A stretch of 64,000 bases of DNA, from assembly GCA_030141605.1 (NCBI GenBank), contig JAQGDQ010000033.1, positions 62,001 to 126,000 of the forward strand. The letters are read 5' to 3'. A program made the translations under genes and the position numbers. The notes below the pieces were generated by a model. It saw only the letters and a list, made by a program, of their open reading frames with translations, ran no database searches and was not told the DNA's origin. Each line of letters opens with the position of its first letter. The stretch's first letter is position 1. Shown one piece after another: positions 1 to 64,000 of this stretch. Source of the DNA: Tubiluchus corallicola. Taxonomy: Eukaryota > Priapulida > Priapulimorpha > Priapulimorphida > Tubiluchidae.

Positions 1-1923
1 CCGTAGAGTGTGACAGAAATGTATCCGAATAAAATAAAATTAGCGGTTGCTAAAGTCAACTTAACTTTCCATATTAGAGTATCGTAACAGCAACTTTCAG
101 TCTTTAGTTTTATTTTTATTTACTTTTATATTTGCATACATTGTATTTTATACAATGACGTACTATTTATCACACTTTCGGAAAAATGCGCTTTTCCTGT
201 CTGCTTAAAATTTGAGATAAAGCTTGCTTTATTATAACGCAGACGTTTCATTTTCACTTCAACATAAAGCATTAACAACACAAAGCATTTAAAACTCGAG
301 TTGTAGAATCAGGCAGTGCGTCCTACCAGAAAAGATTAAAATTGAGAATCTAGAGTGCCATGGATAAATATAATATATTTGTGTTTTCCATATCTATGGA
401 AAATACAATTTCCAAATTTTAATTTAATTCTAAATTATGACACTAACATCTATTTTAAAGAAAATTCCTCTTTTTACTGAGGGGTAATGTTAACCTGGTT
501 TCCAATAGCTTTTTGAAATTACGTAATCGTCTACCTGCTTTGTATTCTACAATCTCTAGCATTAAATTTGTTATTAATTTTGAAATGTAAAAAAAGTATT
601 GTATGTTTCATAATTTTAAATTCCGAGTGTTAAATGAGTGCCTAGTATACTGGTAATTTTAATTATTTTGTTTTTGCTATTAATTGTTTCACACTGATAA
701 CCAATTGTCCTCAAATTTCGCTGTTATAAAGTAGTAAACCAATTTTACGTGGTCAAATTTCTGAGGTTAGTTGACAGCTGCGCCACAGAAATCTTGGTTG
801 TAGTGGTGCGTTGCGTACATTGTTTAGTTACGTAGAAATAAAATTTAACATTAACGTCAACTTGTACTACACATTACATGTAATAAATTTAAACTAAAGC
901 ACAGAAATTACAAATACTTTTATTATCGTGTTAACACAAAAACTTATCGTGTGTAGTGAATTGTCAAAACCAATTTTTAATGTAAATGAATTTGTTAATG
1001 GTGTAGTTGAAATTTAATTTAATCGAAAGGTGTACAGTAAAAACTGGCAAAATAACAATCTAGTTACGTTTAAATAACAAAAATAAGACTTAATTAACTG
1101 CCAGTAGTAAGTCTTGGTGTACAAACAGAAAAGTATATAATTTCCATTAGTGGACAGGGCTTAGTAGATTATTCATTCATCAGACTGAAAAATTATTCCT
1201 TATCTGCACTTCTCAAATTATTAAATTTATATGGTAGGCCTAAATTATTACTGTGGCTACATATTTTATCTATACATAAATTATAATATATTATACCGCA
1301 ATGAAACGAAGTTACACACAAACATAAATAGAGGTATAACAGTATTTACAGTAACTTGGACTAGAGAATCATGAGCTTTTTTTAAAATGTCTACTCTGAG
1401 TCGGGTAACTCGGATCACAAGCACGGAAATAAGAAGGTTTACAAAATAGTCATTTAAATAAATAATAATGTACGGACTAGACGTTTACTAAATAATAAAA
1501 TTTCAACAATTTTTCTTATGGCAATGTTTTCATATGCGTTCGATAATCTTATGTACAGACACAATTTCCTTTAAAAAACCCAAATTACGTTCACTGCACA
1601 AATGCTCTTTGAATCTGTTCATTATACCTAAACAATAAAAACTATTCATTTGAACTGCTTTGCCTACTTGATTCGTTAGCCGCCTATATTCCTAATTATA
1701 TGAATACACGCCACGACCTTATAGTAAATAATAAGTGACTTTAGCGCATTACAAATGTCTGAAGATGGCCCAACACGATGACACTGATAAGGCCTACATA
1801 CACAAAATTTCGAAAATTTATGGGTATATTATTTTGCGCCTTTTCCATTTTTATAATATCGCAACAAATTCAGGTATCTTTACACATTGCATGCTAAGAA
1901 CAATAACGTGAGTTATCCATTAT
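1..1923. other. 3' flank of the homeobox gene; no gene seen
   Basis: AT-rich sequence downstream of the homeobox stop codon. I see no exon-like reading frame. The homeobox 3' UTR must begin at 1923 on the minus strand, but its polyadenylation site cannot be fixed. One TAGGCCTA palindrome lies at 1235-1242. Confidence 0.5.
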
Positions 1924-2125
1924 TTACGTCTGGTATTGCAATACGGGTCCAGAAAGGTTCGGATGGGTGGACACAGCAGAGTTCATTCGAAGTGCTGATA
2001 AACTTTTGTTGTACCAGTCATCCTCCATTCCTCCTCCCATCCCATCATTTCTTGCCATACCCATATTTGTGCTCGGCATGGAGAACTGTGCCATAGGTGG
2101 GTACGACGATGCCATCTGGGGATAC
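1924..2125 (-). CDS. PROP1: Homeobox gene, exon 4 (C-terminal tail and stop)
   Basis: Acceptor TTTCGTGTAG is followed by one base that completes Arg181, then 66 codons and TAA (1926-1924). A Met/Gly-rich spacer leads to [14 protein letters not shown] and the terminal LQYQT. This tail looks like a short conserved motif rather than an OAR domain, and it supports assignment to the PROP/UNC-42 group. Confidence 0.85.
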
Positions 2126-5100
2126 CTACACGAAATGTAAGAACTGTCTTTCCATTAGAAACAGAACTTATTGATAATAAAAAGTGTGACGAATAGTTTT
2201 TTCCATCAGTTCTCGCTAGTTAGTATCAGAGTATCTGTAGCGCATTAGCTGTCATCCTCACTTTCCTAAAACAGCTACGCCCACATACGACTAATAGCTG
2301 ACTGTTTTCCTTATATAGGCCCAACCGCAGAATTTCAATACACTACGTCAACCTAAATTGCTAATCATAGTATAATTGTTATTATGTGGCTGACGCAGAC
2401 GCACTTAATTAATTGTTAACATTTTGTGAAAATGAACTTACGCAAACACCAATGTTAAATTTTATCTAGTATATAAATTAAAAGGATGCGCTGATTTACG
2501 CAATGGCAAATTGAGATTTCTTACTGATATCAATGTATGTATTATATAAAAATGCTAACCACTGATTGTATGAAAGTAATTACAATGACTGTGAAAATTG
2601 TTAATGCATGATACAATGTTTAGTCAGAACAATACTTTCTGCCTTTCTATTTTTCATGGTTAATGCTCACAAGCTTAAATTTTCTTGCTTTACTATTGTT
2701 AAACAACTTTAATATAGGTTTGGCCCATAGCTACTCCTAAACGGGAATCTTTTGTTCATCTGTGTGTTCTGAAAGAGCATGTGTAATGTGAAGATATATA
2801 GTGCTTGCATATAACTTTACTAGAGCTTACTCTGTAATCGTTACTCAGCACCATAAAGTCTCGAGGTAGTTACCTGTTAACGGCTGAGTTGACAGCACTT
2901 GGGGCGGGGTATTGATAACCACGTGACGAAGGTGGAGGATACAGATTACGCATCATTGCTCCGTTACATGTTGGCATGACTGGGTTTAGCTGTTTTGCTA
3001 GCTGCTTTTCTTGTTTCCTGTACTTGGCTCGCCGGTTTTGAAACCAAACCTGAAAGAAAATAAGAGATTAAAATAAACTGCTGTATTTTTTTCTTGATGT
3101 GCAACTATAAAAACATTGCAATGTTTAGACACTTCACATTTTTTGATTATAGTATCTAATGTTCAACGTTATTGCTAAGCATTGTCTGCAGAATTAATCA
3201 GCACATCAAGCTGTAGAAAGCACCTTAGTTTTAATTCCTTACAAAGGCAACTCTAATTAGAATGGCAGCCATCTTGAAAAAAATTGAACCTAATTTGAGA
3301 GCATGTGAAACACTGTAATGCAGCGTAATTTATTTACTAATAGTTGTATCCGAATTGGTTTAGGCGTGTTTTTGTTAGAGAAGCACAGAAAAACTTAGTA
3401 GTCATTTTGAAACTGACAACGAAGAAAGATTTTAAATTTCCCATATTTGTCGATTTCCGGCTTGAAAGTTCTACAGGAAATTTTATCTCAAATGACGTAA
3501 TTTTCGCAAAATAGAAAAAATGTAAAAGTTTTTTCGCGGTTATGCAACGACTTCTTTTAAATTGTTAGTGTTACGTGATTTCTGACACCATAATAAAACA
3601 ATTAATTTATCCTCAATATTTTTCTACCAACGTAAAGCCCTTGTTTTGAACGTTTCTTTAGATCAGATTAAAAATTATGCAAGGAAGTACGTTTCACACT
3701 GGTTTGAAAGTAATACAACTGAAAGAGGAGAAAAGAAAATGATTGCATTTAAAATTGCGCTTATGGATATGTGGCGTATATTAGATTTTTTGCAATAAAA
3801 TTTTGCATTTTGAGGTATACATTTATTTATCAAAAGGCACAATCACCAAACACTATAAATTGATGACGAAATTACAGGGAGGCCTGAATCACCCGTGTAT
3901 TCAAATTTAGCTGACATTTATTATCAATTTTAAAGATTTCACAACGCTTGTTTAAATGAGTTATAAACTGTTAATTCATTTATTTAAAACGTAATAGGCA
4001 AAAGAAGCACGGAAGATTATAACCCTTTTATAATTATAGATTGTGGTCTTCGACTTCCTTTTGACCCTAGACATTTCAGCACAGTATCAAGCTTGAGTAG
4101 CATTTCATCATGGCTATATAGCCAAACAAATCTAATTTTGTAATCTATCAGTTTTCTAGCAGTAATGAAATTATATCTACCATATTCGCATCTTCCGCCT
4201 CTGATAGTTTTATGGCTTCTCTAATGCAGTTAATGCGATACAGCTTTATGGTGTGAGTACTTTATATATATCTACACACCACCGTTGGCTTACCCACAGG
4301 CTCTCTACAGCTCTATTTCTCTCGTTCTCTCTCTCTCTCTCTCTCTCTCTCCCTTTTCTTTCCTTCTCCCTCCTACTTTAATTCCTACTGCATTGGTTTT
4401 TATTGTATGGCTACATGGCGCCACTGCAATTTATCTAAGCAATTAAAAGTTGTTTACAAAATCTCAAGTAGAATTTTTTTAAGTATACTTACGACGCTAG
4501 AAGTATTATTACATATCTCGACATTAAATACTTCGAGTTGTCAATAGAAAGAGCGCATTCAGCCTTTGTACTAGAGTTACTAATATTGAGAATGGTATTT
4601 GTAAACATTTAAAGGAAGACATGATGGTTCTTAACATACTACCCTATTTTCAAGTCCGATAAAAAGTATATATTTTAATACAATTAAAACTGCAAAAGCG
4701 TTTCTGATAATTAAATAATATATTAAAAACTTAATTAGTGGCGGGCGGGAAGCCCAACTATTGATGACATCACAAACTAACATAATTTTCAAAAGCAAAA
4801 ATATTCCACGAGCATGTTGCACGTGTTTGCAAAAGCGAGAATTGAAGTACAGTGCTACTGTAAGATACTTAGTGTGTTGTGCTAAAACTAGACAAGTTTC
4901 AAGATAAAAATTCAAATTTCAAATTTATTCGTGTGCTCATGCATGAGCTGTCGAACGTGTGTAGTTCGTCGCAAATTAACACATCTGAACTGAGAGGTAT
5001 AGAACCTGTTTTTGTGCAATGAGTTTCCGAAATGCAGGCGCTAATGCCCGTCTAACTAGCGAATGGCGAAATGCATGTAACAGCGAAAAGTCAGTGGCGC

Positions 5101-7720
5101 GAACGTGAAATTGTGTTTGTGCGGCAATAATTATTTCACGTAAGTCATTTTTGAAAAAATAGTCTGTTTCTTTTCAATATTTTAAAGAGTAGATTGTTTT
5201 GACCTACAGTTTAAGATTGGGTCCGGTTTTGCTTTAAGTGAAGGTAATGCCCTCTTTACTTTTTCTATTAGAAAAAAATGGGGAGAACTTCTTTACTGCA
5301 TTCGGTAATGCCTATGTAAATAATTCATTATAATTGCAAATATCTATCATCTCTGTGTAAATTTTATTCTGAATATATTTTTGTATGTATGAATCTAGAG
5401 TTTACAATAAAGAATTTTAATTTTTAAAAATGATGATTTAAAAATCAAATCAAATCTCCTCTCCTCCAGTGTAATTTTTTCTTTATTCCATGTTACTTTC
5501 GCAACATTTTTGCAGCATTATGCAGTGCTTTTGAGCTGTACATTTGCTATGGTGAATTTATCAAAAAACAATCATCAATGTTATATAATTATAGTATAGC
5601 TTAATGAGTTTTTTAAATTTTAGCAGCAAAATCGTGCTCGCATTTTTCGTGAATGGCAAAATTGGGGCCTGTGTGTCTCAAACAATTTAAAAGTTGTGTT
5701 TATGGTATTTTATTCATTAAACAATCATTCTCTCATTATCAAATAAACATTTTAATTTCCCCATCCCACCGGCCTTTACTGTTTATAATTGATTACATTC
5801 ATTGCTGTTCGCTTGCAAGAACATCCCAGATGTATTGCTCTTATAATTATAATAATAAAGTGCTGTAATTACACAGACTGAATATAATAATTTTCGTCCC
5901 GAAGATGCTCAGAGACGAAGGGCATCATGGTGAGGTTGGTATATAAATGAATAAGTGCGTATTTCAGTTTTGATTCCTCAAGGGTACTAGCAAGCAATTA
6001 GTGCCAGGATTTGTTTGCGTTGAGGTCTTCTTAACCAGCTTTTATGCTAGCTCCCAGGACGGTTTAGTAACGTCAGTCATCCAACTCCATTTAGCATTAT
6101 GTTACGAGTCTATGTGTAGCCGTCATGCAGGCTGTTAGTCCATCTATGCTAAATTCATTTAAACTCATGTAGTTGAATGAAACCTATGGCCTGTCAGGCA
6201 AATCAGAATATCCATAGAGATGATATATCGTAGGTTTAGCCGCAGATTTGGTTTTAAAGTACCACAGCATAACAAAATTCTTTCAAAACAATTTCTTATA
6301 ATATTTCAATAATATATCGTTAAATTTATTTTAAATTAATACTCGTTAATTATGCATTCATCAGTTTAACTATTGAACAGTACACCGCATACGCGTTGAG
6401 AGTTCCCTATAAGTTTAATTGTAGAGCCACAAAAAATAATTCTAGGGGCTTAATGTAGGTTAGTGTAACACTAAATTGAGTTTAAGATTCATGTATCAAA
6501 ATTCAGCAACAACAATATTGCCAACGTCAACGGCAACGGCAACGACAATGATAACGACAATGTAACATTTTGCAACACTGCAGTAAAACTTATAAGTGGC
6601 CATGCATGAAGTTCAATTAAAACTTGTACCTACATGTGCTGACTAAAACCGAATCTTAATTTAGTTTAGTTTAAACATACGTTATTTGGTTCAGATTAGA
6701 CAGTTTTTAAAACTGATACATGAATTCTCACCGCACCAGTGTATAAACAGGCAGACGTGCTTATAAGATAAAGTAATATAAATACAAACAAACACACATA
6801 CATACAAATATATACAAACAAAGCCGTATACATACAAAGTTAGCAGACGTGACACAATGAATAATATAACAATTGAATAATAACAATAACTGTCTTAGAA
6901 TTTACCGTCAATACACATAAAGGAACCTAAGGTCTGAGTACGTTAAAAAGTTTAATTCTCCTAATGTAATTTTGAACACAATAAAAAAAATTACAGTTAA
7001 CATAAACATTAAAAGCATATACACTAATATACAATGACAGCAGTTCGCCATTGTTATATTGCAAACTATTAATATTTAAAGGCAATACTGTCACAATTAT
7101 AATATTCGTATTCTATCAAATGGGTCAAATTTGTTAGTGGATGAGTTTTCAAGCTATAAATAGTTTGAATTAAGTTAATTATGAATTTAACACAATCTCG
7201 AATTTAATGTTATAATTTGTCTAATTAGTTTCAGTCATTATTGTGCACTTATTGAATAATAATCGTGCACCTAGCTTATATGTTCTTTTCCGCTTTCTAG
7301 TTACATAAGCTTAGCAATACTAAGTATTATAATTTTGTTTAGAAAGCTAATTATTATTTTGTTTTTGAACACGAAATTCCTTTTTCTTCCCATTTAAGCT
7401 TAAATTCTGTCCCTCCCGCAACAGTTTTTCTGCAAAACTTGTTTTCTCATATTTAAGTCCCTTATTGCGTATTGCCTGCTAACAGGGCAATTACTTCACA
7501 AGAACATTTCTCTGCCAAATTATTTTCCCAATTATCGCCTGAAAATAGTTCATTATAAGAAAAGTCAGAACGCATCTGTTATCACTCGCTTGTTGTACGC
7601 ATGCGCAACAATGAAATGAAGGCCTTCTTAAGCCAAAACATCGCTCGGACTGGTAAATTCCTGTCCGTTTGTAATTGGAGTTATTAATCTGATTTGCTGA
7701 AAAAATTAATAATAATAATG

Positions 7721-7783
<63 letters not shown>

Positions 7784-7899
7784 CGGCTGCTCAGAAAAAA
7801 ATTGCTGGTTCGAACTCACACGATCCGCAGTTACTAAGTGTAAGCAGCTCAGATTTTGTATCTTTGTAAATAAATAAATAAATAAATAATAATAATAAC

Positions 7900-7993
<94 letters not shown>

Positions 7994-10900
7994 GTTAACA
8001 TATAGGACGAATTGCAATTACTATGCATTATCAAGTCGTTTTATACTCATTGTATAAAAAATAAACAATCTGAGGTTACATATTGGGAAATGTCATTATG
8101 CGTCCTAAAAATGAAGTCTAGAAATTGTAACATTTGAATGACCGTGTTTACTATTAAGACTTAAGTTATTTCGTAAGAGCTAATCGGTGTTGTTTTTAAA
8201 AGACATCACTAGCCTAGGCATAACCTTCATAACCGATCTTTTTAAGACAAAGAACCGATGCGCAACTTTGTTTATTAAATTCGAACGCCACGCATGAAAA
8301 CAGAGAGTGATGTTTTACAGTTGATGGCACTATAAAGCTGTGATAGTTAAACCATCTAGGTAATCCAGACGAACAACAAAACCTTTAACCCAAGATATAT
8401 CTGCAATGTGGTCTACACTTTATAATATCGACTATAGTATGTAACAGCTACTCATATAACTCTTGATGGAAGATGGAACGCTTAAGACGACAGATCCCAA
8501 TGGATGCACGAGCTTGGTGGTGGCATAGTCGGGACATTCATAATGGCATATTTGCAAATGAATCAATTTCCTATAAGCCGTACACAGTTGATGCATTTTA
8601 GATCAAACCATAGCGAGAAGAGCCGAGATGCTGAGCGATAATGAAAAGTGACAGTTAGTCTAATAAGTGCATCGAAGCGCCGCGAGACGGTTGCACACTG
8701 CTAAAAGCTCATCAACAAGCAAGCTTTTACGATACTAAACTTTTCGTACAAGGAGTTTATGCAAAACTCGGAATGTGTACATATATACAAAAAGTGATGT
8801 GACAATTTGCAATAACTTACGCTTAATGCCTTATGTGCATTATATCCATCATACGTAATAAATATTTTAATTTCAAGATTGTAAGTTAACCGCTTACATG
8901 ATCCTACACATAGAAAATAATTCTACAGCTAACGATTTTATTTTCTAAATCAAACTTGGTTAAAAACTGAAAAAAATTAAACTAATGTTGAGTTTCAATG
9001 AGACCTTTTAATTACAAATAGCCTAAACAACATGCTAGAATGTCTTAATTTTGTCTTAATATCTCAGTAGTACATCCCATAGTTCCACACTTTTAAGTGA
9101 TTTATTAAATCCTGGTTCAAGTCCTGGTTCACTTCTAATTCCAGTCCTTTCAACTTTCTTTTCTTTCAACAAATTTGGTTTCCAGTATTAAAAAAATAAC
9201 TGTGTACTCGCATGATTATAGTAATCGTCATTTCTGCAACTGAGATTACGCGCAATCAATTTAATTAATTACAAACCGATTATTCCAGGTTACAAATTTA
9301 CAAAGTTAATTTCGTTAGCGAATACTCCAGAGCAAGTAAACTAATGCTTGAAAACGCTAGATGACTTCTTATGCTTTTGGTATAGAATTAGTACGTACCT
9401 TGATTGCAATAGACCATGTGGTCTGATAATAAAGATCTTGGGTTTATAAATGAAAGGCCTTAACTGAAATCCACTCAAAAATTTAAACTGTTTACGATTT
9501 TAAAAACATGTTTGGGTTTATCAATTTTGCATATTGTAGTCATAACAAGCCGTTCATGGTTATCTCTGTTATTGATTTTGTCTAATTAATGAATATTTTT
9601 CTGCATTATTATCCTTGCAAATAAGTTAAAACTTAAAATTTTATCTCTTTTTCTAAATAGAAACTTACATATGTCTGAAATATGTGCATCGCGCGTAAAC
9701 ATTTTTTGTAAATAGACCGTGCCTACCGATAATGGCGGAGCACGCGTCATGTTTTGTGTTTGTCACAAAATAATGTGGTAATAATATCATGTCCTGTTGG
9801 CAGATTTCACCACCTCTAACAGACGATTAGCACTACAAATTGCTAGTAGTTATTATTTCCACTAGACTGCCTCTAATTGTTTTTCACAAAGACGCACTGA
9901 CGAGCCGAGAGACTGGACTTGAACAAATCTGTGGGAAATCACATCAATTATTCATAGAGAGATTAGTGCAAGTTCGGATCGAATTCCCAGACAAGGGAAT
10001 AAGTTGGTTTTAATGCGCTTCGGCTGTTCGATTTTAAGAAGCTTCGAGAATGTAGATTTAAACTTAGATAGATATTAATATATTACATAGTGGCAATGCG
10101 GGAAAAGATCCGCAACGAATGGCAATTTTTGAAGAAAGACGCAGGTACACACTAAAAAGTCCTAACATCAGAAAACCATATAAACTTTGCAGCGTCAGTA
10201 AATTACCAGTATTACAAAAAATGTGTTTTATACAGACACTGCGATATTTTTGCCCACATGAACTTTGGTCTTGCTTTTTACACTTTTGTCTTTTTGATTT
10301 GCGCGCCTTAAATTTTACTGATATAGTTTTTTTATTTTGCATCAATTTTCATTTGTGGTTAAAATGTATTTTGCAAAGCACATAGAGTTCAGTATTTCAC
10401 AAATTTATTTACTATAACTTAATGAAATGTCACCCTCAGTTTCAGCTTACAGGTTCTAATGATTTTAGCGCATCTAAATGAATTAGTTCAGCAAAAGCCC
10501 AATCATTTTCTGCTGTTGTAATAAGGGTCATCCAATCTAAACGTAAAGAGAAATGCGAATATTCGTGAATGGAAAACGTATGTTATTCTGTATAGTTATT
10601 CTGCAATTAGACTGGATATCGATATTTTTCATAAAAAAGTAACATAACGGAGATTGACTTTCTCTTCCTTGATCTTCGTATTTTATGCCACACACAGCAA
10701 TTTTGTACTGTTATAATATTCGCCGTGTTTTTGTCGTCGTGCACACGACTGCTCAAAACTTGGCTTCTTTGTTGCAGCATAAAAACCCCAGGACGGCTTG
10801 CCAGCGGAATTTCAAGTCTCATCTAGTGGGAGAGGGAGTCCGCCAGAATTCAAATGATGCGGTGCAGAGTCGCCGAAACGATTGTACATTTTCATTAATT

Positions 10901-13900
10901 TACAACCTGCTGCGGCAAAAGCGCTAATTGAAAGCGACGGCGGTATTTTTATCGTAAAGAAAGACGCGATGCTCTGGGACGTCTTCAATTTCCATTTATA
11001 TTCAAACGCAAATACGCATGTAGAAAACGTTAGCACCGCAGAGTCGTCGGTACTGCTGCTTATCGATAACCCAGTGTGCTGCCATTTGTCCAAAATATAT
11101 ATGAATTTATTCCATAAACATTCATGTATGCATTTTGGAGATATGAGTGACTGACAAACAGTACAAACAGCGATGTTGCCGTGTCTAAAATATATAAATA
11201 GAAAACGGCGAAAACAATGCAATTGGGCCTAACTTAGCCGCCTAAAGTTGCACTTTATTTAACTTCATATAAAGAAACAAAATTCAACAACTATAAGTAT
11301 AACGTGCTTATAAAATTTGCGATATTTTGTAACAAACGTTTGTGCGAAACAGTAAACGTACAACAAAACTTTGCTTCGAAGTTCTCTGCTTGTGCGATTT
11401 ATGTACGAATTTGACTTCGAGTGAACCCAATAGAAACAAGTGCCATATAACATTATGTCACAAGGGTTAGTTTCAGTCAAATGCACTTTTGTGGGTATTT
11501 TATGCAGACCAAAAATATTAATTACATACTTTATTGGCATTAGATAAGACTGGTCTGTCGACCTAGATCTTGCGAATAAGCTGTGATTCCTAGATGTTTG
11601 ATTTAAACCTGAAAGCTGTATTCTTTGTAAGCATTGCGCAGCTTACGCGAGCGTAAGACAAAAGTGTTTCTGGGTATTAAGGCGTTAAATATTGCTCTCT
11701 GTACAAGCAATAAAAATGTCTTTCCATGTTGCATCAACGGACAAGGACGGCATGGCACGCTTCAGCGACAATGTCATTGTGATTTAGCTCAGATAACGTC
11801 AAACAATGGGCTTCCCACAATGTTGCTGGCTCTAATGCATGTACACACATTCTCGCTGCAGGTAAACATAAATAAGCGCACATCTATCGTCCATTATAGC
11901 TTGGTGAGCAAAATTGCTGACTATAAAGGCAAGCAGTGCGGAAACGCCACAAGCTATTCGCGCTGACGATAGCGTTCAACGCCTGACGCTAATTGGCGAC
12001 GACGCTTGGCAATATCCAACACGAAAAGATAGTGCAGCTTCGCGGCTTTCTCGTCAGCTTTTGTACGCGCATACACGCGGTATTAACTCATTGCTACACG
12101 GAGCGCAAATGGGCATTATTCTTATGGCTTCGGCCGCTCTTGGTTTGTGCAATTATAGTCCTAGTATTCACGATCTGAAAATTTGAAACCCAAATTACTA
12201 GACAATTTTTTGCATTGCGGGTTCATTTATACGTTTGTAACTGTTTGTTATTAATGATGGGGGGGGGGAGGTTGCAGAATGTGTGCTGTGTAGTTAGCGA
12301 CTTAGCTAAGATTTAGTACAAGATTAGCATAACTGGTTCTGGTTGGTCTAAGATGTGTGTCGGTAGTCGATTCTTTCTTGAGGATTTCTGTCCAGAGTTT
12401 TTTTTAGATAAAAATACACTAAGAAAGGAAGTCTTTTAAACCCGTTCGTCAAGTGGGAACAACCCTTAAAGGTCAATAAATTTAAGGCATTCCTACACGT
12501 CTAGAGAAAGCTTCTTAGAACTATACGCAATCCAGTCTAATCAGAATGAGAGATATAGTGTGACTGCCTTTGCATTTTCATTTCATTTCATTTCATTTTA
12601 TTTTGTTTTGCTTTGTTTTGGTTTGCCTTGTTTTGTTTTGTTTTGTTTTGTTTTGTTTTGTTTTGTTCTGGTTTATTTTGTTTTTTTCTGTTTGGTTTAG
12701 TTTTATGTTATGACATGTTATGTCATTTTATGTTGCCATATGTAATGTTACGTTACGTTACGTAATGTTATTTGTGAAAGGTTATATCACATTGCAATAC
12801 GTTACGTTACGTTATCCTTTCTTATCGTATCTTATTTTATCTCTTTATTTTATTTAATTCACAGTGAGTCATGAAAATTCGATAAAGTCAGTACCTAATT
12901 GGAATAATATAAACCTATAAAACATCAACAAGAGCCATAAGAACCTTTCAACTAATTACGAATTCTAAACTGCTAAATATGTTTGGGTACGCACATTCCT
13001 CATGCTGATTATAAGAACTGTATTGCCTACCAGAATGATGAAACTATGGGCTTTTAATCATTTTATGATCATTACTGTCACAGATTATTCCTTAATTTCT
13101 TGTTAAATAATATCGTAAAAACATCACGAAAACAATAAAAAGGGAAGATATAAAATAATATACCTTGACGTAAATTGTGAAACAATCGATAATGTTTTCA
13201 AAACAAAAATGTTTTAATTTTCATAGGAAGTTGTTGCATTTCACTAAACGAATTTTTAAAAAGTTTGCAGCTCCATTCTTGTAACTATGGTTATATATTA
13301 CATTTTTAAATTCGGTAATTTCTCGGGGTAAGCATTTTATTCGTCACACTACTCTATAAACTTAAGTTAAAGAACACAAATCCTACTAACGTTACTTTGC
13401 CCTTGGCGCCATTTTGAAATCTGTGCAGACAAATTAGGAGACATTGTCAGTAGAGTGGTTGTTATAGTATTTGATTTGTGAAACAAAAGTAGACATATTA
13501 AGCGTTTATTGTGTGCACGCTTTATAAACCCACATCATGGTCTAGATGATTCGGATTTTTGCCTTCGTCTTGTCATTAGGCGTGTTTTCATTGGCCGATT
13601 CAACAAGGTTTCCTTGCTAACAAAGGAATGTATAGATACTGACAGATTCTGCGATGTTTCGCGAGTACTGTCTTCCTAATTTAAGTCTTCACCGATACCA
13701 CTGAACGCTAAATGGCGTCTGATTAAATTATAGAATTTCATTAGCGAGGATTCACAAACGGACAGTGAGCGAATCTGAGAATTTTACACAGAGAGCTCGA
13801 CCAGCGGGCAGGCGACAAACGGGCTTCCATTTTGTCGTCAGCAAACTGAATTTGCACGAGTCAACTGTTTGGGTAACGTGTAGCCAAATGAAGTTAGGGC

Positions 13901-16900
13901 TAAACCGTCCGCGTGTTATATAATAAACAGGTTAAACTGTTCAGTTCATGCGAATTCTATGACGAGGCTTTCTTGTAATTTAAAACCAGATTGTGAGCAA
14001 TTTTCTGTCACTACTTATTTATCAGAAATACATGTCTTACATATATGGAGTTGCTGCGCCTAATATTGCTATGGAAGGTAATATCATGTAGTGAAATTGT
14101 ATTAAAAACCGTTTAATGTTGAATGATTTTATCAACTTGAGTTACAAAAATGAACATGTTACGTATTCATTACACTTTGCGAAAAAGCTCAAGTTTTGAT
14201 AAACTTAAAAATAAAATTCATAACATAGATTATTCTTCTTTTACAATGAGGAGGTTCTGAGCCTTGGCAAATATGTCAAAATATGCTTAATATAACAGTG
14301 GAATAACACAACATTAAAGAACAATTTCAGTCCGGACTCACCGGCTGATATTATTCTTTATTTCACTGCAAAGAAAAATTATAAGTACTTAGAATCACAT
14401 TTTATTTTTGTTCGACAGATTATTGACTTTACTTATAGATACTTTACCGCAAATCTGCGGTACTACAAAATAATTTATTGTTTGTAGAGTCTAAAGTGTT
14501 GTGCATACTTTTTGGGCTAAACATGCCCGTTCCACTAATATAAGCGTGTGCGTTACATGAGCGAAGTCTTGTGAAGTGAAGCGGTTATTGATATTGATCT
14601 TTTCATTAAAATTAATTTTATTAATATTTTAAAATAAAAAAGCAATATTAATTACTTCAGTTTTGTACAACGACAAAAGTTTTTACGTTCATATTACGTC
14701 AGATTTATTTTTAATATGCGTATAAGAAAATTTTCATGACTTTGCGCAATTTGCAAATGTTTCGTTATACACTGTAGTTATAAGTAGAATGAAATAAGAA
14801 AATCTTTTGAGATCATTGAAAAAATCAAATGTATATCATTACTTGTCTGCCGCTCCAACAAAGTTAAAAATTCTTTTCGACATAGAACAGATGGCATAAA
14901 TTATCTGTCCTTTTCGTTTTTCCATTCAGGGTTTTCCTCAAGCAGATTTGCTTCACAAATAATATTATTACTTACAATTGTCATATCAACGAGTCAAGCG
15001 CGGGTACATAATTGGTACAATTGTCCAATTGAATGATATATTCCATTCTTGCTAGCAAATATCCAACATTTGGCTCTGTATTTCAAACATGTAATTTTCA
15101 CTGCGGTAGGGGAATGCAGCCCCAACGCCCACATAATTGTGAAATGAAGCTCCACCCTTACACTTGTCACTCGATGACGCAACGCAGCTGTTCAAGATTT
15201 TATTCTTTTATAAATCTGACAAAGCCGAGATTTACGGGGTCTCACAAGGTCTATTTTAAGTTGCAAATGTTACAATTTGATAGCGGATAATATAGACTTT
15301 ATAGTAGTACTACAAATAAACCAATTACTGTAAATAATTTTTGAAATTTAGCTCCCGTTTACACCTACAAAGCATGATAAAAGACGTTAATTAGGATGTA
15401 AAAACATCATAGTAATAATTAACTTAATTTCCTGATTTGCGAACATTTTATTGTGAAGTTTCATCATCGTTGTTACAGTAGTGTAGTCATCGTTTTTATA
15501 GTACTTAGTGTTAGTCATGTACTAGTTGTGTTAGCTAGTGTTTCAAGTGTTGTAAACAACGATGTTAAACAAATAAGAGTTCTACTACTACTGCTACTAG
15601 AACTACTACCACTATGGCTACGTCCTAGTCAGGGTTTATCAGTGAGTTTATCAGTATAAGTGCGAGATAAATTTCAAAATTTATTTACAGTCATTGACAT
15701 TTATTTGTAGTACTATTATAAAGACACTATAGTATTAGACAGTATCAAATTGTAACAGTTAAACACCTGTTCACCTAATTGTACTTAAGTAATTAAGTGA
15801 ATATCTATAAGATTCTGCTCTTTTCGACATTTTCCTCATCGGAAGACCATCACGCTCCCTTGTGATTTTGAGAGTGGTGAAATGCCCTTTATTAATGCGT
15901 TTACTAGAGAACAGTTTTAAAATTCCTTAACATAAAACAGCTTCCTGTTAATGTTTATTCCCAAAATGTGTTGCTTTATTACTGCTGTTTTAAATATATT
16001 AAGTTTACTGAAACCAAAATAAATTATGCACAAACAGTGCAAGAGGAATGGCCGAGTGGTGCCCAGTTACCAAAGTTAGGCAACGCCAAACCTAGTCAGA
16101 AAGTGGACGGATAAATGGTTACTAATTAACTTGGTGTCAACTGTAATAGTTGCTAGAATGTCTGTTGACTCGTATTTTATCTCACATAGAGAATGTACAT
16201 ATTGTGCTTATCACACAAGCGTTCCTCCAGGCTCAGTGCCACTTTATCAGACCATTAGAAAAAAAACTAAGGCAAGCTGCCTAAAGTCTATTTCTATGTC
16301 GATGTCGATGTCTATGTCTATGGTTATATCTAAATCCATTTCTACCTTTATATCTAGTTGTCTGTCTATGTCTATGTTTATATCTGTACCTATTTCTATA
16401 TTTATGTCAATGCCCATGTCTAATATTAAGGATAACTAAGTCTATACCTTCTACATTTACCTGTATTCTGGCTTCATTTAGCTTTGTCGTCCGAGCTAAC
16501 TCTTCGCGACAATAAATATCTGGATAATGACTTTTGGAGAATGCTGATTCCAGTTCCTGTAACTGTTCCTGTGTGAATGTGGTCCTGTGTCTCCTTCTGG
16601 CCGGAGTAGGGCAGGAACTCGAAGGCGCACTCGTTATTGAATTGGCTGTCGAAATGCTGTTCTCTTGTTTCAATTTTTTAAAAGCGCCCTCTGCAAAAAT
16701 TTATAAAAATAATATAGCAACATAATACAACTAGCACTTGAAATTTTATGATCTCTTAAAATTTAATAATGTTGTTAGTTGCTCAAAAACAGTGAATGAC
16801 TAAATACATTATTATAGCAAGATAATTATAGTGACTATTGTTCCTTTCCTGATTTGTTTCTTTCTGTTTTTGAAAATGCTTACAGTTTTTCTGCTTAATT

Positions 16901-19900
16901 TATTTTATATTAACTGCCTTAATCCATCGTTGTTACTCAATTTTCAGTAATTCAAGAAATTACTCAATCTTGTGGCTATCCGATAATGGATGCTGTAGAG
17001 GTTTTGGTCGTCACTAACAGCAACGGCGACTGGATATCACACTGTGATAAATTTAAATTACATAAGTTCACAATTTCGCAATTCTTCGTCAAAAATTCAA
17101 AAGTTACTTATTTCGCTTGGTCAAAATACGTATGTATACAGAATCGTGAATTTTAACGATGCCTCTGTTTTTATCTTAAATTTTACCAAAGTAACGTTAC
17201 AAATATTTTACATCCTTCATTATATTGAGGCACAGCTGTACCAATGTACAATCGTGCAAAAATTGAGTAAATTTCGTAAATTACATAAAGATAATATAAT
17301 TTTCAGTAAGCATATTTAAAGCCACTATTGGTGGTAAATGCGCTGAAAGCATGTTGCCGGAGCGTAAAGGCGTTATTACAGGAAATGTTATTTGTTACGG
17401 AGCTTACCTGACAACATGCAGTGTGATTGAATTTCGATTATTAGTTTTGTCTATAATGATACAGCGATGCTGTACATCTTTCTGTGCCTTATAAAGCTGG
17501 CTGAATCATAAAATACAAAATTATCTTCAAAAATTTTATAATACATTATATTCGTCCGTCCAAATGACAAACTTTCTATTTTATTTTTAGTTGCCTTTAT
17601 TATTTGTACTAAATCACTGCTCAAAATGAAAATATAAGCAAATTTTAAATGAGATAAATTAAATGAGATATTTAGTTTACTTTTTATCTTTTTGAATTTT
17701 AATGATGGGTTAAACTTGTGTTTTATGTAAACATCGCTGACTAAAAGCAAAATGCTTGTCCAGGCCCAAAAGCTGGCAGTTCGGTAAGGTACGAAAAAAA
17801 TACCGCATTTCATACCTCTAAAAAATACCGCGCGGTAATTCCGTACCTAGTGCATGTACGATAAACAGCGGTGTTATATGAGTAGATGTCAGGCGTGGGA
17901 AGAATCTAACCAGTTTGTAAATAACAACAAACGTAATTTACGGAAAATGACAACTGGTGCTTCTCAACAACTTGCCTCTTTTGTACCCAAAACGAACCAG
18001 TTTCAGATTTATCAGATTCAGATTTTCAGATACAGTTTATTTCACGTATGTTCAAACCATATCAGTACAACATTAAGCTGTTTAGTAAATGTGAACAAAA
18101 ATATGGTGTAGCCGTCTAGCCGTCTTTGTGTGTGATCTGTGCTGATTTGTCCATGCACCCATGAGCTTAACAAGCCACGCTGAGTTGCTAACCAATGAAA
18201 ACGTTACAAGAACCTGAGTAAAAATAAGGGAAAAGTTGGATAAAGGTACGAAAAAAACACCGTAATTCCATCAAACCAAACCACAAAAGCAAAACAATTT
18301 CAGCGCTAATGAGTCTTTATCCCGTTATAGTATAGTGAGTTTTGGCATCAACTCCTCTAATTAACAAAGTAAAAATAATACACTAAATTTTAAATATGTT
18401 TTACGTACATTTTTTCAAAAATTTTTAGGAACAAGTGCGAAGGGAAAACGTGGTGTGCTTATAAAACTAATTACATGATAAAAATACGCTAGTAATAGCG
18501 GCTTTTTATCTTTATCTCTTTGCTTCCTAGCTGTGCATGAATGTACTGAAGCAAGTTTCTTGCCGAAGAACTGAATACACTTACTGGATATTTTTACCAA
18601 TTTTTCGTACGTTGACTCGTTGAAACTCGTACCATGCGAGATTTCGCGAGATCAAAGCTAAACCGCGACTAGGATTGCACTTCATATTTACTTAAACGCA
18701 AGCCAGCATTCGCACTTAAAACCCAAATGGGTTATTAATTTTGAATATTTGCCATTATGATGCGAATTTTCTCAATCAGATTATAAGCGCTGTCACAATC
18801 ATTTATCTCAGTGTCGAGTCTTAAAGGACTAGGTCTGTACCGCAATAGCTACACTGAATTATAGCAAAACTTGCGATTAGCAGCTTAATCCAGAACCAAA
18901 CTGGATGTACCTAAGCGTAGCCAAAAGGAGCAAAAGCCGTCTAAGTTTTAAATTCATTTTACATAACACAACTTTTTCCTTCAAGTTGAACAGTGACATC
19001 AATCATTAGTGCTCAATGAAGAAATGTAGTACTACTATTCCGTTGCGCTTTAAATAAAAATAAATAAATAGTAAGATGGATAATGCGATTGAAAATAAAA
19101 TAATCAAAAAACTGTTACTTGCATATACGTGTAATATGTTATGAAATCAAGTTAGCTTCCATAAAATGTGATTTGTAATTACTAGAGCAATTAACTACAG
19201 AGAAATCACTGCATTATTTGCACAACTAATATATTTTATAGATTTCACATTTCTCTTATAAGAATAATATTTTTTAGGAAATGTTAAGATTCTTTTTGAT
19301 ACGAACTTCCATCAGTATTCATTTAAAAATAAATTATTCTGAAAACTAGCCCTAAGCGTCTACATGAATAATTTTGAACCGCCGAACATGATAAATCTAA
19401 GAAAAACACGGTCTTCGCAACAATGTAACCTAGGCAATCCCACTGCTATTTGTGCCAGCAGGTTCGCAGTAATTAGCAATATAATGAGTACAATGAGTAT
19501 ACTCAATTATCAGAAATCGAATCTTGCAAAACCCGTACCACAGTGACCGCACATCTGCCAATGGTCAGTTTTTCAACTAAAAGGCGGTATGTACTATTAA
19601 TAATAATAAAGAAAAACTACAGGTCCAGCTTCATGTTTTGCTTGGACCACAGCATAAAAAATTACTTAGATATATCAATCACTATTTAAGACACATACAC
19701 ACACCTTTTCCGAATTCATGTGAAATGAATAATTGAATATTGATAACTTCATTCACTTCGCGTCGTAAACGATAGCCAAACTAGACATTATGTGCTCACG
19801 GAGTAACTAAGTAGGCCTAATTTTTACATACAATATCAACTTTACTACATCGATAATATGACATTTTCCTACTGTTTCAGACGCTTAAAAAATAGCACAA

Positions 19901-22669
19901 CTTTTAGTTAATAAAACTAGGTTTCATCGGCTTGTAATTTGAAACAGGTCTTACTTTTAATGCTTGTTTTAGAAGAATGATTTAGGCATTCACGTAATTA
20001 TACTATGGCGATTAAAATTAAAATTAAATAACTACAATCTCATTTAAAATTCGACTCAGAGATGAAAGAAATAATCAACTGAATGAGCAAATAATGTTCA
20101 GCGTCAATAAATTCTCTGCCTAAACTAAATGCAATTCATTTCGAAATTGATCTGAACCATTCAACATCCCTCATGCTTGCGCTGAAAATTATTATGACGT
20201 GAGCAACAGTTTTTTTACTACATGCATTGAAAGGTCACAAGTAATTATTATTATAAAATAGGTTAATTGGTTAATTAAAATAAAACTAATGCCCCTGGGA
20301 GTTGGCGTATTACTGCTTTGTTAACGCTAGGTACAGGGACATGTCATATGAATGGTGTTGTTTTACTCTTTGCAACCTGTAATGAGTGCTGAAACCGCAA
20401 TTGAACGTGTCATTCTATTAAACTGCATGTACAGCTCAACAGTTCCCAGTGGATTCCAGAGCGAATAGCCTGTGATAATGATTTTTCTTCGTGTTTTATG
20501 AACACATGAACGCATTCGAGCAATACACAAAAGCTTATAGGTCCGTGTATATGTGAGTATTAAATTATCATAGCAAATCGCGAAGAGCAAAAATAGACAG
20601 GCTTAATTTTACACTTTTCCGCGCAGCGCCGTTGCATCGTTATTGCTGCGTGATAGCGTAAATTGGTGATGCTAAAAACAGACAAACAAAGACAAAGATA
20701 AACAGATCTGAAATAGTCTTACTTATGTAGGATTACTTATTTAGTAATTTCGATAGACAGACAAAGAAATTATGAAAGAACCCGCAAATAACTAGTCCGG
20801 AATACGAACACTCCGTGGAGTAACCCAATGAACAAATGAAAACGTCAAGTCAATAAAAGTTAAAACAATTTAGGACATCGCACACACGGATTCGAATTCA
20901 TTGCAGTACGACGATTGCAACATAAATGTGCAAATAGTAGGTGTATCAAGATGAAGTTGTAGTCCGAAAACCCAAGGCTCAAAAGATGAAAATTGATGCA
21001 ACAGTTGTAGTCTGGGAGCCCAAGGCTCAAAAATTGCTTCCGTCGCTCAGTCTGGTGACCAGTTTTTACCTATATCAGATGATAGAGGGAACCTTGGTGC
21101 TTGCTTCTTGGGTGGCAGTACTAATTTTCAGATGGGCTTGTGGGTGGCATAGGCCCATTGGTGGTACAATCCCCAAAAAACAGATTCACTGTATCTACAT
21201 GAATGAAAACTAATAGTGACCTACAGGCCATTGGCTAATTCTTGCAAATTATAAAATGATCACTACAAAGCCAATGTAATCGTATAAAAATTTACATAAA
21301 TGCACAATTTAAAGTAAGGCATTTTACTAACGGAATAGAATTGAAGTCATAGGCCTCCTTATCGTTACATTCTATATAGCCTAGTGCAGTTCCCTTAGGT
21401 GCACTCGCGTTAAATGAATGATTGCGGTTTAGTGAGGTATTATACAAAAATTAAACGTTTATTTCTTTTACGAAAACATCAGTAAAGCGTTTTGTACCTA
21501 TTTTCCCCTTTCGACCAGCTATTAATTAATAAAATCAACTGCAAATAATCAGTTTTTTTTTCATTAACGAGTTGTAGCTAAAAGTACGTGTTTGTTTCAG
21601 TTTGTAATCACTGGAATGCAACACGTAACAACACTGGCCAATCTACTTGATGATCTTAATTGCATTAGTGATTATAGGGGAAATAAATCTTTTTTTCGCC
21701 AATAATTTCATCAAACCGCCTATTATTGTTTCGTCACTGATGTCTTTTTGCATCACTTAATGTCTTCAGCTCCAGCAAATAGATGTATTTAATTGTGTAT
21801 TTACTTTAAGCCCTAAAAATTTCCTAAACAAAGTTATAGTACTTGATACTGTGCTTACCTGCTTGAAAGACTTACGTAGTTGGAATAAAAAATTCTTTAT
21901 AATTTAAAAAGTTCGCGCTAACTTGTAAAACGCCATTGCATCACCATCCCAGAATGCACATCTGAGTCACCAAAAAAACTTTATTGATCTTATTGACAAT
22001 ATAAAGTCATTTAAACTTATAGTTAGTTTGCAAGGAGTGTGCTACAAATGCTTTTTTTCAAATTTTGCGCAATGTTATATAAACTATGTCGATAGGACGT
22101 AAGTGATACAAAATTTCAAAATTTTTTAAGCATTATTATTGAAGAGTGTTTAGAGGAAACGGCCACTTTTGTGCTGCTTCTTATGTAAGGCGAATTGAAT
22201 TAAATGTTTGTGCTGCAGTAAGAAAAAGTACAGACACGACAAAGTGCTTATGCGATGAGACGTATACGCGATGTGACTGATATACACACACACATTAAAC
22301 GCCTATATATTATAATTATTGTTTGTCCTATTCACTTTTGCCATTTCCGTTGTACTAAATCTCCCTTTTCTTTTTCCAGCAGTAGTATGAAACCGAGCAG
22401 TAGTACTTACGTACCGACTTTCAACGAGCTTTTGATTAATTCACATTTATTCTATTTTATTACATTTGACCCTTTTCGTGGCGAGTGCAATAATCAAGGT
22501 TGTCCACCAAAATAGGAGTCTAATGGAATGCCGTTGATAAGAAAATGGTCAGAAATGGAAATTATCCTACTGGATTAACTGATAAGATAAAAAACGTTGG
22601 GATCATGGCTATTGCTACTTAAAAATGTAGAAAGGGTAACTGTTTATGTCATTTTCTTATATATATATT

Positions 22670-22705
<36 letters not shown>

Positions 22706-25078
22706 CAAACTTTACTTGAAGTTTAAGCCAATTTAAACGTCGAAATTCTGGGCAATAGTTGCCGATTTAACATATTTTTAACTGTAGCGAAATTTGATAG
22801 TAATAGAATGGAAATAGATTTCCTCACTTTTTTCATTTTATTATTCTACGTACTCATTACTGAAAATGATATAGTTCAAGTAGGCTTGAACAATGTTTTA
22901 TCTCCTTTTTTAGTTTTAACTATTTCTAAAGTTTGAACGCTGTCTTAATATTAAAAACACACAGCTAATATATTACACTGTTAAAATATTGCTAAATTAT
23001 AGGTTACACTAATCGATAACACAAATTTTCGCTGTTTTAATAAATAGTATCTTTTCTACGTGAACATTGTCAGTTTGAATAAGACTTGGTGTTTGAGGTG
23101 CAGCAAGGTGTCATATAAGCCATAACACTTATTAACCACTTTATTTGTAAATAATTAAATTTTCTTATAGATTAAAAACTTATACGGCTTAGATACGCAA
23201 ACTTGAAATAAAAATAAAAATTTTTATGCATATTAAAGAAAGTGAAAAGGAATTTGCTTGTGACTGAAAACTTCTCACAAATGCTTGTATTAAATTTCGC
23301 ACTAAATGCACACATTTTTAAGCTGGATCATTTTTTTTCAAATACTTATACTAAAAACTGTGAAAATTGCGATTGACTATCATGTGTCTTGTTCGTTTGG
23401 TAATTAAAATTAATTGTGCATACTAAACATAGCTTTCTAAAATCGTGTGCATTATTTATTATCTCCAGTTCATTTTTATAAATTCTTTTTAATTTAAATA
23501 CTGACTCCTTTATGACTAGACCGAAATAAATAAATACTATTGCTGCTACTGTTAAAATAAAATTACATTATTTACTAACTCTTTTTAGTTTGGAATATAA
23601 AAATATGTTAAGCTAGCATTTCCAGATACTAGTTTAATGTTTATAACATACGTTACACAAGGGTTTTTTAAAGTAAATAACGACATAATAAAAATTTAAA
23701 CAAAGACTCTGACGTTTTTTAAACAATATTTTGTTTAAATTTACGTTTGAAATCCACATACCGTTACGCTAAAATCATTTACATCAGCTACAAAATTCAT
23801 TTCCTTGATCTTTCATTGACCAGTGAAATAAAACTTGCTGCGCACTACAACTTAGTAAATAAGCACTTGTGAGCAAATATATAGTATAACGTCGAACAAG
23901 TATTTGTGGTGTGACAAATGTAAGCGCTACCACAATATGACAAGTAGGGCTGGTTTTACCCATGCATGCTTTTTAAATAACAAAGTAATTCGGTCTATAC
24001 AGCATATATAAACATATGTTAGTCGTTATCTCTGTAAATCGAATCTTTCTGTGTTTTCTTGCACGCCAAACAATATAATTATGATTTTTATTAAAAAAAC
24101 CATATTAACGAAAATATAAGTCTGTGAACCTTTGCACTTTTGCTGAGTGTATGACTAGATTAACATTGGCTTAATATAACTAACAGATTGGTTTCATACG
24201 CTTTAGTTGAACGTATTTAAGCCAACGTAGTTAGAATATTCGTTGTATGATTTGTAAGCACGAACGTGTTCCAGGGACACTCCAACCGGCCTTAGATAAA
24301 AAAAGTTACCAATTGTCATTTTAAAATGTTCTGTATTTCCAGATTATTCGCAGTGCATCAGTGCATCACAGAGTATTACTGAAAACATGCTACTAATATA
24401 CTAACTCCAATTTAAAACTCGCATGCAGGATTTTAATTGTCGCTAGAGCGTCATATACTTGCACTGGAATGTCGTGTGAATTTTATTTTAGAGGATTTCT
24501 TTTTTGCCGCTAGTTAATAAATTTTAATGCATTTAGATGTTCTATTTTCATTTGCAGTCATTCTTGAAATAGATTTAACATGTTTAAAAACTTTAGAACA
24601 TCGACTTTCATTTCAGATTAACTTAAAAAAAATATAATGTATTATTAAAATTTGAGTTTTTAAAAGAACGGTGTAAATTATTTAAAAAATATTTGAGTAT
24701 GCAATAGGCGTAATTTTGTAAACCCATAGAATCGTGCTTTTGTTCAGCATTTATAAGTCAAGGCAGTTTTCGATGACGTCAGCGCGCTTTCTGCATTATT
24801 AAATTTGACCCCGTACGCTTCATGACAAACTTCATAATGTGCATAAACTTACATAATAAATTAGATTTTCAGTTTTGCGAGTATATTTATCCTAATACCG
24901 ACTAGGTAATATTTAAATAAATCGAAATCTGGTAGTTCTTACCGGAGGGATCGGACAGACCGCGGGCGGCACTATCGAGTCCGTACAACGTTGTGAAATC
25001 GTCGCACTTTCGTTTGTCTCGATCCGGATCTCCTGTGACACTCAGACTCCGTCCGACATCGTCCGACATAGCCATCAT
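1924..25078 (-). CDS. PROP1: PROP1/UNC-42-like paired-class homeobox transcription factor (4 exons)
   Basis: DNA-binding transcription factor, expected in the nucleus. Coding exons in transcript order are 24943-25078, 16461-16690, 2874-3049 and 1924-2125 (136+230+176+202 = 744 nt, 247 residues plus stop). Every junction has GT-AG ends and matching phase. Residues 77-136 form a homeodomain that starts RRRHRTTF, has the helix-3 core WFQNRRAK and carries Gln at position 50. The intron between positions 46 and 47 is the classic paired-class site. LESAF, a YPDI motif, SEAR-like NEARIQV and RKQE resemble PROP1. The tail contains [14 protein letters not shown] (from residue 216) and ends LQYQT, which I recall from invertebrate PROP/UNC-42 proteins. 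No paired domain or OAR motif is visible. Vertebrate PROP1 is about 226 residues. The homeodomain is certain; PROP is the best family guess, with other Q50 paired-like families the alternative. Confidence 0.85.
2126..2873 (-). other. Homeobox intron 3
   Basis: A 748-nt GT-AG intron. No repeat or internal exon is recognised. Confidence 0.85.
2874..3049 (-). CDS. PROP1: Homeobox gene, exon 3 (recognition helix)
   Basis: Begins exactly at homeodomain position 47 with [17 protein letters not shown], after acceptor TTTCTTTCAG. It encodes residues 123-180 plus two bases. The rest is Pro/Tyr/Asn-rich linker ([16 protein letters not shown]). Donor: AACAG/GTAACTAC. The basic stretch at the end of the helix (RRAKYRK) probably also serves as a nuclear localisation signal. 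Confidence 0.92.
4326..4352. repeat. (CT)n microsatellite
   Basis: Near-pure CT dinucleotide run in homeobox intron 2, with a pyrimidine-rich flank on each side. Confidence 0.9.
7706..7781. repeat. (TAA)n microsatellite, left array
   Basis: About 25 nearly perfect TAA units with one interruption (GATAAT) near the left end. It is separated from a second, longer TAA array by an 84-bp unique insert. Confidence 0.95.
7782..7865. repeat. Insert between the TAA arrays with a B-box-like motif
   Basis: 84 bp of unique sequence containing GGTTCGAACTC (7807-7817), close to the Pol III B box and nearly palindromic, so the orientation is ambiguous. No convincing A box is seen. It could be a SINE remnant whose tails grew into the flanking arrays. 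Confidence 0.35.
7866..7993. repeat. (TAAA)n to (TAA)n microsatellite, right array
   Basis: Starts as TAAA units and changes to roughly 35 TAA units, with a single AAC interruption near 7899. The long frames read through it (poly-Tyr, poly-Ile, poly-Leu) are repeat artefacts. Confidence 0.95.
12574..12690. repeat. (TTTCA)n to (TTTTG)n pentanucleotide array
   Basis: Four TTTCA units pass into TTTTG units with scattered substitutions (ctttg, gtttg), then a purer TTTTG core. It is continuous on the right with a more decayed five-base-period tract. Confidence 0.85.
12700..12845. repeat. Decayed pentanucleotide tract rich in GTTAC/TTATG units
   Basis: Continues the five-base periodicity of the preceding array with changed units: TTATG, then ACGTT repeated (cgttacgttacg near 12749 and 12801), then TTATC/TTATT. 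It looks like one expanded array that diverged along its length. Confidence 0.6.
16049..16130 (+). repeat. Possible tRNA-derived SINE head
   Basis: TGGCCGAGTGG at 16049-16059 matches the Pol III A box (TRGYNNANNGG) exactly and resembles the 5' part of a Leu or Ser tRNA. No B box is found at the expected distance, so this is not a functional tRNA. A truncated SINE or chance are both possible. Confidence 0.3.
16286..16425. repeat. Imperfect (TCTATG)n hexamer array beside homeobox exon 2
   Basis: About 23 hexamer units around TCTATG, with variants tcgatg, tctata, tttcta and tgtctg. It lies in intron 2, about 35 bp from the exon 2 donor. In one plus-strand frame it reads as alternating Ser-Met/Ser-Ile, which is a repeat artefact. 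Confidence 0.85.
16461..16690 (-). CDS. PROP1: Homeobox gene, exon 2 (homeodomain helices 1-2)
   Basis: Acceptor TTTTTGCAG precedes AGGGCGC, and the donor is CAG/GTAAATG. The exon encodes residues 46-122: a Ser/Thr-rich linker followed by homeodomain positions 1-46. The arm is RRRHRTTF and helix 2 contains [11 protein letters not shown]. The reading frame is open throughout, and the exon phase (two bases, then 76 codons) matches both neighbours. Confidence 0.93.
17789..18262. repeat. Pair of GGTACGAAAAAAAYACCG motifs (possible DNA-transposon remnant)
   Basis: An 18-bp motif at 17789-17806 recurs in direct orientation at 18245-18262 with one change. A GC-rich palindromic stretch (accgcgcggt, 17827-17836) follows the first copy, and ggtaattcc or gtaattcc occurs beside both. 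This style of terminal sequence is seen in hAT-like elements, but no transposase is recognisable. Confidence 0.35.
20956..21033. repeat. 48-bp tandem duplication, two copies
   Basis: gttgtagtccg... at 20956 and gttgtagtctg... at 21004 share a block ending in cccaaggctcaaaa. The 90-residue open frame over it begins with GTG and has no recognisable domain, so I do not call a gene. Confidence 0.7.
22659..22705. repeat. (AT)n microsatellite
   Basis: AT dinucleotide run broken by one TTT and one AA step. Confidence 0.9.
24774..24781. promoter_or_regulatory. Perfect CRE palindrome in homeobox intron 1
   Basis: TGACGTCA, the full CREB/ATF site, about 160 bp inside intron 1 from exon 1. Binding is inferred from the motif alone. 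Confidence 0.45.
24943..25078 (-). CDS. PROP1: Homeobox gene, exon 1 (N-terminus)
   Basis: Encodes residues 1-45 plus one base. The chosen start is the first in-frame ATG (25078-25076), reading MMAMSDD. The frame stays open upstream only to an in-frame TAA near 25157, and the upstream GTG at 25123 is not a credible animal start. Met4, in an ATGTCGGAC context, could also be used. The donor reads CCG/GTAAGAAC. The exon is acidic and polar, with no known domain. Confidence 0.75.
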
Positions 25079-25290
25079 AGAATCAAATGGCGCAAACAGC
25101 TTGATTTGTGCACAACTAAGCACGAGGTAATGAAGTTTACTCCTGATGTGAATTTATAAGAAATAGCTCTGATCGCTTGCAGAATAATCGACCAATGAGA
25201 GTATGAGATTTGCTGAGGTCAGTGCAGCCGATCACAGCAGCTCGCTGGTTGGCTGGCTGTAATTATAATCTATTGAGCGCGGCGGACGAA
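25079..25290 (-). promoter_or_regulatory. Candidate core promoter of the homeobox gene (TATA + CCAAT)
   Basis: On the minus strand a TATAAAT box occupies 25158-25152. It predicts initiation near 25122-25128, about 45 nt before the chosen ATG. A CCAAT element (ATTGG on the minus strand) lies at 25196-25192, about 65-70 bp upstream of the predicted start. A locally GC-rich patch (gagcgcggcggacg, 25274-25287) lies further up. The spacing is that of a textbook TATA promoter; initiation is inferred, not shown. Confidence 0.55.
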
Positions 25291-27029
25291 CAATAACCAT
25301 GTAGCAAAGCTTCAAGAGATCTCCACAGCAGAACTGAAAAAGAGAATACCCACAGGCATGCTATAGTAAGCAGTAACAAAAAACATAGGGTTTCAGAAAT
25401 AAGTTTGTGCTCTAGTTATTTAACTTTTTATGTATAGCTAGTTCAACTAAATAAAATACGGAAATGAAGATGAGAACATTAATAAGCAACGAGTTCGGCA
25501 GCACTCCGTTTCCGTAACATTAGTGTTTCGCCATACGTCAAGTTCGTCGTCATTTGAGCAACAAGTTTCATGCTAAACACAGTACTTCAAACACCTTTTT
25601 TAAAGGCAAAATCTAGTTTAAAATGCTACTCATTAACTTTTACATGGCCACCGCGAAATTGGTTTTTGTCGGCAGTGAAATAATTTAGGAAGTTGATATT
25701 TTGCACAGCGATATCTGGATCACCTTGGAACCTGTTGATTTTTATGTTGTTGGTGCAGATTTGAACTATCACTTTTTGAAATTTGAATTTTCCAATTTTT
25801 TAAATGTTAAATAACATTCTAGTTAAATCAAGCCGACAACGATCACAGGCAGTTTATTTCCTTTAAAAAAACGTGCACACATCAACATTGGTAGATAATT
25901 AAACAATTATTGGAAATGCTCAAAACAGAAAACAGTTGTCAGCTAGAAATTCAAGTTTTTTTACTAGCAAATGTAAAAAACATGTCATGTAAAAACTTCT
26001 AGTTTTATATTATAACTATAATTGTATTATGATGTGCATTGTTCAATTATGTCCATTATAGATAGCCCATATAATCAAGATTAAGAGTTTTCGATGTTTA
26101 TGTATATACTTAACGAATAAAGCATTTTTAAATTTTGTTGTTTGAAAATGAAGGTTGAACACAGCACGAATTTCAACGCTTGAATTAAGGAGATTTGTCG
26201 TTAGCGAATTCAGAGGGGAACCTTCTGGTTATTAATGTTTGATTAATTTTTTCAGTGTGATAAGACTACTGTAACGCAAAGCATTGCAGCGCATTCAACA
26301 GAAAGAGTGTGCGGCTGCAAACGTCAAACGTTTAAACTTATTATACGTACACATTCATCACAGCGCTCACGCACCGGCAATTCCGCCATTTTTGGAAAAG
26401 CAAAATTTAATATTTGACAAAAATAGGCCTATTTAAACTGGATGATTAATTGTCACTTATTCAAAAATAACTTTCATAAAAACGACGAGTTTATCCAATT
26501 GTTTTGAATTCGCTTTCAAGAAGTAATGTCGTTACTAACGCGAAGATTTTGTCATTTCAATTATTAGAGACTTGAAAACGCTGTAATTTTCACATGTCCA
26601 ATTTGTTTGTATCGTATGATTACATTTTATTGTGAAATTCGTAAAAAATTGCCAGCGGGTTTTGCGGAGTCAGTCATTAAGCAATCAACGTCTTGTTTAT
26701 ACCGCATATAAACGCTAATTGTAGAATAATTAAGAGATGATCGTCGCAGTAGAGATTATAGTTTTTAAGTGCTTTAGGCTTCCGGGTGGCGTAACCATGT
26801 GCAGGGTGTTCGTGATGTTTCTCGTTGTAAAAAAATTAGAATTGGAAGCGACAATTAGTTAATAATTGTAACCTGCTGAACGTAGGTCTCAAACTAGAAA
26901 AGTTTACATATTTGACAGTGAAATCTCTGGTTATTTCTAAAAGGACCTCTACTGTTCATCCAGGAGGCCAGCGCTACACATGTAGATGATGTTGTTAGCT
27001 CATTTACTCACAGTTCCTAATCACTATAT

Positions 27030-27200
27030 TTTCCATCAAAGGTAACGCGGCGTGAAATTGCGCTCATGTCCCTGATTGCGTGACAGGTGGGCTCAGCATC
27101 CGAGCGCACAATGCTTGATAGGACCACCCGCCCGCTCGCCAGGGAGGAGGCGGCAATCAGATCACTCCACAGCGTCTGCAACCTCTTCCATCACGCGATA
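27030..27200. promoter_or_regulatory. GC-rich island upstream of the homeobox gene
   Basis: A CpG-containing, GC-rich block in an AT-rich neighbourhood, about 2 kb upstream of the homeobox start. It contains gacaggtggg (E-box CACCTG on the minus strand), accacccgcccgctcgcc and ggaggaggcggcaatcag. It could be a distal promoter, an untranslated first exon or an enhancer. Function is inferred from composition only. Confidence 0.35.
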
Positions 27201-28965
27201 ATAAGGTGCATAGGAAAGCAATACAGGTAATGAGACAAAACAGTGATACCCACTTGACACAGCTGTTCCGGCTTCCTTAGCTTTCCCCTTCACATCTGTA
27301 CCGATGGGGGAGGTAGGTTAGTAAGAGATCGGGATCTATCACAAGCTGCAGCAAGGTGCTCTTCATTTGAGGCAAATTTGGCTTCGCAATTTACGAGAGT
27401 ACTTATTGGTAACATCATCATTATTAACTGAGCGTTGACCCATCTACCAAAATAAGCAACGTAACTGCTTGTGCTATTTGTTTTATTGCAAATGTCATAT
27501 CTACTATCGTTGTTTTACTATGTAGAACCATGTCGAGTGAAATGGCAAGTTCCCGATCAACAAATCATTGTTAATTGGTTAAAGGTTATCTAGTAACCAA
27601 ATCTGCAGTAAGAAAACAATCATTTTGAAGATTAAATAATCAAAATGTTTTATCCTTGTTGACTTGCTCTATGCGAACGATTACAAAATCAACCATGCAG
27701 CGGTATTAATACGAATGCCTTTGAACAATTTGTAGACAAAATAAGTGAAATTAATTCAAATTTGTAAAACTGTATAAGTTTCCGCACGTTAATGTTTTAA
27801 TTGACGTAAACTTGCCAGTTATTATCTATTGACAATATATTTGAACCACAATTGTTGCCGGAGCATTAAGAAACTCATTATCATAAAAAACTTCAATATA
27901 AAATTATAATCTGTCGCATCATCTCAATTATTTATATACTCCCTGGGTGACGGGGGTAGGTACAAATCATTTACATGGCGAATCGACCATCAAATTTTTG
28001 TGCCCGTGTATTGTTAATTGCCAAGACCTTACACAAGTTTGAGGAGTGTGTTGACTGTCTTCTATAAGATATACTACAATACATTCATTTTCCGCATGGA
28101 AGTAATTCATTTAAAACGAATGTTTTGCCTGCCAGGCAAGGCTGTTCAGTCCAAAGTTTCATTGCCTCGAATGAGTTTCCGAGTTTTGCAATTTAAATCC
28201 AGCAACAAAAGCTAACTGAATTTTATTTCGATGGCACAGACACATACATTTCCGTAGTAAGCGTACTCGGAAAAACTCACAAAGTACTGTCAAAGCGCTC
28301 TCAAAGGATTATGAAACATGCCAGTATAACTGCAATTACTTGACCAACTATTTTCAAATGTTGAACTATTTAAAACAGAAAAATATTAAGACTGTGTTGC
28401 GCTTTTTTTAAATTAATAATTCCTTTTAACTTAGCGAATTTAGTGATACTACCTTTAACCAATGGAATGACTTCTTTATCATGGTAAACCAGTGTCAAGT
28501 TCATGTGATAAGTTTCACTGATGCAAACTACACTAATGTAGAGAATTATCGCTTCCGCACCAGCCCCTCAATCCTAGCTAGCTATATCTGTTCACCAGAG
28601 CTTTGGCAGCCTAGTTCTCGTCTTCATTGGTCATAATGATTGAATAAATAAGAACGAGAAGTTATTCATTAGAATATTATTCACTTATATCTAATCATTT
28701 TGCAGCCAATAAATCCTCTACTTCCATTTCATATTCATATTCGTTTTTTTCACCTTTTGCTTTTCTCAAACATTATTAGATTCAAAAATTAATAAAAAAG
28801 GAATTTATTCGTTCATCAACCACAAATCTTGCAAATAACATTATGTATAATTAATTAATCAGATAATTATCAAATAATTACTTTAGGATCACAAGTAATT
28901 ATATATCAAAATTAAAATATGTTAATTGCTCTAGGGAAAATAAAGGAAATGCTGAAAAAATTCTT

Positions 28966-29019
28966 GGATCGAATCAGAATCCATCGATATCACACGAAAG
29001 TGAGTCGTCCAGTAGCCTA
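28966..29019 (-). repeat. tRNA-derived SINE head
   Basis: On the minus strand TAGGCTACTGG (29019-29009) fits the A box except at one base, and TGATTCGATCC (28976-28966) fits the B box. The spacing, about 32 nt, is tRNA-like, but the sequence between does not form a good cloverleaf. Confidence 0.5.
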
Positions 29020-30339
29020 ACATGTTGAGTTTGTAAGCTCAGGTATATCTGTAAAAAAAGCCAAGCTCATTTCCACTTTTCATATTTTCTTCTGGCGACC
29101 ACACTTGGACTGAAAATTTAATAAAACGTGGGTTTTTTATCGTCAGTTAATATTGTAAATTAAGAGTATGCAAAAATACGGAGATTTATAAATTATTAGT
29201 TAATCTTTACCTTTTTGCGGAATAATAATGTCTTAATTTCATCCCGTAAAATGTCATGTCACATTAATTATTATCGCTAACAGATCTAAGGGGTACGGTG
29301 GGTAACCTCAATAGTTAAGTATATTTTATTTGGAGCAAATATTTATAATTTGTATTCTTGCAACACTTTTGTGTGATACATACACACAAGCATCTTAACT
29401 TTTCTAGCACAATTACAAAGGCGTCGTTTCATCACTATGCTTTAAAGCGATTATAAAACGGCAACATGTTCCGCCTTTAATGACCATGTCGCTTTTAATT
29501 TGTGCATTAATTACTGACAGCAGCTACATGATCGCTCCAGTTCACTAATGCAGCGCTTAATGTGTTGTCCATTCACTCACCATCAGCTAAAATAATGGCA
29601 TATTGAAGACAGAACACTGACAACTGTTATTAAACTTACAGACATGCAAGATCTTTGCGATACACAAAGGACAAAGTTTGCCATGCCTATTGAGAGCCTG
29701 AATCAACTTTCGTTCCTATAGACTATACTCACACTTAAAGTTTATTTGCAATGACAACGGCAATGGACACAATAATGGTAACAACGATCCGTAAAAACTA
29801 GTAACTATGACTTCCGCAACAGGTTAGTTTTGTAGCCTAATTACTATTACCTCAAATAATGTAACAATAATCTAGATAATCCCTGGACATCAAAATAGTG
29901 CGATATGCAAACATAGTGGTGGGGGAACCCGACCAGGAATTAAAGAAAAGAGGTTAAATGTTCTAAAAAAATATTTTTACAGTTTCACAAAGGCCCATCA
30001 ATTAAACTAATATGCCTGGCAGATTAAATGAGAAAAAAAGGAAAAATAAAATGTACATGCGTTAAAAAATAGACAGAACCTTTGTGACCAGACATGGAAT
30101 GAAAAAAGTAGCGACCAAAATATTTACAATGGTGGTTGCTTATCGCAAAATTTGCTGAATGACATGTGATTTGTAGTTTTTATACTAATATAATGATTGT
30201 ACATTATTTTCTTAATTCACTTGGCAACGCAAAGAAAGACATTTAGTAAAGCTTCTTCCACAATTCTTCTGTGAAAATTCATTTTATGATTTTGCGAATA
30301 ATGGTTGTTATTGCTAGCCATATCTATGCAGCCCTGTCA

Positions 30340-30610
30340 ACTTCGCGTTTGAGTGACGTCACCCCGTTTTGCTGATTCCTCATCTAATGAGTGAACGAGT
30401 CAGCAGAAATTGAATTACCTGTTCTGTCGAACTGTTAGTCCGCTGATCAATCTATACAATCATCATTAGAAGTGCATTTACATTTTTGATGAGCGACGTC
30501 GGAAATTCCTTTAGGCCAAGTTGACCCCTAATAAGTAACTGTAGAAGAAAAAGCTCAGTTCTCATTAGCGCCTAACGTTCGACGTTAGCTGGAATATGAC
30601 TTAGCAAAGA
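30340..30610. promoter_or_regulatory. Candidate regulatory block with CRE and MARE-like sites
   Basis: A perfect CRE, TGACGTCA, lies at 30354-30361. It is followed within 60 bp by TGCTGATTCC and GAGTCAGCAG, which resemble AP-1/Maf sites, then gagcgacgtcgg near 30491. No open frame is seen. This is a cluster of motifs, not a proven element. Confidence 0.35.
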
Positions 30611-32690
30611 TGTGACAGATTAGAGAGTCAAGCTTGTGGTAAATAACCAGAAATTTGTAAAATCAGTTTGTGTTGATGACTTTACAGCAATTTCGAGTCG
30701 CTGTATTGTATAAATATGATCCCTTCTGACGCGCAATTAGGTCAATGCAAGTTATAGCGCTGGCGTGTAATATATAACAAGTTTTTGTGATTTTTTTCTT
30801 CGCAGCAGAATTGACATCTACAAGCCAAACTGCATTTAGCAGAAAGGGATTTTTGCGTTATTCTTCACAACATAAAAACCTTTTGAATGCCTTTGCATCA
30901 TTGTTTTGTGGGTTTATATACATGTCCATATAAATTTATATATATATATTACCTTCCATTTATAACAATTACTTTGGGCTTATATAAGAGCAACCTCGCA
31001 TGAAAAATATTTGTGCCTGCATGCACGGCTTTGTCATTTATTTGTTAACAATGCTGTTTTTCAACCACCTCATGCATCATGCACCTCAGTATTATATGAT
31101 CTATTCATTCATCCTTCTATAAAATAAACATACGTTTGAGAAGATGGTTAGATATGAAGGTTTAAAATATCTGTTGGGACTATAAATGTTAACAGTAAAA
31201 AAGAAAATGTATTCAAATTTTGAAGTTTACCAAGAAATAAAATGTATTTTACAGTAAAACGTGTGTGCTAAATGATAAATAAATTTATTATTTTAAACGT
31301 TGAAAGTGGTTTACACACGCTATAATTTTGCAAAGAAACTAGGAAAAACTAGATGAATGATCGCTTCGGCAGAAAATCGAGGAAATAAATGAGCGGATTT
31401 ATTAAAAACACGATACCCACGCCAAGAAGGGCTATTAAAATTTACAAGAGGTTATCACTAATAATACACTATTTAGTGAGGCACTGAGTGGATATATCAA
31501 AAATTTGTGTAGCGCAGGTACAGTTTTTAATTATCTCCAGCAAATTCTTATGTAATTATTTTTCAAATTGCCCGCAAATTGCATTATACTAATTTGTGCA
31601 AGACGCGAGTCACGTGGAATACAGATTGTTGGTTTCCTGCATTTGCATGCATGAATTTATTCGGTCAAAAATAATAATATTCGGCTTCAAAGTATGTATA
31701 TCACGTGGATTCGCAATCATGCATTTACAAAGACTATATAATTATTAATACTTAACTGAATAATGTTTTTATAAGTTTATTGTTGTACAGCGCACACACA
31801 TTTGATTTTTCTAAAGATTAAATACCCTAATTTTAAGCCTAGCCTAGAATTATTGCACTAATTTGATTAATCGCACCAATATTATGAGGATTAAATTTTG
31901 ACTATTTTTGCAACTTTTTCATCAATGTGCGAAACCTGAAGCATGGTCATCGGCCATTCTTGCTTTCTCTCAAAAAAGTCGAAAGAGGCCTAACAATTCA
32001 GACTATAAAACAGGTTTACAAAATTCCAAAGTTATACAACAATCAAGTCGCATGGCCCTTAGTCATGATGTGAAAAGAATGATTCATCGAAGATGTGCTT
32101 GAAATTCGGGATGTGCACATCTGGTCACAAGTCCATCCCCAGCAGGGCCCCCGCAGTGCTACTCTTAGAACTTACACAATGCCTGCTCACTTTACTCAAC
32201 TCTGCACGCGACCAAACAATAGCATTTGTTCTCAAGAAACCTACTTGTCTTCTAGAGTAGAGAATAGTAGCAAGGAAGACTGAATCTGTGTAGCAAGAAG
32301 GTGGCCAGCGTTTATTGAATTATAAGCTCTTCGCACAGTCACATAAGTTGACTTATTGTTCAGAAGCAATAAGATTTTTATACCTTTGTCTTAAGATATA
32401 CCCAATTAAGTAACTTACAGCCGAAGCAGAATTTTATTGTTAGGAATGGCAAGAAACAAGTTGAACCTATTTCAGCTTGCTCAGGATTTATTACCTTTCA
32501 TTCTTTAGATGTAACGTAGATTTCACAATTTTTTAAATTACTTCGATTTAACTTTTTTAAGTTAAGAAAAGCTCACGGACGTCGATGCGGTATTTTTTAT
32601 ATCCGCTCTCAGATCAAAAATGCTTATTGAAAATCGAACGGTCAATTTTAAAATGCTTTGTTATAAAACATGCCATCAGAGAGTTAATGT

Positions 32691-32880
32691 ATTACACGTG
32701 ATTAGTTACATCACGCTGTAGCTAAAGCGAGTTAATCTCGGTTAATCTCCGTAATTACCTTAATCCGGATTAAGATCAAGTGTGCGATATTGTTAAGTGC
32801 AAGCAGTCAGAGATAGAAAATTGTTCGTTATTATTATTGTCATCGTCACTGTTATTAATGATAATGATAACTCAGTCGAG
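32691..32880. promoter_or_regulatory. Homeodomain-site cluster with a 16-bp perfect palindrome
   Basis: CTTAATCCGGATTAAG (32759-32774) is a perfect palindrome with two inverted TAATCC (K50-type: Otx, Pitx, Gsc) half-sites. Upstream are two GTTAATCTC repeats (32731-32749) and a GTAATTAC. A CACGTG E-box lies just before them at about 32696. Five TAAT cores in about 45 bp suggest a homeodomain-bound element, by inference. Confidence 0.4.
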
Positions 32881-34610
32881 AAGATTGTCAAGTCAGTTCT
32901 ACCTGGTTGTTTGTTTGATTGTCCATTCGTCATGTCACTTATGTGTGGAATAATTCTTATCGCGACTATGTTTCTTGACAAAAAATGTCATATTTTTTGT
33001 AAAATTTGGCAGACTGCAAGCCAAAATCCATCGCTCAACATCATCCATCGTAGAATAATTATGGTTACACCGGAACGAATCATTTTCAAGCACAATTTTC
33101 TTGGGCGAGACTGCCAACAGGCAGATGTATTTACTGCGTATAATAACTATAACCACTTTAGCAAGCAAATGGTGGGGAACAGCATGGCAGATGAAACCGC
33201 TAAGAAACTGTCACCCATCCGTCTCGTAGTCGTGGAAGTATAATCATCGACTCATTATTGTTTACAAGACTAAAAATTGTTTACAAACATAGGAAATTAC
33301 GGAAGTGACATTTCTGTCATCAGCTCAAGTTCTACATGCTGTGAAGAACTGGGAAGGTAGACCTACTAAATACTGGTGACGATGAAGCCAATTGGACGGG
33401 TTGCTTGTCTGACAAAAGCCCTCATTAGCCGGAATAATTAATAGTCGCAGCTGCTCGCCAAAACATCTTCACTTGAGGCACTATCGACTTGTAATGTTAG
33501 GACATTCACGAATGCTGATTAGCCTGGAGAATGTTTGCGCTTACATCATTGTTATCGCTTCTCGGCAAATATCTCAGCTTCTCCGATTCTAATTCGTAAA
33601 ATAAATCGTCAAACAGACAATAGAAAATAACAAGTTTGTTCATTCAGCACCTATAAATTGGCGAAAAAAATTCGTTTGACTAATTTATTGGAGTTCTTAT
33701 AATACAGTGCGATTATATTCTTAATTAGTTCGCTGGGGTTTCGGTTAGTCATTCGTCGGCTCGTAAATCAGTCAGTCGGTAAGATGGGTGACTGGCTGAT
33801 TGGTTGGCTAAAAATTAAAGCTGGTAAATGAATTACTGCATTCTAATGAGTTCAAGTTTTCAACAGAATTTACTACCGATGTGCTACAGTACTATCTACG
33901 GGTTAAAATTAATAGTTCAATTTTATTAAAATCCAAGTTTTTCGAAATTGCGTATTTGTCAAGTAAAAGCTTAGATTACCTTTAAAAACAAATAGAAAAT
34001 TATGGGTAAGTGTGAAGCCTCAGACACAAATTAATATTTTAAATAGATTAGCTTGAATTGGCAGTATAAAATTGATTTCTAAGCTACAGATTTTCTAATA
34101 TTTTCATCATATACATGTATTCGGTACGTTTATTCCGGGCGTACTAGTATTAAACACACGCAGAAGTTACAGAAAAACACTGCAGAGCTTTTCTGTGGTA
34201 AATTTAGATGCAGAGAAATTAATGTATATATCAAGCCCTTCCGTTTCTAAGATACATACTAAATTTCTAAGATACAGCGGAGAAAAGCAAAGGAATCTAT
34301 AGGCTGTTTGTCGGGGCAGAAGGTAACGCAAAATTTGAACCGGTTAAAATATGTTTTTGCACAATTTGTTCTTCAAACTAATCTTATGGGTAACGAGTAT
34401 AGGAGGATGTCTATACAATAACAGTATACTTTAGTGCAGTTACCTTACGCATAGTTACCAAGTGAAATTTACTAATTATAAATCATAAAGCATGCAGAAA
34501 ATCCTGCCTTTCGAGAAATAGGATGACCGGCTAACAAGGAAATGAAAGCACATTCTTGCTTGGAAATTAAATTTTACCGAAAGAAAACGTAAAAAACCGA
34601 GACTGAGATT

Positions 34611-34664
34611 GAATTTCAACCAGTGACGTCTAGGCTACAACCCAATGCCATGACCACTGCGCCA
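34611..34664 (-). repeat. tRNA-derived SINE head
   Basis: On the minus strand TGGCGCAGTGG (34664-34654) is a perfect A box followed by TCATGGCATTGGG. GGTTGAAATTC (34621-34611) is a decayed B box 32 nt on. It shares the TGGTCATG.CATTG block with the copy at 35.2 kb. Confidence 0.55.
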
Positions 34665-34935
34665 CACAGACTCTTGTGGTCAAGGCAACATTTTGGAGCA
34701 TCAACTTCTTTATAAAACACAGATTGATTTATTTTTTCATTAACTTTATCATTTATTTATTTATTTATTTTCCTGTAGTTAATTTCGAACCTAAATTGAT
34801 TTTTTGGTAATTAATTAATTGTAAATTATAATAAACATTTCAAGATAACTGTGAACGGTGAAACAAACCTACAATTTTTGAATTTCTCAAACCAAACTTG
34901 ACCGAAAAAGGAAATGAGAAAAAGTCGCGAGTTTA

Positions 34936-34980
34936 CATGATTTGAACCAGGGACTTTTCATCACAAGCCCTACATGATCA
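34936..34980 (-). repeat. tRNA-derived SINE fragment
   Basis: GGTTCAAATCATG (B-box-like, minus strand, 34948-34936) is preceded by TGATCATGTAGGGC (34980 down), a decayed A-box region similar to the neighbouring copies. Confidence 0.4.
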
Positions 34981-35206
34981 CAAGATTCAGATATAGTTTT
35001 TTAAGGACGTAAGATATCATACAATACAGAATTTGTTAGACACTACATAACATAAAAATTACAATAAACTTACAGAGTTTTTTGACATTTTTAAAAAGCT
35101 ACTGCCATAAGACATAATAAAACGTGGAAAAGTACTACAGATGATAAAATTTTTAAAATGGTTTTGTTAATAGAGTGTATGTTTTATGCATGTATCGCCT
35201 TTTCTA

Positions 35207-35261
35207 TGAGATATTGGTCATGACATTGTGCTAATAATCCAAATGTCTCTGATTCGACACC
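35207..35261 (+). repeat. tRNA-derived SINE head
   Basis: A decayed A box, TGAGATATTGG (35207-35217), runs into TCATGACATTGTG. GATTCGACACC (35251-35261) is a one-mismatch B box. Same family as the copy at 34.6 kb, in the opposite orientation. Confidence 0.5.
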
Positions 35262-35435
35262 AGGCTTAGTCCCCTAAACACCATATGGCGCTAGGTCATA
35301 GCATGACAAAATTCGTTTTTACTATAAGAAACAATATTAGTGGCACTTTCTTTAAAAAAGGCAGAATAGCAGATGGGTGATTTTGCGTGTGATGCTAGCA
35401 AGAACAACAAGGTGACATAGTTTTATGAGTAAATC

Positions 35436-35499
35436 ACTGAGTGGTCACAAACAGCAAGAACGATTCGTCTACGTCCTGTACTGTCTGTGACCACTCAGT
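35436..35499. repeat. Inverted repeat / hairpin, 19-bp stem, 26-nt loop
   Basis: ACTGAGTGGTCACAAACAG (35436-35454) pairs with CTGTCTGTGACCACTCAGT (35481-35499), matching at 18 of 19 positions. It has the size of a short pre-miRNA or a fold-back element. The stem does not extend beyond these limits. Confidence 0.7.
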
Positions 35500-37105
35500 A
35501 AAAAGACGAATATTCATTTAGCCATGATAGGTTAAAGTATGGCTGCCAGGAACCTGTTTTACCAACAGCGTCATGCAAATTTGAAACTGATTTAGCAAAA
35601 GCTTGGCAGAATGACTTGTCATTACACAACTTGCGTACCAGTAATTGCTACTAACGAGGAGCTAATGTGATAAACCTTTCAGTGTTAGTAGACCAACAGC
35701 GACCAATGAAACTATTACTGAGTTCAGTAGACCTTTTCACCGCGGGGCTGATCTCGAATTATAAAGAGCAACAATGTTGAATTTGAATCCTGCAAATTGG
35801 AGACCCGTTTAAACAATTATAAAAAATGAATCATCAACATAATTTATTTTCATGAAATGGAACACAAAAGGGTACCGGCAGGTTGAAATAAAGCATTCAC
35901 TTTACATGGGAATTAATGTACCTTATTCTGTAGTAAGCTGTATTATCATCAAACCTTCATTGTCATACTCAGTTTTCGAAACCCTGCAGAATGCGTACGT
36001 ACCCTCAATTTTTAAAATTTGTAAAACGTTTTTATACGTTTTGTGCAGTTCTGTTCGTTAGTATTACATATTTTGCAACGGTGTTATAACAGCGGTTCTG
36101 CTTTTTTTCTGTGTATCATTCTTGCCACGCAGAGTATCACAATAAAGCGTTTTGTTGCATCACATTTTGTTTTACTGCCACTTAACAATGAGTTTTTAAC
36201 AGAAAAGTAGGACATTTTTCTTAATTTTTCGTGCTAATAAGACATTATAAAATACAGCCAAACAGGTATAGAAATAAAAACCTGCAGGCAGTTACATCAA
36301 TTTTTTTTATTTCCTGGGAATCTTATTTCCAGATTGTAGAAAGTTTAATACACTGCATGGTCCAATAAAAATTAAATAGTTTGTTTATTTATTTATTTAT
36401 CTCTTACACATTGGTCATTATCAGTAATTTATGAAAAAATTAATCTCACTAACGTTTGATAATATAGGTAGCTGACTCGATACATGAAATTTGACAACAT
36501 CAACTTTAGTGATTAGCTGAGCGTCGAGAAGATCGACTTTTTTACATCGGAGAATTAAAAGTACGTAAATTGGCTTTTGATTTTTTTGATAAAATAAAGT
36601 AGCTTGAGTGCAGGTCATCCAGCTCTTTTGTGTTCCTGACTGCGCCCCAACAACAGAAAGTTAACCACATTTTCAGGAGAGTAATTGCCGCTAGACGAGC
36701 CAAAATCACTCTAATTGTAATAATTTGAAGAAAGTGAGCTGAAGCTAACGGTTCAATGTAATCAGCAAATGTAGTGAAAATGGGACGTGGTTATTGGTTA
36801 ATGTAAAAAGGAACAGCTACAACATATCAATTCTGAAATCGATATAACCGTGTTTGGTAAAAATCACAAGGTAAAATATTGCCCTTTTAGGCTCTTTCTT
36901 ACGTTTTATCCTCGTTTAGGCTTGCATTGTCTTTCAGAGTGTAACATTTATTTGCATTCAGTACAGATTTTTTGATGGAACATAACATAGCACCGCTGTA
37001 TTTTAATACTATATATCTTTCAGAAATGAGACTGCAAGCAAATTATGTCATGTCATGGAGAGAGACTTTAAGCTCTATGAGCAAATTATCTTTTTATAGA
37101 TTATT

Positions 37106-37342
37106 TAAAAAAATTTTGAAGTAGAAACTTATTTAGAAAATGTTAAGAATATTAAAGACAGAAAGGCTTTGACAAAATTTAGAACTAGTGCTCATCGTTT
37201 GGTTGCTGAAACTGGTAGATATGAAAGACCACCTATTCCACGTGAAAATCGAGTTTGTGGTGTCTGCAATGTTGTTGAAGATGAATGCCATTTTTTTTGT
37301 TATACTTCTCAAGACATAATGTTGCACGTAACTTTATGTTGA
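37106..37342 (+). pseudogene. 3' end of a non-LTR retrotransposon ORF
   Basis: An open frame to TGA at 37340-37342 encodes a LINE C-terminal region: TKFRTSAHRLVAETGRY, then RPPIPRENRVCGVC and VEDECHFF. This C-x2-C ... H pattern typically follows the reverse transcriptase in such elements. The 5' part is missing. AATAAATCTATC and a CCTA microsatellite follow, as expected for a 5'-truncated insertion with a simple-repeat tail. Confidence 0.7.
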
Positions 37343-37416
37343 ACACCGTTTCTCAGTATGTTCCTACTTTTAATTAACTGAAAATAAAAATATGTCAATA
37401 AATCTATCTAATCTAC

Positions 37417-37535
37417 TTACCTACATACCTACCTACCTACCTACCTACCTACCTACCTACCTACCTACCTACCTACCTACCTACCTACCTACCTACCTAC
37501 CTACCCACCTACCCACCTACACGCCTACCCACCTA
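37417..37535. repeat. (CCTA)n microsatellite
   Basis: About 25 tetranucleotide units, pure in the centre, with CCCA and CGCC variants at the right end. It begins about 75 bp after the LINE stop codon and probably grew from the element's tail. Confidence 0.95.
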
Positions 37536-38559
37536 ATCAAATAACAATAAACCCACACAACACACTCACCTTCCCGAAGTTTGAATAAGCGTATCAATTT
37601 TACACTAACGCTTGAGTAGTATTTTGCAATATAGGTTCAGTTTTGGTCAGATATTTTCTAAGTTATTGCCCACCAGTACGTATAAACTAAACTAACTAGA
37701 CCCTGAAAGGATGATTTCTTTATTTAAGGTTTTTAATAGGATGAATAAATTACGTGCTTTTTCAAGCACCTCCCTTTGGTATATGTAATACCTCATACGC
37801 AAAAATCCTGTCATTAAATCATTTTTAGCCCCAAGCAGTTGATATTATTCTGATCAAGAAGAGTCTAATGAATTAAACGTTTGATGCTGTTATTTTTACA
37901 TATGCCAGCTACCTTTATACACTAATAATATAAATAATACTAATCATAATAATACTAATATACAGTTTTCAAGAGGACCAAACATACTATCCGCTATTTC
38001 AAACACTTTGCTAACACTTCTTGCTACAATTAAATCTAAGCTCTTCATCAATTTTAATTTGAAGCTATAGATACCCAGTTGCAGGGCAGATCTACTGGGC
38101 TATACCAACCAGTACTTAATTTAAAGCTAAATAAAAGTGAATGTGTTTGCAAAATGTGATAGGTCCCTCTGCACATGCTTTTCTCACGAGACTAATGTGC
38201 CAGACCCTGCAGCTAATTTATACTAAAATTTACAATTTATCAAAATTTACAAGTTATTTTAACAGTAATATTTTATGTTAAATATTTAAATCCATTTTCA
38301 TAAGTCTTATCATATAGCTATCGGCTACTACTCCCACTGAGCGGACTATGACACAGAGAAAATTGTTAATGGCATAACCTATTATCACAGTACATTAACG
38401 AAATAATATTTTACGCCATTTTAGATGGATTTAATAGGCCTACATATTTTCTGGCAACACACAATTTCTATTCATGAATTCTTTCATTCGTTATTAATAT
38501 CATAAAGTTTTAATTTCGACATGTATGAGCTTCAAAATTCTCATCGCGCCTCCATATTA

Positions 38560-38702
38560 GATCATGTTATCGTATGAAAATTCAACATGGTAGTCGCGGG
38601 ACATGCGCAGAATCTACTACACGTGTATGTAAACTGCCTTGGTCGAACAAAACGGCTTCTATATTATGCACGTATCTGCAATATTGTTGTGGCAAAAATA
38701 AG
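38560..38702 (+). promoter_or_regulatory. Candidate promoter and noncoding first exon of the EF-hand gene
   Basis: CpG-containing sequence with an NRF1-like CATGCGCA (38602-38609) ends in a strong donor, AAG/GTAAGTTG (exon end 38702). The next coding exon has an acceptor (TTTTATTTCAG) three bases before its ATG, so an upstream noncoding exon is required and this is the best candidate. Its 5' limit is unknown. Confidence 0.45.
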
Positions 38703-40013
38703 GTAAGTTGGAATTTATTACTCAAATTATTCGCGTGACATTAGTACAGTTGCTACATACATATATTAGGCTAAGAAATGGTATTACAGCACGCCTTCGA
38801 ATTTTTGATACTGTTATTCACACCTTTAATTCACCTATTATCGTGGTTTTCATTATTTTGTAATGTGTTTATGACAAGGTTAAAATTAACAGACCATCTA
38901 ATTTTGTTTAAAAATGTATTCTAACTATTATTTTATTTTCTCTTATGAACTTCACCTTGTAAACTTGAATAACATGTGTAAATGCTAAAAATGATTATGG
39001 CTTCACACCGTATGTTTTGATTTTGAGATGTTTTATATAAACATGAATACCACCTAACACTCGGTTTTCACCTACGATAATGTTTATTCTGTTTATAGAG
39101 TCATAGCAAAAAAAATCTCCTAATTATTGCAAAAAAAGCTATATTCAGTGTCTATGCTGCAAACCACAGAAATGCCATTATTGATTAAGCTTCCATCTTG
39201 CTGCAGTTGTTGTCATAGCGACGGCTGGTGAAGCAAGTGATGAACGACATCGCGGCAGCTCCAAATTTTGTCATTACAAATAGTAGTGGCAAAAAATTTA
39301 AAATTGTCACAGTGATTTTAAAGAAATAATTGTGTGTTTTTTCCACAAAATATAAATACAAAAGAAGTAGGAATAATTTACTGACCGGTTGTGCTTTTTG
39401 TCAACATATCAATTGCCCCTGAACATTTAATTGTTAAAAAGAACAAGATATAATTTTTTTATGCAGTTGAAAATATTAAAAACTGTCCGTTTTGGTGTCT
39501 TATTATAGTGGCCATCAAGAATTTGTTTTTGCAGCGTAAGCTCGGCAAAGTATACTATATGTACTACATTAAGTATTCAAACATTTGCTAATTCCACAGC
39601 TGTTTAATTCCCATAAAATATGACGCAGTAAGTGCATTTGTGTATAATTTAGGCTAAAACAAATATAAAGGCTATAATAAATAAAATTAATGTCATGCAG
39701 CAGTTGTTATACAGGCATATGGTAAGCCTTTTTTTAATAGATTACGCATAGTAATAGCAATATAGGGGTGAAACTTTACGCAGGGTTTTCAATTTTCAAC
39801 TGAAAAGAAATGTTTAAGCTATTACAATCACAAAAACATTTAAATTTCTGTTGTTCAAGTACTGATATCGTGAGGATTCTCGCGTTTTCTCTGCGGTTAC
39901 TTTCTCATTCTATCTTTAAAGAATCCGGTGTTACTTAGTCCTACGATTTTCACGAGGCCTTCCCTGGTTTATAGCTTGTCTAAATTTGTCAATTTAATGA
40001 TTTTATTTCAGAC
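38703..40013 (+). other. Presumed intron 1 of the EF-hand gene
   Basis: Runs from the candidate donor at 38703 to the acceptor just before 40012. AT-rich, nothing recognised. Confidence 0.45.
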
Positions 40014-40168
40014 ATGGATAGGATTACCTGGGCAAATGTTTGTAGCTTTTACGTAATATTGATACTGGCTACCTTATCGTCTTGTCACAGCCCAAAGCAA
40101 TCTCAAGAAGGTCTTAGGGGATCGCATACCAACAAATTTCGAGATAAGGAATTCGTCCAAGATCAAGA
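40014..40168 (+). CDS. MCFD2: EF-hand gene, signal-peptide exon
   Basis: The ATG lies three bases after an acceptor (ATTTCAG/AC ATG). It encodes residues 1-51 plus two bases: a short polar N-terminus, a hydrophobic stretch, SSCHS as a likely signal-peptidase region, then a charged linker ending FVQDQE. Donor GA/GTAAGCA. Confidence 0.8.
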
Positions 40169-43100
40169 GTAAGCAACTACAACGATGTTAATGCGACAGT
40201 ATGATATTATACAACTTGTTACCCGATATCGACAGAAAGCAATGCTACACACGTTTCTTTTTTTTGGTATCAACCTCCCGGGAGCGCCTGAATTCACTGA
40301 GTTTTGACACCAAAAGCACAAGAAATCACTGTCCTTCCCCCTCCGTAATAACGTTTCTATATAGCATTAATAAGTAATGGCCAAAAGGACGTTACTAAAA
40401 AGCATGATTAAAGGCAATAACAACAACAACAACAATAATAATAATAATAACAACAACAACAATAACTTCAACAGACAACGTCATAAAGCTTTTATCACCG
40501 ACTGTAAATAACAAACTACAAATACATAACATGATTATTATTACCCCACTTTTATCCTAAATACCACGCGCCAGACAGGGCAACAGCTGGTACCACTTTT
40601 AGTCTCTGGTATAACTCGCCCGCAGTATCGAACTCATGACCTCAAAAGGTGGAACACGGATGCGTTACCACTAGATTATACCTGTCTAGTTAAAAGCACA
40701 AAAGGAGGCTATTCTACACGTACAAATCTTTTAACCGCTTGAGAATTATAAGGCAGGCGTCCGCCAATATTCAAAGGATTTTGTTTTTTCTTCTTCAAAA
40801 TTTATCTGTATATAACTTTGCAACCTTTACCAGATTTTTTATTGACAAAGTCAAGCTGACATTGTCCAAAGAGCTAATAAGTGAACCACGATCAATATGC
40901 AATAATTATTAGCAAATTATGTATGCTAAATTGTATTAAAACGACTGTTATCGTTTGCGTGAAAGTGGCATTTAATAACAAAACATATTAAAAACTTTTC
41001 ATTTATTGGTGCGATATTTGTGTCACTCATTACTAGGAACTTCCTTGATTCTACCAGAAGCTTTGAAGACTCATTTTAAAATTTTATTTAAAGCTACATC
41101 TGTACGGTGTGCATCTTGCATATCCTTCAAAACTTGCGCGGTTACAGTATCACCACAGTTTGATGTCGTCCTTAACAAAGTCGTCCAAAAAATTATACTC
41201 ACATACGGTTAGGTTAAAACTTTATTTATTATCTGCAGGCATGTAAAAGAACATTTGAAAGATTTTGCAAGCATAGATGAAAAGGACATGACGCCTGAAC
41301 AACTGGAGTTTCACTATTTTAAGTAAGTTGCCAGATAGATGACGATATATGATTATAAGTTCAAGCTAGATTTCGATTTTCTCCTAAAATATGTTTAATT
41401 TAATAACATAAAATTTCGATTGCTTTACCTCTTATCACGTCTAGGCATTCAAGTGACTAGAAAAAATTTAAATGTCAGGGCGTAAAGCAACTGCTGTGTT
41501 TTTATTATTCAAAACTTCTTTTATCTTCAATACTACCTAACACTGTCAGCTAGACATGGTTACCGAATTTCTTTTTGTAGATATACACTACTGTTAAATA
41601 TATGGAAACTAAGTGACGCTTTGAAGAGTGATTTTAAAATTTTAAAACATGTACGCACTTTTCCGCAGTTTGTATTCTGCAGTAATACAGAGAGTGCTAT
41701 CTATTAAGCACTAAGTTAAACTTTCCGCGCTGAAGCTTGCCAATCACGTATGCAGTGACTGTGCATAAAATAATAATATACAATATTTAATAATATTTAT
41801 TTATTTATTATTATTATTAGTTAAAATATTAACAGGCTGCACGACTTTGATAATAACACGAAGCTAGACGGTTTGGAAATCTTAGCAGCACTGACGCACG
41901 CGCTCCCATATGACGAGTTGGAAAATGAAATAGACCCCGAGAAGCGGGCAAAGAATGCCCAAGAACGGCTCAATATTTACACAGGTTTGTCATAACCGTG
42001 ACGTAGCGTTTTCATTTTGTTTCTCACCTGTAGAATCAATATTTTTCCGAAAATAGTTACTGGCACATAAACGTTTAGAAAACACACCTTATTAATATCT
42101 GACAATTAATTTTGTTGCACCTGCGAAATACATTATTTTACTTTCTTGCAACAGTGTTAATATCCAAAATAATCACTAACAGCCTTTAACTCTATTATAC
42201 TTCAAAAACAGCAAGTAAATAAGCAAGATAAGGAAATAAAACCCAATTGTAATATTTATACATCGACATCGAAAAGTGCAAAAATTATTTTTACTCAAAT
42301 CCCTTTCGTATGTATTATTTCGATGATTTTTTTATTCTTTCTTCGAATTTTCAACATGCACTTTTGCTCTACCAACTTTACGAGAAAACAAGCGAAAAGT
42401 GGCAATAGTAAACAGGCTCAAGCCTGGCCCTCAAAATACCGAGTAGCAAACCCGGAAAGCAAAATCCGGGATTTTGTCTTCTTCTGGTGCTGCTGCTCTA
42501 AGCTTCTATTGGCTGAACCTCTATTCTTTATTATAGAGCACTCCACTAGCTGCTTCCTCTCTGAAGCTAAAGTTTTGTAATTTTGTATTTTCTAGTTTTG
42601 CATCAACGTAGAAACATTTTAAATATTTCTTTTCGTACGTTAGCAAAATTCTCCTATATGAAGTTTGAAGATGTTTGATTTTGAAAAATTATTTTATTTT
42701 GATTTAAATTTATTTCAAGCCAGAGGCTCATGTCGACAAAACGATAAAATCTTAAAAATTTACAGAATATACAATTAAAACTAAAACCTAAAATAAAATA
42801 CACATTAAAGTAACGAGATTAGTTTAAAGCAAAGTTACTAAATTTTGACTATGCCGAAATTTCCGCCTTGCAGAGGCGTATTCCTCTGATATATATATTC
42901 ATCTGTTATAGGAGATGCAACGATTAATTCAGTCTTATGCATGTACAGGTTGGGTAGATGCAATTCTTGAGCAAGACGATATAGACCGCGATGGCATGCT
43001 TAATTACGTAGAGTATGTCACAACCAGACGCAGACTGAATGTACTAAAAGATTAAATGAAACGGGTATAACTGTAAATTCATGGCAAACGTTGCAGCTAT

Positions 43101-44623
43101 CCATGGCTAATTTCTGCACAGGTGGTGGGAAAATATCGTTTCATGTTACTAATACTGGCGGTGCACTAACATTATGTAGCAATATCTGATAACATGAATG
43201 TTCAGCGTTCACTCTGCCCACATTGTTTCATATAAATTGCTCTCACGAATGTCTCTATTAGTAAAGGCTGGACATGAGATAAAGCGTATTAAACTATAAT
43301 TATGGTGGCAATATGTTGTGTGGCATCTTTAGTTTTATGTACAAAGTAATGTGAAGCTTCAGATTTGAAGGTTTGGGGCGTTGTGAATGGTGATGATGCC
43401 TAGCAGACTTTAGGTGGCTAATAAAACAGAATTTATAACTTTGTAGCTTTATATTTATCTCTATACATATGTACAGATAAATAGTAGTTTGTGATAGCAT
43501 GTGTGCAGTCTAGGGTTGCCAACCTGCCATGAACCAAAGTAAAGAGCTAGGGCGCCTGCAAGCTCCCCCAGAGGGCCTGGAAACCAAACATTTCCTGCAT
43601 TTTATGGGGTCTTTTACAGAAACTAAAATCAAGAAATTCAAACTAGAAGCTAGTACAAATTCTTGATTTTAGACTCCAAAAAGCCCTAACAGTCTAAAAC
43701 TCACAAAAGTGCCCATCAATTTTTGGAATTTCTTCCCAATCACATTTTTTATGTTTTCTGATTTTTCTGAGATTGATTTAGTAACCAAATTATTAAGCAC
43801 TTTATGTCATATAAATTAAAGCTAAAGCTGAAAAATAACTTTGCATAATTTGCCGCTACAGCAAAAATTGGCGAAAAATGTAGACGGGGTGAAATGATGA
43901 AGCCATGCAACTAATTAAACTTAATTTACTAAGTTTCCTGTTATACCTTAGTTAACACAAACTCCGTTGTTTTTGGCTTAACCTTTTGCAAAGTTACAAT
44001 AGTATACAAGTCGTATTTCCACTTTCTTCCACTTAAATTTCAATGGAATTGGTGGCAACCCTACTTCAGTCGCTTTCATACGCTTTGTTATCTTATGTGC
44101 CTTCTAGACTTTCAAAATAATTTCATATCTCTGAATTTAGATATATATTAAAATGTTGTTTTGAGCAGTAATTTGAAGTATAGTTTATACGATGTGCCTC
44201 AGTGAGACGACTTATTAACATAAGCCGCAATAGTTACTAGCGATAAACCTGATATTTACTGAACAGGCCAACTTTTATTGAGAATTAACAATGGAAGTAT
44301 TAATGAATATTCTACCAGTACATTACCTTATTTAAGGAATATTCTGCCAGTACATTATATTATTTGTTTTTTAGTTTTATAATAATATTAATGAACAACA
44401 ATCCTATACGTATAGGCAACTATATTGCCCAGCCAGGACTGTAAAAATTTGTTAAATTACAATAAAATTATTATTTTAATTGACAGATCTCATCGACAAA
44501 GTGTTAGAAGAAGATGACTACGATGGTGACGGGTACCTAACGTATTTGGAATATGTATTAGCCAGACGACGTGAGGAAGCAGAGGAACAAAGAAATGAGA
44601 AGAAAAAATCTATGGGGAGGTAA
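40014..44623 (+). CDS. MCFD2: MCFD2/CGREF1-like secreted EF-hand protein with alternative last exons
   Basis: Small calcium-binding protein of the secretory pathway. Shared coding exons are 40014-40168, 41239-41322 and 41836-41984. The last exon is either 42949-43055 (164 residues) or 44487-44623 (174 residues). Residues 1 to about 25 are a signal peptide with the hydrophobic core FYVILILATL. HVKEHLKDF and MTPEQLEFHYFK lead into EF-hand loop 1 at 83-94 (DFDNNTKLDGLE). Loop 2 spans 140-151 in either isoform. HYFKLHDFD and LDGLE match MCFD2, the cargo-receptor partner of LMAN1 in ER export, and CGREF1 almost equally. Human MCFD2 is 146 residues. All junctions are GT-AG and phase-consistent. No KDEL-type ER-retention tail is seen. 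Family certain; orthology open. Confidence 0.85.
40415..40466. repeat. (AAC)n/(AAT)n microsatellite
   Basis: AAC units, then AAT units, then AAC units again. Confidence 0.9.
40625..40678 (-). repeat. tRNA-derived SINE head
   Basis: On the minus strand TAATCTAGTGG (40678-40668) is a one-mismatch A box followed by TAACGCATCCG. GAGTTCGATAC (40635-40625) is B-box-like and lies 32 nt on. It is a different sequence type from the 34-35 kb copies and could be a tRNA pseudogene, but the stems do not pair well. Confidence 0.5.
41239..41322 (+). CDS. MCFD2: EF-hand gene, helix exon
   Basis: An 84-nt exon, phase 2 at both ends. It encodes HVKEHLKDF ... MTPEQLEFHYF, the helical lead-in to EF-hand 1 that is diagnostic for MCFD2/CGREF1. 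Acceptor ATCTGCAG, donor AA/GTAAGT. Confidence 0.88.
41836..41984 (+). CDS. MCFD2: EF-hand gene, first EF-hand exon
   Basis: Begins by completing Lys80, then LHDFDNNTKLDGLEIL with Asp at loop positions 1, 3 and 9 and Glu at 12, all compatible with calcium binding. A charged linker (EKRAKNAQERLNIYT) follows. Donor ACAG/GTTTGT leaves one base, the phase accepted by both last exons. Confidence 0.88.
41985..42948 (+). other. Intron before alternative last exon A
   Basis: GT-AG intron, 964 nt. It contains a short hairpin-forming stretch (cccggaaagcaaaatccggg, near 42451-42470) and no recognised element. Confidence 0.8.
42949..43055 (+). CDS. MCFD2: EF-hand gene, alternative last exon A
   Basis: Acceptor ATGTACAG. 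It encodes WVDAILEQ and EF-hand loop 2 DIDRDGMLNYVE, then TTRRRLNVLKD and TAA (43053-43055). With Asp at 1, 3 and 5 and Glu at 12, the loop looks functional. A polyadenylation signal AATAAA lies at 43420-43425, inside a MITE-like element. Confidence 0.8.
43511..44063. mobile_element. MITE-like element between the two alternative last exons
   Basis: Inverted ends TAGGGTTGCCAACC (left) and GGTGGCAACCCTA (right), flanked by or including TA at 43511-43512 and 44062-44063. No transposase is present. Inside is a perfect 13-bp inverted repeat, CTAAAATCAAGAA / TTCTTGATTTTAG (43623-43635 and 43660-43672), enclosing a smaller ACTAG/CTAGT stem. A non-autonomous DNA transposon is likely; the superfamily is not assignable. 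Confidence 0.5.
44305..44368. repeat. 33-bp tandem duplication upstream of last exon B
   Basis: gaatattctaccagtacatta at 44305 and gaatattctgccagtacatta at 44338, each followed by a TTATTT-like tail. Confidence 0.75.
44487..44623 (+). CDS. MCFD2: EF-hand gene, alternative last exon B
   Basis: Acceptor AATTGACAG, same entry phase as exon A. It encodes LIDKVLEE, loop DYDGDGYLTYLE and LARRR, then an Arg/Glu/Lys-rich tail (EEAEEQRNEKKKSMGR) before TAA (44621-44623). About 16 of 29 aligned residues match exon A, so the two arose by duplication. A variant signal ATTAAA lies near 44697. Transcript use is inferred. Confidence 0.8.
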
Positions 44624-45499
44624 CACATACGAATCTGCGTAGGTATACTGTGAAAATAGTAATATTTAAAGAAATGAATTTACATTACATTTATTAATTA
44701 AAAAATATTCAAGGGCATGGAAATGTATTGTAAAATAGTGAAAGAAACACTATGACAAAGTATGACCATGTGACAAGGACACAACGACACATGTATCTTA
44801 CTAACATGTACATGAAAGACATTTCGTATATGTTAATAAGACACATATGTATGGAAAATGGAAAGTCACTTCAATAACCAGATAACCACTGAAAAATGAT
44901 GGCTTTAGTATGATGCATCACGTTTAAGCTCACACATACGAAATTATTCAACCGACTGCCTACTTTCGACTTGGTCATGATTATATTCAATTTTGACTTA
45001 GGCAGCTCTTAATTTTGAAAATATCCAAAATATATAGTCATATCAATCCACCTGTAATATTTTATTACTAAACAATGTATTGTTATGTATGTAAGTATGT
45101 ATGTCTACTTGCCACATTCGAGTCTATTGAAGTACATAAGCTTATACATTTGTCACCATGTTCACTTGCATGTATCATTATGCAAAAGTCACATTTTTAT
45201 GCCACTTTTATTTTGTCTAATCCATCAAATTTTGGTTATACTTATTTTTAATATGCTCGATTTCCGGATGTCACACTAGATGTGCTTATTTCCCTTCTCG
45301 GTGTTCAATTTCCACATTTTCACATCAACTTCACGAAGATTTATAGTCTGTGTTTCTAATATGTAGAGAGAGAATTTATTTAAACAGGTTTTTGTAAATT
45401 TAATTCTGCAAATTTAAATGACAAAGACATAGTTTGCAGATCTTTTATATTTACCAATACATGACAATTTTTTATTTAATTATGTTTACGATGTACTTT

Positions 45500-45549
45500 T
45501 TCGATCAGTCTACACATGAATATATTCGATCAGTCTAAACATGAATATA
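45500..45549. repeat. 25-bp tandem duplication
   Basis: Two copies of ttcgatcagtctacacatga plus five more bases, differing at one position (tacac versus taaac). Confidence 0.9.
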
Positions 45550-47473
45550 ACAACTATAAATTTGAATGTGCTTATTAAAATCATAGCAAGAAAATCTAGA
45601 AACATTGGGCTCCATGCGGCCAACTGGTAGTGCAAACAAATATCAGCCACAATTTGGCAGAAGACAGTATACATTCTACAGCATTCATTACATGTTACGT
45701 TACTTCCCAATCATAATCTTTTTATATGAATTGCAATGCAAAAAAAACACATATAAAAACTTATCTTTAAAAAAATAAGTCTGTTAACATATCGTCTACT
45801 ATATTGAACGGAAATTTACCCTACAAAGTCATACGAGTCGCGACAGTTCTGCAAATAATGCTGACAGATGCACAAAAAATATGTTCACTGTGCTCAAATC
45901 AGTTTTGAAAAAAGATACTTTGTGCGGACTGACTTCGAATCAATCAGTGAAGAAATGTTTGTAGTTCGCTTTGTAATGAGGACTATTGTGTTCATTCATT
46001 GAGAATCGGCATGAGGGGTTCTCTAGTGACCAACAACCCTTTCTCATACAAACCAATGGCTAAATTCATCTGAAATGAAGAAGAATAGAAGCTTAAAACA
46101 AGAATGCTTGCTTACTGAAACCCAAAGAGATATTGGTACTTTGAAAGAATGCTGGAAAACGAGCTCGAGAAGGTGAAGAGGCTGAAAATAAATATACAGT
46201 TTGTTACCACTAAGGCTCTTTCAAGTGTTTAACTCTCTTTATGGAAAACAGCAGAATCTGCTGACCAAAAGTTGATTACAATAAAAAAGGTTATCCGAGA
46301 TTTTGCTTACTCCTAATGAATGTTTAATTACTATGTAACAGGTTTGGACACAGCTTCAGAAATTACTAGGCTGGGACAATTGCAGGACATAAACTAGCAA
46401 TTTTAATAATAATATTTTAATAAGCAATCATTTCGCTTGAAAAACGCATGTTAGTGAACCTGCATATTGTCACCAATTTCCTGTTACGTAGTACAGTAAT
46501 ATTAAAATGAATATTTAATTACCAGTAAAGAGAATTAAACCTTTATTAACTGAAAGCCTTCATTAACTATAAAATTAAAACTAAAGCTAACTGAAACGTT
46601 ACTGTACTGCCTCAGCAAATGGTAATTAATTATCCTTATAATCGTATAAATTTATAACTTTTTTGACAATATTTTTGTTAATAAGTAAATAATTCTGAAA
46701 TTAGTAATAAATTTAGAAAGCTAATAAGTTTGTAAAGTTAGCTGCATATCTGCTACCAATTTTCCAAGTTGAAGTTCAATAAACTTAATCTTAGCACTAT
46801 AAAACAATGACAAAATACAGGCTGTAGCTGTTATTTTAAGCAGTTTCTTTTAGGTAACATTTGGTGTTGGCATACTATCATTAAAAACCATCACAAAGCA
46901 TACCATATCAAATGAGATTCGTTCACAAACTGCCACAAATGGCCAACATACTCTTGCAGTTACTCTGGCAAATATGACATGGTAATTTTATAAAGGAGCA
47001 CAAAAACCTGTAAATTTGAGTTATTCAATTTATGGCTACAGACACATTTCAGACAGTTTACACAGTGCTATCGGCGATTCAGTGAGGTCAATTAGGAAAT
47101 ATTCGGCATCAACAGACCTGTGTGCGATTAATTTAGCTACTTAGTGGAAGAAATAGCTTTATCGATAACTTGCACATTGGGAACGAATGACCACCATTAG
47201 AAGCCGAGTTTGGAGCTGAAGAAATCGCTGGGCCGGGATAATTCAATCTCGCTCGTAATCAAGATGGCATAATGGTTCGGTGAGCAAGTAACTACGTTAA
47301 TGCTAGACTCATGCACGCAATTACGAGACAACTGCATGGATCACCTCCAGAGACTGACTAGCAAATAACCACCCTTTGCACACCCCTCCTGTGGGCATCC
47401 ATTGACCAACATGTAAGACAGCACTCTAAAGATGGTAGGAAGGATTTCAGAAAAAACAAAACGACACTATGTA

Positions 47474-47575
47474 TGATGACGATGGCAAAGATGATGACAG
47501 CGGTGGTGGTAAAGATGATGATGATGATGATGACAGTGATGATAAAAAGGTTAATGGCAATGATAATAATAATCA
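47474..47575. repeat. (GATGAY)n low-complexity tract
   Basis: GAT/GAC-rich tract with several pure GATGAT runs. Open frames across it (poly-Ile on the minus strand) are artefacts. Confidence 0.8.
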
Positions 47576-47910
47576 CAGAAATAACTTCACTTCATTTTAT
47601 TTACTTTAACACTTTTTAATACACAATGAATGACAGCACTTGAATAATGAAACCCAAAGACAAATTCAAGTGCTAGCGTGGATTACATCCCAGTTAACTA
47701 TACACTTTCTTTGCAGTTATCCAATGAATACAAAATCTGAAAACATAAGCAAAAGATTTCAAATGCATAATTTAATTTGAAAAAAATAAAAACCAGTGTG
47801 ATAAAAAATGTCTATTCTAAGAAAATTAATTTACATGTCATTTAATAATAGGAAAGAATGAAGTGATAACCCCAACGATGATGTTGATGATAACAACGAT
47901 CATAGAAAAA

Positions 47911-47968
47911 TGTATTAAAATGACTAGATTATAATAAAATGCATTAAAATGAATAGATTATAATCAAT
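47911..47968. repeat. 29-bp tandem duplication
   Basis: Two adjacent copies beginning tgtattaaaatgactagatt and tgcattaaaatgaatagatt. Confidence 0.85.
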
Positions 47969-50900
47969 GGTCAGTAATTTAACTCAAGGAAATGAGAGCT
48001 CTATTATATGTTGTTATCAAATAACTTATCAGTAAGTTATGCTCGCTCAACTTTGCTCAAAAACTTGTGTAAAATCCCAAGCAAACACAGCATTCATTGT
48101 ATCATTAATAATGGATTCAAGTAGTCCAGCATGACACAAAACAGAATGGCAAATCAAATCAAAGAATTTATTAGCAATTCTACGTCAATATCGGTAATAA
48201 TCAGAAGCTTTTCTTCTGATCAAATGTGACATAGCAGAAACAAAGGATAATCATGTTTTACACAGCCTCATTCAATCGTCCCTATTGCTTGGATGTATCT
48301 ATTGCAGAAAAGCATTTTAACAGTTTCCTCTCTAGATATCTCATGCATTTATTCCACCCAGTACGTCTTGTATTATCCTGCTATGTGAATGTGCGCCGTT
48401 TGTAGAATGACACGACAGACCTTCGGGACGGGAGCACGGAGAGCAGTTTTACAAACGGAATATGAATTCGTTCATCAGTATTCTCTCTTTCTCGTTAAGA
48501 TTTGCGTTTTGCTCAACAGCTTTTGCCTCAGTAATGTTTGCCTCTTTGTACAAAATTGGTAAACTGGCTTCGAGGTGGATTTGTTTAATGTTGAAGAAAT
48601 GGGAAAAAACACTAACTTGAAAACTGAGAAAGATTTGGCACAGTTATAGCAGCTTGCAATACATATTCCAAGTCTGATCATGATTTGAACTATTACCAGA
48701 CTGTCCAAAGAAAATAAGTTAACTCATTATAATACAACTACATAAAATGCTTGATTGCTACATTATGTCAGGCACAGTTTTAACAGACAACTACAAGGAA
48801 TATGCAGTGGCATCTGTATTGTTAACAACTGTTCTCAGGTATCATTCAATAATATATATAAAGTATAATATTATTTTACTGCTAAGGAGGTTTGATTCTA
48901 AGTACATGTTACAAGTGCACACGTAAACGCAAATAATTTCAATGCATAAGTAAATTCTATCTGCAAACAGAAAATAATTTTTATGAGTCAATGCAGTTTT
49001 CAATCTTCAAAAGTTGGTTAAACTACATTAAAATTACTTAAATCGTCAAATGAATTATATTTTGTAACAGTGAATTAAAAAAGTAATTGTTTGCTATTAT
49101 CATGGCTCTCTATAATTTAAAAATTTGATCAAATCACAGCATTTTACTTGAGTGAAAATATTTATGTTTTCAAAATGTAAATGTAAAACTCTGTTCGTAT
49201 TACAATTCTAATTGTAAAATTATATTTTCTTAATTATTCTTAAATGTAATTAAAATGATCACAAATGGAAATCATAATGAAAGCCATAATTTGTTTTTAG
49301 AAAAAAAATAGTTGTTTTATTTTTAGAACATAGCTGTTTAATTAAAACATAATTATTTTATTTTGAAGCAGTTAACTATAGCCATAAAACACCAAGTCCT
49401 GCATTATGTTTAGTTACAGTTTTAATTCTCAGTAAAAACATTTCATAATTTTATTATGTGAAGTGGAAATTGATAGTGCATCAAAAAATAAAAAAAATTG
49501 GTAAAATTAAAATAAAATGAAAATCCAAATGCTAAGTTGTGCTGGTAAAAGATGAGTGCAAGTTATAAAAGGCAAATTCTACTTGTGGCAGACAAAAATT
49601 AATGAACATAGTGAAGAATATCAATCAGAATGAAAAATATCACACAGCATGTGTGAAAAAATATTATAATTTCGCAAAACTCAAACAATAGAATATGTTA
49701 CTGACATAAATGAAATTATAAATTACAGTTGCGGGTTAATCACATAATTACAGTTGTGTAACTACAGCACAGCAAGCAGACAGGAGAGAATGGTTATTTT
49801 TATGCTGGTTAACTTATTTTTAAGTACAACACAGTAGGGTGTCAAGACGACAGCTGCAGTGCTAACTTAAAATTTCAATACCAAAGTTTGTGAGTATAAC
49901 TAACAACATAGCGTGCTCCAGTTTATAAAATGTGCTACAGAGAATAAGTTCTCATGTAATGATGTAATGAAAATCATTTGACTCAACATTAGTATATCTT
50001 TTTGCAACTGTTTAAAGAAAAGAAAAACAATAAAAAATTTTTGGGGGGTTGATGAAGTAACATAGTTTGCTATTCTGTCATCATTTTAGCAAGAAAGGTG
50101 CAACAAAATTTTAGCTTCAAAGGTAAACTTAGCTGCAAGCTAAAACAACAAACACATTTAAAATAAATCACACCATAAACTAAAAGTCATAAAGCAAATC
50201 AGAACAGACATAAATGTTGCATGCAACCAGCTTCAGTATCTATATTCTGCATTTTTGAATACAAAATATTAAAGCCTGTTTATTGAATGTCATTCAGATA
50301 ACGCAATATAAAGCCATCTTAGAATTAAAGGAAAAATGCTACACACCACATTTAAGTAAGTGAAATTTGTTTCAGTTAAATCACTCTAACACATTTAATA
50401 TTACGTCGGATTCAATCTGATTGCACTGTAAATAGGGACATGTTTTTGTCAATTCAATATTCTACCTGATAACAAAAATTAAACTTGAAGATAAAAAATT
50501 AAGAGATCCAGCTGCTTTGTATATTGACATATGTACTAAAAGTGTATTCACTCTCAGTTTGATTAGCACTTTACATTATCATGCGCAAATACCCAAACAG
50601 TAAGAACAGCTGAAATCCAAAAACACGATAGCAAATTATTAGAGCTTTCAGGCATCCCTTTATTTGTTGAAAATTTTTGCTGAAAGCCTGTACACCTAAT
50701 GGAATTGTACATTAAGGATTGTGGGCACCAGCAGTTTTTACAAACATCTATTGTAAAAATTGCCACGTGATTATAAGAACCGTGGTGCACCCACTGCAAT
50801 CTATGTCTGATTTACATTCATTGCAGTTTGTACTGCCTTCTATTTTGTTGTTTATCTTTTCAATCTAAAATACTTTTCTGCCTTGGCACGTTTGTTAATT

Positions 50901-51254
50901 ACCAGTTCTGTTTGGAAGAAGAAACTCATAAAAAGTACTTTTTCAAGATGCATATGCAAGAATAGATACACAGCAAATCACAGCAAAGTCCGACAGATGG
51001 CTTGCACTGTGGTCAGCTGCACACAGCGAAAGTTACCTTCATGTCATATAGAGCTTTGTTACTCAGATGAAAACCAAGGTCTTTTTACTTAATAAGCATT
51101 ATTAAAGTGATCTTAGCAAAGGGTAGTTTATGCAATAGTTCGATAAAGTCACTTAAATTAGTCTTGCAATATACCCTATTGGAAAACTACTTCTATTGCA
51201 GTAGTAGTAGTGTTGCAAATCAATAAGAAAAAATACCTGCAAAATCTATTTTAC

Positions 51255-62999
<11,745 letters not shown>

Positions 63000-64000
63000 C
63001 TATAAAAATTTCACGGTATACTAGGAAAGTATCATTAATATATTAATTGTACATTATAACACAGTATAATCAAAGCAGACAATATACTATTAACAGATGA
63101 TTCAAGAAAAACAGACAGAGTTCTCGAGTGGTAAACACCAACTAAAGGTATATAGCTTCTTAAAGCATAAATTAGCTGGAGTGTAGAACATAGCTAGAAC
63201 AGAAAAATGGTAATACAGTTAGGGTTGGACTTGACATGAAAAGAAAGCTTCAATTATACAATAAAGCTTACACTACATATAAACTGTAATGCAATTTTAA
63301 TTGTGAACATTCTACATAATGTAATTACTTTCTTTAAATGAATTATAAAAATTGTGTAAAGTCGATATTCCAAAATAAATAAAGTTAAAGTAAACTAAAG
63401 AGTAAATTTGTTTGTTTAAGTCAGGCTTTTTCAGCACGTTTATTAGCAACATTAATTATAAATTTGTGCGCATTCAGGTTTGCCAAATTTTTCTGAAATG
63501 CAAGAAGCGGAAGCATTTTCAAGCCTGCTTAAGACCTGGTGCAGTAATTCTCAGCATTCCTCTAGGGTGTAAATTTAACAAATTTTTTTTTCTGCCAGAA
63601 ATAGGGGCAGGCAGCAGAAACAATCTGCTTGTCCTCACACATTTTTGCTAGTCCCCATTTTCTCTAGAAAATTTTTGTATTATGTGAAAGTCACAATATC
63701 GCAATAAAATTTGCATTTGTAGGTCAGTCTGTAGATACACACGGTCTGAAACAAACTAAATAATGCCAAACCAGTTACATTTTGAATGTTAAAGCATATT
63801 GAATAGTAAAAATCAGTACTTATACACATATAACACTAATACAGGTTGATTTATAAATCATGATTGTCAAATCTTTGTTGTAAGATGCTATACTGCCAGC
63901 AGACGAATTCTACTGTAGATGCTATACATACTGCATAGCTGAGAATAAGTCATTCTATTCAGTGGCAATATAACTACATGACAGAGCTTCTAGAAAGCAA
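63000..64000. other. Upstream of the visible NO66 exons; no exon assigned
   Basis: Should be intron or 5' flank of the NO66-like gene. I find no convincing initiator exon with a donor in the needed phase. The 79-codon plus-strand frame at 63412-63651 has no recognisable domain. Confidence 0.5.

Follow-up and report, generated by a model that had tools for sequence, protein, structure and literature searches.

A putative pair of alternative last exons encoding different second EF-hands in an MCFD2-like gene of Tubiluchus corallicola

The window analyzed here, a stretch of 64,000 nucleotides from a contig of the priapulid Tubiluchus corallicola, contains an MCFD2-like gene whose exons and neighboring features are collected in Table 1. 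The candidate intron in the 5' UTR finishes at 40011 with the acceptor TTTATTTCAG, two bases before the ATG, and the first coding exon opens with a hydrophobic start that, judged by eye, looks like a signal peptide. The donor of the third exon (CAG/GTTTGT at 41984) is common to two isoforms, A and B, that take their names from the last exon to which it would be joined, with predicted spliced proteins of 164 and 174 residues, respectively. The sequence-only reading of this DNA had proposed that both last exons enter in the same phase, encode complete loops and carry their own stops, and this holds: A and B are both in phase 1 from 41984, each ends in a stop of its own and, in each isoform, residues 140-151 make up a canonical EF-hand loop. 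The loop of the first EF-hand is DFDNNTKLDGLE, and at the sequence level canonical ligands are present in it as well as in both versions of the second one.

Table 1. Features of the MCFD2-like locus (positions in the window)
Feature	Coordinates	Strand	Remarks
MCFD2-like gene	coding exons 40014-40168, 41239-41322, 41836-41984, then last exon A or B	+	
Candidate 5' UTR intron	38703..40011	+	donor AAG/GTAAGT at 38702/38703; predicted from sequence and donor scan
Coding exon 1	40014..40168	+	ATG start; closes in phase 2
Coding exon 2	41239..41322	+	phase 2 to phase 2; His51 and His55 equivalents of the MCFD2 zinc cluster
Coding exon 3	41836..41984	+	first EF-hand and His99 equivalent; phase 1 end
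Alternative last exon A	42949..43055	+	107 nt; second EF-hand DIDRDGMLNYVE; short tail; stop TAA
Possible poly(A) signal for exon A, AATAAA	43420..43425	+	weak evidence; motif about every 508 nt in the window
Inverted-terminal-repeat element, MITE-like	43511..44063	+	between exons A and B; flanks read
Alternative last exon B	44487..44623	+	137 nt; second EF-hand DYDGDGYLTYLE; longer Arg/Glu/Lys tail; stop TAA
Possible poly(A) signal for exon B, ATTAAA	44697..44702	+	weak evidence; motif roughly every 653 nt

At the level of splicing signals, the acceptors of A (after ...TGTACAG) and B (after ...TTGACAG) had been described as good; they are adequate but not strong, as 10 of the 16 upstream bases are pyrimidines in both, a level met by 22% of the 3319 plus-strand AGs. 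Open length by itself says little because many YAG sites lead into frames as long as those of A or B: among 3389 such sites on both strands, 355 are followed by phase-1 open frames of at least 35 codons (A has 35) and 179 by frames of at least 45 (B has 45). Being too frequent by chance, open length and the poly(A) motifs were both dropped as independent support. A donor-like site at 43013, in the coding part of A, is out of frame with B, which rules out A as an internal exon spliced to B among the donor motifs scanned (GTRAG, GTATG and GTATA). The stop of A, together with the lack of an in-frame donor among these motifs, makes the two exons mutually exclusive by design. The element lying between them has inverted-repeat ends (AGGGTTGCCAAC and AGGGTTGCCACC, at 43512 and 44051), of a kind for which two matches were found in 0 of 100 shuffles, and we assume that it possibly belongs to the hAT class. 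Scans of the window with Rfam and for tRNAs (bacterial code) found nothing, the comparison of exon 3 with viral contigs gave 34 pattern matches and no relative, and isoform B had no match in phage records.

Similarity to MCFD2 spans both EF-hands and the N-terminal segment of the predicted proteins. The best four PDB matches of each isoform are MCFD2 chains (2vrg, 3a4u; E 5.2e-21 and 78.6 bits for isoform B, E 6.7e-20 and 74.9 bits for isoform A), and the alignments cover residues 43 to 153 or 154 with an ungapped second EF-hand, stopping 3-4 residues short of the chain end. CGREF1, a protein with a longer C-terminal region, does not occur among these PDB matches. The Pfam EF-hand models gave best scores of 23.9 and 26.0 for the isoforms, below the gathering score of 30. 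Like MCFD2, the proteins display a QEHxxxEH segment, a first EF-hand of the form HYFKxHDxDxNxxLDGLE and a gap-free second EF-hand. MCFD2 has been described to hold a zinc cluster of four histidines (PMC10944485); mapped from the alignment, three of its positions (His 51, 55, 99 and 101) are also His here, the His101 equivalent being Leu. Asp122 and Asp129 of human MCFD2 are reported sites of patient mutations (PMC4183524, PMC9022998), and their equivalents, mapped from PDB chain numbering, are Asp in both exons. Tyr135 of the human protein corresponds to Met in isoform A and to Tyr in isoform B. Y135N and I136T are patient mutations of human MCFD2 as well, for which our literature search found no supporting paper. 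Unlike MCFD2, this gene has two alternative second EF-hands, and the tail of isoform B is longer and charged. NlSEF1, an insect MCFD2 homologue from the brown planthopper, combines a signal peptide with two EF-hands and a C-terminal part that is well conserved; the comparison was with its published description, and no alternative last exon is mentioned in the passage concerned (PMC5241783).

The likeness between exons A and B is far above chance. They match each other at 39.3 bits in tblastn, compared with best values of 21.2 (A) and 21.9 (B) in 200 first-order Markov windows, the word size being 2 for the real window and the default for the simulated ones; a chance resemblance is thereby ruled out. 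The agreement of about 16 residues previously estimated is exactly 16 of 29 aligned residues, the remaining 13 being different. The canonical EF-hand loop pattern comprises positions 1, 3, 5, 6, 8 and 12, and all six are identical between A and B (hypergeometric P 0.017). Position 9 of the loop (-X) is also a ligand position, and there A has Asn and B has Thr. The claim that the loops differ at the non-liganding positions is thus inexact, position 9 being the one side-chain ligand position that differs. The contrast drawn between the tails was borne out, with 11 residues in A (4 K/R, 1 D/E) versus 21 in B (8 K/R, 5 D/E). In three stretches of flanking DNA the GC content is 0.30-0.34, compared with 0.42 in both exons. 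Modelled in isolation from single sequences without alignment, the exons give mostly one long helix, with a mean pLDDT of 78.4 for B and 69.5 for A, and these models are uninformative as to an EF-hand fold.

Regarding the age of the duplication, the flanks of A and B no longer resemble each other (18 and 21 of 60 nt, with no blastn match), so the duplication is old. Silently different codons encode 14 of the 16 identical residues. On the basis of 29 codons and two sequences, the three codon positions show 13/7/22 differences out of 29 (p 0.017 in a chi-square test against an even spread), and the NG86 estimates are a dN of 0.44 and a saturated dS. This combination of saturated synonymous and moderate amino-acid divergence suggests that selection at the protein level has probably acted on both copies during most of a long period. 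Neutral decay was simulated from B in 20,000 runs, and a sequence with no stop and at least 16 identities remained in 0.9% of them at 0.5 substitutions per site and in 0.01% at 0.75; at 0.25 substitutions per site 22% passed, the test being blind to recent loss of use.

Taken as a whole, the locus is probably the product of an old tandem duplication of the last coding exon in an MCFD2-like gene that gave rise to mutually exclusive alternative last exons. From 41984, splicing would either reach A, the transcript being polyadenylated ahead of B, or skip A and join B. The two resulting proteins would have the signal peptide, the zinc-cluster region and the first EF-hand in common and would differ in their second EF-hands and tails. 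That both A and B are spliced in vivo is something we infer from the sequence.

Several alternatives have to be weighed against this. B might be the sole working last exon, A being a once functional, recently disused and well-preserved relic. Such a loss of use would agree with the lesser likeness of A to the second EF-hand of MCFD2 (8 of 23 residues for A and 11 of 23 for B when the alignments are counted by eye), with the lack of any Pfam match for A alone where B alone matches weakly, and with the simulations of short decay; however, A is open up to its stop, its canonical loop positions are intact, and neutral decay over a longer time is at odds with the simulations, all of which makes this explanation unlikely. 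The reverse situation, in which A works and B either goes unused or is left over from a tandem copy of the gene, seems highly improbable. A lies closest to the upstream exons and, with its shorter tail, comes nearer to the MCFD2 chains and their short C-terminus, but B is the better match to MCFD2, and a decayed tandem gene copy was rejected after neither the DNA separating A from B nor the 7.4 kb past B showed a relic of exons 1-3 (best 17.3 and 18.9 bits).

It is also conceivable, if quite unlikely, that both exons are used to make equivalent proteins, and that selection acts on the choice of 3' UTR and poly(A) site, and hence on expression, the EF-hand being merely kept. Each exon would come with its own 3' UTR, the ligand and core positions are conserved between A and B, and residue changes between tandem regions of this type have been reported to be mostly conservative (PMC9741552). 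Against this stand the 13 differing residues and the unlike length and charge of the tails.

As to what an exchange of last exons would do, the switchable calcium affinity proposed in the sequence-only reading finds little room, since the canonical positions are unchanged apart from the Asn/Thr alternative at position 9, and around 0.5-1 mM Ca2+ has been reported for the lumen of the ER (PMC13384778), where a modest change in affinity would probably not matter. A change in the surface offered to partners or cargo is more likely, and it is the better half of that proposal because the EF-hands of MCFD2 have been reported in contacts with both LMAN1/ERGIC-53 and FV/FVIII; binding of LMAN1/ERGIC-53 by the MCFD2 family is Ca2+-dependent. 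The exon swap may alter the EF-hand surface that binds ERGIC-53/LMAN1 and its cargo instead of calcium binding as such. A more speculative and rather doubtful variant is a switch of location, in which isoform B, with Tyr at the Tyr135 position, would be kept in the ER-Golgi cycle by an ERGIC-53 homologue, and isoform A, with Met and without the charged tail, would bind poorly and be secreted as an extracellular calcium-binding protein. Such an outcome is possible because secretion of MCFD2 has been reported in the absence of LMAN1 (PMC10317151), and, if true, a secreted factor and a cargo adaptor would both come from one gene. Provided that both exons are used, splicing would exchange the binding half of a cargo-receptor adaptor, providing a natural means to ask which residues of the second EF-hand set the choice of cargo and receptor.

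This type of swap is already known in other genes; here it lies in an MCFD2-like gene. The sequence-only reading knew of no such arrangement for MCFD2/CGREF1, and none appears among the matches listed in our literature searches, which is not proof. In human, 236 events of tandem duplicated exon substitution have been reported, 77 of them swapping the C-terminus, with tropomyosin 3' exons among the examples, and MCFD2 has 0 occurrences in the main text of that study (PMC9741552). The exons described here are likewise adjacent, homologous, in the same phase and mutually exclusive by design, but the use of both exons is reported as shown for those events and is predicted in our case (PMC9741552). 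In ACTN1/ACTN4, duplicated mutually exclusive exons exchange EF-hand residues, as here; ACTN1 isoforms with exon 19a are described to bind calcium and the smooth-muscle form not, whereas both alternatives of the present gene keep the canonical ligands. The duplicated exons of the P/Q-type calcium channel form a comparable system, and its exons 37a/37b also lie within an EF-hand. Unlike the exons of ACTN1/ACTN4 and of this channel, each alternative exon of the MCFD2-like gene carries its own stop. If both are used, EF-hand exon swapping, so far a matter of cytoskeletal proteins and channels, would reach into the early secretory pathway as well.

The sequence was read as holding a plus-strand gene at 40014-44623 in which each transcript would comprise four coding exons, with two candidates, A and B, for the last one. 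The predicted products have 164 residues when exons 1-3 are spliced to A (isoform A) and 174 when they are spliced to B (isoform B). The EF-hand loop that the sequence-only reading had placed at residues 140-151 was found in both.

Coordinates, strands and supporting remarks for the exons and domains recognized in the window
Feature	Positions	Strand	Remarks
Candidate 5' UTR intron	end at 40011	+	predicted
Coding exon 1	40014-40168	+	joins exon 2 in phase 2
Coding exon 2	41239-41322	+	joins exon 3 in phase 2
Coding exon 3	41836-41984	+	ends in phase 1
Candidate last exon A	42949-43055	+	CAG acceptor, entered in phase 1, own TAA
Candidate last exon B	44487-44623	+	CAG acceptor, entered in phase 1, own TAA
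Exon with most of a homeodomain	16440-16694	-	Pfam, E 2.3e-14
RIOX1/NO66-like ribosomal oxygenase exons	53371-57823	-	Pfam
JmjC_2 pieces of the RIOX1/NO66-like gene	57755-57823, 56796-56894	-	Pfam
RIOX1 C-terminal winged helix	53371-53496	-	Pfam

Isoforms B and A match MCFD2 chains in the PDB with E values of 5.2e-21 and 6.7e-20, respectively, in each case from residue 43 to 153 or 154. The six distinct PDB sequences matching B are four of MCFD2 and two of calmodulin, and the seven matching A are four of MCFD2 and three of CIB1. Matches to the Pfam EF-hand models stay under the gathering scores, and exon A alone matched none of these models. Of the four-His zinc cluster described for MCFD2 (PMC10944485), the positions of His51, His55 and His99 are His here and the fourth is Leu, as mapped by us on the alignment. 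Exons 2 and 3, common to both isoforms, hold all the cluster positions, so the choice of last exon would leave zinc control unchanged.

The view that A and B are tandem copies was borne out in their likeness to each other, which exceeds simulated chance. Searched against the window, the two peptides retrieve one another at 39.3 bits, the runner-up matches scoring 17.7 (A) and 18.9 (B); 200 windows simulated to the same composition with a first-order Markov model gave top scores of 21.2 (A) and 21.9 (B) bits, a slightly uneven comparison in that word size 2 was used for the real window and the default for the simulated ones. However, the acceptor, open-length and poly(A) features carry less weight than had been implied. 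Phase-1 frames at least as long as A (35 codons) or B (45 codons) stand behind 355 and 179, respectively, of the 3389 YAG sites on both strands, the pyrimidine content before the two acceptors is matched or exceeded at 22% of 3319 plus-strand AGs, and AATAAA occurs about once per 508 nt of the window.

The duplication is old, because the flanking DNA of A and B is unrelated (18/60 and 21/60 nt alike); blastn between the compared regions gave no match. Residues are identical in 16 of 29 aligned codons, 14 of these 16 differing at the third base, and all six canonical EF-hand loop positions agree (P 0.017). The two exons differ at 13 first, 7 second and 22 third codon positions (p 0.017 for a departure from an even distribution), with an NG86 dN of 0.44 and dS beyond measure. 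In 20,000 simulations of neutral decay starting from B, a copy keeping at least 16 identities and no stop was obtained in 22% of runs at 0.25 substitutions per site, a degree of decay that would accommodate A having gone out of use only recently, as it may have, and in 0.9% at 0.5 and 0.01% at 0.75. Together with the saturation of silent sites, these simulations suggest that A has probably been under constraint through most of its history. B is probably the more ancestral copy, judging from the sequences; counted by eye from the alignments, it has 11 of 23 residues of the second EF-hand (EF2) in common with MCFD2, and A has 8.

In the proposed mechanism, splicing to A would be accompanied by polyadenylation ahead of B, or A would be skipped and B used, giving two proteins that differ in EF2 and tail. 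The choice would be exclusive because A contains a stop and its one donor-like coding site, 43013 (motifs scanned: GTRAG, GTATG and GTATA only), is by our reading out of frame with B. At position 9 of the EF2 loop, a ligand position, A has Asn and B has Thr. Human MCFD2 Asp122 and Asp129, sites of patient mutations (PMC4183524, PMC9022998), correspond to Asp in both exons. As the MCFD2 EF-hands reportedly share in contacts with LMAN1 and FV/FVIII (PMC10317151, PMC10944485), an exon swap would alter binding surfaces. Between the switchable calcium affinity and partner surface proposed earlier, we infer that the surface is the likelier to change, given an ER Ca2+ of about 0.5-1 mM (PMC13384778).

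Elsewhere in the window, four of 10 frames tested, out of 45 protein-like ones, passed the curated Pfam cut-off: one homeodomain exon and three NO66/RIOX1-like exons, which indicate that the genome is that of an animal. The closest solved structures to the homeodomain exon are Pax-3 and aristaless-like 4, which places it in the paired class. An 80-residue open frame of protein-like composition (62208-62447, minus strand) has no Pfam match and lies close to a Lys/Arg-rich frame at about 62906-63000. The open frame at 37118-37285 (plus strand), also lacking a Pfam match, resembles the terminal part of a reverse transcriptase from a non-LTR retrotransposon. Between A and B lies a MITE-like element (43511-44063) whose inverted termini, AGGGTTGCCAAC/AGGGTTGCCACC, are almost perfect and whose flanks agree at 6/8 bases. 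Long trinucleotide runs occupy 7706-8017 and about 40410-40465 (poly-Tyr frame; AAC/AAT runs).

Among the matches listed from open-licence PMC titles and abstract starts, no such exon arrangement was found for MCFD2 or CGREF1, nor for MCFD2 in insects or other invertebrates; the same sources yielded none for Drosophila MCFD2/ERGIC-53 or CG17271, the fly MCFD2 homologue. Neither PMC9741552 nor PMC9177970 mentions MCFD2 in its main text. The swap of tandem duplicated exons is an established kind of event: 236 human cases have been reported, 77 of them exchanging the C-terminus, with the EF-hands of ACTN1 and ACTN4 included (PMC9741552), and P/Q-type calcium channels are a further cited case of exon duplication (PMC9177970). 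Calcium binding in ACTN1 is a property of the isoforms that include exon 19a; the smooth-muscle form lacks it (PMC4435478).
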